DNA of 64,000 nucleotides from Candidatus Aminicenantota bacterium (GTDB lineage Bacteria > Acidobacteriota > Aminicenantia > UBA2199): NCBI GenBank assembly GCA_018262835.1, contig JADFDP010000005.1:1-64000 (forward strand). The letters run 5' to 3'. This document shows positions 1-64,000 of this stretch, piece after piece (within the stretch, counting starts at the first letter, position 1; every line of letters begins with the position of its first letter). The translations under genes were made by a program, and so were the position numbers. The notes beneath the pieces are model-generated. The model was not told the DNA's origin and did no database searches. It saw only the letters and a list, made by a program, of their open reading frames with translations.

Positions 1-2
1 CG

Positions 3-980
3 CCGTATTCCGAATTTCCCGATAGGGAACAGATCATCAAGTCGCTGGCTGACCAGGCAACCGTCTATCCCGCCGGCACGCATTTTCAATATTCCAACCT
101 GGGTTTTGCCCTGGCGGGGGAGCTCGTCGCCCGGGTTTCGGCCCGGGACTATGCCGATTATGTCAAGGAGAAAATACTTGTGCCGCTCGGCCTCGGCGAC
201 ACCCGGCCGGAGCTCCCCGAAGAGCACAGGGGCGGCCGGCTCGCCGCCGGCTATTCATCCGTTACGCGCGAAGGCATCATGAACAAGATGCCTTTTTTTC
301 AGGCCGAAGGCATCGCGCCGGCGGCGGGCTTTTCCTCGACCGCGGCGGACCTGGCGCGATTCGCATCCTGGCAGTTTCGCCTTCTCGGGGGCGGAAAGGA
401 GGAAATCCTGCGCGCCAACACGCTGAGGGAAATGCAGCGGTTCCAATGGATGGACCCGGACAACACCTGGGGGCTGGGATTCACCGTTTGGAACCGCAAC
501 GGGACAATCTACGCCGGGCACGGCGGGATCTGCGCGGGGTACCGGTCGCAGCTTACGTTGCAGCCGAAAGAGAAAATCGCGGCGGTATTTCTGACCAACT
601 CTTCCGGCGTGAACTCCTGGATATACGCCCAGCGCGCCTGCGAGATCGTGGCTCCGGCCGTTGCCGAGGCGCTGGCAGCGCCCGCTGCGGCAAAACAGCC
701 CGATCCCGCGCTGAAAAAATACGAGGGAACGTACAGCTCGTATCCCTGGGGCGGGGAGTGCGCGGTTTTGCTCTGGCAGGGCGGCTTGGCCATGGTGGAA
801 TTCCCGACCAGCAATCCGCTCGCAGGACTGGAAGTGCTTGAACACATCGAGGGGAACCGGTTCAGGGCCGTCGGCGGCGACGGCGAACCGGCGGCCGAGG
901 AAACCGTCTTTGAAACGGACGGCAGCGGCAGGGTCACGAGAATGTGGAATGAAGGCAATTTCAAACCCAAGGTGCGGTAA
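3..980 (+). CDS. Serine hydrolase, class C beta-lactamase family (5' truncated)
   Basis: The reading frame is open from the window edge, so the N-terminus with the SxxK nucleophile motif is missing. The visible part has the YSN motif (family YxN) about 23 codons in, followed by the usual segment leading to a PLGLGDT motif, and a late HGG (family KTG/HxG position) before a typical SQLTLQP strand. A C-terminal extension of about 100 residues follows the catalytic domain. Members are penicillin-binding-protein-like esterases, peptidases or beta-lactamases, usually exported. Substrate cannot be told from sequence. A type B dispersed repeat starts 17 bases after the stop. Confidence 0.85.
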   Translation, partial: PYSEFPDREQIIKSLADQATVYPAGTHFQYSNLGFALAGELVARVSARDYADYVKEKILVPLGLGDTRPELPEEHRGGRLAAGYSSVTREGIMNKMPFFQAEGIAPAAGFSSTAADLARFASWQFRLLGGGKEEILRANTLREMQRFQWMDPDNTWGLGFTVWNRNGTIYAGHGGICAGYRSQLTLQPKEKIAAVFLTNSSGVNSWIYAQRACEIVAPAVAEALAAPAAAKQPDPALKKYEGTYSSYPWGGECAVLLWQGGLAMVEFPTSNPLAGLEVLEHIEGNRFRAVGGDGEPAAEETVFETDGSGRVTRMWNEGNFKPKVR

Positions 981-997
981 ATAAAGATTCAAGAGGG

Positions 998-1019
998 AAT
1001 TGGGGCCAGGTCCTGCATC
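998..1019 (+). repeat. Type B dispersed repeat copy
   Basis: Core ATTGGGGCCAGGTCCTG, matching copies at 7707, 13261, 14195 and 15328. It opens a 289-base gap (981-1269) that holds no intact gene; the rest of the gap carries a possible minus-strand gene remnant. Confidence 0.7.
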
Positions 1020-1040
1020 ATAAAATTGGAGTCTTTCCCC

Positions 1041-1200
1041 TCAGATTTTTCCGGCGGTGAATGTGTAGTGGCCGCCGACGAGCAGCGCTACGGGGCGGAC
1101 AATTAGCTTTTGCCGTAACTCTCCGGTGCCCAGTTTTCCCACCTTGAAGCCGGGGGCGCGTCTCGGCAAACCGCTTGAGTTTTTATGGAAATCCTGATAG
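1041..1200 (-). pseudogene. Possible 3' remnant of an unidentified gene
   Basis: On the minus strand a stop-free frame ends in TGA at 1041-1043. It reads as plausible protein, with a GAFASFYQDFHK segment, a GFKVGKLGTGEL segment and a C-terminal HYTFTAGKI. No start codon or ribosome site is visible, and the frame runs back into the region just before the next plus-strand gene. I do not recognise the family. It could be chance coding potential in GC-rich DNA. Confidence 0.25.
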
Positions 1201-1269
1201 AAAGAGGCAAAAGCGCCGGGTCTTGCCGGGCGACATTGGATCCGCTAGGGTGTATGCGCGATTCGGGCG

Positions 1270-2343
1270 ATGCGCGTCCTGGCCATGTTTTCATTGATGT
1301 ATGACGATGTGACGATATATTATTTCAGCGGCACGGGGAACGCCCTGACGGCGAGCCGCTGGATCACGGAAAGCGCGAAAAAAAAAGGCCGGCAAACCAA
1401 TTTGATCTCCATAGACCGCATCAAGAAGATAGCGGTTCCTGCCGCCGCGGGGAAAAGATTGCTGGGCTTTTGCTACCCGACCCACGGTTTTGGCATTCCC
1501 TGGATCATGCTGAAATTCATATTCAAGTTCCCGGGCAGGGAGAGATGCGACGTGTTTCTCATGAACACCCGGGCGGGCTCGAAGATCGGCAAGCTGTTCC
1601 TGCCCGGGGTGAGCGGGATCGCCCAGCTGCTGCCCGCGCTCATCCTGCTCGGCAAGGGATTCCGCATCCGGGGCCTGCTGCCCCTGGACATGCCTTCGAA
1701 CTGGATATCGATCCATCCCGGCTACAACCCGGCCGCGGTCGCCGCCCTGCTCGCGCGCTGCTGTGTCCGGGTGGACGGCTTTTCTGAAAGGATCCTCTCG
1801 GGCCGGGCCTATTTCCGCCCCAACGTCCTCGTCATGCTGCCGGTCGATATGGCGCTGGCGCCGGTCGCGTTCATGTATTTCCTGTACGGCCGCTTCTTTC
1901 TCGCCAAGGTATTCATCGCCGCGACCGACTGCGACACCTGCAGGCTGTGCGAGCAGAAATGCCCGACCGCCTCGATCCGGATAGTGGATAATCGGCCTTT
2001 CTGGAAATTCACCTGCGAGAGCTGCATGCGCTGCATCAATGTCTGCCCGCGCCGGGCCATCCAGGTTTCGCATCTCCTTGCCGTGATCATTCCGGTTGTC
2101 AGTTCGTTCCTGCCCATCGCGTTGCTGCTGGCAATATTCAATTCTTACATTCCTTCCTCACTAATGAAACCAGCGGATTTTATCATCGACTGGGGAATAT
2201 CATTGACTTTGTTTTTTGTCATATCGGGACTGGTATTCTGGCTGATAAGGATAAAATGGATCAACCAACTATTCTCGGCCACGTCGCTGACGAAATATTG
2301 GCGGCGTTACATGGCGCCCGGGATCAAGCCCAAGGATTTCTAG
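1270..2343 (+). CDS. EFR1-type flavodoxin/ferredoxin fusion protein with C-terminal membrane segments
   Basis: The N-terminal flavodoxin-like domain has the FMN phosphate-binding motif YYFSGTGN near residue 17. A bacterial two-cluster ferredoxin module follows in the second half, with CDTCRLCEQKCP and CESCMRCINVCP, which should hold two [4Fe-4S] clusters. Hydrophobic stretches lie both before the clusters and at the C-terminus, so the protein is probably membrane bound. The family (EFR1, ferredoxin-flavodoxin) is thought to move low-potential electrons; the partner is unknown. ATG codons at 1270, 1285 and 1297 are all possible starts; the last places the flavodoxin strand close to the N-terminus, as is usual. 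Confidence 0.8.
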   Translation: MRVLAMFSLMYDDVTIYYFSGTGNALTASRWITESAKKKGRQTNLISIDRIKKIAVPAAAGKRLLGFCYPTHGFGIPWIMLKFIFKFPGRERCDVFLMNTRAGSKIGKLFLPGVSGIAQLLPALILLGKGFRIRGLLPLDMPSNWISIHPGYNPAAVAALLARCCVRVDGFSERILSGRAYFRPNVLVMLPVDMALAPVAFMYFLYGRFFLAKVFIAATDCDTCRLCEQKCPTASIRIVDNRPFWKFTCESCMRCINVCPRRAIQVSHLLAVIIPVVSSFLPIALLLAIFNSYIPSSLMKPADFIIDWGISLTLFFVISGLVFWLIRIKWINQLFSATSLTKYWRRYMAPGIKPKDF

Positions 2344-2394
2344 GGGCGATCGTCTTTCTGGATGGGTCATAATTTATTTGCCTGCAAAATGCCG

Positions 2395-2424
2395 TTGCCA
2401 GCCGGCCCCTGATTCGGGTATGAT
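2395..2424 (+). promoter_or_regulatory. Sigma70-type promoter of the glycosyltransferase gene, leaderless layout
   Basis: TTGCCA at 2395-2400, an 18-base spacer and TATGAT at 2419-2424. Only 6 bases separate the -10 box from the ATG at 2431 and no Shine-Dalgarno is present, so transcription should start at or next to the start codon. Confidence 0.5.
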
Positions 2425-2430
2425 TCATGC

Positions 2431-3978
2431 ATGAATAGAACGAACAGGCTCTCATCCTTTCTGGCGTCGTTGTCGCCGGGGTTCTGGGTCGCCGTGGGGG
2501 TCATGGCCGTGCAGCTCCCGGCCGTCCTTTCCGGCGGCTTCGGCATGTTCCGCGACGAGTTCTACTACATCGCCTGCAGCGACCGCCTGGCCTGGGGCTT
2601 TGTCGACCACCCGCCCCTGTCGATCTCAATCCTGCGCCTGCTGCGCCTGGCGTTCGGCGATTCGCTGCTGGCGCTGCGCCTGGTGCCGGCCCTGGCCGTG
2701 GCCGCGCTGGCCTGGCTGAGCGGCCGGCTGGCAAAGGAGATGGGCGGCTCTTCCTTCGCCCAGTTCCTGGCGGCGCTGGCCTGCGGCGTGGCGCCTGTTT
2801 ATCTTGCCGTGGGCAGCTTCTATTCGATGAACATCTTCGAGCCGCTCTGTTGGATGGGCTGCGCCTGGCTGCTGCTGCGCATGATCGCCGGCGGCCGCCG
2901 CGAGCTCTGGGTCCCCTTCGGTGTTCTGGCCGGGGTGGCGCTGCTCAACAAGCACAGCATGCTCTTTTTCGGCGCCGCGCTCGTGGCCGGGCTGCTGCTG
3001 ACCCGGGAGCGCCGGCTGCTGGCCGGCAAGTGGCCCTGGATCGGCGGCGCCATCGCCTTATGGTTCCTGCTGCCCAACCTGGTCTGGCTTTTCCGTCACG
3101 ACTGGGCTACCCTGGAGTTCATGCGCAATGCGCAAGCATGGAAGAATCTCCCCATGTCGCCCCTGGAGTTTTTCAAGGCGCAGGTGCTGCTGCAGCATCC
3201 CCTGACCCTGCCGCTCTGGCTGGCCGGGCTGGCGGCCCTGTTTTTCCATCCGCGGTTGAAAAAATACCGCAGCTTTGCTTTCGCTTTTGTCTTCCTCTTC
3301 ATCCTGTTCGTGGCGCAGCGGGGCAAGCCCTACTATCTCTCTCCGTTCTTTCCCCTGCTCCTGGCCGCCGGCGCCGTGCTTGTTGAGCGATTTGCCGCCG
3401 GCAGGCTCGGACGCGGCGCCCGCACCGCCTATGCCGCGCTGCTCCTGGTCGGAGGCCTGGTCATGCTGCCCATGTGGGTGCCGCTGCTGCCGGTCGAGAC
3501 GCATATCCGCTACACCCGCGCCATCGGCATGGAGCCGCCGCAGATGGAGCGCGGTCGAAAGACGGAGCTGCACCAGGTCTATGCCGACCGCTTCGGCTGG
3601 CGGGAGATGGTGGCCGTGGTAGCCAGGGCCTACGACTCCCTCTCCCCGGAGGAGCAGGCGGAATGCTCCATCTACACGCAAAACTACGGCGAAGCCGGGG
3701 CCGTGGACTATTTCGGCAAGCGCTACGGGCTGCCCAAAGCCATCTCGGGGCACAATAACTATTGGCTGTGGGGACCGGGCGAGCGCTCGGGCAAAGTGCT
3801 GATCATCATCGGCGGCGATCGCCAGGATCACCTGCAGGCCTATGAGGAGGCGACCCTCTTCGCCGTCCACAACAACCGCTACGCCATGCCCGCGGAGACC
3901 GATCTGCCCATCTGGATCTGCCGGAGGCCCAAGGTCACCCTGGAGCAGATCTGGCCGGAGGTAAAAGATTTCGGGTGA
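2431..3978 (+). CDS. GT39-family membrane glycosyltransferase (ArnT/PMT-like)
   Basis: A 515-residue polytopic protein. The first periplasmic loop has the family motif FRDEFYYIACSDR followed by VDHPPLS; the acidic residue there is the presumed catalytic or metal-binding site of dolichyl/polyprenyl-phosphate-sugar glycosyltransferases. About ten hydrophobic segments follow, then a soluble C-terminal domain of about 170 residues. It probably transfers a sugar from a polyprenyl-phosphate donor to a lipid or protein acceptor in the outer leaflet of the inner membrane. The final 16 codons recur as a decayed copy at 7919-7966. Confidence 0.85.
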   Translation: MNRTNRLSSFLASLSPGFWVAVGVMAVQLPAVLSGGFGMFRDEFYYIACSDRLAWGFVDHPPLSISILRLLRLAFGDSLLALRLVPALAVAALAWLSGRLAKEMGGSSFAQFLAALACGVAPVYLAVGSFYSMNIFEPLCWMGCAWLLLRMIAGGRRELWVPFGVLAGVALLNKHSMLFFGAALVAGLLLTRERRLLAGKWPWIGGAIALWFLLPNLVWLFRHDWATLEFMRNAQAWKNLPMSPLEFFKAQVLLQHPLTLPLWLAGLAALFFHPRLKKYRSFAFAFVFLFILFVAQRGKPYYLSPFFPLLLAAGAVLVERFAAGRLGRGARTAYAALLLVGGLVMLPMWVPLLPVETHIRYTRAIGMEPPQMERGRKTELHQVYADRFGWREMVAVVARAYDSLSPEEQAECSIYTQNYGEAGAVDYFGKRYGLPKAISGHNNYWLWGPGERSGKVLIIIGGDRQDHLQAYEEATLFAVHNNRYAMPAETDLPIWICRRPKVTLEQIWPEVKDFG

Positions 3979-4041
3979 TTCAGCGGTTCACGTTGATCTA
4001 TCTGCGAGTCTACTCCTCCAGCTTGAATTCCGCAGGCTGTC

Positions 4042-5352
4042 CTAGTTTTTTGTGACCAGCCCCAGGCGAAGGCTTTTCTGAACAGAGGAGAGCAACTCTT
4101 TCGGCACTTCCTCCATGGCTGCCAGACGAGGCCATGCAGATAAAGCTGTAGCCGCTTGTTCCATGATGGCGCCCGCATTTCTGATGCCGAATTGATCGGC
4201 CACTGCCAGGAGATCCTTCTTGTTGAAATCGTCTCTTTTGCCGTTTATGCTCATTTGGTGCCGATGAGTATATTTGCCGGAAGGATTATATGCCCAGACC
4301 AAATCGAATGCCGGGCTGAGTCGCCAGCGGCCCTTGCGGTCCATGAGAAATGCGATATTGCGAGTGTGGTCGTCCTGGTTGCGGGCAAGCACATTGAAAA
4401 CCATGCGCCTGAAAAGCTCCTCCATGGCCGGGTAGCCGAGTTCGAGCCGCTGGATGACCTGCAGGGCTTGCTCGTAGCTGGTTTGGCCTGTGGCGTTGAA
4501 ATCGTAATGAGCCATGGCGCAGAGGGATTGCATGTGTATCTTGCCGCTGTCGTCGCGATCGAACCGGCGCGTCATGAAATGCGCCCGGGGACCCTCCTTG
4601 AGCAGGCGGCAGGCGGTCATTTCGATTCCGGCCTGGGTGGCCATCCGGTGATAAACGTATTCCAGCCTTCCGTAGCCTTGGGGATCCCCTAATGACGTGT
4701 CCTTCACTCCGTCGAACTTGATTATCCAAGACTCGAATCCGGGAGGAGGAAGCACTTGGCCGGAGCGCACGGCATCCGTCCTTGGATTCCAGGCGATCAC
4801 GGCTTTTGCCCTGTTGCCGCCCGCGGATGTGCCTACGCGAATAATTGTTTTCAACGCTTCCGCCTTGCTTCCTTTCAAGTTCGCCGCCCAGCCGGTCCGA
4901 TGATGCAGGATGTCAGCGGCCAACCGCGAAAGTTTTCCGATCTCGATCGGAACCGCTTTTCCCGGCCGCGGGCCGCATGCCGGCTTGAACTCGAGAGCGC
5001 CCATGGCCCGGTTTCCCATGGTGCAGAGCCTTTCCAGCGGCGTGAAGTCGGCTATAGCGCGCCCCTGACTTGACAGCCAGGCATTGATGATGGCGTTGCC
5101 GAAGCGGTCGGGCAGCGCATCGGCCAGCAGGCCAGGCAAGCGGTGGTAGGTTTCCCTTTTCAAGAGGGGGAACGAAAATATGCCGCTGCGCAAGGGCATC
5201 GTCAGGGGGGCGATATCCAGCCCCCGCTTCAGGAAGGAAGCCTCGTATTCGAACTCTCCGATATCGCGTTCCTTGTTCCAGGCCACGACGCCGGCATCCT
5301 GTTCCCATAAACGAACCCAGGCAAAGTCGACCCGTTTACCGCGCGAGGCCAT
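4042..5352 (-). CDS. hipA: HipA-family serine/threonine kinase toxin
   Basis: A 436-residue protein, the normal length for HipA. The N-terminal subdomain has LPDRFGN (residues 80-86). The kinase part has a glycine-rich SAGGNRAKA loop (176-184), the catalytic NQDDHTRN motif (325-332) and the metal-binding SPAFD (346-350). Known HipA toxins phosphorylate glutamyl-tRNA synthetase and induce growth arrest; the target here is not known. The gene follows hipB after 7 bases, with its AAGGAG ribosome site inside the end of hipB, so the pair is co-transcribed and translationally linked. All key residues are intact. Confidence 0.9.
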   Translation of the reverse strand: MASRGKRVDFAWVRLWEQDAGVVAWNKERDIGEFEYEASFLKRGLDIAPLTMPLRSGIFSFPLLKRETYHRLPGLLADALPDRFGNAIINAWLSSQGRAIADFTPLERLCTMGNRAMGALEFKPACGPRPGKAVPIEIGKLSRLAADILHHRTGWAANLKGSKAEALKTIIRVGTSAGGNRAKAVIAWNPRTDAVRSGQVLPPPGFESWIIKFDGVKDTSLGDPQGYGRLEYVYHRMATQAGIEMTACRLLKEGPRAHFMTRRFDRDDSGKIHMQSLCAMAHYDFNATGQTSYEQALQVIQRLELGYPAMEELFRRMVFNVLARNQDDHTRNIAFLMDRKGRWRLSPAFDLVWAYNPSGKYTHRHQMSINGKRDDFNKKDLLAVADQFGIRNAGAIMEQAATALSAWPRLAAMEEVPKELLSSVQKSLRLGLVTKN

Positions 5353-5359
5353 AGCTGAG

Positions 5360-5689
5360 TCACTCCTTCTTGCCGCGTTTGCTGCCGGAGCCGGAGGCTC
5401 TCTCCCTTTCCCGGCCTTTCAGCTTGGCAAGTTGCACCGGGCTTGGTCCGGTTTCGGGGAAAAAGGCGTCCAGTGAGGCCAGGCTTCCCATGGCCCTGAG
5501 GATCCTAATCAAGGATGCCAGCGTGCATGGCCGTCCCGTTTCCAAGTATTGCAATGACCGAACGGATACTCCGGACTTCGCTGCCAGCTCCGATTGAGTC
5601 ACATTGCGGTTCAGGCGTTCGCGCTGCAACCGGTTTCCCAATTCGCTCAGGATCGCTTTGTCACTCATGCTTTCCAGGTCCATGGCCAT
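5360..5689 (-). CDS. hipB: HipB-like antitoxin, XRE-family repressor
   Basis: A 109-residue protein with an XRE helix-turn-helix (about residues 13-70, including TQSELAAKSGVSVRSLQYLE) and a basic Lys/Arg-rich tail. It should neutralise the downstream HipA and repress the operon by binding palindromes upstream. ATG codons at 5689, 5683 and 5668 are in frame. The promoter position (-10 box at 5690-5695) puts the transcription start near 5683, so the real start may be 5683 with a leaderless transcript, or 5668. Confidence 0.85.
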   Translation of the reverse strand: MAMDLESMSDKAILSELGNRLQRERLNRNVTQSELAAKSGVSVRSLQYLETGRPCTLASLIRILRAMGSLASLDAFFPETGPSPVQLAKLKGRERERASGSGSKRGKKE

Positions 5690-5719
5690 AGTCTAGCAGG
5701 CGGGAGAATCAATTGTCAA
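5690..5719 (-). promoter_or_regulatory. hipBA promoter
   Basis: On the minus strand TTGACA (5714-5719), an 18-base spacer, then TAGACT (5690-5695). The predicted start of transcription is about 5683, exactly at an in-frame ATG. The first operator-like palindrome begins 10 bases upstream of the -35 box. Confidence 0.5.
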
Positions 5720-5728
5720 GTATAATAC

Positions 5729-5868
5729 GCAATATAGTGCATATTAATGGCAATATGAGGCAATAAAACGCATTTAATTGCGATTTAACAAATTTATTAA
5801 AATATTATTTAACACGCAATAAAGTGCATATAAAAGCACTTTTATGCTTATAAAGCGCAATATATTGC
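5729..5868. promoter_or_regulatory. Array of six HipB-type operator palindromes
   Basis: Six 12-base GC-N8-GC boxes resembling GCAATATATTGC lie at 5729-5740, 5750-5761, 5770-5781, 5816-5827, 5836-5847 and 5857-5868. The last is a perfect palindrome; the copies at 5729, 5770 and 5816 are close variants and those at 5750 and 5836 are more divergent. Spacings are 21, 20, 46, 20 and 21 bases, mirror-symmetric, with about two helical turns inside each triplet. Multiple operators are typical of cooperative HipB binding; the assignment to HipB is inferred from position. The rest of the 390-base gap 5690-6079 holds no gene. Confidence 0.55.
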
Positions 5869-6079
5869 ATGCAATATTCAGGACATGAAATGAATATATC
5901 AACGCGGCTGCATGCCGAGTAATATTTAAAATTCCTGGAGGGCAAAAGACCGCGGGCGGATTGCAACCTTGTTCCTGCGATTAAAAACACGAGCCCAGGG
6001 CACCCGCGCGGGGCGCTCCTGCATGGGCGGGCCAGGGAAAACAATTCGTCCTGCAAATACGTTCAATTCACATGGAGAC

Positions 6080-6349
6080 ATGATGGAACCCATTAAAAGA
6101 TCATTCAACAAGCGGGCGTTCACCGCCATCATGGCCGGGTTGACGGCCCTGACCCTGCCCTTCACGGGGCTGATCCTGCACGGCTATTCGGAAGGCGCCA
6201 TCAGCGGCGACAGGCATTTCTGGTTAATGGCCCATGTCGTTTTGGGCTTTCTTTTCGTTGTCTTCGCCGCCTGGCATGCCATAATCAACCGCCGCGCCCT
6301 GCTGAACTACATCAAGTCGGGAGTGGCCGGGGCGCTGCCGGGAAAATAA
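6080..6349 (+). CDS. Small DUF4405-type membrane protein
   Basis: An 89-residue protein with two hydrophobic helices (about residues 14-34 and 46-66) and a histidine in the second helix (AAWHAII), as in DUF4405 proteins, which resemble half of a cytochrome b561 or hydrogenase b-subunit and may bind haem. Two adjacent ATGs occur at 6080 and 6083; GGAG at 6074-6077 fits the second better. The frame is open further upstream to 5969, but there is no ribosome site there and the extra residues are Pro/Arg-rich. It stands alone and may act with a redox partner elsewhere. Confidence 0.65.
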   Translation: MMEPIKRSFNKRAFTAIMAGLTALTLPFTGLILHGYSEGAISGDRHFWLMAHVVLGFLFVVFAAWHAIINRRALLNYIKSGVAGALPGK

Positions 6350-6350
6350 G

Positions 6351-6381
6351 CAGCCGGGCGGCGGCACGCCCGCTGCGGCTG
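6351..6381. terminator. Strong GC stem-loop between convergent genes
   Basis: CAGCCGGGCG pairs with CGCCCG...CGGCTG across a short loop, between the stops of the DUF4405 gene and the convergent lipoprotein gene. There is no T-run, so it is a hairpin that may act as a transcript end or block in both directions, not a classical intrinsic terminator. Confidence 0.35.
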
Positions 6382-6402
6382 AAGATTGCCCTTGATGCCG
6401 GC

Positions 6403-6783
6403 CTAGTATTGCCGGATCCCCTCCACGTTGAAGCTCCAGTTGAATGGGGGATAGGGAGCGTGGTATTCCAGGTTGCCGTGGATGCGGTCCTCCGACACGA
6501 AGGCGCCCAGGAATTCGCAGCTCTTGCCGCCGGTGAGCGTGGATTCGAAATGGAAGACCACCTCGCCGTCGCTGACCGTGTAAGTTCCCTCGCCCTGGTT
6601 GCCGTCGATCGGGATCAGGATCCCCTTTTCACTGCCGCCCAGGAACGTGAAGGCGAATTGTTCCTCGCTGCCCAGAAGGAACGACCAGTCCCCCATGATG
6701 TTGTACTTTTCGCCCTTGCTGCATCCGGCCTGGGCCAGGAGCAGCACCAGCAGGAACGGCAGCGCGGCTTTTTTCAGTTTCAT
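6403..6783 (-). CDS. Small predicted lipoprotein
   Basis: A 126-residue protein with a lipoprotein signal peptide: KLKK, a hydrophobic core, then the lipobox LAQAGC with Cys21. The mature part (about 105 residues) is predicted beta-rich and starts with a GDWSF motif, reminiscent of small lipocalin-like or DUF-type binding domains that open with GxW. No known family is assigned. AGGTG lies 6-10 bases before the ATG. Single gene. Confidence 0.7.
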   Translation of the reverse strand: MKLKKAALPFLLVLLLAQAGCSKGEKYNIMGDWSFLLGSEEQFAFTFLGGSEKGILIPIDGNQGEGTYTVSDGEVVFHFESTLTGGKSCEFLGAFVSEDRIHGNLEYHAPYPPFNWSFNVEGIRQY

Positions 6784-6888
6784 CTTTCACCTCTCTGTAT
6801 TGGTGAATGAATTCTAGCATATTCGGGTTTTGCAAGGCAGGTTTTGGTAATCAAGATAGGAGCATGGAGGCATGACCCGGGGGCCGTT

Positions 6889-6922
6889 TAAAGTCACAAA
6901 GTCTGGCACCGTCCCCGGAATT
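6889..6922 (-). repeat. Type A dispersed repeat copy
   Basis: On the minus strand GGGGACGGTGCCAGAC followed by TTTGTGACTTT, matching the type A core and its T-rich tail. It lies in the gap 6784-7064, where nothing else is recognised. Confidence 0.7.
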
Positions 6923-7064
6923 CCAAATTTCCCGAACGCGATGTCCTGTCCGCACGCAGAAAATGACCTATAAACAAGGCATGTCGGGGAGCAATTCTTG
7001 GCATTGATTTTGCAGCAGCAAGGTATCAGCCCCCGCAAAACATGGCCTGGGGGCAGGAGGCATC

Positions 7065-7679
7065 ATGAAGCAAATCGACTGCAGGTTGGATCTATTGGCG
7101 GCTATTTTGGTTGCCGCCGTCTTCGCGGCAGGCTGCAGCAGGGTCCGGATCGAAGATTTCTCGGACCGCTCATTCAACGGTCCGCCGTTGGCCAAGATCG
7201 CGGTCGAATATTTTGAGCCTGACACGGTCAGCCGCCGCAAGGCGGAGCGGGCCTTGGTTTCGGCCTTGCAGGCGCGGTTGTCCGCGGTGGAGTTGCTGCC
7301 TATGTGCGAGGTCATTTTCACCGATGAGCGGATTTCTGACCGGGAGTATGCCGAAAAACTTTCCAGCCGGGGATTTGATGCGTTTTTAACGGTGTGCATG
7401 ACCCGCTTTGATCCAAACAACGGGACGCCGCCCATGGAGATTGACCTGCAAGACCGGGATGAGTCGCATGCGGAGGTCACTATCGACCTCAGCGGTCAAA
7501 AAAGCTGGTTTGCCTGCGAATTGGTCGAATTGAAGAGCCTGCGCTGCGTATGGCGGGCGACGGCCATCACCCATATCGGTTCGGGGCTGCGCTCGTTCCG
7601 CTCTTCCATCCGCCAGCTGGGCAGCCACCTGGCCCAAAGGCTGGCTATTCAGGACCACCTGATTTTAAACCGTTCCTGA
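7065..7679 (+). CDS. Predicted lipoprotein of unknown function
   Basis: A 204-residue protein with an N-terminal hydrophobic stretch and the lipobox VFAAGC (Cys24). The mature part starts with a VxxEDFSDRSFNG segment and then a KIAVEYFEPDTVSRRKAE segment, a pattern seen in envelope lipoproteins of the TolB-N or DUF4136 type, where a small alpha/beta domain binds a partner. A GGGGGCAGGAGG ribosome site precedes the ATG. Flanked on both sides by dispersed repeats. Family not identified. Confidence 0.7.
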   Translation: MKQIDCRLDLLAAILVAAVFAAGCSRVRIEDFSDRSFNGPPLAKIAVEYFEPDTVSRRKAERALVSALQARLSAVELLPMCEVIFTDERISDREYAEKLSSRGFDAFLTVCMTRFDPNNGTPPMEIDLQDRDESHAEVTIDLSGQKSWFACELVELKSLRCVWRATAITHIGSGLRSFRSSIRQLGSHLAQRLAIQDHLILNRS

Positions 7680-7706
7680 AAATCCGCATACTGATTTCCT
7701 GAGAAC

Positions 7707-7734
7707 ATTGGGGTCAGGTCCTGTGATATTTATG
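7707..7734 (+). repeat. Type B dispersed repeat copy, left end of a 211-base element
   Basis: ATTGGGGTCAGGTCCTG, facing an inverted type A copy that ends at 7916. Together they bracket about 210 bases with no gene, a layout repeated at 14132-14350. Confidence 0.7.
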
Positions 7735-7886
7735 TTTTAAGATGCTTGTTGTGGCCGTGCAAACATTGTTTTCATTGGTTTTTTTATTTTGACAATCTGT
7801 CCCTGATCTTCTTGCTGGGCGGTCGGTTATCGTTACTGCACTGTAGCCTGTGCTGCCTGGACTATTGCGTTAAAGGCATGATTTAT

Positions 7887-7916
7887 ACAAAATTACAGGC
7901 ACCATCCCTCAATTCC
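7887..7916 (-). repeat. Type A dispersed repeat copy, right end of the 211-base element
   Basis: On the minus strand GGAATTGAGGGATGGTGCC followed by TGTAATTTTGT. The variant tail is shared with the copy at 15281-15309. A glycosyltransferase gene remnant begins within 3 bases of it. Confidence 0.65.
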
Positions 7917-7918
7917 GC

Positions 7919-7966
7919 GAGGTCTCCCTCGATTAGATCCGGCCCGAGGTAAAACATTTCGGGTGA
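7919..7966 (+). pseudogene. Remnant of the 3' end of a GT39 glycosyltransferase gene
   Basis: Sixteen codons reading EVSLD-stop-IRPEVKHFG-stop align without gaps to the last sixteen codons of the gene at 2431-3978 (KVTLEQIWPEVKDFG-stop). The DNA match is strongest over AGATC.GGCC.GAGGTAAAA and TTTCGGGTGATT. One internal stop shows decay. Everything upstream of these codons is replaced by the repeat element. Gap 7680-8063 therefore holds an element, this remnant and the TetR promoter. Confidence 0.65.
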
Positions 7967-8017
7967 TTGTTTGGCGGGGAACAGGGGTTTGATTTTCTTC
8001 CATAGGGGCGAACAAAT

Positions 8018-8046
8018 TTGACATTTTAAAATGACTAGAATACAAT
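8018..8046 (+). promoter_or_regulatory. Promoter of the TetR gene and possibly the PD40 operon
   Basis: TTGACA at 8018-8023, a 17-base spacer and TACAAT at 8041-8046, close to consensus. The transcription start should be near 8053, which excludes an upstream ATG at 8031 as the start of the regulator and supports 8064. Confidence 0.7.
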
Positions 8047-8063
8047 TTTGGTCAGGAGTCAAA

Positions 8064-8687
8064 ATGAGGCATATCGCCCGGCAAGCCAATATCCGCGAAC
8101 TGATCCTGGACGGAGTGGACGCACTGCTGGCCCGCTTCGGCTACCGGAAAATGACCATGGAGGACCTGGCCCGCCAGGTCGGCATCGGCAAGGGCACGAT
8201 CTACCTTCACTTTCCGGGCAAGGAGGAACTGGCCCTCGCCCACGTCGACCGCATCGCCGAGCGGCTGCTGCGGCGGCTCGGCGAGATTTCCGCCGCCCGT
8301 CGCTCCCCGCCAGAGCGCATCCGGGCGATGCTGGTCACGCGGGTGCTGTTCCGCTTCGACAGCGTCGCCCATTATTCGCAGAACCTCAATGACCTGCTGT
8401 CGGCGGTGCGCAAGGAATTGCTGGCCCGGCGCCAGGGGCATTTTGAAAAAGAGGCGCAGGAAATGGCGAAAGTCCTCGATGAGGGGCGTGAGATGGGCAT
8501 ATTTTCCGGTGCGGACAGCCTGCTCACGGCCCGGCTGCTCATCTGGAGCACCAATTCCATGCTGCCGTTCAACCTGACGGCCCGGGAGCTCGGCAAACGG
8601 GGTGAACTGGAGGAACGCGTTTCGCGACTGGCCGACCTGCTGCTGCAAGGGCTGCTCCAGCGCCCCCGGGATAAGAAATTAAAATGA
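8064..8687 (+). CDS. TetR/AcrR-family transcriptional regulator
   Basis: A 207-residue protein with a standard TetR N-terminus: a helix ending ILDGVDALLARFGYRKMTM, then the helix-turn-helix LARQVGIGKGTIYLHFPGKE (about residues 34-55). The C-terminal domain, all helical, should bind an effector that is not known. The ATG at 8064 has GGAG 5 bases upstream and fits the promoter. It lies 48 bases upstream of a same-strand four-gene unit (8736-12619) and may regulate it and itself. Confidence 0.85.
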   Translation: MRHIARQANIRELILDGVDALLARFGYRKMTMEDLARQVGIGKGTIYLHFPGKEELALAHVDRIAERLLRRLGEISAARRSPPERIRAMLVTRVLFRFDSVAHYSQNLNDLLSAVRKELLARRQGHFEKEAQEMAKVLDEGREMGIFSGADSLLTARLLIWSTNSMLPFNLTARELGKRGELEERVSRLADLLLQGLLQRPRDKKLK

Positions 8688-8735
8688 AAACCCCGTTCAA
8701 AACAATGGCCAGGAAATAAAACCGAGGGGATTAAA

Positions 8736-9626
8736 ATGAAAAAACAATTCAAACTCATCGCATTGTTGCTTCTGGCAAGCACCATGGCCGCCGCGGAAGA
8801 AACAAGCACGGATTTTCCAAGACTTGCAGGTCCGTATCTTGGGCAAAAGCCTCCGGGGAAAACAGCTGAACCGTTCGCTGAAAAAATTGTAGCTGCCGAA
8901 AATAATTTTCACGGATCTGTAGTTTTTTCACCAGACGGAAATGAAGCATATTGGAGTGTGATGGAAAAAATAAGAATTATGTATTCTAAAAAAGTAAATG
9001 GAGTTTGGACAAAACCGGAACTTTTTATTCCCAGTGCTGATGTTCCGTTCTTATCTCCCGACGGAAAAAAATTATTTTATATGGAACAGAACGTTGAACA
9101 AGGAAGAAAATTTGAAGTGCCTAGCGCTATGGATAAAACCGCGACCGGATGGTCTAAAGCATATCCACTGCCGGATATCATAAATAGAATACCAATTATT
9201 CATTGGCAGATATCGGTTGATAAAAAAGGGAATCTCTTTTTTGGTGGCAAAATGAGCGGGAACCAAACATCTAGAATATATTGTGCCGAGTATGTTAATG
9301 GGGCTTACCATGAACCAAAGATGGTTACAAGTTTGAAAGACTACGAAGCTTTTTCTCCATTCATAGCTCCAGATGGAAGTTATCTGATTGTAACTGCTTT
9401 TCGAGAGGAACTTGGATTATATATTCTATTTAAAAAAGCAGACGGAACATGGGCCAAGGGGAAAAACATTTCAGAAAATATTGGAACAAGCGGTGAGCTG
9501 CTTTGCCCTATAGTAACCAGCGACGGCAAATATTTATTCTTTCTTAAAGGAGTTGGTGAAAGGACTATTCCTTATTGGGTAGATGCCTCGTTTATTGAAG
9601 AACTGAGAAAAACAGAGCAAAAATGA
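8736..9626 (+). CDS. Secreted PD40/TolB-like beta-propeller protein, paralogue 1
   Basis: A 296-residue exported protein (signal peptide MKKQFKLIALLLLAST...AA) followed by the shared motif FPRLAGPYLGQKPPG. Several PD40-type blades follow, recognised by SPDGNEAYW, SPDGKKLFY, APDGSYLIV and SDGKYLFF. PD40 propellers are found in TolB and in dipeptidyl-peptidase-like proteins, and usually bind proteins or peptides. First of three tandem paralogues. Base composition is visibly AT-richer than that of the flanking genes, suggesting acquisition from an AT-richer donor. Confidence 0.8.
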   Translation: MKKQFKLIALLLLASTMAAAEETSTDFPRLAGPYLGQKPPGKTAEPFAEKIVAAENNFHGSVVFSPDGNEAYWSVMEKIRIMYSKKVNGVWTKPELFIPSADVPFLSPDGKKLFYMEQNVEQGRKFEVPSAMDKTATGWSKAYPLPDIINRIPIIHWQISVDKKGNLFFGGKMSGNQTSRIYCAEYVNGAYHEPKMVTSLKDYEAFSPFIAPDGSYLIVTAFREELGLYILFKKADGTWAKGKNISENIGTSGELLCPIVTSDGKYLFFLKGVGERTIPYWVDASFIEELRKTEQK

Positions 9627-9640
9627 AAAGGAACAACTCA

Positions 9641-10645
9641 ATGAAAACATTAATCAAATTATTCATCTTATTACTATTGGTGAGTAATTTATCAAACGCA
9701 CAGAAAAAAGAAATAGATTTTCCAAAACTCTCTGGTCCTTATCTTGGTCAGAAGCCCCCAGGAATGATGCCTGAACTGTTTGCGCCGGGAGTTATATCAT
9801 TGGGATATCACGAACACCGGATAGCGATTTCCCCCGATGGTTCCGAAATCTATTTCCCTGTTTTCGGCAATGAGGTCGTTGCTGCCAAAATCATGTTTAC
9901 GCGCCTCGAAAATGGGAACTGGTCGACTCCATGTGTTGCTCCTTTTTCTAATAAAGGGCTTAATCTTCATCCGTCATTTTCGCCAGATGGCAACCAACTT
10001 TACTTCACATCGACACGGCCAGTAGACGAAAACAATACAAAGAAGAACAGGGCGGATATTTGGTATGTTGAGAGAATTGGTAATTCATGGTCCCAGCCAA
10101 TTCATATGGGCGATGAAGTAAATACTTCTTACAATGAGTCATGTCCATCGATAATGGCTGATGGCACCTTATTTTTTGAGTCGGCCCGAAATGAAGTGAA
10201 AAACCTTGATATTTATTTTTCTGTCCTTAAAGATGGGATACGTCAAAATGCTGAAAAATTAGGAAGCCCGGTTAATACTGAAAATTCGGAAGGAGGACCT
10301 TTCATTGCCCCGGATGGAAGTTATTTGCTGTTCAACTCAAACAGGCCTGGTACTTTTGGAGAAGACGATATCTATGTGACTTCTAAAGACAAATCGGGAG
10401 GTTGGGGCGAACCGGTTAATCTTGGAAAAAAGGTCAATTCCGCGTTTCTCGATTGGACTCCGGTAATTACTCCTGATGGCAAATATCTCATTTTTTCAAG
10501 CTATCGGAATACTGACCTGATTGTTCCTGTTGATTCCATTTATTCTGAAAAATTGAAGAAAGAAATAGGATTACCTAAAACAGGGAATGGGACATTTTAT
10601 TGGGTCTCTGCAAAAATCATTGAAAAACTTAGACCAAAAGGATAG
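9641..10645 (+). CDS. Secreted PD40/TolB-like beta-propeller protein, paralogue 2
   Basis: About 334 residues with signal peptide MKTLIKLFILLLLVSNLSNA and the shared FPKLSGPYLGQKPPG motif. Blades include SPDGSEIYF, SPDGNQLYFTS, APDGSYLLFNSNRPG and TPDGKYLIFSS. An in-frame ATG at 9623 overlaps the previous stop as ATGA. The ATG at 9641 is preferred because AAAGGAA lies 8 bases upstream and the signal peptide then matches those of the paralogues. AT-rich like its neighbours. Confidence 0.8.
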   Translation: MKTLIKLFILLLLVSNLSNAQKKEIDFPKLSGPYLGQKPPGMMPELFAPGVISLGYHEHRIAISPDGSEIYFPVFGNEVVAAKIMFTRLENGNWSTPCVAPFSNKGLNLHPSFSPDGNQLYFTSTRPVDENNTKKNRADIWYVERIGNSWSQPIHMGDEVNTSYNESCPSIMADGTLFFESARNEVKNLDIYFSVLKDGIRQNAEKLGSPVNTENSEGGPFIAPDGSYLLFNSNRPGTFGEDDIYVTSKDKSGGWGEPVNLGKKVNSAFLDWTPVITPDGKYLIFSSYRNTDLIVPVDSIYSEKLKKEIGLPKTGNGTFYWVSAKIIEKLRPKG

Positions 10646-10647
10646 CC

Positions 10648-11586
10648 ATGAAAACACGAATCAATTTGATCGCATTGTTACTTATTGTGGGTAATATTTT
10701 AGCTGCCCAGCAAACAGCAACAGAGTTTCCAAAACTTACCGGCCCCTATCTTGGCCAGAAACCTCCGGGAATGACACCGGAAATTTTTGCGCCGGGTATT
10801 GTGTCTACCAATGGATTTGAGCATAGCAAGATTGCATTTAACAAAGATGGTTCTGCTTTTTATTGGGCTGCACAGCCTGATATAAAAGGAGCCAACAGGT
10901 TTCAGCAAAAAATATGGTTTACTAAAAACAATAAAGATGGATGGAGCAACCCGAGACAATTACCGATAACACAAATTGGAGGTCAGTCCCCTACTTTTTC
11001 CCCAATAGGTGATGAAATCTTTTTTATCGGTTCTGATGATAAAGAAGTCACCGATCCTCATAACATAAAAAACAATCTTTACAAAATTGATAAAGAACAA
11101 AATCTTGTCAAAAATATTTCCGATCAATTTCCAATGCTTACAAAAAGCTGGTCTTTCGGTTTTGCAAAGAATGGGAATTTATATTTTGATTATAAGGAAA
11201 ACAATGATAAGCCATACGAGATATATTTTTTGGAATACAAAAACGGAAAATATTCCGAGCCACAAAAGATGAATGACTCAATTAACAATGGCAGCCAGAA
11301 TATTCATCCATTTATTTCTTCCGATGAAAGTTTTTTAATATTCTCTTCCTTCTGCCCTGGTGGTCATGGCATTGCTGATCTTTATATCTGTTTTAAGGAT
11401 AATACTGGTGCATGGACAGAAGCACAAAATATGGGCTCATTAATAAACACAGATATGTTAGAACGGTTCCCTTCAATTTCTCCGGATGGTAAATATTTGT
11501 TTTTTACTAGAAACAAAGGATCCGAAATAAGTGATTTTTACTGGGTCTCTGCAAAAATCATCGAAGAATTAAAACCAAAGGAGTAA
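10648..11586 (+). CDS. Secreted PD40/TolB-like beta-propeller protein, paralogue 3
   Basis: A 312-residue protein with a signal peptide ending near AAQQ, then FPKLTGPYLGQKPPG and blades such as SPIGDEIFF and SPDGKYLFFTR. It begins 2 bases after paralogue 2 with AAGGA in the preceding stop region. Its C-terminus, FYWVSAKIIEELKPKE, closely matches that of paralogue 2 (FYWVSAKIIEKLRPKG), which points to recent duplication. Function unknown; the set may form surface or periplasmic receptors. Confidence 0.8.
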   Translation: MKTRINLIALLLIVGNILAAQQTATEFPKLTGPYLGQKPPGMTPEIFAPGIVSTNGFEHSKIAFNKDGSAFYWAAQPDIKGANRFQQKIWFTKNNKDGWSNPRQLPITQIGGQSPTFSPIGDEIFFIGSDDKEVTDPHNIKNNLYKIDKEQNLVKNISDQFPMLTKSWSFGFAKNGNLYFDYKENNDKPYEIYFLEYKNGKYSEPQKMNDSINNGSQNIHPFISSDESFLIFSSFCPGGHGIADLYICFKDNTGAWTEAQNMGSLINTDMLERFPSISPDGKYLFFTRNKGSEISDFYWVSAKIIEELKPKE

Positions 11587-11590
11587 AAAA

Positions 11591-12619
11591 ATGAAAACAA
11601 TTTGCAAAGTATTGGTCTTGCTGCTTCTGGTATCATCCGTTTTGCCTGCGCAAGAAAACAGTGCTCCGCTGACAAAAGAAGAGAGAATCGCTTTTGTTGA
11701 AAATGTCAGCAAGCTGTTGAACGAGAATTATGTTTTCCCGGAGATTGCCGCGCAAATCGAAAAGCACCTTAAAGGCAAGCTTGCAGCCGGCGCTTTTGAT
11801 AGTTTAACCGTTACCAGTGAATTCGCCGATACCATGACCAAGGAACTTCAATCCATAAGCCATGACAAGCATATGCGTGTACGCGTAAATTTAAACCGGG
11901 GTACGGCAGCCGCGCCGACGGTTCGGCCCGATCCCATCGTGCAGAATTATGAAAGAACGAAAAACCTGGAAATGACCAATTACGGTTTCACCAAGGTTGA
12001 AAAGTTGGATGGGAATATCGGTTACCTCGATTTAACCGGGTTTCCTGCTTTGGCCTCTGCCAAGGAATATGCCGATCTGGCAATGAAATTTCTATCCACT
12101 GCGGATGCATTGATCATCGATTTAAGGCGCAACGGCGGCGGCAGTCCCAGGCTCATCCAGTACGTATGCAGTTACTTTTTCGAAAATCCGACGCATATCA
12201 ACAGCCTTTACTATAGGGCGGCAAATCAAACCACTGATTTTATAACCTTTGAAAAAGTCGGCGGCAAGAAGATGCATGATATCCCTCTTTTCCTGTTAAC
12301 CAGCGCACAAACATTTTCCGGTGGCGAAGAATTTGCCTATAATATCCAGACACAGAAGCGCGGCACGCTTATAGGCGAGACAACGGGCGGAGGGGCCAAT
12401 CCCGGTACCATATTCCCGGTAACAGGCGACCTGGTGATCTTCATCCCCACCGGCAGGGCGATCAATCCCATAACCAAAACAAACTGGGAAGGAGTCGGTG
12501 TTATACCCGAAATAAAATGTTCCGCCGATATGGCACTGGAAACCGCTCTGCCATTGGCGCGCGCAGCGGCGAAGGCTCAGGGGGAAGATTGGGGACGGTG
12601 CTTGACTTTGTTACTTTGA
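11591..12619 (+). CDS. S41-family serine peptidase (tail-specific/IRBP-like)
   Basis: A 342-residue exported protein with a signal peptide (...SSVLPAQ), an N-terminal helical cap (about 25-95) and the S41 catalytic domain. Motifs seen are IGYLDLTGF, LIIDLRRNGGG and TFSGGEEFAYN, whose Ser is the nucleophile, then GETTGGGANPG. It lacks a PDZ domain, as the IRBP-like subgroup does. It is 4 bases after the PD40 triplet with AAGGAG, so it is the last gene of that unit. The last ten or so codons and the stop come from a type A repeat, so the native C-terminus was probably lost or replaced. Confidence 0.85.
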   Translation: MKTICKVLVLLLLVSSVLPAQENSAPLTKEERIAFVENVSKLLNENYVFPEIAAQIEKHLKGKLAAGAFDSLTVTSEFADTMTKELQSISHDKHMRVRVNLNRGTAAAPTVRPDPIVQNYERTKNLEMTNYGFTKVEKLDGNIGYLDLTGFPALASAKEYADLAMKFLSTADALIIDLRRNGGGSPRLIQYVCSYFFENPTHINSLYYRAANQTTDFITFEKVGGKKMHDIPLFLLTSAQTFSGGEEFAYNIQTQKRGTLIGETTGGGANPGTIFPVTGDLVIFIPTGRAINPITKTNWEGVGVIPEIKCSADMALETALPLARAAAKAQGEDWGRCLTLLL

Positions 12620-12620
12620 G
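12588..12620 (+). repeat. Type A dispersed repeat overlapping the end of the S41 gene
   Basis: ATTGGGGACGGTGCTTG followed by ACTTTGTTACTTTG, the best match to the consensus in the window. The peptidase reading frame runs through it and stops at the TGA within it (12617-12619). Confidence 0.8.
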
Positions 12621-12708
12621 GAATAGGCGATTTGTTTACAAATCACAATTATTTAAAATGCGTTATGATCAACCTTGCTTTTTGAGATAAACAAGGGAGA
12701 ACCGAAGA

Positions 12709-13167
12709 ATGCAGAAAGTAGACAGGCATATGAAAAAGAAGCTCATCTTTGTTGCCGCGCTGCTGGCCTTGGCTTGGCTGCCCGCGGTTGCGGCGGATAC
12801 GGCAGAACTCGCCCAGCAGGTGCGGGCGGCGGAAACGGCTTTCGCCAGGACCATGGCTGACCGCGACTGGGCGGCCTTCAAGGCTTGCATTGCAGTGGAG
12901 GCCGTTTTCTTCGGTCGTAAGGGCGTCCTGCGCGGCAGAGACGCCGTGGCCGAGGGCTGGAAGCCGTACTTCGAAGGGATCAAGGCGCCCTTCTCTTGGG
13001 AGCCAGAGCAGGTGGAAGCGTTGGCATCGGGTACCCTGGCCCTGAGCAGCGGACCGGTCATGGATTCTGAGGGGAAGCGCAGCGGAACCTTCCAATCGGT
13101 CTGGAGGCTTGAATCCGACGGCCGCTGGCGGATCGTTTTCGACAAGGGGTGTCCTCCCTGCGATTGA
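12709..13167 (+). CDS. Secreted NTF2/SnoaL-like (DUF4440-type) protein
   Basis: A 152-residue protein with a signal peptide ending near AVAADTAEL and one domain with the NTF2-like pattern: a first helix ETAFARTMADRDW followed by FKACIAVEAVFFG, a GRDAVAEGWKPYF segment and C-terminal strands ending in WRIVFDKG. Such proteins form a cone-shaped pocket and have diverse roles. The ATG at 12709 has GGGAGA 8 bases upstream; ATG 12730 is an in-frame alternative. Single gene between repeats. Confidence 0.75.
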   Translation: MQKVDRHMKKKLIFVAALLALAWLPAVAADTAELAQQVRAAETAFARTMADRDWAAFKACIAVEAVFFGRKGVLRGRDAVAEGWKPYFEGIKAPFSWEPEQVEALASGTLALSSGPVMDSEGKRSGTFQSVWRLESDGRWRIVFDKGCPPCD

Positions 13168-13206
13168 AGTTTTAAATCTAGCTGCGGCTCTTTCTTTTTT
13201 AGGGAG

Positions 13207-13240
13207 TTTGGGGACGGTGTTTGTTCTTATTTAATCCGAG
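13207..13240 (+). repeat. Type A dispersed repeat copy
   Basis: TTTGGGGACGGTGTTTG followed by a T-rich tail. The gap 13168-13544 holds this copy, a type B copy, a pair of GC hairpins and the promoter of the next gene. Confidence 0.7.
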
Positions 13241-13260
13241 ATTAAAAATCCCGTTTTGGC

Positions 13261-13292
13261 ATTGGTACCAGGTCTTTCATTATTATATTAAC
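13261..13292 (+). repeat. Type B dispersed repeat copy
   Basis: ATTGGTACCAGGTCTTTCAT then TATTATATTAAC, the same tail as the copy at 15328-15358. Confidence 0.65.
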
Positions 13293-13358
13293 AAAGATAA
13301 ACCAGAGTGAGTTGCTCCAGGTGTAGCAACACGGCGTGCTGTGACCTCTTATCCTGAT

Positions 13359-13423
13359 GTAGGGGCGCGGTCATCGCGCCCATAATCGTCATTGCCACGA
13401 GGGGCGGGACAACCCCGCCCTAC
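13359..13423. repeat. Pair of GTAGGGGCG-type GC hairpins
   Basis: GTAGGGGCGCGGTCATCGCG at 13359-13378, closed by CCC, and GGGGCGGGACAACCCCGCCC at 13401-13420 each fold into a short hairpin and end in or near CTAC/GTAG. Related hairpins occur at 15258-15281 and 35981-36005. Confidence 0.55.
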
Positions 13424-13475
13424 GAGAAAAAACATTTCATGGAATGGATCCTGGCAAGTTGACAATTTGCGGGCA

Positions 13476-13505
13476 TTGGCAATTTGATTAAGGGAAATAT
13501 ATAAT
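13476..13505 (+). promoter_or_regulatory. Promoter of the DUF1579 gene
   Basis: TTGGCA (13476-13481), 18-base spacer, TATAAT (13500-13505), 39 bases before the ATG at 13545, which has its own GGAGG ribosome site. Confidence 0.6.
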
Positions 13506-13544
13506 ACGAAAGCAGATGCGAGTACCATAAAAAACGGAGGAAAT

Positions 13545-14126
13545 ATGAAAAAAACAATCATCCTATTGACAATTTGCCTGGCCGTCGCGCCGCTCCTGGC
13601 CCAGGACAAGCCGTCGGATGCCGACCAGCAGAAGGCCATGGAAGTGTACATGAAGGCAGGGGCGGTGACCGAGAACCATGAGTTCCTTAAAAAGTACGCC
13701 GGCAGCTGGGACTGCCAGGTCAAGGGCTGGATGGCCCCGGGCCAGCCGCCCACCGTCAGCCAGGGAACGTTCCTGGGCGAAATGCGCCTGGACGGCCGTT
13801 TCCTGTTCATGGATTTCAAGGGCGAAATGTTCGGCCAGCCCTTTGCCGGGGTGCAGATCATCGGCTTCGACAACATGCAGCTGAAATACATCTCCCTCTG
13901 GATCGACAACTCCTCGACCTTTTTCTTCATGACCACGGGCACGCGCCTGGACAACGTCATCAGCGAATCGGGGCTCTGGCCCGACCCGCTGACCGGCGCC
14001 CAGCTCCCGGTGAAGGCCAGGACCACCTGGGTCGGCGCCGACGAATACCTCTACGAGCAGTTCATGGTCCAGGCCGACAAGAGCGAGTTCAAGAGCATGG
14101 AGATGAGCTGCAAGCGCCGGAAATAA
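13545..14126 (+). CDS. Secreted DUF1579-family protein
   Basis: A 193-residue protein with a signal peptide (MKKTIILLTICLAVAPLLAQ) and a DUF1579 domain, recognised by HEFLKKYAGSWDC, then GEMRLDGRFLFMDF, FAGVQIIGFDN and SLWIDNSSTFFFMTTG. The domain is a lipocalin-like barrel of unknown role, common in Acidobacteriota and planctomycetes. Its own promoter and ribosome site are clear, so it is monocistronic. Repeats lie on both sides. Confidence 0.85.
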   Translation: MKKTIILLTICLAVAPLLAQDKPSDADQQKAMEVYMKAGAVTENHEFLKKYAGSWDCQVKGWMAPGQPPTVSQGTFLGEMRLDGRFLFMDFKGEMFGQPFAGVQIIGFDNMQLKYISLWIDNSSTFFFMTTGTRLDNVISESGLWPDPLTGAQLPVKARTTWVGADEYLYEQFMVQADKSEFKSMEMSCKRRK

Positions 14127-14131
14127 TCGGG

Positions 14132-14155
14132 AATTGGGGACGGTGCTTGTATTTT
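14132..14155 (+). repeat. Type A dispersed repeat, left end of a 215-base element
   Basis: AATTGGGGACGGTGCTTG and a T-rich tail. It faces an inverted copy at 14320-14350. The bases between contain a type B copy and no gene. Confidence 0.75.
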
Positions 14156-14194
14156 TCTATTTAGCATACATGGAGTAAAAGAATGAAGGAAGAT

Positions 14195-14220
14195 CTGGTG
14201 TCAGGTCTCAAAAATAAAAG
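14195..14220 (+). repeat. Type B-like repeat inside the 215-base element
   Basis: CTGGTGTCAGGTCTC, a weaker match to the type B core, inside the inverted pair at 14132-14350. Confidence 0.4.
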
Positions 14221-14319
14221 TCTGTAAAAAAAAGGGAGCTTCCGGGGTCGGGGAGCTTTCAGGGTCGCGTCTCAGCAATAAACTTTGTTCCTTTCTGTGA
14301 AATCAGGCTGACATCCTAA

Positions 14320-14350
14320 AAACATATAAACAAGCACCGTCCCTAATCTT
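14320..14350 (-). repeat. Type A dispersed repeat, right end of the 215-base element
   Basis: On the minus strand TTAGGGACGGTGCTTG then TTTATATGTTT. Its end overlaps the last codons of the minus-strand gene at 14343. Confidence 0.75.
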
Positions 14351-14804
14351 TTCCGGAAGCGACGGGCTCGCGCTTCAATATGGCGCTGCTCTCCGGCTTC
14401 AGGGTGCCATCGCTCATCACTTCGCAGACTTCCTGCTCGTAGGTGTCGGTGTTGATGAACTTCAGGCGGATGGCGGCGACGCCGGGCTCCCTGAGCCAGC
14501 GATGGATCAGCCGCCATTCGCCGCCGGCGAATGTCGACTCGCCGAAGGCGATCTTGCCGCTTTTGTAGACGGCGACGAAGTCGCCCGGGCCGGATGCAGA
14601 GATCGTGAAAAACGCCTCGGCGGTCGGCCCGGGAGTGTCCCCGCTGCCGGCCGTGAGCCAGCTCTCGTGCAGGACATTGCCGTCAAGAACTTTCTGCCAC
14701 TGCGAGCGCACGATCTCGCCTTCGCCCCCGGCGCTGCGCCGGCGCCCGATCCATGAGCCCGCTAGCGACTCGCAAAATTGCGTGAAACCGTCACTGGTCG
14801 TCAT
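14343..14804 (-). CDS. DUF1579-like cytoplasmic protein
   Basis: A 153-residue protein without a signal peptide. FTQFCESLAGSWIGRRR near the N-terminus, NVLHESWLTAG and FFTISASGPGDFVAVYKSG in the middle resemble the lipocalin-like DUF1579/heme-binding-like fold, but the match is weaker than for 13545. It overlaps the upstream ribbon-helix-helix-like gene by 14 bases and is therefore its operon partner. Its 3' end runs into a type A repeat. Confidence 0.65.
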   Translation of the reverse strand: MTTSDGFTQFCESLAGSWIGRRRSAGGEGEIVRSQWQKVLDGNVLHESWLTAGSGDTPGPTAEAFFTISASGPGDFVAVYKSGKIAFGESTFAGGEWRLIHRWLREPGVAAIRLKFINTDTYEQEVCEVMSDGTLKPESSAILKREPVASGKD

Positions 14805-15108
14805 TCTGCTCCTCCATCTGATGACTCGCCTCGCTGCCGTAGTCGAGCTCGTAGATTTTCTTCAGGTCGCGCACCTTTTCCAGGCTTTTCCTGGACAGCG
14901 CGCACTTGCCCTCGAAGGCATGCAGCACGATGCCCTCGAGCAGGTCGCCCACGGAGAGGTCGTGGAACTCGGCCAGGCCTTTGAGCACCTTCAGGAGCCG
15001 CTTCTCGATTCTCACCCCGGTTTGCACGCGTTCGACGGTGATGAAGCCCTTTCTCCGGCTCATTTGCCCCCCGCTTTTTGCGGACGGATTGGAATTCGTT
15101 CTGCCCAT
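14791..15108 (-). CDS. Small ribbon-helix-helix-like protein
   Basis: A 105-residue protein. The middle part (about 30-65: TGVRIEKRLLKVLKGLAEF, then HDLSVGDLLEGIVLHAFEG) has the strand-helix-helix pattern of ribbon-helix-helix DNA-binding proteins. The tail is acidic and glutamine-rich. GGAGG lies 8 bases before the ATG. It is the first gene of a two-gene unit with a near-consensus promoter and an inverted repeat at its -10 region, so auto-repression is likely but not shown. Confidence 0.6.
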   Translation of the reverse strand: MGRTNSNPSAKSGGQMSRRKGFITVERVQTGVRIEKRLLKVLKGLAEFHDLSVGDLLEGIVLHAFEGKCALSRKSLEKVRDLKKIYELDYGSEASHQMEEQNDDQ

Positions 15109-15161
15109 TCATTCACCTCCGGCGCGGAGCCGCTTGATCTCGCGGATCTCCTTTTGTGTAT

Positions 15162-15207
15162 ATAGGTACCAAGATACATATATACCATAAATGACTTGGC
15201 TTGTCAA
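15162..15207 (-). promoter_or_regulatory. Promoter with TATATA inverted repeat for the ribbon-helix-helix gene
   Basis: On the minus strand TTGACA (15202-15207), 17 bases, TATATA (15179-15184). The -10 region and the next bases contain inverted GTATATA/TATATAC arms about 10 bases apart, a plausible operator for the encoded protein. Confidence 0.6.
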
Positions 15208-15257
15208 CGGGCGGCGGAAAAAAGAAGTTGGGGAAGCCGGCATTCCTCAAGCGTAAG

Positions 15258-15281
15258 GCCGGGCGCTGCTCCTGCCCCTAC
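15258..15281. repeat. GTAGGGGC-type GC element
   Basis: GGCCGGGCGCTGCTCCTGCC followed by CCTAC, on the minus strand beginning GTAGGGGC and ending GCGCCC, related to the hairpins at 13359 and 35981. Confidence 0.4.
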
Positions 15282-15405
15282 AAAATTACAAGCACCGTCC
15301 CTAAAGAAGGGAATTGGGGTCAAGGGGCATTGGGGCCAGGTCTTTCATTATGACATTCAGTTTTCAGTTATATTGGGGACGGTGCTTGACTTTATTACTT
15401 TGCAG
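15281..15405. repeat. Cluster of type A and type B dispersed repeats
   Basis: Four repeat starts in 125 bases: a minus-strand type A copy (15281-15309), a partial AATTGGGGTCAA (15312-15323), a type B copy CATTGGGGCCAGGTCTTTC (15328-15358), and a full plus-strand type A copy ATTGGGGACGGTGCTTG plus ACTTTATTACTTTG (15372-15405). Gap 15109-15502 holds these, a hairpin and the promoter above; no gene. Confidence 0.8.
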
Positions 15406-15502
15406 ACTAATTCTCCGGCGACCTGAATTTGCGGGTAATGGCCACGGCTGCCCCCTGCTCGGTAAAAGCGAAAGGGCGATAGTTGCGGTGCCGGGCCGCG
15501 GC

Positions 15503-16942
15503 TTAGGGAAGGTCCGGCGGCTGGCGGAACAGCTCGAAACGGCCAACCGGGTCCTCGAGGCCCCACAGCTCCATGGTCATCATGGCGGGGCCGATGTCAG
15601 CCCTGGCTTCCATGAGGTTCCCGGCCCCCCTGCTCTTGAAGGTGAAGGCCAGCTTGCCGCCGGCCAGGCGGATGTGCTCGAGCGCGGTGCGCTCGGCCAG
15701 TTTTTCGGGCCCGCTGATCTCCCCGAAGACCGCGTCCCCTTTGCAGAAGAGGCGTATCTCCCAGCCGGGCTTTTCGCCGGGCTTTCCGGGCTTCGCTTGC
15801 CAGCGGCCGGCGAACGGCTGGTGGGCGGCCTCCTGCGCGAAGGCGGTGTGGGTAGCCAGCCGCTCGACCAGCTCCTCCTTGCGCAGCCCGCCCATCTCCC
15901 AGAAGGGTGCCGGCAGGGGCAGGGCGGCGATGAATCCGGCCATGGCCGCGCAGTTGAACGGCGCAAATCGCGCGCCGACGTCTCCGCCCTCCCGGATGTC
16001 GATATCCAGGATCAGGGCCGGGGCGGTGTTGGCGAAATCGAGATCGGCGATGGCGAAGTGCTTGACCTGCGGGTTCAGGCTGGTCTTGAAATGGACGACA
16101 CGGCGGCGGACGTCGAACAGCACCGACCAGTCGGGCGCTTCGGTCACGGTCAGGTTCTTCAGCACCTGGAAGCCGTAGGCCACGGCGTCCCGGCTCGCGT
16201 CGTACTCCTTCAGCATGATCGCCGTCTTGACGTAGCGCGGCACCCGGGGATCGTCCAGGCGCGGTTCATAGGCGCCGCCGAAGCCCAGGAAATAGCGCGC
16301 CAGCTCGACTTCCCGCGCGTAGAGCGTGTTGAAAAGCCCGGGGACGGGCATGGCCGCGCCCTGGTGCACGACCACCCGGCCGGCGTCGAAATCGATGCTG
16401 GCGCAGCGGCCGGCGTCGTCGCCGACGAAGAAGTGCCAGCCCCAGCCGTCGATCTCGATGGCGCTGGCGCAGCGGACCGCCTCGTCCACGGTGGAGGAGT
16501 TGTCCAGGATGTACTGCATCCACTGCATCTGGTTGAGCTTGGGCAGGGAGCTGTTCCGGGGATAGACCACCTCGGCGTTGCCCAGGCCCATCTCCCAGAT
16601 GTACAGGCCGGCTTCATTCATGCCGCCGTCGGGCAGGTCCTTGCCGAAGGTGTTGAACGTCACCGAGCCGAAGCGCGAGATCCAGGCCAGCGGGGAAGTA
16701 TTGGCGTGCGACCGGCCGGACAGCTGGCTCCAGCTGCGGCCGGTCTTGAAAACCCCGCGCTTGTTGACGAAGACAAGGCCGGGGACATCGATGCCGTTGG
16801 CGTTCAGGTTGTGGCCGTAAATAAGCTCGTTGCCATGCTGCAGCTTGAACGTGGAGCAGGCGGGAGCGGCGAGCGGGAGCAGAAAGCCCAGCGCCAGGAT
16901 CAGCGCTGCGGCCACGAGGACAAGCGGTTGATGGTGCTTCAT
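15503..16942 (-). CDS. Exported linear-amide C-N hydrolase (Ntn hydrolase, choloylglycine/penicillin acylase-like)
   Basis: A 479-residue protein. The signal peptide ends just before ACSTF; the Cys there should become the N-terminal nucleophile after processing, as in Ntn hydrolases. Next come ELIYGHNLN, FVNKRGVFKTG, then a conserved GGMNEAGLYIWEM and an Asp/Asn-rich active-site region. These enzymes hydrolyse non-peptide amide bonds, for example in bile salts, penicillins or acyl-homoserine lactones; the substrate is unknown. The ATG at 16942 (AGGAG 6 bases upstream) is chosen over an in-frame ATG at 17041 because it starts a proper signal peptide. Confidence 0.75.
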   Translation of the reverse strand: MKHHQPLVLVAAALILALGFLLPLAAPACSTFKLQHGNELIYGHNLNANGIDVPGLVFVNKRGVFKTGRSWSQLSGRSHANTSPLAWISRFGSVTFNTFGKDLPDGGMNEAGLYIWEMGLGNAEVVYPRNSSLPKLNQMQWMQYILDNSSTVDEAVRCASAIEIDGWGWHFFVGDDAGRCASIDFDAGRVVVHQGAAMPVPGLFNTLYAREVELARYFLGFGGAYEPRLDDPRVPRYVKTAIMLKEYDASRDAVAYGFQVLKNLTVTEAPDWSVLFDVRRRVVHFKTSLNPQVKHFAIADLDFANTAPALILDIDIREGGDVGARFAPFNCAAMAGFIAALPLPAPFWEMGGLRKEELVERLATHTAFAQEAAHQPFAGRWQAKPGKPGEKPGWEIRLFCKGDAVFGEISGPEKLAERTALEHIRLAGGKLAFTFKSRGAGNLMEARADIGPAMMTMELWGLEDPVGRFELFRQPPDLP

Positions 16943-17260
16943 TTCAATCTCCTGGTCAAACATTTTTTTTTGCGGCGGCGCAGGCCGCAAGTGAATCCAA
17001 CACCCGAGGCGGGAAATTGTTGCGGTTGAATCAGTGAGCATTGATCATCAGGGCTTGTCAACATGCTGTGAGCGTTGTCAAAAGGAAAGCTCCGGGGTCA
17101 GGGTTCCAGGTTCCGGAAATAAGGCGGCAGTGGATGGAATCAAGTCCGGGGTGACGCGGAACTAAAAAGGGGAATGGAGACGGTGGTTGAGTTTGTGACT
17201 TTGGCTGACACTCATGCATCCAGTGGAAAAAGCAGCAATGGAAACCCGGGGGCAATATTC
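16943..17260. other. Non-coding gap with degenerate repeat pieces
   Basis: Contains a diverged type A copy at 17169-17203 (GGGAATGGAGACGGTGG then GTTTGTGACTTTGG) and a fragment CTCCGGGGTCAGGGTTCC near 17090. No gene or clear promoter seen in the rest. Confidence 0.5.
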
Positions 17261-17605
17261 CTATTCGATCGAAACCCGGTCGCCATGACCCGGCGGCGCG
17301 GAGATGACGAGGAAGGCAAGATCCGTATTGCCGCGATTGAGCAAACGATGGGGCGATCCGGGCGGCACGGCGAAACCCTGCTGGGGGCCGAGGACCACCT
17401 CCTTGTTTTCAAGCTCCATGACGGCTTCCCCGGACAGGACGAAGAAGAACTGCTGCGCCTGTTGATGAACATGGCGGGTTTCCGTCCCGCCGGGCGGGAC
17501 GCGCTCCTGGATGACGCTGAGAGCGGGAGTTTTCAGCAGGTGCCAGCCGTCGCAGACCCCGCCCCAGGTATAGTGTTCGCTGTTTTTCTTACTGATCGCT
17601 TCCAT
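17261..17605 (-). CDS. Single-domain cupin protein
   Basis: A 114-residue cupin. Motif 1 is G(T)ETRHVHQQAQQFFFVLSG (about residues 40-59) with two His and a Gln in place of the usual Glu; motif 2 is VPPGSPHRLLNRG with the third His. It should bind one metal ion. Its start overlaps the end of the upstream PNPOx-like gene by 17 bases, so the two are co-translated. Small cupins of this kind can be isomerases, dioxygenases or binding proteins; the role is unknown. Confidence 0.8.
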   Translation of the reverse strand: MEAISKKNSEHYTWGGVCDGWHLLKTPALSVIQERVPPGGTETRHVHQQAQQFFFVLSGEAVMELENKEVVLGPQQGFAVPPGSPHRLLNRGNTDLAFLVISAPPGHGDRVSIE

Positions 17606-18092
17606 TGCTTTTTTCCGTTTTCTTGCCGCTCATGAACTCGATGTCGATGCGGCCGATGTTTGTTGCCTCGACCCGGGCGTCGGTCACCTTGGCGGCCATG
17701 ACCCGGTCGGGATCCGGCTCCAGCTGGCGGATCATCACGGCCAAAGCATGGCGCTTCTCGGTTGCGTCGGCGACGAAGCTCACCCGGCCGCTGAACTGGA
17801 CGCTGGAGAACAAATGGTCGCATTTCCCCTGCACGTAGCCGCGGTCGATGAACGCCTGGCCCCAGACGCGGTTGTTGTCTTTGAGGAAATCGATCTTTTT
17901 CCCCGCGAAGGCGCAATGGAAATAAATAGCGTTCCGCTCGTCGTCATAGCCGTGGCTGAGGGTGACGAGGTAGGGCTCGTTGTCGCGGCACATGGCGACG
18001 GTGACATAGCGGGTTTTCGCCAGGATGGCTTTCAATTCGGCGATGTCCCGGATCTCCTGTTCCTTCCGGCGCAGCGGGTGATACGATTTCAT
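17589..18092 (-). CDS. Pyridoxamine 5'-phosphate oxidase-like flavin-binding protein
   Basis: A 167-residue split-barrel protein. ILAKTRYVTVAMCRDNEPYL and NAIYFHCAFAGKKIDFLK match the NimA/PNPOx-like family that binds FMN or F420, and the later VSFVADATEKRHAL segment matches the family's second half. Members include nitroimidazole reductases and haem-degrading enzymes. GGAG lies before the ATG. It forms a two-gene unit with the cupin. Confidence 0.8.
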   Translation of the reverse strand: MKSYHPLRRKEQEIRDIAELKAILAKTRYVTVAMCRDNEPYLVTLSHGYDDERNAIYFHCAFAGKKIDFLKDNNRVWGQAFIDRGYVQGKCDHLFSSVQFSGRVSFVADATEKRHALAVMIRQLEPDPDRVMAAKVTDARVEATNIGRIDIEFMSGKKTEKSNGSDQ

Positions 18093-18219
18093 GTCGTGTT
18101 GCTCCTTTGATTTTTGCGCATCCCTTCGAAAAAATGCATTGTAGCGAAAATCGGGCAGAGAAGCAATTCAGGCAGCGGGGTCGGGTTCTGAATTGATGAA
18201 CCGGGGAAAACCGGTTTTT

Positions 18220-18250
18220 GAAAGTCGCAAAGTCAGGCGTCCCCCATTTT
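18220..18250 (-). repeat. Type A dispersed repeat, diverged
   Basis: On the minus strand AATGGGGGACGCCTGACTT then TGCGACTTT. It lies directly upstream of the OmpA gene promoter (18259). Confidence 0.6.
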
Positions 18251-18258
18251 CGCTGCGG

Positions 18259-18287
18259 TTGGCATGTGCATCGTTTTCAACTATAAT
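18259..18287 (+). promoter_or_regulatory. Promoter of the OmpA-family gene
   Basis: TTGGCA (18259-18264), 17 bases, TATAAT (18282-18287), 40 bases before the ATG at 18328. It excludes upstream in-frame start codons. Confidence 0.7.
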
Positions 18288-18327
18288 TACCTTTCATCGA
18301 AATAAACAGGCCTGGAGGAGAATAACC

Positions 18328-19158
18328 ATGAAAAAAGTATTTCGCGTCTTGCTGTCCGTTCTGTTCCTTTCCTTGCTGACCACCGCCGCATCTTTCGCGC
18401 AAAGTGATATTGCGGGAAGCAAAGACCACCCGTTGTTCAGCCGCCTGCCGGGTTTCTATATCGCCGTTTACGAGGCGAGCGATTTCAACTCGCACACCTT
18501 CTGGAACGAGAAGCGCGACCCGGTCAAGGTCGACGGCCGCTACTACCAGATCCAGTACGAGCCCAAGGCGGGAACGACCCCGCCCTCGACGCTGCAGATC
18601 CACCGCAATTACGAGAACGCCATCCGGCAGATCGGAGGCATCGTGCTGTATAGCGATGACGAGTATTCGTACATGAAGCTCGTCAAGGGTGACAAGGAGA
18701 TCTGGGTGGAGCTGACCGCCTACGGCCCCAAGCCGAACCTGGTCATCATCGAAAAGCAGGCCATGAAGCAGGACGTGCTGGCCAACGCCGACGCCTTCGC
18801 CAAGGATATCCGCAGCACCGGCCATGCGGCAGTCTACGGCATCTACTTCGACACCGGCAAGTCCGTGCTCAAGCCCGAGTCGGAAACGGCCCTGAAGGAG
18901 ATCGCCAGGCTGCTGCAGGACGATCCGGGATTGCAGGTGCACGTGGTCGGTCACACCGATAATGTCGGCGGGCTCGAAGCCAACATGAAGCTTTCCCTGG
19001 ACCGGGCCAACGCCGTGGTCCGGGACCTGACCGCCAAACGCGGCATCGTTGCCTCGCGCCTGAAGGCCGGCGGCGTCGGGCCGCTCGCCCCCGTGGCCGC
19101 GAACGATTCCGATGCCGGCAAGGCCAAGAACCGCAGGGTGGAGCTGGTCAAGCAATAA
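18328..19158 (+). CDS. OmpA-family peptidoglycan-associated protein
   Basis: A 276-residue exported protein: signal peptide MKKVFRVLLSVLFLSLL...SFA, a N-terminal domain of about 150 residues (HPLFSRLPGFYIAVYE...), then a C-terminal OmpA domain with YFDTGKSVLKPES, VVGHTDNVGG and SLDRANAV, and NRRVELV at the end. The conserved Asp and Arg that bind diaminopimelate are present. GGAGGAG 7 bases before the ATG. It should link an envelope component to peptidoglycan. The N-terminal half resembles that of many DUF4892-like proteins but I cannot confirm this. Confidence 0.85.
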   Translation: MKKVFRVLLSVLFLSLLTTAASFAQSDIAGSKDHPLFSRLPGFYIAVYEASDFNSHTFWNEKRDPVKVDGRYYQIQYEPKAGTTPPSTLQIHRNYENAIRQIGGIVLYSDDEYSYMKLVKGDKEIWVELTAYGPKPNLVIIEKQAMKQDVLANADAFAKDIRSTGHAAVYGIYFDTGKSVLKPESETALKEIARLLQDDPGLQVHVVGHTDNVGGLEANMKLSLDRANAVVRDLTAKRGIVASRLKAGGVGPLAPVAANDSDAGKAKNRRVELVKQ

Positions 19159-19222
19159 ACACGAGGGGCCGTTCTTGAAATAACCGTTTTTCTGCAGTGG
19201 ACCCCTGGGCCCGGAGCCGGGC

Positions 19223-19264
19223 TTGACAATCCCGTTTTTATATAGTAGCATTACAATATACTAT
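19223..19264 (+). promoter_or_regulatory. padR promoter with overlapping palindrome
   Basis: TTGACA (19223-19228), 17 bases, TAGCAT (19246-19251), 11 bases before the ATG, with no Shine-Dalgarno. Inverted arms ATAGTA (19242-19247) and TACTAT (19259-19264) span the -10 box and reach the start codon, a position suited to autorepression. Confidence 0.5.
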
Positions 19265-19808
19265 GAATACAATAACAAACAAGGAAGCGGCGCTGCTGAA
19301 CCTGCTGTCTGAAAAACCCAAGCATGCCTACGAGATCGAGCAGGACATCCAGGAGCGCGACATGCGCTTCTGGACGGAGATTTCCATGTCCTCGGTCTAC
19401 AAGCTGCTCAACAAGCTCGAAGCGCAGCAGTTGCTCAGGAGCACGGTCAGGCTTTCAAAAAAGCAGGTGGCCCAGAAAATATACACGCTGACGGCCAGGG
19501 GCAGGAAGGCGTTCCGGGACAAGTTGCTGCTCCTGCTATCGACCTGGGAGGCAAGCAAGCATCCGCTGGACATCGGCCTGGCCAGCCTGTGGCTGCTGGG
19601 CAGCGAGGAGGCGATCGCCCTGCTGACGAAATACGGCGAGCACCTGGAGCGCATGCGGGTCTGCTACGCCGAGCTCGAAAAATACCTCAAGGAGCACCAG
19701 TGCCCGCCCGGCAACGTACAGCTGGCGACCCGGCGGCTGCATATGCTGGGCGGCGAGAAAAAATGGCTGCAGGAGTTCATCCAGGAGCTGCAAGATGAAA
19801 AAAAGTAG
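19263..19808 (+). CDS. PadR-family transcriptional regulator
   Basis: A 181-residue protein with a PadR winged helix: AALLNLLSEKPKHAYEIEQD, then SSVYKLLNKLEAQQLL and a wing ending IYTLTARGRKAF, followed by a C-terminal helical dimerisation domain (about 90-178). PadR proteins repress genes for stress and multidrug resistance. The neighbour 48 bases downstream is a UvrA-like ATPase; this PadR/UvrA-like pairing suggests control of a resistance function. Its start lies within the predicted operator and lacks a ribosome site. Confidence 0.85.
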   Translation: MNTITNKEAALLNLLSEKPKHAYEIEQDIQERDMRFWTEISMSSVYKLLNKLEAQQLLRSTVRLSKKQVAQKIYTLTARGRKAFRDKLLLLLSTWEASKHPLDIGLASLWLLGSEEAIALLTKYGEHLERMRVCYAELEKYLKEHQCPPGNVQLATRRLHMLGGEKKWLQEFIQELQDEKK

Positions 19809-19856
19809 CTTGACGGCCCCGGCGGCGGGATTTTCGGGGACGGGAGCGGCCAAGCA

Positions 19857-22121
19857 ATGAACGGCAGTATCGTCATCACCAACGCCAGCACCCATAACCT
19901 GAAGAACGTTTCCCTGAAGATACCGAAAAAAAAGATCGTCGCCTTCACCGGCGTGTCCGGGTCGGGCAAATCCTCCCTGGTGTTCGACACGATCTACACC
20001 GAGGCGCAGCGGCAGCTGATCGAAACGTTCTCCTCGTTCGCCCGGGCGCGCCTGCCCAAGCTGTCCCGGCCCCCGGTGGACGAGATACGCAATATTTCGA
20101 CGGCCATCGTCATCGACCAGAAGCGCATGGGCGTGAACCTGCGCAGCACGGTCGGGACGGTCACCGAGATCAGCACCTACCTGCGCCTGCTCTTCTCCCG
20201 CTGCGGCGACCGCTTCATCGGCCCCTCCTTCATGTTCGGCTTCAACCATCCCCAGGGCATGTGCCCCGACTGCAAGGGGATCGGCCAGATGATCTCCGTG
20301 GACGTCGACCGCCTGATCCGCTGGGAGAAAACGATCCGCGAGGGGGCCATCGATCATCCCGATTACCGCGTCGGCGGCTGGCACTGGCGCGAGATCATGG
20401 CCATGGACCTGTTCCCGGTCGACACGCCCCTGCGGGATTTCAGCGAGCGGGACCGGCAGCGCTTCCTCTACGCCGAGGCCATCCCCGTCGAAAAAAGGCA
20501 TGGCGCGGGCATCTACACGAAAAACTTCGAGGGCGTGGCCCGCAAGCTGCAGCGGCTGCACCTGAGCAAGCCGGCGGAGCAGCTGAACAAGCCCAGGCGC
20601 TCCGCTTACGATAAATATTTCGTGCAGCAGGAGTGCCCCGGCTGCGGCGGCAGCCGCATCAGCGGCCTGGCGCGCTCCGTGCGCGTCAACGGCAAGAACA
20701 TCGCCGAGCTGTCGCAAATGGAGCTGGGCGACCTGGACGGGTTCCTGGCCGCGGTGGCGGGCGACATCGCCAGGCCGCTGGTGGCGAAAGCAAGGCAAAT
20801 TCTCTCGCACCTGATCGAGATCGGCGTCGGCTACCTGTCGCTGAGCCGGCCGGTGTCCACCCTCTCCGGCGGCGAAAGCCAGCGGGTCAAGATGGCGCGG
20901 CAGCTGGACTGCGACCTGGTCGACATGATGTACATCCTCGACGAACCGTCCATCGGGCTCCATGCCAAGGACATCGGCCAATTGCTGGAAATGCTGCGCC
21001 AGCTCAAGGACAAGGGAAATACCGTGCTGATCGTCGAGCATGATCCCGCCGTCATGGCCTGCGCCGAGCATATCGTGGACATCGGGCCCGGGGCGGGCAG
21101 CCTGGGCGGAGAGATCGTTTTTTCGGGCTCGTTCAACGACCTGAAAAAACAGGCGCACAACCTGACCGCGCATTATTTGAACAAAAGGGAACCGACGCGT
21201 CGCGAACGCAAAAAATGGACCGACGCCATCGAGATCCGCGATGCCGCCCTGCATAACCTGAAGAACATCTCCACCCGGATTCCCCGAGGCGTGCTAACGT
21301 GCATCACCGGGGTCGCCGGCTCGGGCAAAAGCAGCCTGATCAACGACTGCTTCCTGGCCCGCAACCGCGAGGCCGTCATTGTCGACCAGTCGCCGGTCGG
21401 CCGCAGTTCGCGCTCCAATCCCCTGACCTATATCGGCGTATTCGAAGCGGTGCGCCGGGAGTTCGCCAGGGCCGTGAACAGGCCGGCAGCCCTGTTCAGC
21501 TTCAATTCCAGGGGCGCCTGCCCGAAATGCAGGGGACTCGGCGCCATCGCCGTGGAAATGAGCTTCCTGGACGAGGTCAAGATCGTCTGCGACGAATGCC
21601 AGGGGAAACGATACACGGAGGAGGTCCTGGCCTTGACGGTCAAGGGCAAGAATATCCATGACGTCCTCGGTATGACGGCCAGGGAAGCCATCGATTATTT
21701 TTCCGGCCAGGAGATCAAGAGAAAGCTGCAGGTGCTGTGCGCCGTGGGCCTGGAATATCTTGAGCTCGGGCAGCCCCTGAGCACCCTCTCAGGCGGCGAA
21801 TGCCAGCGGATCAAGCTGGCGTCCGAGCTGCACAAGAAAGGCCGAGTCTATATCATGGACGAGCCGACGACCGGCCTGCATATGGCCGACATCGACAAGC
21901 TGCTGGGCATCATCCGCGACCTGGTGAAGCAGGACAACACGGTGATCGTCATCGAGCACAACCTGGACGTGATCCGCCAGGCCGATTGGATCATCGACCT
22001 CGGCCCCGAAGGCGGCAGCAGGGGCGGGGAGATCGTTTTCGCGGGAACCCCGGAAGACCTGATCCAATGTGACAGCAGTCATACGGGAAAGTACCTGAAC
22101 GACTACTGCCGCGGCTGCTGA
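19857..22121 (+). CDS. UvrA-like ABC ATPase lacking the UvrB-binding domain
   Basis: A 754-residue protein (UvrA is about 940). It has two ABC modules: Walker A GVSGSGKSS (32-40) and GVAGSGKSS (485-493), signatures LSGGESQR (336-343) and LSGGECQR (644-651), Walker B LDEPSIGLH (361-369) and MDEPTTGLH (667-675). Zinc-finger pairs are at CPDC (136)/CPGC (260) and CPKC (555)/CDEC (578). Between LLFSRCG (111-117) and FGFNHPQG (127-134) the UvrB-binding domain of true UvrA is absent. It resembles UvrA2-type proteins linked to resistance to DNA-binding drugs, so it probably works without UvrB. Follows padR. Confidence 0.85.
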   Translation: MNGSIVITNASTHNLKNVSLKIPKKKIVAFTGVSGSGKSSLVFDTIYTEAQRQLIETFSSFARARLPKLSRPPVDEIRNISTAIVIDQKRMGVNLRSTVGTVTEISTYLRLLFSRCGDRFIGPSFMFGFNHPQGMCPDCKGIGQMISVDVDRLIRWEKTIREGAIDHPDYRVGGWHWREIMAMDLFPVDTPLRDFSERDRQRFLYAEAIPVEKRHGAGIYTKNFEGVARKLQRLHLSKPAEQLNKPRRSAYDKYFVQQECPGCGGSRISGLARSVRVNGKNIAELSQMELGDLDGFLAAVAGDIARPLVAKARQILSHLIEIGVGYLSLSRPVSTLSGGESQRVKMARQLDCDLVDMMYILDEPSIGLHAKDIGQLLEMLRQLKDKGNTVLIVEHDPAVMACAEHIVDIGPGAGSLGGEIVFSGSFNDLKKQAHNLTAHYLNKREPTRRERKKWTDAIEIRDAALHNLKNISTRIPRGVLTCITGVAGSGKSSLINDCFLARNREAVIVDQSPVGRSSRSNPLTYIGVFEAVRREFARAVNRPAALFSFNSRGACPKCRGLGAIAVEMSFLDEVKIVCDECQGKRYTEEVLALTVKGKNIHDVLGMTAREAIDYFSGQEIKRKLQVLCAVGLEYLELGQPLSTLSGGECQRIKLASELHKKGRVYIMDEPTTGLHMADIDKLLGIIRDLVKQDNTVIVIEHNLDVIRQADWIIDLGPEGGSRGGEIVFAGTPEDLIQCDSSHTGKYLNDYCRGC

Positions 22122-22153
22122 GCTCCGGGGTCATAGGCTTCGAGGGGCGGGGA

Positions 22154-22747
22154 TTACTTCGCCACCATGACGACCCTGGCGCGCAGCTCGTCGGGCAGGA
22201 CCTGGAAGACGGCATATTTTTTAAGCTTGACCAGGGCGGCCTCTTTTTTCTCCGGGCTCATCTTGGCGAGCTTGAAATTCTTTTTGCCGACCAGCAAGCC
22301 GACCAGGCCTCCGGCCGTGGAGGTCAAGACCGCGATCAGGGCCCCGGTGATCAGGGCCGCCGCCACGACAATGGGCACGATCAGGATGGCGGCGATGGCG
22401 TTCTCCTGGTCGGTCTTTATCGACGCGATCAGCAGCGCAGCCAGCCCGACGCCGATCCCCAGCCCGACCAGCATACCGATGCCGGCCTTGCTTTTCTTGA
22501 TGCTGACGCGCTCGACCTCGGGGAAGGCGATCCCCAGCAGTTCGCCGCTCTCCCTTTCCTTGAGCACGAGCAGCTCCCGGTCGACGTAGAGCATGGTGCC
22601 TTTGTATGCGGCTCCCCGGGCATGGATCGTCACCTTGTTGCTGCGGATCTTCTTTTCGCCGGCGAAGATGGAAACGGGAAAGGCCAGCGCCAGGACAAGG
22701 ACCAGGCTGAGCCCCCTGCCGGCAAGACGTAGATCGGATCGGGTCAT
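22154..22747 (-). CDS. Exported protein with glycine-zipper-like hydrophobic segments
   Basis: A 197-residue protein: signal peptide ending ...FPVSIFAGE, a small beta-rich part (IHARGAAYKGTMLYVDRELLVLKERE in two strands), then long Gly/Ala/Ile-rich stretches (about 95-160) that look like two membrane or glycine-zipper helices, and a charged C-terminal KKFKLAKMSPEKKEAAL-type tail. No family recognised. The start at 22747 has GGAGG 6 bases upstream; the frame extends to 22849 but without signal peptide features. Convergent with the UvrA-like gene, with a repeat fragment between. Confidence 0.65.
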   Translation of the reverse strand: MTRSDLRLAGRGLSLVLVLALAFPVSIFAGEKKIRSNKVTIHARGAAYKGTMLYVDRELLVLKERESGELLGIAFPEVERVSIKKSKAGIGMLVGLGIGVGLAALLIASIKTDQENAIAAILIVPIVVAAALITGALIAVLTSTAGGLVGLLVGKKNFKLAKMSPEKKEAALVKLKKYAVFQVLPDELRARVVMVAK

Positions 22748-22898
22748 TTTTTCCTCCCGCAAGATGCCTTTCGCCTCTGCTTTCATCAGCCGGTACGAGG
22801 CGGCGGTTGCTTCATTGGCTATGTACCATGAACCACTCCCTGCTGTCAATCGGCGCTAACGTAAAATATTTTTCGCACATTTGCGCAGCATCCGTTTT

Positions 22899-23684
22899 TC
22901 AATCGCGCTGCATCAGGAAAAAAACGTGCCCGTAATAAGCCGAATACTTGCGGTACAGATCGATCTCCGTCTGGATGGCGGCGAGCATCGCCATTTTTTC
23001 CGGATCCGCGGCGTGCTGCGCCCGCAGCGCGGGCAGGCGGGCTCCAAGCGGGTTATAATACAAATCCCACCAGGCCGATTCCGGCAATGGGAAGTGGCCG
23101 ATCTCTTTGTAGCCGCAGGCCCGGATCATGGCCAGGTTGGCGCTCACGTCGGTCATGGCGGGATACTCGCCGGCAAAGAAACGGCGGCATGCGGCCGGCG
23201 CATCGGGCCTGAACCAGGTTATCTCGCCGATCGCCAGCAGCCCGTCCGCCGCCAGCATGGGGCGCCAGGCGGTCAGGCCGGCGCGGAATCCCATGATAAA
23301 GATGGCGCCCTCGCACCAGATCAGGTCGAACACCCCCTCCTCCGGTCCCAGGTCATGCATGTCTTTGAGTCGGGTCCGGATTTTATCGGCAACGCCGGCG
23401 GCCTCGGCCCTACGCTGGAGCTCATCCAGGTAAGGCTGGTGATTGTCCACGGCCAGGATCGTCCCGGCGATGTCCTTTGCCAGCCGGATCGTTTGCCCGC
23501 CGTTCCCGCAGCCGATATCCAGCACCCGCAATTTACGGGAACGAAAATCCTTCCCGGCGGATGATTTTGTCTCGAGCATCATGGCCAGCGCTTTTTTCGT
23601 TGACGCATCGTCTCCGGCCCCCAGGCGGGGCAACTGGGCGGAAAATATCTCGTGAATGAAATTCATTTGTTCTTGCATATCCAT
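22899..23684 (-). CDS. Class I SAM-dependent methyltransferase
   Basis: A 261-residue Rossmann methyltransferase: motif I LDIGCGNGGQTI (about 55-66), the acidic end of strand 2 AVDNHQPYL, motif post-II DLIWCEGAIFIMGF, and GLLAIGEITWF. The closest group looks like methyltransferases acting on small molecules. The C-terminal third (FAGEYPAMTDVSANLAMIRACGY...) fits the same family. AAGGAG 8 bases before the ATG. Single gene; substrate unknown. Confidence 0.85.
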   Translation of the reverse strand: MDMQEQMNFIHEIFSAQLPRLGAGDDASTKKALAMMLETKSSAGKDFRSRKLRVLDIGCGNGGQTIRLAKDIAGTILAVDNHQPYLDELQRRAEAAGVADKIRTRLKDMHDLGPEEGVFDLIWCEGAIFIMGFRAGLTAWRPMLAADGLLAIGEITWFRPDAPAACRRFFAGEYPAMTDVSANLAMIRACGYKEIGHFPLPESAWWDLYYNPLGARLPALRAQHAADPEKMAMLAAIQTEIDLYRKYSAYYGHVFFLMQRD

Positions 23685-23955
23685 TGTTATTGTCTCCTTT
23701 TTTTGTGTGAAAACGGAATCACCCGCTTCATTTGTCAGGAATTGTTTTTGCCGGGAGAAATCGCACTCTCCATTCCGTCATCGGCGAGACGGTTGTCCTC
23801 ACTTCGATGACGCGGCCGGGCCATGCGAATTTCTAGTTGGTTACAAGTACCATGTGCGGCCATTTTATCACAGCGAATCTTTTTGTCAATTTTCGCAAGC
23901 AGTTAAAGTGGCCTTGGTGCCTATTGCCTTTTTCCTTTTGCTTTTTGAGCAACTC
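23685..23955. other. Non-coding stretch, nothing recognised
   Basis: Between the methyltransferase and the divergent exported-protein gene. Moderately AT-rich toward the right. I see no repeat, RNA gene or convincing palindrome; the promoter of the next gene follows at 23956. Confidence 0.4.
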
Positions 23956-23984
23956 TTGACTATCTCTCTCTCCATCCATACAAT
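23956..23984 (+). promoter_or_regulatory. Promoter of the 23991 gene, leaderless layout
   Basis: TTGACT (23956-23961), 17 bases, TACAAT (23979-23984), then only 6 bases to the ATG at 23991; no Shine-Dalgarno. Confidence 0.6.
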
Positions 23985-23990
23985 CGATCA

Positions 23991-25208
23991 ATGATGAAAA
24001 ACAAACATTCTGTCTTGGCGACACTGCTGCTCCTGGCTCTCCCGGCGCTCCTGCCGGCTGCCGACAAGGCCTATCTGATCACCGAGCTGCACCCGGCCGG
24101 CAACGGCGTGGAGCTGATCCTGCGCGACCTGGAAACCGAGGGCAAGCTGCTCAAGCTGGTCGTCTTCGACCGGGACCGCCTGGTCGACCTGGCTGCGGCT
24201 GAGGAGATCCCGGCCACGCGCGCCCGCCAGGGCGACCTCCTGTTCCTGGGCAAGAGCAACGGCAAGGCCACGCAGATGATCATTACCCCGGGACGGTCCG
24301 TCCACCCCAAGCTGGCCGCCGGCCAGCCCGAGGAGGCGAAGACCATCGACGAGCTCAGCCGCCGGCTGGCGGCGGGAGCGGGCGCGAAAGCACCGGCCGC
24401 GGCTCCGCTGGGCGCGACGGACAGTGAACTGGACCGCGTGCGCCGCTCCTTCCTCTTCGTCCTCGAGTTCGCCCTGGGCGCCCCGTTCACCGCGGCGCAG
24501 GAGCGGCTCATCCTTGGCCAGTTCGGCCCCGCATGGTGGGCGGCCAAGAGCTTGGACGAAAAAAAGTCGTTCAACCAGTACCCGCAGGTCGTGGCCTGGA
24601 TCTTGCGCCCCGGCCAAAAGGAATTGGAAGAGATGCGCCAAACCCTGGAGGAAACGATCCGCCAGTGGCTAAAGGAGTCCCCCGCCTCTGACCCGGTGGT
24701 GGCCATGGTCCGTGCCCGCTTGGCGGAACGCGGCAAGATGCTGATAATAGGCGATCCGCCGCTGACCGAGATGGCCGCCTCGGCTTTCTGTGAATTGTAT
24801 GCCTACTCCCGCCTCCTGCGCCGGAACGGCTCGGCGCTGCCGGCACAGCTGAGCGATGAAGACATGGCCAGCGTGCGCAACGACCTGCTGCGTGCCTGGC
24901 CCGGGTTTTCCTCTGCCGAGCGGGGCCAAGTGGCCACGGCCCCGGGGTTGTGGCTGGTGCTGCGCACCCTGGTTGTTCATGGCGACGCGGCACAGCGGGC
25001 GGCGGCGCGCAACCGGCTCCTTTCCGTCACGGCGGCCGAGACCCCGGCCGGGCGGGGCCGGCCGGCCGGCAGGGGCGGGAAGGGGAACAATGTCGTGAGC
25101 TCCATGATCAAGCACAACATCATGATGAATATCCGTCAGCAGACCTTCAACACCTACATGTGGAGCCGGGGATTCAATTATCAGCCGGCTACGGGCAGGA
25201 TGTGGTAG
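23991..25208 (+). CDS. Exported protein of unknown function
   Basis: A 405-residue protein with a signal peptide (KHSVLATLLLLALPALLPAA). Residues 25-110 look like a small beta-rich domain (AYLITELHPAGNGVELILRD...), followed by an Ala/Gly/Pro linker and a long helical C-terminal part rich in Arg, Glu and Trp, with a glycine-rich low-complexity piece (RGRPAGRGGKGNN) near the end and Met/Asn-rich last 40 residues. No family recognised. Start chosen because the promoter predicts transcription from about this ATG (a second ATG is at 23994). Confidence 0.65.
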   Translation: MMKNKHSVLATLLLLALPALLPAADKAYLITELHPAGNGVELILRDLETEGKLLKLVVFDRDRLVDLAAAEEIPATRARQGDLLFLGKSNGKATQMIITPGRSVHPKLAAGQPEEAKTIDELSRRLAAGAGAKAPAAAPLGATDSELDRVRRSFLFVLEFALGAPFTAAQERLILGQFGPAWWAAKSLDEKKSFNQYPQVVAWILRPGQKELEEMRQTLEETIRQWLKESPASDPVVAMVRARLAERGKMLIIGDPPLTEMAASAFCELYAYSRLLRRNGSALPAQLSDEDMASVRNDLLRAWPGFSSAERGQVATAPGLWLVLRTLVVHGDAAQRAAARNRLLSVTAAETPAGRGRPAGRGGKGNNVVSSMIKHNIMMNIRQQTFNTYMWSRGFNYQPATGRMW

Positions 25209-25327
25209 TGCCTTGAAGCAGGGCATGGGGGCAGTTTTTAGCCCGGGAGGCATCGATGTCGGGTCTTGCCTTATGGCATTGGATCCGAAAAAACAATCCG
25301 ATGCTTGTCGGTTCCTTACGCAGCGGC

Positions 25328-26281
25328 TCAGGGATTTTCCTGTTGGCGGGTGGCGATGAAATGGGTGAGCTGGCGATAGTTCTTGACTCCGAGCTTGCGA
25401 TATAGGTTGTAAATGTGGCTCTTGATCGTATGGATCGATATGTACAATAGGTCTTCCATCTGCCGGTTGGTTTTGCCGTCCAGGATCAATCTCAGGATCT
25501 CCAGTTCGCGGGCGGACACGCCATGGGTACGCTGCAGGGAGTCGAGCGGACTGTTGGCGTTGCTGAGCTTGCTCAGGGCGCCGGCCCAGGGGATATAATA
25601 GTATTTCAGCCAGAGAACCGGCAACAAGTTGGTGTAGAGGATCAGCAGTTTGGAAATAAAAAACTGCCAATGATCAAATTCCATGGCGCCCAGCAGGAAT
25701 TTGGCGACCTGCAGCAGAATATGGCCGAAAAAAAGCCAGGCCATGGCCGTACCGGCGCGCCGCTGGCCCGGGTCGGGCCGGCGGCGGCTTTCCGCCAGCA
25801 GCCTGGCCAGCCAGACAGCCTGCAGCAGGGTCAGGGGCCAAAGATACAGGTTCCAGAAGTTGAGCAGCGGACTTTTGGGCATCAAGGCCGGTGAGTGCAG
25901 GGCCAGAAAGAAATAAGCCGTCAATCCCGCGGTAAAGAGAATCAGGGCCGGCAGGAGCCAGCGAGGCAGTTTCCTTTCGCCTTGCCAGGCGATGATCTTG
26001 TATTGGAAAATATACCATCCCAGGAGCAGCAGCGTGCGCAGGGGCCAATTCAGCCCCTTGAGCAGGAACTCGGAACTTTTCAATTGCTCGGGGGTCAGGT
26101 TGCTGAAAAAATAGATGAGGATGAATTGGTCGAATTCGAACAAGTTGAAAATGAGCAGGAAACCCAGGAGCAGGCGCAGGCCGGCGTCGTGAAAGCGGCG
26201 CGACTTCTGCTGGAAATAGAGGATGGCCCAGACTCCGATCAGGAGATTGACGACCATGACCAGGACATTGAGGTGCTTCAT
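25328..26281 (-). CDS. Membrane-anchored LuxR-type regulator
   Basis: A 317-residue protein with seven hydrophobic segments over residues 5-235 and a LuxR/GerE helix-turn-helix at the C-terminus (ARELEILRLILDGKTNRQME then ISIHTIKSHIYNLYRKLGVKN, about 252-300). There is no receiver domain; the membrane part presumably senses a signal and the protein acts as a membrane-bound transcription factor. Its promoter (TATACT at 26309-26314) lies inside a type A repeat. Divergent from the esterase gene, a possible target. Confidence 0.8.
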   Translation of the reverse strand: MKHLNVLVMVVNLLIGVWAILYFQQKSRRFHDAGLRLLLGFLLIFNLFEFDQFILIYFFSNLTPEQLKSSEFLLKGLNWPLRTLLLLGWYIFQYKIIAWQGERKLPRWLLPALILFTAGLTAYFFLALHSPALMPKSPLLNFWNLYLWPLTLLQAVWLARLLAESRRRPDPGQRRAGTAMAWLFFGHILLQVAKFLLGAMEFDHWQFFISKLLILYTNLLPVLWLKYYYIPWAGALSKLSNANSPLDSLQRTHGVSARELEILRLILDGKTNRQMEDLLYISIHTIKSHIYNLYRKLGVKNYRQLTHFIATRQQENP

Positions 26282-26307
26282 TTTGGATTATTCCAGGTTC
26301 GGCGCCT

Positions 26308-26337
26308 GAGTATAGACCAAGACTGTCCCCAAAGCAA
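26308..26337 (-). promoter_or_regulatory. Promoter of the LuxR gene formed within a type A repeat
   Basis: On the minus strand TTGCTT (26332-26337), 17 bases, TATACT (26309-26314). The repeat core CTTTGGGGACAGTCTTGG fills the spacer, so the repeat contributes part of the promoter. Confidence 0.45.
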
Positions 26338-26477
26338 TATTTCCCCCGAGGAGGGTCAGGAATTCGCATGATTTCCACAAAATCATACGAAATTCCCATA
26401 GGCAACCCCGGCAGCGCGCCGTATCATTGGCGGCAGATGGCGGCAAAGCCGGCCATCCTAAAGCCAAGGAGACCATC

Positions 26478-27629
26478 ATGATTGCCAAAAAGTGCATGCA
26501 CTTCATTCTTGCGGCCATGGCCGCGGTTTTTTTGCTGCCGCCGGCAGCCTCTGCCGCGGAGCCGGCCCTGCCGCTCGCGGTGCGCAGCGAAAAGATCGTT
26601 TCAGCCAAGGTCGGGGAGACCCGCGAGTTCCATGTTTCATTGCCCGATCACTATGTCACGTCGAGTGAAAAATACCCCGTGCTGCTCATGCTGGACGGGG
26701 AGTTCAACTTCAACTCCGGGGTGATCGGCGGCTTGCGCCATGCGGCCCAGCTGGGCGAGATGCCGGAATTCATCATCGTGGGCATCGTCAATACCGATCG
26801 CGCCAGGGATTGCTTCCCCGAGGAGCTGACCTACAGAGACGGCAGCAAGGCCGGGGGCCGGGCCGACCGCTTCCTGGACTTCATCGTGGACGAGCTGATC
26901 CCGCATATCGACAAGAATTACCGTAGCGAACAGTTCCGTGTGTTCTACGGCACGTCCAATACCGGCTTCACGGCCGTGTACGCGCTGTTCCGCAACCCGG
27001 GACTCGCCGATTATTATGTCGCCGCCAGCGCCACGCTGCGCGTGCCCTACTTTCTGGCCAAGCGCGACCAACTGATCCGCGACTTCAAGGGCGGAGAGCG
27101 GAAGCTGAGCCTGGTGATGGGCGAGAACGACTTTCCCACCATCCTGAGCCAGAACGGGGAGCTGAAGGAAGCGTGTGACGTGATCGCGCCGACGGGCCTG
27201 GCCTGCCGCTTCACCGTGGTCGAGGACGCCGGGCATGTCCCGGACAACGCCCTGCTACAGGGGCTGCGACGCCTGTTCGCCGGCTGGAAGATCACCCAGC
27301 CACTCACAGAACACAGCTTTGCCGAGATCCGCGTTCAGGTGGACAATCGCCTCCAAAAATACGGCGTCTCCGGCAAGCTCCCTGAGAACGAACTCGAAAA
27401 TCTGGGCGAAAGCCTGCTCAGGGAAAAGAAAAATGCCCGGGCCATTGAAATATTGCATTACAGGGTGGAGAGTTATCCCCGCTCCGCCAATGCCCAGGTG
27501 AGCCTCGGCGATGCCTATCGTCAGAGTGGCAACCAGGGCCAAGCCCGGGAATGCTTTAAAAAGGCGCTGGCTTTGGCCCCGGGCCATACCGCGGCGGCAG
27601 ACAGACTGAAAGAATTGGACGAAAAATAA
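26478..27629 (+). CDS. Exported alpha/beta-hydrolase esterase (IroE/Fes-like) with C-terminal TPR
   Basis: A 383-residue protein: signal peptide (KKCMHFILAAMAAVFLL...SAAEP), a serine-esterase domain with SEKYPVLLMLDGEFNF, a DRFLDFIVDELIPHIDKNY helix, the nucleophile elbow FYGTSNTGF (GxSxxG kept) and a late EDAGHVPDNAL with the catalytic His. Residues 300-383 add two TPR-like helices pairs (ARAIEILHYRVESYP, QARECFKKALALAPGHTAA). Related proteins hydrolyse siderophore or other acyl esters. ATG 26478 has AAGGAG 7 bases upstream. An upstream in-frame ATG at 26427 is unlikely. Confidence 0.85.
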   Translation: MIAKKCMHFILAAMAAVFLLPPAASAAEPALPLAVRSEKIVSAKVGETREFHVSLPDHYVTSSEKYPVLLMLDGEFNFNSGVIGGLRHAAQLGEMPEFIIVGIVNTDRARDCFPEELTYRDGSKAGGRADRFLDFIVDELIPHIDKNYRSEQFRVFYGTSNTGFTAVYALFRNPGLADYYVAASATLRVPYFLAKRDQLIRDFKGGERKLSLVMGENDFPTILSQNGELKEACDVIAPTGLACRFTVVEDAGHVPDNALLQGLRRLFAGWKITQPLTEHSFAEIRVQVDNRLQKYGVSGKLPENELENLGESLLREKKNARAIEILHYRVESYPRSANAQVSLGDAYRQSGNQGQARECFKKALALAPGHTAAADRLKELDEK

Positions 27630-27661
27630 AACAGACAAATTCCCCGTTACGTAGTAATAAA

Positions 27662-28603
27662 ATGAAAATAGCAATCATAGGCACTGGAGGGGTCGGCGGA
27701 TACTTTGGCGGGAAAATAGCCAATGCAGGATATGATGTTACATTTGTAGCCCGTGGAGAACATCTTAAAGCCATTAGGGAAAAGGGCCTGAAAATCAAAA
27801 GCATTGCCGGGAACTTCAATGTTCGTAAAGCAAAAGCTACCGATGAAATAAAAAACATAGGAAAAGTCGACCTGGTAATCCTGGGGGTAAAAGCCTGGCA
27901 GGTTAAAGACGTTGCCAGGCAACTAAAAGATGTAACGGATGATCATACAACCGTATTGCCTTTGCAAAATGGCGTGATGGCGGCCCAGGAACTTGCGATG
28001 CAATTGGACAAAAAAAACATCGTAGGCGGCTTATGCAGAATCATCAGTAAAATTGAAGCACCCGGCATCATCCGTCATTTTGGCGTAGAGCCATTCATCG
28101 CCTTTGGCGAGCTTGACAATCAAAAGACCGACAGAACGGCAAGGATAAAGGAAGTGTTTGATCAGGCGGGAATTGCTCACCTGGTTGCGGATGACATCCA
28201 TGTGGAATCATGGAACAAATTCATGGCCATATGTGTGAGCGGCTTGCTGGCCGTTACCCGTTCCACTTACGGAACAGTCAGGGAACTTAAAGAAACAAGG
28301 AAGATGATGAACGATTTGCTTGCTGAAATTTATGAAATATCTTTCGGGGAAAAAATACGCTTGGACAATAAAATTGTGGAAAAAACCATGCTGCTTATTG
28401 ATTCTTATCCTTATGACTCAACCTCTTCTTTAACAAGGGATGTAATGGCGGGAAGACCTTCAGAGATCGAATATCAGAATGGGACGGTAGTGAGATTGGG
28501 TGAAAAATATAATATCGACGTTCCGGTCAACCGCTTTATCTATAACTGTATCCTGCCCATGGAATTGGCGGCCAGGGCAAAGACAAAAAAGGGAATCAGT
28601 TGA
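27662..28603 (+). CDS. panE: Ketopantoate reductase-like protein (2-dehydropantoate 2-reductase)
   Basis: A 313-residue Rossmann enzyme: NADP-binding GTGGVGGYFGG (residues 7-17), LGVKAWQVKDVAR, LPLQNGVMAAQ with the NGV motif, ESWNKFMAI with the catalytic Lys-like position, then a helical C-terminal domain. It could reduce ketopantoate in pantothenate synthesis, but with no pantothenate genes near, a related 2-oxo-acid reductase role is possible. AT-richer than flanking genes. No Shine-Dalgarno is visible; 32 bases after the esterase. Confidence 0.8.
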   Translation: MKIAIIGTGGVGGYFGGKIANAGYDVTFVARGEHLKAIREKGLKIKSIAGNFNVRKAKATDEIKNIGKVDLVILGVKAWQVKDVARQLKDVTDDHTTVLPLQNGVMAAQELAMQLDKKNIVGGLCRIISKIEAPGIIRHFGVEPFIAFGELDNQKTDRTARIKEVFDQAGIAHLVADDIHVESWNKFMAICVSGLLAVTRSTYGTVRELKETRKMMNDLLAEIYEISFGEKIRLDNKIVEKTMLLIDSYPYDSTSSLTRDVMAGRPSEIEYQNGTVVRLGEKYNIDVPVNRFIYNCILPMELAARAKTKKGIS

Positions 28604-28625
28604 TTATTAAACCAAGGAGGGTTTC

Positions 28626-29165
28626 ATGGAAACAAAACAAAGCCGGCGTCATTTCCTGAAAGCGTGCGCGCAGTCCGGCGCAGCCTGCTGCGCCCTTCTG
28701 GCCTGGAACCGGCACCTGCCGGCAACGGAAGTCCCCGAAGAAAAGCAGGAGCAGAAGCTGAAACCCATCGATTTCAGCAAGCTGTCTTATTGCGGGTTTC
28801 CTTGCGTGCAAGTGTGCGAGCTCTACAAGGCCACCCTGGAAAACGACGAAAAAGCAAAGAAACTTGTCTATGAGAAGTGGGGATGGAAGGAGAAGTTCGG
28901 CGTCGACTATGACCCGGAAAAAGTTTTCTGCCACACCTGCAAGCCCGGGGACAAGCCCAAAAAAGTCGGCATGGCCGAGTGCGTGATCCGCAACTGCGCC
29001 ATGGCCAACGGCATGGCAGCGTGCGTCCAATGCCAGAATCTGGCCACCTGCGACAAGGAGTACTGGAAGAAGTGGCCGGATCTCTACGCGTTCAACATGA
29101 AAAACCAGGCGCGCTATCTGGCCGAGCCCGGGGCGGCCTTGCGGGAGCTCAAGACCGGTCTGTGA
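28626..29165 (+). CDS. Cysteine-rich DUF3795-like protein with twin-arginine-type leader
   Basis: A 179-residue protein beginning with SRRHFLKACAQSGAACC, a twin-arginine-type motif and hydrophobic run, then a DUF3795-like domain rich in cysteine: YCGFPCVQVCELYK, VFCHTCKPGDKPKK, CVIRNCAMANGMAACVQCQN, CDKEYWKKWP. The Cys pattern suggests binding of a metal or iron-sulfur centre, which would fit folded export by Tat. AAGGAGG precedes the ATG by 7 bases. It heads a pair with 29220. Confidence 0.8.
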   Translation: METKQSRRHFLKACAQSGAACCALLAWNRHLPATEVPEEKQEQKLKPIDFSKLSYCGFPCVQVCELYKATLENDEKAKKLVYEKWGWKEKFGVDYDPEKVFCHTCKPGDKPKKVGMAECVIRNCAMANGMAACVQCQNLATCDKEYWKKWPDLYAFNMKNQARYLAEPGAALRELKTGL

Positions 29166-29219
29166 TGCGCGTGACAATTGAAATGGAGTATGGGAAATTC
29201 TTTAAACAAGGAGTGAAAC

Positions 29220-29807
29220 ATGAATCGCAATGAATTTATCAAGAAGTGCGGCGCCGGCATTTGCGGCTGCGGCGTATTGGGTCTGTTGACTCCGCTGTTG
29301 GCCCGGGCCGAGGCCGCGGCCACGCCGGCGGTGGCCGCGCCGGCGGCGGCCGTCCCGGAAGATGTTGAGCTGCTGAAGCAGCAACTGGAAGGCGCCCGCG
29401 AACGCTTCGCCAAGCTGCTGGCCGTCATGGCCGGGCAACTCGACGATGCCACCCGCGGCAAGATCCTGCAGAGCCTGGGCAGCCAATGCTCCCAGGACCT
29501 CGCCCCGTTCTTCAACAAGTACCGCGGCAACCTGCAGGGCTTCCTGGACAAGATCAAGACGGCCTGGGTGGAACGGACCGATTATGATGAAAAAACCGGC
29601 ATGCTGCGCGTGATCGGCAAGCCCGCTCCCTGCGCCTGCCCGCTGGTGAAAGCGGGCCGGACCCCGGCTGAATTCTGCGACTGCTCCCGCGGCTGGACGC
29701 AGGCCGCCTTCGCCACCGTGCTGGGCAAGCCGGTCACCGTCGAGATCGAGGAATCGGTCCTGCGCGGCGGCTCGCGATGCAGCTTCCGCGTCGGCACCAA
29801 GGGGTAA
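29220..29807 (+). CDS. Exported cysteine-rich protein of unknown function
   Basis: A 195-residue protein whose leader (NRNEFIKKCGAGICGCGVLG) resembles a Tat leader without the second Arg. A helical middle and a Cys-rich C-terminus follow: CSQDL, CACPLVKAG, AEFCDCSRGW, then ESVLRGGSRCSF, a pattern reminiscent of V4R/4-vinyl-reductase-like or L-2-amino-thiazoline hydrolase-like small-molecule-binding domains with a Cys-based metal site. Assignment is tentative. AAGGAGT ribosome site 7 bases before the ATG. Forms a unit with the DUF3795-like gene. Confidence 0.65.
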   Translation: MNRNEFIKKCGAGICGCGVLGLLTPLLARAEAAATPAVAAPAAAVPEDVELLKQQLEGARERFAKLLAVMAGQLDDATRGKILQSLGSQCSQDLAPFFNKYRGNLQGFLDKIKTAWVERTDYDEKTGMLRVIGKPAPCACPLVKAGRTPAEFCDCSRGWTQAAFATVLGKPVTVEIEESVLRGGSRCSFRVGTKG

Positions 29808-29810
29808 GCA

Positions 29811-30488
29811 ATGAATGAAAACAAGATCCTGCAAAAAGGAAAACGTGTTGGAACCGGTTTGGCCTTTGTATTCTTTCCGCTTATTTTTGTTTTTGCCTTT
29901 GCGGTTCACCCGGGGTTGCTGAACCCGCATTTTCTCGGGCCGGAAGAGCTCATTCAGCGGGCTCATCAAAATGGGTTGCTGCAGTTCGGCCATTTGCTGG
30001 TCACCCTCTGCACCGTGCTGCTGATCGCCAGCGCCCTGCATTTCATGAAGCTCCTGGAAAGATCCGCGGCCTGGGCTGGAACCATCGGCGGCATGCTGGC
30101 GATTTTCGGGGCCGTGATACTGGCGGCGGACAAGGGTGCGTTGTGCCTGACCATGAGCGCCCTCGACGGCCTGCCTGAATCGCAGTTTTCACAGATGCTT
30201 CCCGGCTTATTGGCGATGTTTTCAAAGCAGGGGTGGCTGGTCATGCTATGGGGCATTGTTCTTCTGCCCCTCGGCTTTGCCATCCAGGCGCTGGCGTTGA
30301 TCAGGACCCGCTCTCTCCCTCGCTGGCAAGGCATCATGTTTCTTGTCGGGGTGTTGTTCGTGGGCACCCCGGATGGCGTGGAAATCGTCAATCTGAGCGC
30401 ATCCATATTGATGGCTATTGCTCTGATTCCCTATGGAGCCAAGCTCATGAAAGAATCGCCTATGGACAATTCTGTGCCAAGACTGTAG
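29811..30488 (+). CDS. Polytopic membrane protein, DUF4386-like
   Basis: A 225-residue protein with six predicted membrane helices (first near 16-36; others near 62-80, 88-106, 143-163, 178-195 and 196-212). No catalytic motif is seen. Starts 3 bases after the previous stop. Its layout resembles the DUF4386 protein encoded next, so the two may be distant paralogues or subunits of one complex. Confidence 0.65.
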   Translation: MNENKILQKGKRVGTGLAFVFFPLIFVFAFAVHPGLLNPHFLGPEELIQRAHQNGLLQFGHLLVTLCTVLLIASALHFMKLLERSAAWAGTIGGMLAIFGAVILAADKGALCLTMSALDGLPESQFSQMLPGLLAMFSKQGWLVMLWGIVLLPLGFAIQALALIRTRSLPRWQGIMFLVGVLFVGTPDGVEIVNLSASILMAIALIPYGAKLMKESPMDNSVPRL

Positions 30489-30521
30489 AACATGCAGCAA
30501 TTGGCTTAAGGAGAAGATAAC

Positions 30522-31292
30522 GTGACAGACTTTACCGTCGATCCAGCACAACGCAAAGCCGCAAAAATCGCGGGTTTCATGTTCCTGTTGATCGTGATAG
30601 GCTGGACGCTGAACTGGATTTTTGTCGATTCCAGGCTTCATGGCACGGGAAACGTCATGGCTGCGGCAAACGCCATTATGGCCCATGAGCTGCTGTTCCG
30701 CATCGGGATGGCCAACGAGCTGATTTTTTCCATCAGCGGGATGGTACTGGCTCTTGCGCTTTACCGCATGCTCAAACCGATAAACAGGAATCTTGCCCTG
30801 CTGGCCCTCTGCTGGAAGTTGATGGACGCCGTAATCGGGACCGTCAATGTGCTCGCCGCTTTCATGATGCTGCAGATGTTGAATGGAAAAGCATTTCTGA
30901 CGGTATTTAAACCGGAACAGCTGCAGGACATCGCCAGACTGTTTTTTAAGCTGCGCAGCAACGGAGCCGCCATCGTCATGCTATTTCTCGGCCTGGGGTT
31001 CATGGCGTTTTTCCATTTATTGTTCAAGTCCGGGTACGTCCCGCGACTATTGGCCGGCTTTGGAGTTTTTTCGTATTTTCTCATTTTTGTGAATTCGTCG
31101 GCCGATATTCTCTTGCCCCGAAACGCGGCGGCGCTGACGATGGTCAGCCCGGTCGGCATGATTTTCATGACGCCGAGCATTCTCTTTGAACTGGCAATTG
31201 GTTTTTGGCTTATATTTAAAGGCATAAATGTTCAAACACAGGAAAACCCTGCTGTGGATTCTCCCGTAAGGAGAGACGGAAAAAGTGAATAA
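30522..31292 (+). CDS. DUF4386-family membrane protein
   Basis: A 256-residue protein with six to seven helices. The DUF4386 pattern is present: KAAKIAGFMFLLIVIG at the first helix, RIGMANELIFSISG, LALYRMLKPINRNLALLAL, and a late SADILLPRNAA loop before the last helix. GTG start with AAGGAG 8 bases upstream. Function of the family unknown. It overlaps the next gene by 8 bases. Confidence 0.75.
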   Translation: MTDFTVDPAQRKAAKIAGFMFLLIVIGWTLNWIFVDSRLHGTGNVMAAANAIMAHELLFRIGMANELIFSISGMVLALALYRMLKPINRNLALLALCWKLMDAVIGTVNVLAAFMMLQMLNGKAFLTVFKPEQLQDIARLFFKLRSNGAAIVMLFLGLGFMAFFHLLFKSGYVPRLLAGFGVFSYFLIFVNSSADILLPRNAAALTMVSPVGMIFMTPSILFELAIGFWLIFKGINVQTQENPAVDSPVRRDGKSE

Positions 31293-31920
31293 AGCAGAAA
31301 AGTTTTGGGACAAAAAGGCAAGCCAGTTTGATCAGCGTGACAGGAATTTTGAACTGACTCACAGCCTGGCGGTTGAAAACACCAAAAAATATCTCCATGT
31401 CGGCGATATTGTTTTAGATTACGGATGTGCGACGGGAACGGTGGCCTTTGAAATTTCCAATCATGTGAAAGAGGTTCATGGCATTGACATATCGTCCAAA
31501 ATGATCGTCGCTGCAAAAAGAAAAGCAGTTGAGCGCAAAATTGAAAATAGTTATTTCGCGCAAGCAACCCTATTTGATGAGAGATTCAAGAAAGAATCAT
31601 TTGATGTGATCCTGGCTTTGAATATTTTGCTGCATCTGGAAGATACGCCGAAGGTGATGCAAAGGATAAATGAATTGTTGAAGCCGGGAGGGTTGATCAT
31701 TTCTGTAACGGCTTGCTTGGGAGAGAAGAAAAATTTTTCAGGCAAGCTTTTATTCTTCGGAGTATTCTCCCTGGTGAAAATGAGAATACTTCCTAATATA
31801 AGGTTCTTTAAAATCTCTGAATTGGAAGATTCCATAACGAATGGAAATTTTAAAATTGTTGAAACGAAAAGTTTGCATCATGGCCCAATGAACCATTTCA
31901 TTGCCGCCAAGAAGAGATGA
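31285..31920 (+). CDS. Class I SAM-dependent methyltransferase
   Basis: A 211-residue enzyme of the Methyltransf_11/25 type: motif I VLDYGCATGTVAFEI (about 43-57), GIDISSKMIVAAKRKA, SFDVILALNILLHLED and LKPGGLIISVTACLG. GTG start inside the end of the DUF4386 gene; GGAGA upstream. AT-richer than most neighbours. Because it is translationally coupled to a membrane gene and followed by an oxidoreductase, lipid or quinone methylation is possible but unproven. Confidence 0.8.
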   Translation: MNKAEKFWDKKASQFDQRDRNFELTHSLAVENTKKYLHVGDIVLDYGCATGTVAFEISNHVKEVHGIDISSKMIVAAKRKAVERKIENSYFAQATLFDERFKKESFDVILALNILLHLEDTPKVMQRINELLKPGGLIISVTACLGEKKNFSGKLLFFGVFSLVKMRILPNIRFFKISELEDSITNGNFKIVETKSLHHGPMNHFIAAKKR

Positions 31921-31943
31921 CTGTTTTATAGGAGATAAATTTG

Positions 31944-32957
31944 ATGAAAGCAATTGTATACACAGATTATGGTCCGCCGGAAGTTCTTCAACTCAAGGAA
32001 ATAGAAAAACCTGTTCCCCGGGACAATGAAATCCTGGTGCGGGTCCATGCGGCCTCGGTGAATTACGGGGATATCCTGGCGCGAAATTTCAAGGAAATCT
32101 CCCCGCGCGAATTCAATATGCCCTTGCTCTTATGGATCTTCGCGAAATTAATTTTTGGTGTCGGAAAACCGAGGACAACCATACTGGGGAATGAATTTGC
32201 CGGGGAGATCGAAGCGGTCGGCAAGGATGTGAAACGATTCAAGGCGGGCGACCCGGTTTTCGGCTATCGTGGCCAAAGCATGGGCGCCTACGCCGAGTAT
32301 CTCTGCATGCCCGAAACCGGGGTGCTGGCGCTAAAGCCGGCCAATATGACCGATGAAGAAGCCGCCGTCGTTCCTTACGGAGCGATCATGGCGTTGCATC
32401 TGCTGAGAAAACAAAATATCCGGCCGGGACAAAAGGTTTTGGTCAACGGGGCAAGCGGCGGAATCGGTTCGGCCGCGGTCCAGCTTGCCAAGTACTATGG
32501 GGCGGAGGTGACCGGGGTATGCGGCGCACCGAGATTGGACTATGTAAAATCCCTGGGAGCGGACAAGGTCATCGATTACGGCAAAGAGGATTTTGCCGGA
32601 AGCGGCGAAACCTATGACCTGATTTTTGACATCCTGGGCAAGAGTTCGTTTTCCCGCTGCAAAAAATCACTATCGAAAAACGGGCGTTATCTCCGGGCCA
32701 GCTTCAAGACGAGAGAGCTTGGACAAATGCTATGGACCTCAATGATCGGCGGCAAGAGGGTCATATGCGCGCTGGCGCCCGGAAGCACGGAAGATCTGCT
32801 TTCCGTCAAAGAGCTCATTGAAGTGGGAAAGATTAAAACGGTCATTGACAGGCGCTATCCCTTGTCACAGGCTGCCGAAGCCCACCGCTACGTCGAGCAG
32901 GGGCACAAGAAGGGAAGCGTGGTCATTACCGTAGCGCCGGTTAGCGAAACCCGGTGA
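31944..32957 (+). CDS. Zinc-independent MDR-family quinone oxidoreductase-like enzyme
   Basis: A 337-residue medium-chain reductase: [40 protein letters not shown], and the Rossmann motif [18 protein letters not shown], then [15 protein letters not shown]. The zinc-ligand residues of alcohol dehydrogenases are absent, as in quinone oxidoreductases. ATG 31944 is preferred over TTG 31941, with AGGAGAT 9 bases upstream. 23 bases after the methyltransferase, same strand. Confidence 0.85.
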
Positions 32958-33016
32958 ACTGGAGAAAAGGAATGAAATTAGCGGCTGATGCCGGTGATGT
33001 TCAGACGACCCGCTCC

Positions 33017-33739
33017 TTAAAGGGTGTAAAATTTAACTTCATTTGTTTGGCAGAAGCCGACTTGCGAATCAGGCGCCAGCGGCCGATTGAAGGCAAAATC
33101 AGCGAAAAAATTCTGGATTTCCCACCTGATCTGAGCATTTTTCTGCATTAGGCTTGTGCTCAGGCTGTGCTTCAACTCGGTTTGGCAGTGCGAATAAAAG
33201 AAGCTCGTACCCACACCTCTCAGGAACAGGCATGATTTCTCGGTGCTGACGGCAAAAGACCAGCGCATTTCAAATTTCCCTTCCAGGGGGATGGCCACAC
33301 TTTGACCTTGCTCAGGAAAGATAGGCTTCAGCCAGTTTCTCACACTGCTGGTTCCCGTGTAATCCGCGGTACTGGCAAGGGGGATGGCTGTTCCCGGTTT
33401 TCGCCAGACAAGGAGTCTGACGACCGTGTTCAAGGCCGTAGCATGGGTGCCGCCGCCGCTATAAAAGCCTGGGCTCTTTTCAACGAGGACCGCTCTTCCG
33501 AGCATCACCCTGGCGCCGGATAGGGGCGCGCCGTTTTCCTTGAGAGAGATTTCTCCGGCAACATGGCCGGTGCTGGCCATGACCAGGCCCTTGATTTGCA
33601 GTGGCTTCTGCTTTCCCCCCCATGGCGATTGAAATCCGATATCTGCATCTTGCCCAGATACAGCCGTTGGCCAGATCAAAAGGGAACAAAGTGAAATACA
33701 CCCAAGTAAGACCTTTGATTTCCAAAAATGACGGCTCAT
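33017..33739 (-). CDS. Exported protein with a carboxypeptidase-regulatory-like segment
   Basis: A 240-residue protein with a signal peptide (LLGCISLCSLLIWPTAVSGQ) and a central GHVAGEISLKENGAPLSGAR stretch like a short beta-sandwich (carboxypeptidase regulatory or Ig-like) fold. The rest is not recognised. GGAGGTGAG stands 2-3 bases before the ATG region, a credible ribosome site. The last third (CLFLRGVGTSFFYSHC...) looks less ordered; its 3' end could have been altered. Convergent with the MDR gene. Confidence 0.6.
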   Translation of the reverse strand: MSRHFWKSKVLLGCISLCSLLIWPTAVSGQDADIGFQSPWGGKQKPLQIKGLVMASTGHVAGEISLKENGAPLSGARVMLGRAVLVEKSPGFYSGGGTHATALNTVVRLLVWRKPGTAIPLASTADYTGTSSVRNWLKPIFPEQGQSVAIPLEGKFEMRWSFAVSTEKSCLFLRGVGTSFFYSHCQTELKHSLSTSLMQKNAQIRWEIQNFFADFAFNRPLAPDSQVGFCQTNEVKFYTL

Positions 33740-34244
33740 TTCTCACCTCCATGCAGCCAAAAGAAATGTTTTTTTATTTTATTCCCCTTTCACTTTGCTT
33801 TTTTACATTTTATAAATACCAGTTCGGCCCCAAATATCTCAACCTAAAAAACAAAACATTTTTTCTTTCAAAAGCCGCGAATTTCCAGCTTTTACATGCA
33901 GCAAACAATGACGGGGGTATGCTGCCAGGTTCTTCATCGCCTATTGAGGAAAGTGGCAATGAAAGACCGCGCTCCATGCACTTCTCACAATTTGAAAATG
34001 CATACATTAAAGGCGCCGCTCGTCCGTCATGTAATTTCACGTGGTGAGTTCAATTTAGGCTTGACCCCGGCAGGTCAATAAATTACCGGTAAGTGTTTCA
34101 AGACCATAGGGGAACACGCGGAATTCAAGGGCTATTGGGTGGGCTATTGGGGACGGATTGTGATTGTGTGACTTTAGGGAGCTTGGGGACGATGCTTATG
34201 CGGGTGACTTGAAATTCCCGGGAGTGGAATGCCATAATCGGCAA
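33740..34244. other. Non-coding gap with AT-rich stretch and two type A repeats
   Basis: AT-rich from 33770 to 33890. Type A copies are CTATTGGGGACGGATTG with a TGTGTGACTTT tail (34142-34175) and GCTTGGGGACGATGCTTATG (34181-34200). They are the last copies in the window. A plus-strand open frame across 33601-34047 shows no ribosome site or protein-like features and is not called. Confidence 0.6.
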
Positions 34245-34664
34245 ATGAAAGCCAAAGTCAATATGAAGCGCGAGATGGTCGCCCCCTGCGGCATGAACTG
34301 CAACCTCTGCAGCTGGGTCCTCGACCCGACAAAGCCGGGCTGCGCCGGCTGCCGGCCCCGCGGCCGGGGCTGCGTCCATAAAAAAGGCCTGTGCAAAAAG
34401 CTCGCCAAGCAGGAGATCGGTTTCTGCTACCAGTGCGAACAGTTCCCTTGCGAAAGCCTGCTGCTGGTCGAGAAGCGCTATGTCCACGCGCACAACTACA
34501 GCTTCGTGGAGAACCTCAACTTTATTCGCGAAAGGGGCATGCCGGCGTTCCTGCGGCGCGAAATCAAGCGCTACACCTGCCCGTCGTGCGGGAAATTGCT
34601 CACCGTGCACAGCGACAAGTGCCCCCATTGCCGGCAGCGGTTCAACCGCAAGGACCGGCGCTGA
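34245..34664 (+). CDS. DUF3795-family cysteine-rich protein
   Basis: A 139-residue cytoplasmic protein. The DUF3795 signature is clear: APCGMNCNLCSWVL, GCAGCRPRGRGCVHKKG, LCKKLAKQEIGFCYQCEQFPC, ending with a zinc-ribbon TCPSCGKLLT...DKCPHCRQRF. It probably binds zinc or an iron-sulfur centre through its many CxxC pairs. ATG codons at 34245 and 34263 are both possible; neither has a strong ribosome site. Single gene. Confidence 0.75.
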   Translation: MKAKVNMKREMVAPCGMNCNLCSWVLDPTKPGCAGCRPRGRGCVHKKGLCKKLAKQEIGFCYQCEQFPCESLLLVEKRYVHAHNYSFVENLNFIRERGMPAFLRREIKRYTCPSCGKLLTVHSDKCPHCRQRFNRKDRR

Positions 34665-34684
34665 AGAGACATCGGGGCTGATCT

Positions 34685-34712
34685 TTTATTGTTGCCGCCA
34701 ATCTGCTACGAT
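34685..34712 (+). promoter_or_regulatory. ycaQ promoter, leaderless layout
   Basis: TTTATT (34685-34690), 16 bases, TACGAT (34707-34712), then 9 bases to ATG 34722; no Shine-Dalgarno. Confidence 0.4.
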
Positions 34713-34721
34713 GTTCCGGTC

Positions 34722-35942
34722 ATGAATGAATCCATCTCCCAAAAGACTGCGCGGCGCCTGGCGCTGCACGCCCAGCTCCTTGATGGCCGAACCAGGATCA
34801 TGAACGGCGTCCGCGGGGTTGCGCAGGCGATCGAACATCTGGGGTATGTGCAGATCGACACCATCTCGGTGATCGAGCGGGCGCACCATCATACGTTGTG
34901 GACCAGGGTGCCGGCTTACCAACCGGAGCATCTGCACCAGGCGCATGCCGTCGACCGGACCGTCTTTGAATACTGGGGGCACGCCGCCTCGTACTTGCCG
35001 ATGGGCGACTTCAGGTTTTACATCCCCATGATGCGCAGTTTTTACGATCCCAAAAATTCATGGTTCCGGGGCTGGGGAGAGAAGTATGGCAGTCACCTTG
35101 AGCCCGTACTCAAGAAAATTCGTGAGGAAGGACCCAAAGCGGCGCGCGATTTCGAGAACCCCGGCGGCCGGGGCCAGGGGCCGTGGTGGGACTGGAAGCC
35201 GGCCAAGGCGGCGCTGGAGATGCTGTTCTGGCGCGGCGAGCTGATGATCCGCGAGCGCAACGGCTTCGAGCGCATCTACGACCTGACAGAGCGCGTCCTG
35301 CCTGCGGGGACCGACACGCGTGAGCCCTCCCCCAGTGAGTTGGGGCGGTTCATCGTGCGCCGTGCCCTCGGCGCCCTGGGACTTGCGAGCGAAAAGGAGA
35401 TCAGGGACTACATCCGCATCGGCGACAAAAGCATCGTTGTCGGCGCCCTCAAAGAAATGCTCGCGGCAGCGGAGATCGCGCGCCTCGGCGTCGAGAACCG
35501 CGGCGGCAAATTTTACGCCTTGCCAAGCGCCTTGGAGGAAGCGAGACGCATGCGCGCCGCGGCGTCCCGCGTTTGCCTGCTCAACCCCTTCGACAGCCTG
35601 GTGATCTCGCGCTCGCGTTTGAAGGAGCGCTTTGATTTCGACTACACCCTGGAATGCTACGTTCCGAGAGACAAAAGGCGCCACGGTTATTTCCTGCTGC
35701 CCATATTGTTCGGCGAGAGCATTGTCGGCCGCCTGGATCCCAAGGCCGACCGCAAAAGCAAAACGCTCATCGTGCGCCGGCTTGTCCTCGAGCCCGAAGG
35801 CATGGATGCCGACGCCCTGGTCCCGGAACTCGGCAGGGCTATCAATGAACTGGCGCGCTTCAACGGCTGCGAAAGGATCGCGCTGGAAAACGTCGGACCG
35901 AAAGGATTCCTGGTCCCGCTGAAAAAGGCGTTGTTTAGGTAG
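34722..35942 (+). CDS. ycaQ: YcaQ/AlkX-family DNA glycosylase (interstrand crosslink repair)
   Basis: A 406-residue winged-helix glycosylase of the HTH_42 family. The catalytic QxD motif is kept in VQIDTISVIERAHH (about residues 38-51). Later WGHAASYLP, and the beta-barrel LLNPFDSLVISRSRLKERFDF are diagnostic. In E. coli YcaQ unhooks nitrogen-mustard interstrand crosslinks and removes N-alkylated purines. Length is normal. The promoter position supports ATG 34722. Confidence 0.9.
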   Translation: MNESISQKTARRLALHAQLLDGRTRIMNGVRGVAQAIEHLGYVQIDTISVIERAHHHTLWTRVPAYQPEHLHQAHAVDRTVFEYWGHAASYLPMGDFRFYIPMMRSFYDPKNSWFRGWGEKYGSHLEPVLKKIREEGPKAARDFENPGGRGQGPWWDWKPAKAALEMLFWRGELMIRERNGFERIYDLTERVLPAGTDTREPSPSELGRFIVRRALGALGLASEKEIRDYIRIGDKSIVVGALKEMLAAAEIARLGVENRGGKFYALPSALEEARRMRAAASRVCLLNPFDSLVISRSRLKERFDFDYTLECYVPRDKRRHGYFLLPILFGESIVGRLDPKADRKSKTLIVRRLVLEPEGMDADALVPELGRAINELARFNGCERIALENVGPKGFLVPLKKALFR

Positions 35943-35980
35943 GTGCTGGGTTTTCCAGCCCCTTGCGCATTATCTGACCC

Positions 35981-36005
35981 GTGGGGCGCGATAACCGCGC
36001 CCTAC
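35981..36005. repeat. GTGGGGCGCG hairpin element
   Basis: GTGGGGCGCGATAACCGCGC closed by CCTAC between convergent ycaQ and threonine aldolase genes; related to the pair at 13359-13423. It could also act as a transcript-end hairpin. Confidence 0.45.
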
Positions 36006-37033
36006 AAGCAGCTCGCGCGGATGGTGGCGGCGAAATCGGAGATCTGCTGCTCGCTGGTGTTCCACGAGCACATCCAGCGCACTTCGTTCTTTTCCTCGTC
36101 CCAGGTGTAGAAGAAATATTTTTCCAATAGCTTGTCCAGGGCCCGGCGGGGCAGCGAGGCGAACACGGCATTGGCCTGGACCGGCTGGACTATTTTCAAT
36201 CCCGGAATATCCTTGACCTTTTCTTCCAGCAGCCTGGCCATGAGGTTGGCGTGGGAAGCGTTCTGCAGCCACAGGTCGTCGCTGAGCATCGCGGTCAGCT
36301 GGGCGGCGATGAAGCGCATCTTGCTGGCCAGCTGCATCTTCTGCTTGCGGATGAAAAGGGTGTCCCGGCTCAGCTCGGGATGGAAGCAGACCACGGCTTC
36401 GCCCAGCAGCAGCCCGTTCTTGGTGCCGCCGAAGGAGAGGATGTCGACCCCGGCCGCGCCGCTGATCTCTCCCAGCCCCTTGCTTAAGGAGGCGGCGGCG
36501 TTGCACATCCGCGCCCCGTCCATGTGCAGGTAGAGGCCGTGGCCGTGGCAGAAGGCGGCGATGGCCTTCACCTCTTCGACGCTGTAGACCGTGCCCAGCT
36601 CGCTGGACTGGGTGATGGAGACCAGGGCGGGCTGGGCGCGGTGCTGGTCCAGGCGCCCCTGCAGGTGGCGGGCGATGTGGTCGCAGGTGAGCTTGCCGTC
36701 GGCGGTGTGCACGGCGAGCAGCTTGCAGCCGGTGGCGCCCTCCGGGGCGCCGCACTCGTCGGCGTTGATGTGGGCGTGCTCGCTGCAGATCACGGCGTTG
36801 AACGAGCGCGCCAGGGTGGAGATGCTGATGACGTTGGCGCCGGTGCCGTTGAACACCAAGTAGACGTCGGCGTTCTTGCCGAAGTGCTCGCGGAATTTGG
36901 CGACGGCCGCTTCGGTGTGGGCGTCGAGTCCGTAGGCCACGGCCGGGCCGCTGTTGGCTTCCTTGATCGCATCCAGGATGCGCGGGTGGATCCCGGAGTG
37001 GTTGTCGCTTCCGAACGTCGTGTCAATCGCCAT
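36002..37033 (-). CDS. ltaE: Low-specificity L-threonine aldolase
   Basis: A 343-residue fold-type I PLP enzyme. SDNHSGIHPRIL near the N-terminus, FNGTGANVISI (PLP phosphate), HINADECGAPE, then LHMDGARMCNA with the PLP Asp, and SFGGTKNGLL with the Schiff-base Lys. It should cleave L-threonine and L-allo-threonine to glycine and acetaldehyde. AGGAGG before the ATG. Fourth and last gene of the guaA-dnaE-phosphatase unit, 31 bases after the phosphatase. Confidence 0.9.
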   Translation of the reverse strand: MAIDTTFGSDNHSGIHPRILDAIKEANSGPAVAYGLDAHTEAAVAKFREHFGKNADVYLVFNGTGANVISISTLARSFNAVICSEHAHINADECGAPEGATGCKLLAVHTADGKLTCDHIARHLQGRLDQHRAQPALVSITQSSELGTVYSVEEVKAIAAFCHGHGLYLHMDGARMCNAAASLSKGLGEISGAAGVDILSFGGTKNGLLLGEAVVCFHPELSRDTLFIRKQKMQLASKMRFIAAQLTAMLSDDLWLQNASHANLMARLLEEKVKDIPGLKIVQPVQANAVFASLPRRALDKLLEKYFFYTWDEEKNEVRWMCSWNTSEQQISDFAATIRASCL

Positions 37034-37064
37034 GTCTCCTCCTGGGGGCGGCCGGGGGCCGCGT

Positions 37065-37988
37065 TCACGTTTTCTTGATGATCACCACGGTGACGTCGTC
37101 GTCGGGGCTGGGGTTGAAGGCCAGCAGGTCGGCCTTGACCTGGTCGAAGATGGCCCGCGCCGGCAGGTGCTTGTTGGCCCTGAGCATTTCTTCGAACCGC
37201 TGGGGGAAGTACTTTTTTCCGCCGGCGTCGCGGTGGTCGGACAAGCCGTCGGTATAGAGGACAAGGATATCCCCCCGCCCCATCAGGTTGATCTCGTTGA
37301 CCGTGTACTTCTCCTTGACGCCGAGCAGCGGAACGGATTTCTCGCTGTTGCCGCGCGAGGGCATGGTGCCGATCTGGGGAAAAGAGACCAGCCGGTTTTC
37401 GCTGATGGCCACCAAACGGTCGAACTCGTTGGAGAAGACCATGGGCGGCGGGTGGGCGGCCGACAGGAAGCGGAAGGTGCCGTTTTCCAGGATCTCGCCA
37501 TAGACCATGGTCAGGGTCTTGTGGATGCCTGAGGAGTTGTAGAATCGGGTGTTGATGTTGTCGAACAGGGTGGGGGTGATCTCGCCGAAGAATTTCAGCT
37601 CGTAGGAGACGCCGAGCAGAAAGGCCTGGTGGAACACCGAGGCGATGAAGGCCGAACCGTAGTCGTGCCCCTCGACGTCGATGACGGCGATGCCGGCGCG
37701 CGCCGACGTGGCGCGCAGTTTGCTTTTCAGGTTCTCCGGGGCTTCGCGGATGAGCCGCTCCATCTTGTAGCGTTTCTTGAAATCGACATAGATGATGTGG
37801 TCGCCTCCGGCCTGGCCGTTGCGCGGCAGCGCCTCGCCGTAGACGTCGATCCAGGGGACCTCGGGCAGCTCGCTGGGCGGCGCGTCGAAGTTGTGGACCA
37901 GGGCGCTGAAATTCTTCAGCTCGCTGTTTAAAAACTTGATTCGTTCCCGCGCCGCGGCCAGCAGTTCGCTTTCGCTTTTTTCCTTCAT
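37065..37988 (-). CDS. SpoIIE/PP2C-type serine phosphatase
   Basis: A 307-residue protein: N-terminal helix (1-30), then a PP2C-SpoIIE domain with AGGDHIIYVDF (first metal Asp), IAVIDVEGHDYGSAF (second), SAAHPPPMVFSN, and GRGDILVLYTDGLSDHRD, DDDVTVVIIKK at the end. All metal-binding acidic residues look intact. Such enzymes dephosphorylate anti-anti-sigma factors, but no partner is encoded nearby. It begins 4 bases after dnaE. Confidence 0.85.
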   Translation of the reverse strand: MKEKSESELLAAARERIKFLNSELKNFSALVHNFDAPPSELPEVPWIDVYGEALPRNGQAGGDHIIYVDFKKRYKMERLIREAPENLKSKLRATSARAGIAVIDVEGHDYGSAFIASVFHQAFLLGVSYELKFFGEITPTLFDNINTRFYNSSGIHKTLTMVYGEILENGTFRFLSAAHPPPMVFSNEFDRLVAISENRLVSFPQIGTMPSRGNSEKSVPLLGVKEKYTVNEINLMGRGDILVLYTDGLSDHRDAGGKKYFPQRFEEMLRANKHLPARAIFDQVKADLLAFNPSPDDDVTVVIIKKT

Positions 37989-37992
37989 GGCT

Positions 37993-40900
37993 TTAAAAAA
38001 GGATCTCGATGGAATTCGGGCCGGTCAGCTTTTCGATGTCCTTTTTCATGGAGGCGGTGGCGCGGATGCCCTGGCCCGGTTCGGAATTGATCACCACGCG
38101 CGCGTTGTCGGCGTGGTTGATGACGATGATATAGGGGACCGAGTCGCGGTTTTTTTCCAGCTTTTGCTTCAGCTTTTCATTGAAGCTCTCGTCGATCTGG
38201 TCGTAGTTGATGGTGACGACGATCTTGCGGGCCTTTTTTTTGAGCATGGCTTCGAGCTCATGCAGGTTCTCCAGGTAGAGGGTCTCCTCGCTTTCGGAAT
38301 CGGCGCCGCGGAAATGGCTGCGCCCTTCCAAAAAATAGGGCACGTCGACCTTCAATTCCTTTTCCAGTGCCGACCACCTGTCCTTGAAACACAGGACCTT
38401 GATGCGCCCGGTCAGGTCCTCGAAATAGATTTCGCCGTAGGGGTCGCCCTTTTTCGAGGTGCGGCGGGAAAATTCGGTGACCACTCCTCCCAGCTTGATG
38501 ATCTCCCCCTTGAACTCGTAATTCTGGATGGCCAGGACGGTGGTGTTGGAGACCTTGCTGATCTCGCTGCTGAATTTTTCCAGCGGGTTTTGCGTGACGT
38601 AGATGCCGGCGATCTCCCTTTCGCCCTTGATCATTTCGTTTTCCGGCCACTCCTCGAGCTTCAGGTATTCCCTGGGAATGCACTCTTCGGCGATCTCGTC
38701 GGCGAACAGGGCCTTCTGGTTGCGGCTGCGGTTCCTGCCGATGACGGCCGCCCTTTTGATCACGTCGCCGATGCTTTCGAACAGGACCCGTCTTTTCAGG
38801 CCGAAGCTGTCGCAGGCGCCGGACTTGATCAGGCTTTCCAGGACGTTCTTGTTGACCTTGCTCAGGTCGACGCGGGTGACGAAGTCGTTGAAGCTCTTGA
38901 ATTCCCCGCCCTGGTCGCGCGCCTTGAGGATGATACCCAGGGCGGCGCTGCCCACGTTCTTCAGCCCGATCAGGCCGAAGCGGATGGCGCCGGCCGATTC
39001 GGCGTGGAAGTTTTCCCGGCTCTTGTTGAGGTCGGGCGGCAGGATGTCGAGTCCCATTTTCTTGCTTTCGGAAATGTACTGGATGATCTTCGAGGAGGTG
39101 CTGGTCTTGTCGGCTTCGGAACTGAGATGGGCCGACATGAAATAAACGGGGTAGTGGGCTTTGAGGTAGGCCGTCTGGTAGGCCAGGTAGGCGTACGCCG
39201 TGGAGTGAGACTTGTTGAAGCCGTATTCGGCGAAGGTCTTCATCTGGCCGAAAAGTTCTTCGACCTTTTTTTTGTCATAGCCCTTCTTGGCGGCGCGCTC
39301 GAGGAATTTTTTTTCCTGGGCGGGCATCTTGCTCACTTCCTTCTTGCCCATGATCTTGCGCATTTCGTCGGCTTCGCTCATGGAGAAGCCGGCGATGCGC
39401 ACCGATATCTGCATGACCTGTTCCTGGAAGACGATGATGCCGCATGTGTCCTGCAGAATATCCTCGAGTTCGGGGAAGATGAAGCTGATCTTCTCCCGCC
39501 CCAGCTTGCGGTTGACGTAGACATCGGCCATGCCCGACTGCAGCGGCCCGGGGCGGTACAGGGCGTTGAGCACGATCAGGTCCTCGATGCGGGCCGGCTT
39601 GGATTTTTTCAGGTAGTCGCGCATGCCCGAGCTTTCGAATTGGAATATGCCGTCGGTGTCTCCTTTTTGGAAGACCTTGAAAGTCTTGTTATCCAGCAGG
39701 TTGATGTTTTCCAGATCGATGGCCGTGCCCTCGTTTTCCAGCACCTCGCGCAGGATGTTCTTGATGATGGTCAGGGTTTTCAGGCCGAGAATGTCCATTT
39801 TCAGCAGGCCGATGTCCTCCACCTCGTCCTTTTCGAAATGGGTGGTGATGTCGTCCTTGGTCTTGTACAGCGGCATGTATTCGGTCAGCTTTTTGGGGGC
39901 GATGACCACGCCGGCGGCGTGCATCGAGGTGTGGCGGATGTTGTTTTCCAGCTTCAGGGCGTATTGGATCAGCTTGGCGAACTCGGCGCTGCGCTTGATC
40001 TCGCTCTGCAATTCCGGGCTTTTCTCGAGAACGTCCTTCAACTCCACCTTGGGGCCCTCGGGGATTATTTTGGCCAGGCGGTTGACGTCGGACAGCTTGA
40101 TTTCCATGACCCGGCCGATGTCGCGGATGGCCAGCTTGGCCTTCATGCGCCCGAAGGTGACGATCTGGGCCACGTTGTCCACGCCGTACTTGGCGCGGAT
40201 GTATTCGATGACCTCGTCGCGGCGCTCGGCGTCGAAATCGATGTCGATATCGGGCAGGCTGATGCGTTCGGGGTTGAGGAAGCGCTCGAAGATCAGGTCG
40301 TACTCCAGCGGGTCGATGTTGGTGATGCCCATGACGAACGCCACCAGGCTGCCCACCACCGAGCCGCGGCCCGGGCCGACCGGGATGCCGCTTTCCTTGG
40401 CGAAGCGGATGATGTCCCAGACGATGAGGAAGTAGCCGGGGAAGCCCATTTCCCTGATTTTCTCTATCTCGTACAGCAGGCGTTTCTGGTATTCCTCGTG
40501 GCTGTGCTTCAGGTGCTTGGACTTGGACAGGTACTGGTGCTGGATGCGCTCGAAGCCCTCGAGACAGATCTTTTCGAAAAAATCGTCGACGCTCAGCTTG
40601 CCTGGAGTCTTAAAGGCGGGCAGGAAGTATTTTTTCAGCTTGAATTCAAAATTGCAGCGCGAAGCGATGTCGAAGGTATTCTCCAGGGCGTCCGGCACGG
40701 CGGAGAACAGGGCGGCCATCTCCTCGCTGGATTTGAAATAGAGCTGCTCGGTCTCCTTTTTCATCGGTCGCTCGGCGTCGCTGATGACGTTGGTGGTCTG
40801 CAGGCAGATCAGGATCTCGCGGGCGTCGGCGTCCTCCCGGGTCAGGTAGTGGACATCGTTGCTGGCCGCCAGCGGGATGTCCAGGTCACGGGCCAGGCCG

Positions 40901-41475
40901 ATCAGCTGGGGCAGGACCTGCACCTGCTCGGCCAGGCCGTGATTCTGCAGCTCGATGTAAAAATTATCCTTGAAAACCTCCCGGTACCAGCGGGCCGCCG
41001 CCCTGGCCTTGTCTTCGTGGCCGCGCAGGAGCTGGCAGGGAATCTCGCCCTGGATGCAGGATGACATGACCAGCAGGCCGTCCTTGTATTTTTCCAGCAG
41101 TTCCTTGTCGATGCGCGGCTTGCGGTAAAAGCCCTCCAGGAAGGAGGCGGTGATCAGCTCGCACAGGTTGCGGTAGCCCTGTTCATTCTTGACCAGAACC
41201 AGCAGGTGGAAATAATTGAGCTCGTCCTCGCGGCGGTTGGGCTTGTCGAAGCGGGAAACCGGTGCCAGGTAGAGTTCGGAACCGATGATGGGCTTGATCT
41301 CGTTCTGCTGGGCTTTCTTATAGAAATTGACAGCGCCCAGGATGGAGCCGTGGTCGGTCAGGGCCACGGCGGGCATCTGGAAGGCGCGGGCTTTTTTCAG
41401 CAGGTCGTCGACCTTCAGGGTGGAATCGAGCAGGCTGTATTCCGAATGCAGGTGCAGGTGGATGAAACTCTTCAT
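37993..41475 (-). CDS. dnaE: DNA polymerase III alpha subunit
   Basis: About 1160 residues, DnaE type. The PHP domain keeps all its presumed metal residues: HLHLHSEYS, LTDHGSI, SELYLAP, HLLVLVKN, CIQGEIP and SNDVHY, so a proofreading-type PHP may be active. The polymerase core has GPGRGSVVGSLV and the catalytic PDIDIDFD. A helix-hairpin-helix and OB-fold (GGVVTEFSRRTSKKGDPY) close it. ATG 41475 overlaps the guaA stop as ATGA; another ATG is at 41481. The frame is open further upstream antisense to nothing, but that part is inside guaA in another frame. Confidence 0.95.
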   Translation of the reverse strand: MKSFIHLHLHSEYSLLDSTLKVDDLLKKARAFQMPAVALTDHGSILGAVNFYKKAQQNEIKPIIGSELYLAPVSRFDKPNRREDELNYFHLLVLVKNEQGYRNLCELITASFLEGFYRKPRIDKELLEKYKDGLLVMSSCIQGEIPCQLLRGHEDKARAAARWYREVFKDNFYIELQNHGLAEQVQVLPQLIGLARDLDIPLAASNDVHYLTREDADAREILICLQTTNVISDAERPMKKETEQLYFKSSEEMAALFSAVPDALENTFDIASRCNFEFKLKKYFLPAFKTPGKLSVDDFFEKICLEGFERIQHQYLSKSKHLKHSHEEYQKRLLYEIEKIREMGFPGYFLIVWDIIRFAKESGIPVGPGRGSVVGSLVAFVMGITNIDPLEYDLIFERFLNPERISLPDIDIDFDAERRDEVIEYIRAKYGVDNVAQIVTFGRMKAKLAIRDIGRVMEIKLSDVNRLAKIIPEGPKVELKDVLEKSPELQSEIKRSAEFAKLIQYALKLENNIRHTSMHAAGVVIAPKKLTEYMPLYKTKDDITTHFEKDEVEDIGLLKMDILGLKTLTIIKNILREVLENEGTAIDLENINLLDNKTFKVFQKGDTDGIFQFESSGMRDYLKKSKPARIEDLIVLNALYRPGPLQSGMADVYVNRKLGREKISFIFPELEDILQDTCGIIVFQEQVMQISVRIAGFSMSEADEMRKIMGKKEVSKMPAQEKKFLERAAKKGYDKKKVEELFGQMKTFAEYGFNKSHSTAYAYLAYQTAYLKAHYPVYFMSAHLSSEADKTSTSSKIIQYISESKKMGLDILPPDLNKSRENFHAESAGAIRFGLIGLKNVGSAALGIILKARDQGGEFKSFNDFVTRVDLSKVNKNVLESLIKSGACDSFGLKRRVLFESIGDVIKRAAVIGRNRSRNQKALFADEIAEECIPREYLKLEEWPENEMIKGEREIAGIYVTQNPLEKFSSEISKVSNTTVLAIQNYEFKGEIIKLGGVVTEFSRRTSKKGDPYGEIYFEDLTGRIKVLCFKDRWSALEKELKVDVPYFLEGRSHFRGADSESEETLYLENLHELEAMLKKKARKIVVTINYDQIDESFNEKLKQKLEKNRDSVPYIIVINHADNARVVINSEPGQGIRATASMKKDIEKLTGPNSIEILF

Positions 41476-43004
41476 TCCCATTCGATGGTCGCCGGCGGCT
41501 TGGAGGTGATGTCGTAGGCCACGCGGTTGACCGCGCGGATCTGGCGGACGATGCGGTTGGCGGCGGCGTCCAGGACTTCCGCCGGCAGCGCCGCCCAGTT
41601 GGCGGTCATGCCGTCGGTTGAGGTCACGGCGCGCAGGGCGATGACGTTGCCGTAGGCCCGTTCGTCGCCCATCACCCCGACGCTGCGCACCGGCAGCAGC
41701 ACGGCGAACGCCTGCCAGGTTTTTTCGTACCAGCCGCTGCTTTTCAGTTCGCTGATGAAAATGTCGTCGGCCTGCTTCAGGATGGCGAGTTTCCTTGGCG
41801 TGATGTCGCCCAGGATGCGCACGGCCAGGCCCGGCCCGGGGAAGGGGTGGCGGTTGAGAATGTCGGCGGGAATGTCCAGCAGGCGCGCCACTTCCCGCAC
41901 CTCGTCCTTGAACAGGAATTTGAACGGCTCGATGATCCGGCCCTGCCTTTCCAGCTTCTGGACCTCGCGCACGCGGTTGTGGTGGGTCTTGATGGTCTGC
42001 GACGGGCCCTGGACCGGGTTGCTTTCGATCACGTCGGGATAGAGCGTGCCCTGGATGAGGAAATCGAAGTTTTTGAGGCCGCGGTAGAAGACGTCGATGA
42101 AGGTCTTGCCGATGATCTTGCGCTTCCTTTCCGGCGCGGCGACCCCTTTCAGGTTTTTCAGGAAACGGCCGCTGGCGTTGATGTAGGTGACCTTCAGCCC
42201 CAGGCGCCGGCGCAGGTTGTCCAAAACCTCCTTCTCCTCGTCCAGCCGCAGCAGGCCGTTGTTGACGAAAATGGAGGTGACTTTCCCAGCCAGCGCCCGC
42301 TGCAGCAGAACCGCCAGGGTGGTGGAGTCGACGCCGCCGCTGACGCCCAGCACCACGCGCTTGCCCAGGCATTGCTCCCGCAGCTTGGCGGTCTCGTTTT
42401 CGATGAAGTTCTTCATGCTCCAGCTGCGGTCGGTTTTGGCGATGGCGAACAGGAAATTGGCCAGGATCTTCTTGCCTTCCAGGCTGTGCATGACCTCGGG
42501 ATGGAACTGCACTGCGAAAATATTTTTACTCCTGTTTTCGATGGCCGCGATGGTGCCGTCGGCGGAGCGGGCGGTGACATGGTAGCCGGGAGCCGGTGTT
42601 GCCACCGAATCGCCGTGGCTCATCCAGACCGTGCTGTGGTCCGGCACGTTTTCGAAGAGGGGGGTTACGGCCTTGATGTCGAGCTGCGCCTTGCCGTACT
42701 CGCGCCGGGCCGAGCGCTCCACCCGGCCGCCCTGCATCCGGGTGAGCAGCTGCATGCCGTAGCAGATGCCCAGGATGGGGATGCCCGCTGCGAACAGTTC
42801 CCTGCCCACGCGCGGCGCCCCGGCGGCGGTGGTGCTGGCCGGCCCGCCCGAGAGGATGATGCCGGCCGGCGGCGCGGCCAGGATCTTTTTCAAACTGTAA
42901 TTGTAGGGCTGGATCTCGGAAAAAACGCCCAGCTCGCGGACGCGGCGGGCGATGAGCTGGGTGTATTGCGAGCCGAAGTCGAGGATCAGGATTTTGCCTT
43001 TCAT
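41472..43004 (-). CDS. guaA: GMP synthase (glutamine-hydrolysing)
   Basis: A 510-residue enzyme that turns XMP, ATP and glutamine into GMP. The class I amidotransferase has ILDFGSQYTQLIARR, the nucleophile GICYGMQL, and VQFHPEVMHS. The ATP-pyrophosphatase has the P-loop VLGVSGGVDST and the C-terminal dimerisation part ends in IEWE. ATG 43004 is chosen over an in-frame ATG at 43100: its promoter's -10 box ends 10 bases upstream. First gene of guaA-dnaE-phosphatase-ltaE. Confidence 0.95.
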   Translation of the reverse strand: MKGKILILDFGSQYTQLIARRVRELGVFSEIQPYNYSLKKILAAPPAGIILSGGPASTTAAGAPRVGRELFAAGIPILGICYGMQLLTRMQGGRVERSARREYGKAQLDIKAVTPLFENVPDHSTVWMSHGDSVATPAPGYHVTARSADGTIAAIENRSKNIFAVQFHPEVMHSLEGKKILANFLFAIAKTDRSWSMKNFIENETAKLREQCLGKRVVLGVSGGVDSTTLAVLLQRALAGKVTSIFVNNGLLRLDEEKEVLDNLRRRLGLKVTYINASGRFLKNLKGVAAPERKRKIIGKTFIDVFYRGLKNFDFLIQGTLYPDVIESNPVQGPSQTIKTHHNRVREVQKLERQGRIIEPFKFLFKDEVREVARLLDIPADILNRHPFPGPGLAVRILGDITPRKLAILKQADDIFISELKSSGWYEKTWQAFAVLLPVRSVGVMGDERAYGNVIALRAVTSTDGMTANWAALPAEVLDAAANRIVRQIRAVNRVAYDITSKPPATIEWE

Positions 43005-43014
43005 GGATGCCCGG

Positions 43015-43043
43015 ATTGTAGCAGATAAGCCGCCGGGGTTCAA
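43015..43043 (-). promoter_or_regulatory. guaA operon promoter, leaderless layout
   Basis: On the minus strand TTGAAC (43038-43043), 17 bases, TACAAT (43015-43020), then 10 bases to the ATG with no Shine-Dalgarno. Confidence 0.6.
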
Positions 43044-43279
43044 TAAGGGATTCCCTGATTTTTGCCGCAAAATTGACATCGCAGGTATGATTTTGTTCAT
43101 ATTTTATGACAGGGAATCAATGATCTGTCTGAAAAAAAGGACAAAAAAAGAAAAATACCTGGCAACAAATATGCAAGTTGTCGGGTGTGGGTGTCAGGAA
43201 TGAATTAAAAGGAACCAGCAATTTGGGGGACAAGGATTCCTTTGTAGGCGGTTGATTTGTCTTCCTTAGCGGAGGCATG

Positions 43280-44809
43280 ATGAAAGCTTTCATTTGGCTG
43301 TTCGTGTTCATGGCATTGGCTCTCAGGCTGCCGGCAGACGAGGTGATCCGCGAGCAGGTCCAGGTGAAGTGGTTCGCGGTGCCGCTGGCCGCCACCGACG
43401 AACGAGGCAAGTGCGTGGCCGACCTGAAGCCCGATGAGATTGAAGTCTATCTGGAAGGCCTCAAGGTCGACTCCTTCCGTTTGGTGCGCCTGAGCTATGC
43501 CGTCGAGAAAGATCAGGAAAAACTTGCTCCGGAAGTGCCGGTCGAGACGCTGGTGACGTTTCTCGTGTTCGACAATATCCTGACCGATTCGAACCGGCTC
43601 AACTACGCCAAGGCGATGGCGATCGATATGGTGAAGCGGGCCGAGGGCCGGCAGTCCTTCGTGGTCATGTGCCTTGAGTACATCGGCGGCTTGAAATACC
43701 TGTGCGGTCCCAGTCGGCAAACCGGGGAGGTTATCAACGCGATTGAGAAAAAAGTCCGCGCCAGCCGCAGCCGGTTCTCGTTCCATGCTTACGCCCATGA
43801 TGACATTGCCGTACAAAATCCTTATCCTACCCCGGAGGTTCTTTTAACGGAAGCGGAAAAAGAGGCGGCGAGACGTGAAAAAATGATGATAATGGAGAGA
43901 TATCGCCAAACGGTATTAAACTATCTGGAGGCGATGAGAACTCTCAGCCTGGCCCTGCAAACCATCCGCCACAAGTCCGTTTTCCTTTTTTCGATCGGGA
44001 TCAAGAACGGATTTTTCGCCGCTGATATGTTTAAAACCTCGGAAGAGATGAAATCCCTCGATTGTGAAGTCATCGTGGATACGCCCAAGGCACCTGGCGC
44101 GGGAAGTGGCGGTTCCGGAATCAGGGGCTTGCAGTTCATGGTCGGCGATCTGGCCCGGCGCGTAAACCGTACGGGAGCATTCCTCGTGGTCCTGAACCCG
44201 GAAGCGGCGAATCCTTCTGCCGGCGATCCCGATTCCGGCGGACTCATGTCGCATCAATTGGCGAGAGACAGCGGCGGGGTATACCTGAACTCCATGAAGG
44301 AGGATATGAAGGAGAGGGCCCTGGAGCTGACGCGCGCTTTCTATGAAGTGCAGTTCGCGGACCCGGGCGTGAGTGACAAAGAGATGCTGCGCGTCGACGT
44401 CCGCGGCAAGCGGCCGGGGGTATCGATCCATTCGCTGCACCACGCGAGCCGCGGCCGCAAGTACGGGGAGCTGACCGGGTTCGAGAAGGAGCTGCTGGCC
44501 GTGGATGCGGCGGCATCCAGCTACTGGGCCCGCTCCATCCTGGCGGTCCGGCGCGAGCGCCTGCCGCGGCCCGGAATATCCGATAAGCAGGCGATGTATG
44601 ACCTGGTCCTGCCGCCGGAGTTCCGCCAGAAGGAGGTCGACATCTTCTTCGTCCAGGTCGATGCAAAGAGGAATGACGCCATGGTGTCCAGACAGAGCCT
44701 TGTCCCTGAGAGCGATCGATACTCCTATGCGGTGAAGCCGTTGCAGGGGTATAAGCCCGCGTTTTTCATCGTCTGCGGCCGCATAAGCAAAGCCATTCTG
44801 CTTCAGTAA
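43280..44809 (+). CDS. Exported VWFA-related protein (Acidobacteria-type)
   Basis: A 509-residue exported protein (KAFIWLFVFMALALRLPA). The start has the KWFAVPLAATDERGKCVADL then KPDEIEVYLEGLKV pattern of the VWFA-related family common in Acidobacteriota. The fold segment TLVTFLVFDNILTDS replaces a full MIDAS DxSxS. A later SGGVYLNSMKEDM part matches the family. ATG 43280 is preferred over 43277 because GGAGG is 4 bases upstream. Secreted function unknown, possibly protein binding. No partner in an operon. Confidence 0.75.
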   Translation: MKAFIWLFVFMALALRLPADEVIREQVQVKWFAVPLAATDERGKCVADLKPDEIEVYLEGLKVDSFRLVRLSYAVEKDQEKLAPEVPVETLVTFLVFDNILTDSNRLNYAKAMAIDMVKRAEGRQSFVVMCLEYIGGLKYLCGPSRQTGEVINAIEKKVRASRSRFSFHAYAHDDIAVQNPYPTPEVLLTEAEKEAARREKMMIMERYRQTVLNYLEAMRTLSLALQTIRHKSVFLFSIGIKNGFFAADMFKTSEEMKSLDCEVIVDTPKAPGAGSGGSGIRGLQFMVGDLARRVNRTGAFLVVLNPEAANPSAGDPDSGGLMSHQLARDSGGVYLNSMKEDMKERALELTRAFYEVQFADPGVSDKEMLRVDVRGKRPGVSIHSLHHASRGRKYGELTGFEKELLAVDAAASSYWARSILAVRRERLPRPGISDKQAMYDLVLPPEFRQKEVDIFFVQVDAKRNDAMVSRQSLVPESDRYSYAVKPLQGYKPAFFIVCGRISKAILLQ

Positions 44810-44908
44810 ATGCGGCCCGGGCTTTCTGCGGGTGAGGATCAAGCCGTCCATGGATTCCGGCAAGGCAAAAGGTTTTTACGTTCGATGATTTGCCTGGACA
44901 GGATCTCG

Positions 44909-44937
44909 TTGATTTTTGGCATTTGAGGTATTATACT
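44909..44937 (+). promoter_or_regulatory. mutM promoter, leaderless layout
   Basis: TTGATT (44909-44914), 17 bases, TATACT (44932-44937), 7 bases before ATG 44945; no Shine-Dalgarno. Confidence 0.6.
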
Positions 44938-44944
44938 GTCCCGC

Positions 44945-45766
44945 ATGCCCGAACTTCCCGAAGTGGAAACCATTGTCCGCGGACTGCGCCGGCAGGTGGT
45001 CGGCAAGACCATGGCCGCCGTCCGCCTGTTCTGGCCGCGCTCGATTGAAGGCTCAGCCGCGGAATTTCACCGGCAACTGAAAGGCATGACCGTGGCCGGT
45101 ATTTTCCGGCGCGGCAAGTACATCGGCGTGGAGGGCGAGGATGGCACTTTTTTCACCATCCACCTGCGCATGACCGGCAAGCTGGTGCGGGAACTCGCGG
45201 CCCCGGACCGCAAGCACCTGCGAGTGCAATTCATGTTCAGCGACGGCACGGCGCTCTATTTCATCGACGCCCGCAAGTTCGGCCGCCTGCGCCTGTGGCC
45301 CTGCCGCGGCCTGTCCTGCCCGGGCCTGGGCCCGGAACCGCTGCGCGCATCGGCCGTGCTGGCGGCGCTGCGCGCGTTGAGGACGATGCGGCCGATCAAG
45401 TCCGTCCTGCTGGACCAGGCCGTATTGGCCGGCATCGGCAACATCTACGCCGACGAGGCGCTGTTCGCGGCCGGCATCCATCCCCTGCGGCCACTGTCCA
45501 GCTTAAGCGGTAAGGAGATCCTGCGCGTAAGCCGGAGCGCGCCGCGCGTCCTCCACGAGGCTATAGGTCGCAGGGGGACGACGCTGCGCAACTACCGCTC
45601 CGTGGATGGCCGCAGCGGAGAAAACCAGGAGCATCTCAATGTGTACGGGCGGACCGGAGAGCCTTGCTGCGAATGCGGCTCACCGATCGAGAGGATCCGT
45701 ATTAACAGCCGTTCCTCGCACTTCTGCCCCGGCTGCCAGAAGAAGATGTCGGACGCCGGACGTTAG
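44945..45766 (+). CDS. mutM: Formamidopyrimidine-DNA glycosylase
   Basis: A 273-residue MutM/Fpg. N-terminal PELPEVET with the catalytic Pro and Glu, GKYIGVE and the Lys of the helix-two-turn-helix (VLAGIGNIYADE), and a zinc finger CCECGSPIERI...FCPGCQ. It excises 8-oxoguanine and formamidopyrimidines and nicks the strand. Length is normal. A leaderless promoter drives it; single gene. YcaQ encoded 9 kb away is another base-excision enzyme. Confidence 0.95.
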   Translation: MPELPEVETIVRGLRRQVVGKTMAAVRLFWPRSIEGSAAEFHRQLKGMTVAGIFRRGKYIGVEGEDGTFFTIHLRMTGKLVRELAAPDRKHLRVQFMFSDGTALYFIDARKFGRLRLWPCRGLSCPGLGPEPLRASAVLAALRALRTMRPIKSVLLDQAVLAGIGNIYADEALFAAGIHPLRPLSSLSGKEILRVSRSAPRVLHEAIGRRGTTLRNYRSVDGRSGENQEHLNVYGRTGEPCCECGSPIERIRINSRSSHFCPGCQKKMSDAGR

Positions 45767-45829
45767 TCGTCAGCAAGAGAACGCGGTTCCAGCGACTTCA
45801 CCCCCTCCGATTCATCCCTTGAATTTTCT

Positions 45830-48544
45830 TTAATTCACCGCCAGCCGGGCATTGATATTGCTCCGGGTGCTCCCCGCCGTCACCGCGACCGCGTCCGCCG
45901 AGGTGAAACTGATCCTGTTGTTGTACCACTCGGAAATGTAATCCAGCCCGTTATTTTTATAATTGATCCTGTAACTGCCGGCCGCCAGGCCGGACACGGC
46001 GTATTTGCCGGCGGCATCCGTGAATGCAGACCCCCTTACATTTCCGTTCAGGTCATAAACCCTGACTGCAATATTTTTTATTCCCAGGTTGGACATATCC
46101 AGGACCATGCCTGAGATTCTCCCTCCGGCCGCCAGCCGGGCATTGATATTGCTCCGGGTGCTCCCCGCCGTCACCGCGACCGCGTCCGCCGCCGCCAAGC
46201 TGCTCTTGTTGTTGTACCATTCCGAAATATAATTCAGGCCATGGTGATCAAAATCAATCTTGTAACTGCCGGCCGCCAGGCCGGGAACGGCGTATTTGCC
46301 GGCGGCATCCGTGAATGCAGACCCCCTTGCATTTCCGTTCAGGTCATAAACCCTGACTGCAATATTTTTTATTCCCACGTTGGACATATCCAGGACCATG
46401 CCTGAGATTTTCCCCCCGGCCGCCAGCCGGGAATTGATATTGCTCCGGGTGCTCCCCACCGTCACCGCGACCGCATCCGCCGATGCAAAACTGCCCCGGT
46501 TGTTGTACCACTCCGGAATATAATTCAGGCCGTTATTTTCCAAACTGATCTTGTAGCTGCCGGTTGGCAGGCCGGACACGGTGTAAGCGCCAGCGGCATC
46601 CGTGAAGGCTGATCCCCGCAGGTTTCCGGTCAGATCATACGCTTTAGCTTCAATATTTTCAATCCCTACGTTGGCCATGTCGAGGACCCGGCCGGAGATA
46701 CGTCCCCCGACAAATAACGCCGTATAATCCTGCCCTGTCCGATCCATCATGACATTGGCATAATCCATGAGTGAAGGGGTGAAATCATAGCCCGTCAATG
46801 TGGGCGTGACCGTTCCCGACCAGCCTAAAATGACTGTTCCAGTGTATTTGCCTGAGGCATCAGTAGCAGGGTCGCCAGGCAGGCCTTTCATGATTACCCC
46901 AGGCAGCGGTGTATCTCCGGATGTGATCGTTCCGGAAATCGAGGCGTAGTAAGGGCCCCCCTTAACCAATTCGATGCCGTTGCCGATGCCGAGATCCCGC
47001 GAATACTGCCTGTCCGCGGCATTGTTCCAATGCTCGTGGACACCAAGATTTTGCAGGGCGGTGCCGTCTCCCTCCGGATCGTAAACCGACCCCGAAGGCG
47101 GATTGCCGGCTTGGGCTGCCTCATGCAGGTAATTGCAGCTGTTGACGGTCAAGCTGGGAACCTGCATGGTGGGCTCATTCCGCAGAAAATCCAGGGCAAC
47201 GGAATCGAGGGCCACTGGGTCCAGGGATACCAGCAAGCTGGAAAAATAATCATTGTTGACGGTCTGCCAGCGGGTAATGGTCTTGGACCCCTGGTGAATC
47301 GCCGTATACAGACCGTCCATCAGGTAGAGAACGGTCTTTCCGCCCAATTGTTCGTGGCCAATCAAGACCGGATGGCAGTGTGGATCGCCCATCTCGCTTT
47401 TGCCAACGGTGAAGCCGTGTAACAGATTGGGTTTGAATTCAGTTCCGTTGAAGACCGAACCAAAGTGGTTTTTCGCGGCCAGGGTAACCCCGAAGCCCGT
47501 ATGCGTCCGGATCAGGGACAGGTTGATGATGTATCCGGCCTCGGTGTAGCAGGTCGGCGGATAGTGATCGGGGATAGCGGCGGCAGTTGGATCGGCTTTG
47601 ATGAATTGGATGGGATGGCTGTAGTCTGGGGTGGCCGCCACTCGGCCGTTCTTGCTCAAACTGGGTTTGACCACGAAATGCACGGCCTGGAAATGGGCGT
47701 TGGGATTGCTGCGAATTTTATTGTAGATTGGATCCCCGATGTAGCGCGAGGAATCGGCGATGGTGATATCATCGCCAGCTACGCCGACCGTGTTAATCAG
47801 CTGGTTGACCAGGGCGTAGAGCAGGTGGGGGCTCTGATATCCGCCATTGTCCCAGGCCCGGCCGGAATCCTGGTTGCAGTTGATCTTAATGACAATCTTT
47901 TCCCCGGCCTGGTAATCGTAATCGCCCAGCCCTCTGGACGTGTTGAAGAAGCGGAACAAGGCATTCCAGGCGGCAGCGCTGGTCGACTTGCCGGTGATTA
48001 ATTGCAGGGAGTGGGAGAGCATGCTGTTGACCACGAGCCGGTCGGTATTGGCATCGCTCCACCAGAAGCCGCTGGCACCATCCCAATTGGTGGCATGGGT
48101 GTCATGCACCCAGACTACCCGGCCCGGATAAATTCCTCTGGCTGTGCCGACCGGTTGGTTGGAGGCATCGACCGGCGTAAAGCCCTGAGCTGCGACATCC
48201 GCTGGCGCCTGAGGCACCAGGAATGGCAACATCACCGCCATCAAGACAATACTCGACAAAGCAATGATCGGCATCCGATAGCGGATGGTCTGCCTGTTTC
48301 GCCGGCGTAAAAACGCGGCGGGTGCCAGCATGGCCAGAAGATAGGTGAGAAAACCGCCGCCAAGTCCGGCAGCCACCCGCTGGCATGGGTAAGCGGCCCG
48401 GGCGGGCTTGGGGATGACACGGATGAGGAACCAAAAAATAGCCAGGATGCCTACCGCCGGTAAAAGAAGCGGCGACACCGCATGTGAAATTTTTTGCATA
48501 GTTTCTTTAGTCACTTTTTCATTCCTTGCCTTAACGATAACCAT
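45830..48544 (-). CDS. DUF362-type protein with membrane N-terminus and three tandem C-terminal repeats
   Basis: A 904-residue protein. Residues 20-110 have several membrane helices. Then comes a DUF362-like domain with IVIKINCNQDSG, DITIADSS and a MDGLYTAIHQGSK region; CxxC-type clusters usual for other DUF362 proteins are not seen. From about 560 there is a beta-sandwich segment (SISGTITSGDTPLPGV) and three carboxypeptidase-regulatory-like 97-residue repeats. Starts: ATG 48544 (TATATA 6 bases upstream), GTG 48514 (AAGGAA, 7 bases) or ATG 48499. Probably displayed on the outside of the membrane. Confidence 0.75.
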   Translation of the reverse strand: MVIVKARNEKVTKETMQKISHAVSPLLLPAVGILAIFWFLIRVIPKPARAAYPCQRVAAGLGGGFLTYLLAMLAPAAFLRRRNRQTIRYRMPIIALSSIVLMAVMLPFLVPQAPADVAAQGFTPVDASNQPVGTARGIYPGRVVWVHDTHATNWDGASGFWWSDANTDRLVVNSMLSHSLQLITGKSTSAAAWNALFRFFNTSRGLGDYDYQAGEKIVIKINCNQDSGRAWDNGGYQSPHLLYALVNQLINTVGVAGDDITIADSSRYIGDPIYNKIRSNPNAHFQAVHFVVKPSLSKNGRVAATPDYSHPIQFIKADPTAAAIPDHYPPTCYTEAGYIINLSLIRTHTGFGVTLAAKNHFGSVFNGTEFKPNLLHGFTVGKSEMGDPHCHPVLIGHEQLGGKTVLYLMDGLYTAIHQGSKTITRWQTVNNDYFSSLLVSLDPVALDSVALDFLRNEPTMQVPSLTVNSCNYLHEAAQAGNPPSGSVYDPEGDGTALQNLGVHEHWNNAADRQYSRDLGIGNGIELVKGGPYYASISGTITSGDTPLPGVIMKGLPGDPATDASGKYTGTVILGWSGTVTPTLTGYDFTPSLMDYANVMMDRTGQDYTALFVGGRISGRVLDMANVGIENIEAKAYDLTGNLRGSAFTDAAGAYTVSGLPTGSYKISLENNGLNYIPEWYNNRGSFASADAVAVTVGSTRSNINSRLAAGGKISGMVLDMSNVGIKNIAVRVYDLNGNARGSAFTDAAGKYAVPGLAAGSYKIDFDHHGLNYISEWYNNKSSLAAADAVAVTAGSTRSNINARLAAGGRISGMVLDMSNLGIKNIAVRVYDLNGNVRGSAFTDAAGKYAVSGLAAGSYRINYKNNGLDYISEWYNNRISFTSADAVAVTAGSTRSNINARLAVN
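45841..46713 (-). repeat. Three in-frame tandem repeats of 291 bases
   Basis: Repeat units begin near 45841, 46132 and 46423, exactly 291 bases (97 codons) apart, within the gene at 45830. The protein units share GGRISGMVLDMSN-GIKNI and RGSAFTDAAGKYAV. Copies 1 and 2 are nearly identical over long stretches; copy 3 is more diverged, suggesting recent duplication. Confidence 0.9.
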
Positions 48545-48726
48545 ACAGGTTATATATATAGTATAAATATCTTTTTTTTTCTACACATTTTTGGATTATG
48601 AAAAGAAAAAGCCGAAAAATTCCGCATTATCAGCGTTCCCGACGTGACGCGAACGCCCAGCCTGCCAAGCAGGATTCAGCAGCTCTATTCTTTTCAGTTT
48701 TGGCTGCCTGTTGGATACTCTGACGT

Positions 48727-49818
48727 CTAGATTTTACCGAGCCATGCCGATATCCACGAAGCGATCGTACGAGCCGATGCAGCCAGCATGCCCGGGATGC
48801 GCTCGTAGTTGAAGAAGATCCAGACGGCCAGGGCCAGGACCAGGAGCAGGTTCAGCAGGAAGCGGCGCAGGGGGCGCCTGGCACGGCGCCTGACCCTGGG
48901 TTTGGACGTGGCCCTGGCGATGGGGGAGCCGGCGCCGCTCAGGCGCGTCTTTTCCCGGTCCGCGGCGGTGGAAATGCCGCCGAACTCGGGCTTGTCGGCC
49001 TTGGGCAGCTTGAACGGCTTGAACAGCGGCTTGACCAGCTCCTGCCACTCCTTTTCCGTGCCCGGACGCCGGGAACGCTCCTTGGCCATCATGCGGTCGA
49101 TCAGGGGCTGGTAGGCGGCCAGCTCCCCGGGCAGGGGCGGGATGGGCTCGGTCACGTGCTTCATGATGACCGTCATGGTCTGGCTGCCTCTGAAGGGCGG
49201 CGCGCCGCTCAGCATCTCATAGAGGACCACGCCCAGGCTGTAGATGTCGCTGCGGCCGTCGGCGCGCTTGGCGTTCAGCTGCTCCGGGCTCATGTAGCGC
49301 GGTGTGCCCATGCTCATGCCCGAGCGCGTGAGCTGGGTGGTGGATTCGAGCACGCGGGCGATGCCGAAATCCAGGACCACCGGCGTGCCGTCGCGGCGGA
49401 ACATGATGTTGTCGGGCTTGACGTCGCGATGGATGAAGCCCTTGCCGTGGGCGTAGAACAGGGCGGCGGCAACCTGGTTGGCGATGGTCAAGGCCTCGTC
49501 CGGGTTGATCCTCTTACGCGTCTGGATGCGCTGCTTGAGGCTTTCGGGAAAGTATTCCATGGCCATGAAGCGGAGGGCATCGGTGCGCCCCGCGGCATAA
49601 ATGCGCACGATGTTGGGATGGTGCAGGCTGGAGAGGGTCTGCGCTTCCTTGATGAAGCGCTTGACCGCCACGGTTTCGGAGAAACGCCGGCGGGTCATGA
49701 CTTTCACTGCCGCCAGCCGTGAATGCTTCAGGTCCACGGCCAGGAACACGTCGGCGGCGGCGCCGCTGCCCAGGAATTTTTTCAGCGCATAGCCGGGAAT
49801 TTCGGGGAATGCGGTCAT
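48727..49818 (-). CDS. Membrane-anchored serine/threonine protein kinase
   Basis: A 363-residue Hanks-type kinase: glycine loop LGSGAAADVF, AVKV with Lys39, HRDVKPDN (130-137), DFG (150-152) and SPEQ (177-180), all intact. A basic linker (residues 275-325) leads to a membrane helix near 325-345 and a short external tail with no sensor domain. It starts 3 bases after the PAP2 gene. Targets unknown. Confidence 0.9.
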   Translation of the reverse strand: MTAFPEIPGYALKKFLGSGAAADVFLAVDLKHSRLAAVKVMTRRRFSETVAVKRFIKEAQTLSSLHHPNIVRIYAAGRTDALRFMAMEYFPESLKQRIQTRKRINPDEALTIANQVAAALFYAHGKGFIHRDVKPDNIMFRRDGTPVVLDFGIARVLESTTQLTRSGMSMGTPRYMSPEQLNAKRADGRSDIYSLGVVLYEMLSGAPPFRGSQTMTVIMKHVTEPIPPLPGELAAYQPLIDRMMAKERSRRPGTEKEWQELVKPLFKPFKLPKADKPEFGGISTAADREKTRLSGAGSPIARATSKPRVRRRARRPLRRFLLNLLLVLALAVWIFFNYERIPGMLAASARTIASWISAWLGKI

Positions 49819-49821
49819 TCT

Positions 49822-50838
49822 TTATGAAGCGGGTGCGGTTTCGTCTTTTTGATAAAGCCCCAGCCGCAATGACAGCTTCATGCCGCCCCAAATGGTGAGA
49901 AAGGTTCCCAGGCCGGTTGTCAGGAACCTCCCCCAGGCGGAGCCGGCGGCAGCCGGGATCCCAGCCAGCGCCTGCGCCAGCGCCAGGCCGAGCACCATGA
50001 ACAGCAGCCCGGAGATTGCGACCCGGGCCAAGCGCACCCACAAGGAGCCGCGGTCCGACGGCAGCCCCGAGCGCAGCGCCAGGGTGAAGGCGGCGTTCAG
50101 GCCGACGAAGAAGCCGGCGAACATGGCGTTGAAAATCGAAAAGAGGACCAGCAGCACCGGCAGGACGAACAGGAAGAAATAATAGAGGACTCCGGGCAGG
50201 GTGGTGCCCAGGCGGGTGCGGCCGGCGGCGAAGAAGCGTTCTTGCCCCCCATCATTGCCGATGAGCTTCCAGGCGGCGAACAGGACCAGCCCACCCAGCA
50301 GGACGCCGCCCAGGACATCGGCCAGGAAATGGACTCCCAGGTACAGGCGGGTAAAGGCGATCAGCGCCACGAAAAAAGGGGCCAGCCAGGCCAGCGCCCG
50401 CTTGCGGAAGATGACCGCCAGGCCGCCCCACATGGCCACCGCTCCCGAGGCGTGGCCTGAAGGGAAGCCGAACGAGATGCCCTTCAGCCGGAAGGCGTCG
50501 ATGACCGCCTGCCGGGGCAGGTCGAAAAAGCTTTCCCCGCCCATGGCGCGGAAGGATGTGGCTGTATCCCAGCCCGGATCCAGGCAGGCCACGCGGGAAT
50601 CGGTGAAAAAAGGGCGCGGCAGTCCGAAGAACTGCTTGGCGATCTCGCTGAGCACGGCGGTCCAGGCTATGATCTGAAACAGGAGGAATCCCTTGCGCAG
50701 GCTGATACCGAACAGGACGGCGATGACCATGACGATGATGAACCGGTAGTAGCCGGTGGCGGTGATCTGAAGCATCAGCCAGGTCAGCCAGCCTGAAGCC
50801 AGCGACTGCAGGGCGATATGGATCCCGGTCTGGAACAT
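49822..50838 (-). CDS. PAP2-superfamily membrane phosphatase
   Basis: A 338-residue protein with six helices and the three PAP2 motifs: KQFFGLPRP (C1), PSGHASG (C2) and TRLYLGVHFLADVLGG (C3). The N- and C-terminal helices frame an active site on the outer side. Likely substrates are undecaprenyl pyrophosphate or lipid phosphates, by family. It forms a two-gene unit with the kinase; the SD AGAGGTG precedes the ATG. Confidence 0.85.
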   Translation of the reverse strand: MFQTGIHIALQSLASGWLTWLMLQITATGYYRFIIVMVIAVLFGISLRKGFLLFQIIAWTAVLSEIAKQFFGLPRPFFTDSRVACLDPGWDTATSFRAMGGESFFDLPRQAVIDAFRLKGISFGFPSGHASGAVAMWGGLAVIFRKRALAWLAPFFVALIAFTRLYLGVHFLADVLGGVLLGGLVLFAAWKLIGNDGGQERFFAAGRTRLGTTLPGVLYYFFLFVLPVLLVLFSIFNAMFAGFFVGLNAAFTLALRSGLPSDRGSLWVRLARVAISGLLFMVLGLALAQALAGIPAAAGSAWGRFLTTGLGTFLTIWGGMKLSLRLGLYQKDETAPAS

Positions 50839-50876
50839 CGAGTCACCTCTGTCCAGGGATTTTCAATCGAAGCCCC

Positions 50877-50906
50877 ATTGTCCGCCAAAGGCGGCCGTGC
50901 TGTCAA
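50877..50906 (-). promoter_or_regulatory. PAP2-kinase promoter
   Basis: On the minus strand TTGACA (50901-50906), 18 bases, GACAAT (50877-50882), 38 bases before the ATG at 50838. Confidence 0.4.
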
Positions 50907-50959
50907 CTTTTTTTAAAGTCATGGCGCGGCGGGCCCTTAAAGTGAAGGCTTGGCGCGGG

Positions 50960-51328
50960 TCAATGGTGGCAGCCGTGGCCGCCGCAGGCGTTGTCGAAGG
51001 TGAGCTCGGGCAGCTCGCCGGCCGCGAACTTGTCGACCGCTTCCTGCACCGTGTCGCCGTCCAGCAGGTAGACCTTGATGCCGCCTTCGTTCAGCAGCTG
51101 CACGGCGCGCCGGCCCATGCCGCTGGTCAGGACCGCGTTGACGCCGAACCCAGAGATCATGCCCAGGGGCTGGCAGGCGCCGTGGGCGTGGTGGGAATGG
51201 TCATTTTCCAGGACCTGCACGCCCTGGCTCTCCGTGTCGTAAATGGTGAAGCAGGGGGCGCTGCCGAAATGGTCGTGCACTTTTTCCGTCAAACCGTTTT
51301 TCCCGGTCGTGGGCAAACATATTTTCAT
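50960..51328 (-). CDS. NifX/NifB-type dinitrogenase iron-molybdenum cofactor-like protein
   Basis: A 122-residue protein of the family that binds iron-sulfur or molybdenum-containing intermediates. KICLPTTGKNGLTEKVHDHF and SAPCFTIYDT, FGVNAVLTSGMGRRAVQLL with the family layout, and a C-terminal CGGHGCHH metal-binding tail. No other nif genes are near, so a role in metal or Fe-S handling, or as the sensor partner of the DUF134 protein, is likelier than nitrogenase assembly. AAGGAG ribosome site. Downstream of DUF134 by 15 bases. Confidence 0.85.
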   Translation of the reverse strand: MKICLPTTGKNGLTEKVHDHFGSAPCFTIYDTESQGVQVLENDHSHHAHGACQPLGMISGFGVNAVLTSGMGRRAVQLLNEGGIKVYLLDGDTVQEAVDKFAAGELPELTFDNACGGHGCHH

Positions 51329-51343
51329 TTTGTACTCCTTTTA

Positions 51344-51622
51344 TTATTGCTTGTGGATCCGGATGGCGTGGTCATGGAGCAACGCGTCGATGATCTTGAA
51401 CCTTCCCGCTTCCAGGAGCCGCTGCACGGTCCCCCGGGAGATCTTCATCCTTTCCGCCGCGGCGATCTGGCTTATGCCGTCATGGTCGCACAAGCGCGCG
51501 GCTTCGAACTCATCGAGGAAGATCTCCGCCATTTTAAGTTCAGCGAGAGGCGTCGAACGCGGCTTGAATATTTTATCCCCGTCCAGCATGCGGCAGCAGC
51601 GGTGTTTTTTACAACGCGGCAT
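51344..51622 (-). CDS. DUF134-family DNA-binding protein
   Basis: A 92-residue protein with C-terminal helix-turn-helix (GISQIAAAERMKISRGTVQR). The DUF134 family has the N-terminal MPRCKKHRCC Cys-rich stretch and LDEFEAARLCDHDG, present here. It is nearly always next to NifX/NifB-type genes; it probably regulates this two-gene unit by binding the palindrome 16 bases upstream of the start. GGAG 8 bases before the ATG. Confidence 0.85.
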   Translation of the reverse strand: MPRCKKHRCCRMLDGDKIFKPRSTPLAELKMAEIFLDEFEAARLCDHDGISQIAAAERMKISRGTVQRLLEAGRFKIIDALLHDHAIRIHKQ

Positions 51623-51637
51623 CTATTTTCTCCAATC

Positions 51638-51678
51638 GTGCATATGCACATAATAAGCGCAGCCGCCCGGTTTGTCAA
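51638..51678 (-). promoter_or_regulatory. DUF134 promoter with a perfect palindrome at the start site
   Basis: On the minus strand TTGACA (51673-51678), 17 bases, TATTAT (51650-51655), followed immediately by GTGCATATGCAC (51638-51649), a perfect 12-base palindrome at the expected transcription start. Confidence 0.65.
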
Positions 51679-51820
51679 CATGATTCCGAATATTTTTTCA
51701 GAATGCGCGGGCGGGCGCATTTCAGTCAATAGCTGGCATCTTGGGTTCACCTCTCGGCCGCCGCTGATTTCTGCGCGGTTTCCGGATGGAAAAGGCATGT
51801 AAAAGCGGCCGGCTGGTGAT

Positions 51821-51849
51821 TTGACAGCCCCATGTTAATGTGTTAACAT
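51821..51849 (+). promoter_or_regulatory. nifJ promoter with Rex-like operator
   Basis: TTGACA (51821-51826), 17 bases, TAACAT (51844-51849). The palindrome TGTTAATGTGTTAACA (51833-51848) spans the spacer and -10 box. It matches the TTGTTAA-N4-TTAACAA type of Rex site known in some Firmicutes, with 6-base arms and a 4-base centre. No rex gene is in the window. Confidence 0.5.
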
Positions 51850-51948
51850 TTTTTTTAATTAATTCCGGAAAAGCCACAGGAAATTCCAGCTCCGGTTTCA
51901 GCGGCTTCCTGTTTTCCTGCCCTTTTCCCCAAAAAGGAGAGCACCATC

Positions 51949-54900
51949 ATGAGCGACAAGAAAGCGACCATCGACGGCAATACCGCCGCGGCCCACGTGG
52001 CCTACGCCTATAGCGACATCGCCGCCATTTACCCGATCACCCCTTCCTCGGTAATGGGGGAGCTCGCCGATTCCTGGGCGGCGGACGGCCGGAAAAACAT
52101 TTTCGGCCAGGAAGTGGAGGTCATTGAACTCCAGTCCGAAGGCGGCGCTTCCGGGGCCGTGCACGGGGCGCTTTCGGCCGGGTCCATGACCACGACCTTC
52201 ACCGCTTCGCAGGGGCTGCTCCTGATGATTCCCAACATGCACAAGATCGCCGGCGAGATGCTGCCCACAGTGTTCCACGTCTCGGCCCGTTCGCTGGCCT
52301 GCCAGGCATTGTCCATTTTCGGCGATCATTCCGACGTCATGTCGGTGCGCAACACCGGCTTCGCGCTGGTGGCCGCCGCCTCGGTCCAGGAGATCATGGA
52401 CCTGGCCGTGGTTTCGCACCTGGCCACGCTGGAATCGTGGGTCCCCTTCCTGAATTTCTTCGACGGCTTCCGCACCTCGCATGAGATCCAGAAAGTGGAC
52501 ATGATCGACTATGAGACTATGGCCGGGCTCCTGGACATGAAACTGGTGGAGGATTTCCGCAGCCGGGCCCTGACCCCGGACCGCCCGGTGCTCAAGGTCG
52601 GCCAGCAGACTCCCGACGTCTATTTCCAGGGCCGGGAGACCGTGAACCTCTATTATGACAAGGTCCCGGGTATCGTACAGAAATACATGGACATCGTGGC
52701 CGCGAAGACCGGTCGCCAGTACAAGCTATTCGACTATGTGGGTCATCCCCAGGCGGAAAAGATCATCATCGCCATGGGTTCGGCCTGCGAGACCATCGAG
52801 GAGACCGTGGAGTATCTGAATAAAAAAGGCGCAAAATTGGGGTTGATCAAGGTCCGTCTCTACCGGCCCTTCTCCCTGGAAGCGCTGGTAAACGCCCTGC
52901 CCAAGTCGGTAAAAAAGATCGCCGTCCTGGACCGCACCAAGGAACCGGGCGCCCTGGGCGAGCCCCTGTACATGGACGTGGCCACCGCCCTGGCCAACAA
53001 GGGCCTGACGATCATCGGTGGCCGCTACGGCCTCAGCTCCAAGGAGTTCACCCCGGCCATGGTCAAGGCGGTTTATGACCACCTGGACGGCGCCTGCTTC
53101 CACGACTTTACCGTGGGCATCAACGACGATGTCTCCAAGCGCTCGCTGCCGGCAACCGCGGATTTGTCCATAGAGAAAGCCGACACCATCAGCTGCATCT
53201 TCTGGGGCCTGGGCTCGGACGGCACGGTCGGCGCCAACAAGAATTCGATCAAGATCATCGGCGACCACACCGACATGTACGCCCAGGGGTATTTTTCCTA
53301 TGATTCCAAGAAATCGGGCGGCATCACCATCTCTTATCTGCGTTTCGGCAAGAGCCCCATTCGCGCCCCCTACCTGTCCACCTCGGCCGATTTCATCGCC
53401 CTGCACAACCCGGCCTACATCGGGCGCTACGATGTGCTCATGGGGATCAAGGAGGGCGGCACCTTCCTGCTCAACTCCGAGTGGAGCAACGACGAGGTGT
53501 TCGACCACCTGACCCGCGACATGCAGGAGACGATCATCACCCGCAAGGTCAAGTTCTACAATATCAATGCCCTGAAAATATCCGACGAGGTCGGGCTGGG
53601 CAAGCGCATCAACTCGGTCATGCAGGCCGCGTTCTTCAAGATCTCGCGCATCCTTCCCGCCGACGAGGCCATCGAACTGATCAAGAAGGCCATCAAGAAA
53701 AGCTTTGAAAAAAAAGGCGAGAACATCGTCAAGATGAACTGGGAGGCGGTGGACCGCACCAGCGCCGCCCTGCAGCAGATCCAGGTGCCGGCCGACGTGA
53801 AGCAGATTAAGAAGTCGGCCCCGGTGCCCAAGCTGATCCCCGACGATGCTTCCGAATTCGCCCGTACTGTCATCGACAAGCTCATGCACCTGAAGGGAGA
53901 CAGCGTCCCTGTCTCGCAGATGCCCCTGGACGGCAAGGCGCCCACCGCCACCGCCCGGCTGGAGAAGCGCGGCATCGCCCCCCAGGTGCCGCACTGGATC
54001 AGCGCCAACTGCATCCAGTGCAACCAGTGCTCGCTGGTCTGCCCCCATGCCGCCATTCGCGCCAAGCAGATCGAGCCGGCGCAGCTCGCCGGCAAGCCGG
54101 CGTCGTTCGCGACCGTCAAGTCCGTCACCAAGAACGAGAAGAATCTCGAATACAAAGTTCAGGTCTACATCGAAGATTGCACCGGCTGCGGCAACTGCGT
54201 CCACGTCTGCCCGGCCAAGACCAAGGCCCTGGAGTTCCACCCCCTCGAGGACGAGCGCCTGGCCGGCGAGGGCGCCAATGCCCAGTTCTTCGAGGACCTG
54301 CCCGACAATATCATGGACGGCACAACGATCGCCCAGTTCAAGGGCGTGCAGTTCCGCAAGCCCCTGTTTGAGTTCTCGGGCGCCTGCGCCGGCTGCGGCG
54401 AGACCCCCTACGTCAAGCTGGCCTCCCAGCTCTTCGGCGAGCGCATGATCATCGCCAATGCCACCGGCTGCTCCTCGATCTACAGCGGCACTTTCCCCAC
54501 CACCCCTTATTGCGTGGGCAAGGACGGGCGCGGCCCGGCCTGGGCCAACTCGCTGTTCGAGGACAATGCCGAGTACGGTCTGGGCATGCGCCTGGCCGTG
54601 GACGCCAACCGCAAGCTGCTTCGTGCGGCCATCGACCGCCTGCTGGCCAGCAGCAGCGACAAGAAGCTGGAAGCGGCGGTGAAAAAGAGCCTCGAACTCT
54701 GGGACAAGAGCGGCGATGAGGCGCAGGCTGCGGCCATGGCCGTAAAGGGCCTGCTGCAGGCGGCCGTCAAGACGGCTGCACCCGCCAAGCAGGCCGAGCT
54801 GCGCAAGGTCATCGAGCTCCAGGACTACCTGGTCGACAAGTCGGTCTGGTGCATTGGCGGTGATGGCTGGGCCTACGATATCGGCTACGGCGGCCTGGAC

Positions 54901-55482
54901 CATGTGCTGGCCACGGGGAAGAATGTCAACGTGCTGGTGCTGGACACCGAGGTATATTCCAACACCGGCGGTCAGGCTTCCAAGTCCACCATGCTGTCGG
55001 CGGTGGCCCAGTTCGCCTCGGCCGGCAAGCGTACCGGCAAGAAGGACCTGGGGCTGATGTTCATGAGCTACGGCTACGTCTATGTTGCCTCTGTGGCCCA
55101 CGGCGCCAACATGAATCAATTGGTCAAGGCTTTCCTGGAGGCCGAAGCGTATCCCGGACCTTCCATCATCATCGCCTATTCGCCCTGTATCATGCACGGC
55201 ATCGACATGGGCCTTTCCAGCGCGGAAGCCAAGAAAGCCGTCCAGGCTGGCTACTGGCCGCTCTACCGCTACAATCCCGCCCTGAGCGCCGAAGGCAAGA
55301 ATCCCTTTATCTATGAGAGCCGCGACCCGAACATCGGCCTGCAGGACTTCCTGGCCAAGGAGATCCGCTTCTCCACGCTCAAGCTGCAGTTCCCCGATGT
55401 CGCCGACCGCCTGTACGAACAGGCCGTGGCCTTCAAAAAGGACAAGCACGAATACTACAAGAAATTGAGCGAATTGAAATAG
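51949..55482 (+). CDS. nifJ: Pyruvate:ferredoxin (flavodoxin) oxidoreductase, single-chain
   Basis: An 1177-residue homodimer-type enzyme converting pyruvate and CoA to acetyl-CoA, CO2 and reduced ferredoxin. Domain I has PITPSS and the QSEGGA segment; domain V has two [4Fe-4S] sites, CIQCNQCSLVCP and CTGCGNCVHVCP. The proximal-cluster domain has CAGCGE and a later YSPCIMHG Cys. The TPP motif is GDGWAYDIGYGGLDHV with SNTGGQASKST. AAGGAG 8 bases before the ATG. It is the key anaerobic-energy gene of the window; a Rex-like site suggests NADH/NAD control. Confidence 0.97.
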   Translation: MSDKKATIDGNTAAAHVAYAYSDIAAIYPITPSSVMGELADSWAADGRKNIFGQEVEVIELQSEGGASGAVHGALSAGSMTTTFTASQGLLLMIPNMHKIAGEMLPTVFHVSARSLACQALSIFGDHSDVMSVRNTGFALVAAASVQEIMDLAVVSHLATLESWVPFLNFFDGFRTSHEIQKVDMIDYETMAGLLDMKLVEDFRSRALTPDRPVLKVGQQTPDVYFQGRETVNLYYDKVPGIVQKYMDIVAAKTGRQYKLFDYVGHPQAEKIIIAMGSACETIEETVEYLNKKGAKLGLIKVRLYRPFSLEALVNALPKSVKKIAVLDRTKEPGALGEPLYMDVATALANKGLTIIGGRYGLSSKEFTPAMVKAVYDHLDGACFHDFTVGINDDVSKRSLPATADLSIEKADTISCIFWGLGSDGTVGANKNSIKIIGDHTDMYAQGYFSYDSKKSGGITISYLRFGKSPIRAPYLSTSADFIALHNPAYIGRYDVLMGIKEGGTFLLNSEWSNDEVFDHLTRDMQETIITRKVKFYNINALKISDEVGLGKRINSVMQAAFFKISRILPADEAIELIKKAIKKSFEKKGENIVKMNWEAVDRTSAALQQIQVPADVKQIKKSAPVPKLIPDDASEFARTVIDKLMHLKGDSVPVSQMPLDGKAPTATARLEKRGIAPQVPHWISANCIQCNQCSLVCPHAAIRAKQIEPAQLAGKPASFATVKSVTKNEKNLEYKVQVYIEDCTGCGNCVHVCPAKTKALEFHPLEDERLAGEGANAQFFEDLPDNIMDGTTIAQFKGVQFRKPLFEFSGACAGCGETPYVKLASQLFGERMIIANATGCSSIYSGTFPTTPYCVGKDGRGPAWANSLFEDNAEYGLGMRLAVDANRKLLRAAIDRLLASSSDKKLEAAVKKSLELWDKSGDEAQAAAMAVKGLLQAAVKTAAPAKQAELRKVIELQDYLVDKSVWCIGGDGWAYDIGYGGLDHVLATGKNVNVLVLDTEVYSNTGGQASKSTMLSAVAQFASAGKRTGKKDLGLMFMSYGYVYVASVAHGANMNQLVKAFLEAEAYPGPSIIIAYSPCIMHGIDMGLSSAEAKKAVQAGYWPLYRYNPALSAEGKNPFIYESRDPNIGLQDFLAKEIRFSTLKLQFPDVADRLYEQAVAFKKDKHEYYKKLSELK

Positions 55483-55511
55483 GGCCGCGCCGAGCGGAGA
55501 AGGGGACCGCC

Positions 55512-56132
55512 GTGGCCGTGGAGATTCAGAAGATCGACCTGGACCATCCCCACAGGCGGTTGTTGCAGCATGCTGTCAGCATCCTGAAAACCGGCGGCCT
55601 GATCGCCTATCCCACCGACACCATCTACGGCCTGGGCGCCGACCTGTTCAACAAGGGAGCCATGGAGCGGATCTTCAAGCTGAAAAAAACCTCCCGCCAG
55701 AAGCTGCTTAGCTTCATCTGCCCCGACCTGGCCTCGGTCGCGGACTGGGCCTATGTGCCCACCAGCGCCTTCCGCGTGTTGCGCCGCGTCACGCCGGGCC
55801 CATACACATTCGTCCTGCGCGCCAGCAAGGAGGTACCCAAAATACTTCTGCAGAAGCGGCCCACAGTGGGGGTGCGCATCCCGGATTCGGCCGTGGCCCT
55901 GGGCCTGGTACGCGAACTCGGCCGGCCGTTGCTTTCCACCTCGGTGCCCCAGGGTGCAGACGATTATTATACCGATCCCCTGGTGATCGCCGAGACCTTC
56001 CGCCATGAAATCGACCTGATCCTGGATGCCGGCATCCTGGCCAACCTGCCTTCGACCATTGTGGATCTCAGCGGGCCGTCCCCGGAGATCATCCGTCGCG
56101 GGGCCGGGGCCAGCGAGCCGTTCGGCCTGTAA
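55512..56132 (+). CDS. Threonylcarbamoyl-AMP synthase (Sua5/YciO/YrdC family)
   Basis: A 206-residue protein with the YrdC fold: LIAYPTDTIYGLGADL, KLLSFICPDL, PGPYTFVLRAS and GVRIPDSAVALGLVRELGRP, ending in the STIVDLSG motif. It makes threonylcarbamoyl-AMP from threonine, bicarbonate and ATP for t6A in tRNA. No C-terminal Sua5 domain, so TsaC/YrdC-like in length (YciO subgroup cannot be excluded). GTG start, AGAAGGGG nearby. 29 bases after nifJ. Confidence 0.85.
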   Translation: MAVEIQKIDLDHPHRRLLQHAVSILKTGGLIAYPTDTIYGLGADLFNKGAMERIFKLKKTSRQKLLSFICPDLASVADWAYVPTSAFRVLRRVTPGPYTFVLRASKEVPKILLQKRPTVGVRIPDSAVALGLVRELGRPLLSTSVPQGADDYYTDPLVIAETFRHEIDLILDAGILANLPSTIVDLSGPSPEIIRRGAGASEPFGL

Positions 56133-56200
56133 AACCGGCGCCGGCTCCTGATCCGGATTGCATTTCCCTTGCAACCGGTATAAAATTGAGCGGGGTAAAT

Positions 56201-56740
56201 ATGACAACAGCCAATATCATTACCATTGTTCGCATCGTCATGGTTCCTCTTTTTTTGGTCATCCTGCTGACTGAAATGCAGAACAAGGAGTTCATCGCAT
56301 TCGCCATCTTTGTCATTGCCGCCGTCACCGATTCGATCGACGGCTATATCGCCAGAAAGTTCAATGAGGTCAGCAACCTGGGCAAATTCCTCGATCCCCT
56401 GGCCGACAAGCTCCTGGTTTCCGCGGCGCTGATCGCCCTGGTTTACCTGCAGGAGGTGGAAACCTGGGTGGCCGCCGTCATCATCCTGCGCGAATTGTTC
56501 ATCTCGGCTTTCCGTTTTTACTTTTTGATCAGCAACGCATCCTTTTCGGCTTCAGTTCCCGCCAAGGTCAAGACCACTTTCCAGATCGTCGCCCTTTCCA
56601 TTTTGATCATTTACCGCAAAATGCCGTACGCGAATTATTTGCACATGCTGGGGACCGCGATCCTGTATGTGGCGGTCATCCTGACCGTTTACAGCGGCGC
56701 CGAGTACGTCATCCGCTTCAGCCGCTCCGCCAAAGAATAA
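56201..56740 (+). CDS. pgsA: CDP-diacylglycerol-glycerol-3-phosphate 3-phosphatidyltransferase
   Basis: A 179-residue membrane enzyme of the CDP-alcohol phosphatidyltransferase family. The motif D-x2-D-G-x2-A-R-x8-G-x3-D-x3-D is complete (DSIDGYIARKF...GKFLDPLADK, about 43-67). It makes phosphatidylglycerophosphate, the precursor of anionic phospholipids. ATG 56201 is chosen over TTG 56186. Co-transcribed with the DHS-like gene, which begins 2 bases later. Confidence 0.9.
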   Translation: MTTANIITIVRIVMVPLFLVILLTEMQNKEFIAFAIFVIAAVTDSIDGYIARKFNEVSNLGKFLDPLADKLLVSAALIALVYLQEVETWVAAVIILRELFISAFRFYFLISNASFSASVPAKVKTTFQIVALSILIIYRKMPYANYLHMLGTAILYVAVILTVYSGAEYVIRFSRSAKE

Positions 56741-56742
56741 CC

Positions 56743-57696
56743 ATGCCTTATCCGAAGTACCGGGCGCTGAACAGGAAAAAGCTGAAAGCCATTTCCATCA
56801 AGGAACGCCATTCGCTGATCCACCTGGAGGATTTTCCCAGGCCTTATCTCCCGGGTGCCGACTTCCGATCGTTTGTCGATTCTTTGCCTCCGTATCTCGC
56901 GGCCAACAACCTGCGCGAGTTCACGGACCTGTTGGGCGAAGCCCGGATAAAAAACAAGCCGATCATCTGGGGCATGGGTGCGAATCTGATCCAGCTGGGA
57001 CTGAGCCCGCTGGTCATCGACCTGATGCAGCGCGGCTGGATCTCGGCCATCGCCACCAACGGCGCCATGATGATCCACGATTTCGAGATCGCCCTGGCCG
57101 GCCACACCTCCGAGGACGTCGATGCGGACCTGCTTCAGGGCAACTATGGCAACACCGAGGAAACCGGCCTGTTCTTGAATCTGGCTTTCAAAGAAGGCCT
57201 GAGCAAAAGCATGGGGGCGGGGGAGGCGGTCGGCTATTACCTGATCCAGGCCAAACTGCAGCACCTGGAACAAAGCATTCTGTTCAATGCCTACAAACTG
57301 AACATTCCGGTCACCATCCACCCGACCATCGGCACCGACTTTATACATTACCATCCGCTGTTCGCCGGCGAGATCACCGGTGCTCTGGCCGAAAGGGATT
57401 TTCAACTGCTGGCCTCCATTGTTTCCGAATTGGGTGGCGGCGGGGTATTTCTGAATATCGGGTCGGCGGTCACCCTGCCCGAGATTTTTCTCGAAACCGT
57501 TTCCTTCTGTTCCGCCTTGGGGATTTCCCTGGAGAAATTCCATACCGCGGTTTTTGATCCCAGCGGCGACTACCGGCCATTTAAGAAGGTCAGCGATCGG
57601 ACGATGTCCCGGGGCGGCAAAGGGTTTTATTTTGTCGGCCACCATGAGATCATGATCCCGTTGCTGGCGGCCATGATCCTCAACAAGCAGGCCTAG
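56743..57696 (+). CDS. Deoxyhypusine-synthase-like protein of unknown reaction
   Basis: A 317-residue bacterial member of the deoxyhypusine synthase superfamily. It keeps an NAD-binding layout: KPIIWGMGANLIQLGLSPL, WISAIATNGAMMIHDFEIAL, TIHPTIGTDFIHYHP and VFLNIGSAVTLPEIFLET. The motif around the catalytic Lys of true deoxyhypusine synthase (a GQEFDGSDSGA-type strand) is not recognisable. Bacteria have no eIF5A to modify; some members are homospermidine synthases or act on agmatine-type substrates. Sits in a lipid/replication operon and overlaps nothing. Confidence 0.75.
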   Translation: MPYPKYRALNRKKLKAISIKERHSLIHLEDFPRPYLPGADFRSFVDSLPPYLAANNLREFTDLLGEARIKNKPIIWGMGANLIQLGLSPLVIDLMQRGWISAIATNGAMMIHDFEIALAGHTSEDVDADLLQGNYGNTEETGLFLNLAFKEGLSKSMGAGEAVGYYLIQAKLQHLEQSILFNAYKLNIPVTIHPTIGTDFIHYHPLFAGEITGALAERDFQLLASIVSELGGGGVFLNIGSAVTLPEIFLETVSFCSALGISLEKFHTAVFDPSGDYRPFKKVSDRTMSRGGKGFYFVGHHEIMIPLLAAMILNKQA

Positions 57697-57714
57697 ATCC
57701 AGGCTGCCTGACCC

Positions 57715-59022
57715 ATGGAAGTCCGCCACGATTTTTTCCCCCTCGCGGACAAGCTGCGGCCGGAGCGCCTGGCCGAGTTTGAGGGACAGATCCACCTGAC
57801 CGGCCGGCAAAAAATCATTCAAGCCCTGGTGCGGAGCAAGAATCTCGCCTCCATGATCTTCTGGGGCCCGCCGGGCACGGGCAAGACCACCCTGGCCCGT
57901 ATCCTGGTCAGGGAAACCGGCTACCCGTCCGCCGAGTTTTCGGCCACCGTCTCCGGGATCGCCGAGATCAAGAAAATGATGGAAAAATCGCTTGCCGCCC
58001 GTCAGGAGCGCGGCAAACCGCTGGTGCTGTTCGTCGATGAGATCCATCATTTCAACCGCAATGTCCAGGACGCCTTTTTACCGTATGTCGAGCGCGGCGA
58101 TATCATCCTGTTGGGGACCACAACCGAGAACCCGGCCTATAAAATCAACCGCGCCCTGCTTTCGCGCCTGAAGATCCTGGAATTGCTCCCCCTTGAAAAA
58201 GAGCAGTTGGAACGCATTTTGGGCAAAGCCCTGGCCTTTATCCGGGAACACGGCGGCGCCGACCTCCGTTTTACCCCCGAGGCCGAAGCCGTGGTCATCG
58301 GCTACAGCAACGGCGACGGCCGCCGGCTGCTGAACCTGGTGGAGATCGTTTTGCAAACGGCCGACCACTCCGGAGCGGTGGATGAAACATTCGTGCTCGA
58401 TGTCATCCAGAACAAGGTGGCCGGCTATGACCGGAGCGGCGACGACCGCTTCCAGTATATTTCGGCCCTGCACAAGAGCGTGCGCAATTCCGACGTGGAC
58501 GCCTCGCTGTTCTGGTTGTACCGCATGCTGGAAGGGGGCGAGGACCCGTTGTACATCCTCCGGCGCATGGTGCGCATGGCGGTTGAGGATATCGGGCTGG
58601 CGGATCCCGACGCCTTGCGCGTCTGCCTGAACGCCAAGCAGGCCTATGAATTCCTTGGCTCCCCCGAGGGCGACCTGTTTTTGACCGAAGCGGCGGTATA
58701 CCTGGCCGCGGCGCCCAAGAGCAATTCCCTTTACCGGGCCGATGGCAAAATGAAGCAACTCGCCGAGAAGTACAAAATGCTGCCCGTGCCCCTGCAGATC
58801 GTCAATCCCGATAATTTCATCGCCGCCGGCAAGGGGGCGGGCAAGGATTATGTTTACGCCCACGACCGCCCGGAAAAAACTTCGCTGCTCAAGACCCTGC
58901 CCGAGGGGGTGGAGGAGAAGGAGTTTTACGAGCCCGGGAGCATGGGCTTCGAGAAGAATATCCGCGAACGCTTAGCTTATTGGAAGAAGATCAAGGACGA
59001 GCTCAATAAAAAAGCAAAATAG
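57715..59022 (+). CDS. rarA: Replication-associated recombination protein A (AAA ATPase)
   Basis: A 435-residue RarA/MgsA. DKLRPERLAEFEGQ at the N-terminus, Walker A GPPGTGKTT (51-59), Walker B LFVDEIHHF, sensor 1 GTTTENPAY, and the C-terminal tetramerisation part (VYLAAAPKSNSLYRA and YKMLPVPLQIVN). It acts at stalled replication forks. 18 bases after the DHS-like gene; last in that operon. A short repeat pair lies downstream. Confidence 0.95.
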   Translation: MEVRHDFFPLADKLRPERLAEFEGQIHLTGRQKIIQALVRSKNLASMIFWGPPGTGKTTLARILVRETGYPSAEFSATVSGIAEIKKMMEKSLAARQERGKPLVLFVDEIHHFNRNVQDAFLPYVERGDIILLGTTTENPAYKINRALLSRLKILELLPLEKEQLERILGKALAFIREHGGADLRFTPEAEAVVIGYSNGDGRRLLNLVEIVLQTADHSGAVDETFVLDVIQNKVAGYDRSGDDRFQYISALHKSVRNSDVDASLFWLYRMLEGGEDPLYILRRMVRMAVEDIGLADPDALRVCLNAKQAYEFLGSPEGDLFLTEAAVYLAAAPKSNSLYRADGKMKQLAEKYKMLPVPLQIVNPDNFIAAGKGAGKDYVYAHDRPEKTSLLKTLPEGVEEKEFYEPGSMGFEKNIRERLAYWKKIKDELNKKAK

Positions 59023-59027
59023 TCCTT

Positions 59028-59137
59028 GGCAGACGGCTGACGGCTGACGGCGTACGGCAAGACAAGTCCGAATGCGCGAGGCACTTTTTTGATTCTTTCT
59101 TTTCTTTCCGTCCGCCCTCCGCCGTTTGCCGTAAACC
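59028..59137. repeat. ACGGCTGACGGCGTACGG-type inverted repeat element
   Basis: Left part AGACGGCTGACGGCTGACGG CGTACGGCAAG-type (59028-59060) and right part TCCGCCGTTTGCCGTAAACC (59118-59137) are imperfect inverted copies around a spacer. A similar element lies after dtd at 62361-62449. Confidence 0.45.
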
Positions 59138-59182
59138 GAGCTCAATATTGTTTTGATTCTGTTAGTATGGTAATTTCTACTT

Positions 59183-59557
59183 ATGAATGTGCAAGTGACA
59201 CCGGCGGCGCTGCAGGAGATCGCTGTCCTGCGCCAATCGGGTTATCGGGGGACCGGATTCCTGCTGGGTACGGTGATCGGCCGTTTTGTTTTGATCGAGC
59301 AGCTGCTGGCCCTGGATTTCAACCGTAAAAACGGGAGCAGGGTCTACGGAACGGTTTGCGAAAGCTACCCGCAGCGGCTGCAGGGAGTGTTTTTTTGCCG
59401 CCGGCCGTCATTCGTCCTGGATTGCTTCCTGCCGGACCTGGTCATGGCCATAAAGCGTGACCGGATCGAAATGCTCGCCTGCGAATTTTCCAATGCCAAG
59501 CGCAAAGCCTTTCTGGCTCCGCTTACGGAGGACAAGGAGGGAAAATGGCCGATCTGA
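59183..59557 (+). CDS. Small protein of unknown function
   Basis: A 124-residue protein. MNVQVTPAALQEIAVLRQSG, then GTGFLLGTVIGRFVLIEQLL and a C-terminal NAKRKAFLAPLTE. The strands GFLLGTVIGRFVLIEQLLALDF look like the start of a JAB1/MPN-like fold, but the JAMM metal motif HxHxx(7)SxxD is not visible. It overlaps the AMMECR1 gene by 13 bases. Start ATG is in a region without clear ribosome site. Confidence 0.55.
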   Translation: MNVQVTPAALQEIAVLRQSGYRGTGFLLGTVIGRFVLIEQLLALDFNRKNGSRVYGTVCESYPQRLQGVFFCRRPSFVLDCFLPDLVMAIKRDRIEMLACEFSNAKRKAFLAPLTEDKEGKWPI

Positions 59558-60126
59558 CCGACCTGGAGAAAAAACAACTTCTGGTTCTGGCCCGGGAGAC
59601 CATAAAAAAATATCTGTCTGCCGGGAAGCGCGAGAACCCGCCCGCGGCCGGACCGATTTTAATGGAAAAGCGCGGCGTTTTCGTAACCCTGCACGGCAAC
59701 GGCGAACTGCGCGGCTGCATCGGCTACCCTCTGCCGCTCAAGCCCCTTTGGGAATCGGTAGCGGAAATGGCCATTGCCGCCGCCGTGGAAGACCCCCGTT
59801 TCCCGGCCGTCACGGCGGACGAATTGGCTGAACTCGATATCGAGATCTCGGTCCTGACCGTGCCTCAGAAAGTCGACGGCCCTGATCAAGTCCGTGTCGG
59901 CCGTGACGGCATTATCATCAGCAAGGGATTCCAGCGCGGCCTGCTGCTGCCCCAGGTGCCGGTCGAGCAGGGCTGGGACCTGGAGCAATATATCTCCTAC
60001 GGCTGCCGCAAAGCCGGACTGGCCCCGGACGAATGGAAAAGGGGCGTGCAGATAGAGGTTTTCCAGGCGATGGTTTTCGGCGAAAAAAACATGGGGAGGG
60101 GTTATGAGCAGTTATCAGACCATTGA
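59545..60126 (+). CDS. amrA: AmmeMemoRadiSam system protein A (AMMECR1 family)
   Basis: A 193-residue protein with the AMMECR1 signature LRGCIGYPLPL (about 55-65) and the FPAVTADELAELDIEISVLT segment, GLLLPQVPVEQGWDLEQY at the end of the domain. In the AmmeMemoRadiSam system, protein A acts with protein B (Memo family) and a radical SAM protein; neither partner is in this window. Ribosome site AGGAGG. Overlaps both neighbours. Confidence 0.9.
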   Translation: MADLTDLEKKQLLVLARETIKKYLSAGKRENPPAAGPILMEKRGVFVTLHGNGELRGCIGYPLPLKPLWESVAEMAIAAAVEDPRFPAVTADELAELDIEISVLTVPQKVDGPDQVRVGRDGIIISKGFQRGLLLPQVPVEQGWDLEQYISYGCRKAGLAPDEWKRGVQIEVFQAMVFGEKNMGRGYEQLSDH

Positions 60127-60508
60127 GGTCAAGACTACCCAGGACATTGAATTCATCGACATCACGGCCCAGGTACGCGATTTTGTCCGGGCCAGCAAAT
60201 GCGGCTCGGGGATCCTGCTGGTCTACACGCCGCATACCACGGCCGCTGTGACCATCAACGAGAACGCTGATCCGGCCGTGCCTTGCGACATCGGAGAATT
60301 TTTCAGGCACCGGGTGCCCCGCCAGGATTACTTTCGCCACAGCGAGGGGAATTCGCCGGCTCATATCCTGTCCACCCTGGCCGGGGCGTCGGAAGCCCTG
60401 ATCGTTGAAAACGGGGAACCGCTGCTGGGCGCCTGGCAGGCTATTTTTTTCTGCGAGTTCGACGGCCCGCGCCAGCGCCGGGTTTTCCTGAAGATCGTTC
60501 CCGGTTGA
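60104..60508 (+). CDS. yjbQ: YjbQ-family protein (secondary thiamine-phosphate synthase type)
   Basis: A 134-residue protein: YTPHTTAAVTINENADP, then a conserved HSEGNSPAHILSTLAG, and GTWQ-type AWQAIFFCEFDGPR at the end. The His residues probably bind a metal. It starts inside the AMMECR1 gene (23-base overlap) with GGGGAGG upstream. Some homologues have weak thiamine-phosphate synthase activity; the biological role is open. Confidence 0.9.
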   Translation: MSSYQTIEVKTTQDIEFIDITAQVRDFVRASKCGSGILLVYTPHTTAAVTINENADPAVPCDIGEFFRHRVPRQDYFRHSEGNSPAHILSTLAGASEALIVENGEPLLGAWQAIFFCEFDGPRQRRVFLKIVPG

Positions 60509-61063
60509 GTGAACCGTATGGCCGATATTGAGGTACGGCAGGCAGACGCCCCCGTTTCCCCTCGCTGCCGGACGGTGTGGCCGCTGGTTTTTTTTGTGCT
60601 GTTGGCGGCGGTTTCGCTGTCGCTGCACCTAGAAAAGTCCCGTCGTCAAAAAAGAATTCTGGCGGCAAAGGAACAGCATGCGGCGATGGTTCGCGCCCGG
60701 CCGATCGAAGAAGCCAAGTCGGAACGCGCCCGCTTCTATCAGATCCGGTATTTTCTCGGCTATCCCATGGCCGCCTCCCATGCCGCAGCCGAACTTGTAC
60801 GTCACGTCGACGCCCTCATCGCCCCGCTGCGGCTGCGCGCCGTCCAGATTGACCTGGGCTTGCACGACCTGGGCTTTGAGCTGGCGGTTGAGGTCTCCGG
60901 CGGCGGCCCCAGGGATGTGCGGCGGCGGCTTGCCGTTTTTCTTGAACGGCTGCGTCATGTCCCCAACATCACGCTGGCCGATTTTTCCGGGCCGGGCCCC
61001 ACCACTCGGGGCGGAGGAGTTCGCGTCTTTACCGTCAACGGCCGGGCGGAGCTTCAGCCGTGA
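60509..61063 (+). CDS. Single-pass membrane protein, unknown (PilN-like layout)
   Basis: A 184-residue protein. One membrane helix near residues 24-42 (VWPLVFFVLLAAVSLSL), followed by a basic helical region and a small alpha/beta domain (VDALIAPLRLRAVQIDLGL). GTG start directly after the YjbQ stop. The layout (short cytoplasmic tail, helix, periplasmic ferredoxin-like domain) resembles PilN or GspL/M, but no motif is decisive. Its last bases overlap the next gene as GTGA. Confidence 0.55.
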   Translation: MNRMADIEVRQADAPVSPRCRTVWPLVFFVLLAAVSLSLHLEKSRRQKRILAAKEQHAAMVRARPIEEAKSERARFYQIRYFLGYPMAASHAAAELVRHVDALIAPLRLRAVQIDLGLHDLGFELAVEVSGGGPRDVRRRLAVFLERLRHVPNITLADFSGPGPTTRGGGVRVFTVNGRAELQP

Positions 61064-61905
61064 ACATGGGGAAACTGTCGCGCGTCCTGCTCCGGGTGCT
61101 GGCGGCGCTGGCCGTATTGGCGGCCTTCGTGGCCCTGGACTGGTACCCGACGGTCAAGGACCTCGGCCTTCTGCGACGCCAGCGGGGTGACCTGGAGCGG
61201 AAGATCAGGGAGTACGCCATCATGGCCGCCCGGTTCAACTTCCCGGACGAAGCGGAAACATCGCTTCTGACGCAGGCCGATGGCGAGCTTCGCCGAGCGC
61301 TGCCGCTGGTGGAAAACGACGACGCCTGGATGGCGTCGGCCCGTGCGGAACTGCTGAAACGCGAAAAAGGCTTGGCCAATCTCATCCTGGTTTTCGGCAA
61401 AGCGGAGGGGTTCGGCCCGGGGCGGCCCGGATTGACCGCCTGGCTCAGACTCCAGGGACAGGAGATCCGCCAGAGTTTCGAGGCGGCCGAGCCCTGGCGG
61501 CGCTATCTCTGGCACGGCGTATTCCCGATGGACCCGGCAGCCGGAGAACGGCTGGCCAGCCGCCCCCTGGGCATCGCCCTGGAGGCTCCGCTGCCTGTAT
61601 TGTTTGATTTCATCAACCGCGTTTCCTGGGGGGCTGCCCGCTTGGAGATCGTCCGCCTGCGGCTGGAACCGGCCGGAGAATCGGCCCGCGCCTGGCTGGT
61701 ATGCGGCGGCAGCTACCTGGTGACGGAGCCTTCGCCCTGGCGGGTCAAAATGGAACATGGAGAAGGTGACGAGGAACTGCTGATCGACCGTGACTCGCCG
61801 CTGCTGCTGCGCAAGGTCGACCCGCTCCTGGCGCCCCGGGTTGAAAAAAAAGAGTTGCCAGCTGCCCCGCCGGTGCGGGGCGGTACGGCCGGCAGCCCCT
61901 GGTGA
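61060..61905 (+). CDS. Single-pass membrane protein, unknown (PilO-like layout)
   Basis: A 281-residue protein with a membrane helix near residues 9-27, a predicted coiled-coil-like stretch (KDLGLLRRQRGDLERKIRE, about 33-51), then an alpha/beta region. GTG start inside the end of the previous gene. Like that gene it may belong to a pilus-like or secretion inner-membrane pair; no such genes are nearby. Tight linkage says the two work together. Confidence 0.55.
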   Translation: MNMGKLSRVLLRVLAALAVLAAFVALDWYPTVKDLGLLRRQRGDLERKIREYAIMAARFNFPDEAETSLLTQADGELRRALPLVENDDAWMASARAELLKREKGLANLILVFGKAEGFGPGRPGLTAWLRLQGQEIRQSFEAAEPWRRYLWHGVFPMDPAAGERLASRPLGIALEAPLPVLFDFINRVSWGAARLEIVRLRLEPAGESARAWLVCGGSYLVTEPSPWRVKMEHGEGDEELLIDRDSPLLLRKVDPLLAPRVEKKELPAAPPVRGGTAGSPW

Positions 61906-61909
61906 ACCC

Positions 61910-62362
61910 GTGCGCGTCGTGGTGCAGAGGGTGTCGCACGCGCATGTTGAGATCGACGGCCGGACGGTCGGCCGCATCGGAGCGGGACTGCTTTTACTGG
62001 TCGGCATCGAGAAAGGGGATGGAGAAAAAGAGATGGTCTTCATGGCTGACAAGATCCTCAACTTGCGGATCTTTGCCGATAACGAAGGAAAAATGAACCT
62101 GAGCGTTCAGGAGGTCAAGGGCGCGATCCTTTCCATTTCGCAGTTTACCCTGGCGGCGCGCATTAAAAAAGGCCGGCGCCCTGATTTCACCCATGCCGAG
62201 GAGCCGGGAAAAGCCGAAGCGCTGTACTTGCGCTTCAACTCCCTGCTGACCGCGGCCGTGCCCACCGCCGCCGGCATATTCGGGGCCATGATGGATATCC
62301 ATTCGGTCAACAACGGCCCGGTTACGATTATCCTCGAGAAGAACAAAGACGAACTCGGTTGA
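61910..62362 (+). CDS. dtd: D-aminoacyl-tRNA deacylase
   Basis: A 150-residue enzyme that removes D-amino acids from mischarged tRNA. RVVVQRVSHAHVEIDG, LLLLVGIEKGD, the SQFTLAA motif and the C-terminal NNGPVTIILE cross-subunit motif are present. The GTG at 61910 gives the normal N-terminus; an in-frame ATG at 61790 lies inside the previous gene. Last of the six-gene operon; its stop overlaps a repeat element. Confidence 0.9.
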   Translation: MRVVVQRVSHAHVEIDGRTVGRIGAGLLLLVGIEKGDGEKEMVFMADKILNLRIFADNEGKMNLSVQEVKGAILSISQFTLAARIKKGRRPDFTHAEEPGKAEALYLRFNSLLTAAVPTAAGIFGAMMDIHSVNNGPVTIILEKNKDELG

Positions 62363-62449
62363 CGGTTTACTGTAGACGGCGTACGGAGACAGCAAAGTAA
62401 TTACCAAATCGAGCTATTGCTTTTTACGGTCTACAGTCCGCCGTATGCC
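62361..62449. repeat. Inverted ACGG-rich repeat element after dtd
   Basis: GACGGTTTACTGTAGACGGC GTACGG-type left arm (62361-62388) and TACGGTCTACAGTCCGCCGT ATGCC-type right arm (62425-62449) pair as a stem. Same kind as 59028-59137. Confidence 0.5.
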
Positions 62450-62463
62450 TTGGAAAAGGCGAG

Positions 62464-62496
62464 CCCCCCCCATGTAGCGGGGGGGGTGTTTTTTTT
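62464..62496 (+). terminator. Intrinsic terminator with an all-C/all-G stem
   Basis: Eight C (62464-62471), loop ATGTAGC, eight G (62479-62486) and a T-rich run (62489-62496). Ends the dtd operon. The cleanest intrinsic terminator in the window. Confidence 0.75.
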
Positions 62497-62539
62497 AGGT
62501 GGGGGTTATGATTATATTAAGGGGGGAGAGATGGAAAGG

Positions 62540-62794
62540 CTAATTAATGTTCGCATTTTTGTTTTTTTTATTTTCAGTTTTTTTCGCAGGAACGCTTTTT
62601 TTCTCGCTGCCGTCTTTGTTTTTGTAGTCGGTGATATACCATCCCTTGCCTTTGAATTGGAAGGAACTCAGTGAAACGATCTTTTTGGTTTTGCCCAGGC
62701 AATAGATGCATTTTCTGATGGGCTCAGCCGAGATGCTCTGCAGGGCCTCGAAGGTTTTCCCGCATTTTGAGCATCGGTATTCGTAAATCGGCAT
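62540..62794 (-). CDS. FmdB-family zinc-ribbon protein
   Basis: An 84-residue protein. N-terminal zinc ribbon PIYEYRCSKCGKTFEALQSI plus CIYC with four Cys, then KGWYITDYKNK and a Lys/Asn-rich low-complexity tail. FmdB proteins are putative regulators or RNA-associated. GGAGG 9 bases before the ATG. Its promoter is divergent from bamA. Confidence 0.85.
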   Translation of the reverse strand: MPIYEYRCSKCGKTFEALQSISAEPIRKCIYCLGKTKKIVSLSSFQFKGKGWYITDYKNKDGSEKKSVPAKKTENKKNKNANIN

Positions 62795-62817
62795 ATCCTT
62801 ATTCCTCCGGATAAATT

Positions 62818-62846
62818 TTTATAGCACAAGCAGAACCCGTTGTCAA
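62818..62846 (-). promoter_or_regulatory. fmdB promoter
   Basis: On the minus strand TTGACA (62841-62846), 17 bases, TATAAA (62818-62823), with TGC just before the -10 box (extended -10). Confidence 0.7.
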
Positions 62847-62904
62847 TAAAAAATTGCAGAATCTTCCGCGGATCTGTCAGCGTCTTAGTCGTTTGCAGGG
62901 AGAA

Positions 62905-62933
62905 TTGAATTTTATGAAGAAATATGCTATAAA
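62905..62933 (+). promoter_or_regulatory. bamA promoter
   Basis: TTGAAT (62905-62910), 17 bases, TATAAA (62928-62933), with TGC before the -10 box. Predicted start near 62940, 26 bases before the ATG. Confidence 0.6.
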
Positions 62934-62965
62934 ATTACATTCGGCCCATTTTTTGCGAGGTTGTA

Positions 62966-64000
62966 ATGCTTAAAAAACTGCTTTGGCTGGTGATCGTATT
63001 GTCGGGTGTACAATTTTTGGACGCCGATATCATCCAAAAAATCCAAGTCGATGGCAACAAAAAGGTTTCCCTCGAAACCATTCAATTCTATATGAAGTCC
63101 CGCGAAGGCGGTATTTATGATGCGCAAAAGCTGAAGGATGATTTCAAGGCACTGTGGGAAACAGGCTTTTTTGAAAATATCCGCATCGAATCGGAAGATG
63201 GCAGCAACGGGAAGACCGTGCACCTCATCCTGATGGAAAACCCATTGATCTCCTCCGTGACCTACAAAACCGGGAAAAAAGTCAAGGAAAGCGATATTAC
63301 CGAAAAGCTGCAGAGCAACAACATCATCCTGCAGTCTTTTTCTTATTACAGCCCGTCCAAGATCCGCAAAGTGAAAAAGATCATCACCGACATGCTGCTG
63401 GAAAAAGGTTACAACCAGGCAGCGGTCACCATCGATGAAAAGAATGAAAATGGCCAGGTCGCTCTGACCATCCAGGTCGTTTCGGGCTCCAAAACCAGGA
63501 TTGCCAGCGTGGTGTTCCCCGGGCTGACCTCCCAATCGGTCTCTTCCGGTTTTTTGCGCCGGGGGATGAAAAACAACAAGGTTCACGGCATCCTTTCAAC
63601 CATCGCCAGCAAAGATGTCTATAACCACGAGAAGATCAATGAAGACCTGGAGGAGATCCGCTTGCGCCTGCAGCAAAAAGGCTATCTGGAGGCCAAGGTC
63701 GGGACCCCGGAATTCAGCATGGTCAACAAGCAGACTGTTTTCGGCAAGCTGCAGAAAATGCTCAAGGTCAGTATCCCGGTGGAGCTGGGCCCGCGCTACC
63801 GGGTGGGAGACATTGCCCTGGAAGGCAACAAGGTCATCCGCAGTGATTTCTTGAAAAACCTGATCACCTTGAAAAAGGGCCAGGTCTACAACATCAAAAA
63901 ACGCAACAAGTTCATCGAGGAAATACAGAAATTCTATGGCGGCATCGGCTATTTCTATGCCCAGGTCGTGCCAAGCGAGAATCTGGACCCCGTCAAGCAG
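62966..64000 (+). CDS. bamA: Outer-membrane assembly factor BamA (3' truncated)
   Basis: The frame is open from ATG 62966 to the window end (345 codons seen). A signal peptide (KKLLWLVIVLSGVQFLDA) is followed by POTRA domains: IQVDGNKKVSLETIQFYM, LWETGFFENIRIES, IRKVKKIITDMLLEKGYNQA, a third with VVSGSKTRIASVVFPG, then VGDIALEGNKVIRSDFLKN. The beta-barrel lies beyond the window. It inserts outer-membrane proteins and shows the organism has an outer membrane. GAGG 5 bases before the ATG. Confidence 0.9.
   Translation, partial: MLKKLLWLVIVLSGVQFLDADIIQKIQVDGNKKVSLETIQFYMKSREGGIYDAQKLKDDFKALWETGFFENIRIESEDGSNGKTVHLILMENPLISSVTYKTGKKVKESDITEKLQSNNIILQSFSYYSPSKIRKVKKIITDMLLEKGYNQAAVTIDEKNENGQVALTIQVVSGSKTRIASVVFPGLTSQSVSSGFLRRGMKNNKVHGILSTIASKDVYNHEKINEDLEEIRLRLQQKGYLEAKVGTPEFSMVNKQTVFGKLQKMLKVSIPVELGPRYRVGDIALEGNKVIRSDFLKNLITLKKGQVYNIKKRNKFIEEIQKFYGGIGYFYAQVVPSENLDPVKQ

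Follow-up and report, generated by a model that had tools for sequence, protein, structure and literature searches.

Six GC-N8-GC boxes upstream of an Aminicenantota hipBA module as probable operators of HipB

Two adjacent minus-strand genes in the window, which is the whole 64-kb stretch of DNA from a Candidatus Aminicenantota bacterium that we analyzed, have the gene order of a hipBA module. The downstream gene, hipA (4042 to 5352), encodes a Ser/Thr kinase toxin with a full-length match to Pfam HipA_C (9.6e-52) and an N-terminal match to Couple_hipA (8.1e-16). Its kinase core motifs are present, with RNQDDHTRN and SPAFDL aligning with the catalytic and metal-binding motifs of HipT. Directly upstream, separated by 7 bp, is hipB (5360 to 5689), the gene for a helix-turn-helix (HTH) antitoxin and regulator that matches Pfam HTH_3 (2.3e-8) and the solved HipB structure 9u9g (2.7e-7). 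Gene order and kinase motifs point to a hipBA type II toxin-antitoxin module, for which toxicity and neutralization are predicted functions.

The sequence matches of HipB are solved HipB and 434 Cro structures. Its AlphaFold model, predicted with moderate confidence (mean pLDDT of 69), resembles XRE regulators, HipBs among them. No PDB structure matched the model at an E value below 0.001, and we use it solely as support for a Cro-like HTH. By sequence and predicted fold, then, HipB is a Cro-like HTH protein related to solved HipBs. Its score against NCBIfam couple_hipB (Y4mF subfamily), 35.7 bits against a curated cutoff of 71.65, marks it as a relative of that subfamily and not a member. Within named collections, relatives of this HipB come from metagenome assemblies of Candidatus Aminicenantes and Acidobacteriota.

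Translation of hipB likely starts at the ATG at 5683 (MDLESMSDKAIL), which lines up with the starts of three relatives in the genus. The best promoter, also on the minus strand, consists of a -35 element, TTGACA (5719 to 5714), an 18-bp spacer, and a -10-like TAGACT (5695 to 5690) that directly precedes the start codon in a region that aligns among the relatives. Given the position of the -10 relative to the ATG at 5683, the hipBA mRNA is possibly leaderless or nearly so. The alignment also contains a possible seventh site, a degenerate GC-N9-GC at 5685 to 5697 over the -10 and start region. It reads GC..GC in the window and in genome G012 and GT..AC in genomes G006 and G007, which amounts to one paired change only, and we regard the site as speculative.

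Upstream of the -35 element are six GC-N8-GC boxes spanning 5729 to 5868, so that several copies of a palindrome stand directly upstream of hipB, as expected of a HipB operator array. The promoter-proximal triplet comprises box 1 at 5729 to 5740 (GCAATATAGTGC), box 2 at 5750 to 5761 (GCAATATGAGGC), and box 3 at 5770 to 5781 (GCATTTAATTGC). After an AT-rich center of 34 bp (5782 to 5815), the second triplet follows with box 4 at 5816 to 5827 (GCAATAAAGTGC), box 5 at 5836 to 5847 (GCACTTTTATGC), and the distal box 6 at 5857 to 5868 (GCAATATATTGC). Direct reading thus bore out, exact to the base, the start-to-start spacings of 21, 20, 46, 20, and 21 bp given in the original prediction. Palindromy is true of the GC half-sites, while the box interiors are self-complementary only in part. 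Of the six, boxes 2 and 5 are weakest: they are degenerate in relatives and in G012, respectively, which leaves boxes 1, 3, 4, and 6 as the strong sites (41, 46, and 41 bp apart). Farther upstream, a terminator-like hairpin on the minus strand (5987 to 6009) lies between the array and a divergent DUF4405 gene.

Shuffled sequences do not reproduce the array. Between 5690 and 5900 there are eight GC-N8-GC matches, compared to a mean of 1.08 in dinucleotide shuffles, and eight were reached in none of 20,000 shuffles; the two matches beyond the six boxes, at 5760 and 5826, arise because a spacing of about 10 bp also separates the half-sites of adjoining boxes. Two triplets with 20- or 21-bp spacing appeared in none of 60,000 shuffles and one or more in only four. 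The same scan found no further triplet of this spacing elsewhere in the 64-kb window, and a sequence model of the array located a single occurrence in the 2.7-Mb draft assembly. The model also matches the reverse strand of the array itself at a lower score, reflecting its rough symmetry.

It had been proposed that dimers bound to the boxes would share one face of the DNA. This is supported within each triplet, where half-sites are in phase at about 10.2 to 10.3 bp (resultants of 0.98 and 0.93). It does not extend to all six boxes, since the 46-bp center offsets the two triplets by about 0.2 to 0.5 turn (0.23 to 0.48), depending on the helical repeat that is assumed.

Comparison with other genomes of the genus ties the array to hipBA. 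The genes hipB and hipA and the array occur together in the same 4 of 16 genomes (G000, G006, G007, and G012), and all three are absent from each of the other 12; these are draft genomes, and each single absence is uncertain. The locus in G006, whose HipB is 73% identical, has six boxes that are exact at all six start positions, with spacings of 21, 20, 47, 21, and 20 bp. In G012 (88% identical HipB), the layout is kept with three exact boxes and three in which one or two half-site bases have changed. G007 (79% identical HipB) retains the proximal half only, with boxes 1 and 3 at a 40-bp spacing and a decayed box 2. The mirror symmetry of the original prediction is therefore numerically true of the window, but it is not conserved. 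The prediction had also looked to close hipB relatives for the same array; there it is present, and the claim stands. Two side observations concern these loci. Relative to the HipA of the window, that of G006 (L073, about 6757 to 8000) is missing, in frame, some 25 residues from its N-terminal region. A hairpin-like GGGCACGGC...GCCGTGCCC, possibly a dispersed element, lies just past the array on its distal side in G012 (L002, 1220 to 1280) and G006 (L004, 1187 to 1265).

Could the array have arisen by chance or as a functionless, decayed tandem repeat? The boxes are 60 to 90% alike over 25 to 28 bp, as such a repeat would be. Set against this are the shuffle tests and the retention of the layout in relatives whose arrays are only 72 to 77% identical in sequence. 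Conservation largely refutes this explanation, which we consider extremely improbable. At the level of single columns, half-sites were not significantly more conserved than spacers across the three alignable arrays (16/24 versus 36/68; p = 0.34).

These loci are homologous at the DNA level from the hipA end to the outermost box (window positions 4024/4064 to 5871/5893); the homology stops at box 6 or within about 25 bp of it, and the flanks differ. Because the block ends at the outermost box amid differing flanks, the array travels with hipBA. In two other genomes (G002 and G015), the neighboring PMT_2 gene is present without hipBA, but other genes lie beside it and the ends of the insertion are unreadable. 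The window also encodes three successive secreted proteins that are related to each other and share the motif GPYLGQKPPG (8736 to 11586), and a relative adjoins the PMT_2 gene in G015 (L090, 3730 to 4632). The inheritance pattern of the array bears on whether another protein binds it, either a nucleoid protein or one that regulates the divergent DUF4405 gene, with the adjacency to hipBA being incidental. Architectural proteins do favor AT-rich, phased DNA, and the divergent reading frame begins near 6081. Yet the array follows hipBA across genomes with differing neighbors, is missing where hipBA is missing, and is found nowhere else in the genome, which makes a binder of this kind very unlikely.

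The association between HipB and its upstream palindromes reaches beyond the genus. Two GC-N8-GC boxes 41 bp apart precede hipB in a member of another Acidobacteriota family (G118) and in a PVC bacterium, both with HipBs about 58% identical to that of the window, and boxes at 40- to 41-bp spacing occur at three further loci (L038, L039, and L043). The distance from the proximal box to the promoter is nearly fixed: TTGACA is invariant and begins 9 bp from box 1 in all four genus members, and TTGAC is kept 10 bp downstream of the proximal box in G118 and the PVC bacterium. In the latter (L024, 3001 to 3342), the boxes and -35 element accompany a hipB that has no downstream HipA reading frame and is an orphan antitoxin or regulator.

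A second class of palindrome, TCG-N10-CGA, was found at all nine loci whose HipBs have an [SAG]KR[T] recognition helix and at 1 of 27 others (Fisher's test, 1e-7), mostly at -77 and -37 and thus 40 bp apart. The half-site thus follows the recognition helix of HipB, and a spacing of about 40 bp is common across classes. On the HipB tree, every motif class occupies a single branch, and the pattern accordingly reflects retention over deep divergence and not a large number of independent switches. No such boxes were visible upstream of three distant HipBs (L006, L007, and L040), and exhaustive counts of trinucleotide palindromes per locus were too noisy by themselves. A scan of viral contigs with HipB returned one weak locus, which added no information.

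Taken together, our results make it very probable, judging from sequence, that the six boxes are operators of the HipB encoded next to them and that they serve to autoregulate hipBA. The evidence consists of the statistical significance and uniqueness of the array, its co-occurrence and coinheritance with hipBA, the fixed distance between box and promoter, and the association of motif with recognition helix. As to the binder named by the original prediction, HipB is likely on indirect grounds: co-occurrence in 4/4 genomes, joint absence from 12/12, a homology block that ends at the distal box, and a palindrome class that follows the helix.

In the mechanism that we propose, one HipB dimer would occupy each GC-N8-GC box through two HTH half-site contacts 10 bp apart, and dimers inside a triplet would sit about two turns from each other on the same face, where they may bind cooperatively. 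Boxes 1, 3, 4, and 6 would be the strong sites, with boxes 2 and 5 acting as weaker fill-in sites. HipB probably fills the array with HipA as corepressor, perhaps bridging the triplets, and the 46-bp center may permit looping, as the original prediction suggested. Loss of HipB would relieve repression. The mode of repression is uncertain: all six boxes end upstream of the -35 element and core promoter, unlike the E. coli operators, which come within about 20 bp of the start codon. From this position, HipB would repress at the promoter's upstream edge: box 1 ends 9 bp short of the -35, and a full array would cover that edge and thereby block polymerase. Alternatively, repression may act through HipA and DNA bending.

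The same position could suit an activator. HipB might work chiefly as an activator or as a dual switch: at low occupancy it would activate from upstream of the -35, and it would repress when the array is full, like the controller proteins of restriction-modification systems. The center of box 1 is about 51 bp upstream of the inferred start, the 9- to 10-bp spacing to the -35 is fixed, and the fold matches found for the HipB model include C.Esp1396I and other controller proteins, all at E values above 0.001. However, XRE proteins in general share this kind of fold similarity, the near-consensus -35 has no obvious need for an activator, and the characterized HipB and HipBA autoregulators named here are all described as repressors (PMC3920265). 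We consider a mainly activating or dual role unlikely. A graded switch, to which we likewise assign a small chance, would combine these features: with two phased triplets offset by about half a turn and wholly upstream of a strong promoter, the strong sites would fill first and the weak middle boxes later, HipA would bridge the triplets, and activation or derepression at intermediate HipB would give way to a sharp, bistable shutoff at high HipB.

Reading the boxes as HipB operators adds Aminicenantes/Acidobacteriota to the few Proteobacteria in which HipB is known to autoregulate through multiple operators. Furthermore, it points to a general rule, open to testing across many hipBA loci, in which palindromes are mostly 40 to 41 bp apart and the half-site is set by the recognition helix of HipB. 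The half, degenerate, and full arrays form a natural series in which to study how the number of operators determines how sharply a toxin-antitoxin module switches. Our understanding of hipBA itself is unchanged.

Binding of HipB to several upstream palindromes is already known (PMC3920265; PMC10653801). In E. coli, HipB cooperatively binds four TATCCN8GGATA operators upstream of K-12-type hipBA (PMC3920265), which, in our reading of that locus, start at -134, -106, -67, and -39. The two systems share several palindromes upstream of hipB, 8-bp spacers between dinucleotide cores (CC-N8-GG there, GC-N8-GC here), and mirror-symmetric spacings with a wider center (28-39-28 there). They differ in having four versus six boxes and spacings of 28 and 39 bp versus 20 to 21 and 46 bp, and CC-N8-GG cores occur in none of the six boxes. 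The assertion that known operators are fewer and have another consensus thus holds for E. coli, but the novelty is less than it implied. Legionella HipBST also has evenly spaced inverted repeats upstream of its operon, bound by HipB; some of these are imperfect, and their motif differs from that of E. coli (PMC10653801). That array belongs to a tripartite operon and has three operators separated by 53-bp gaps, of which the main one overlaps the promoter. Controller proteins such as C.Esp1396I likewise place XRE-fold dimers on adjacent operators, but these are single compact operators without a toxin partner. New features here are the number and motif of the operators, their spacing of two turns, and their placement upstream of the core promoter, whereas mirror symmetry with a wider center already exists in the E. 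coli archetype. The array is a larger version of the E. coli layout and not a new kind of system.
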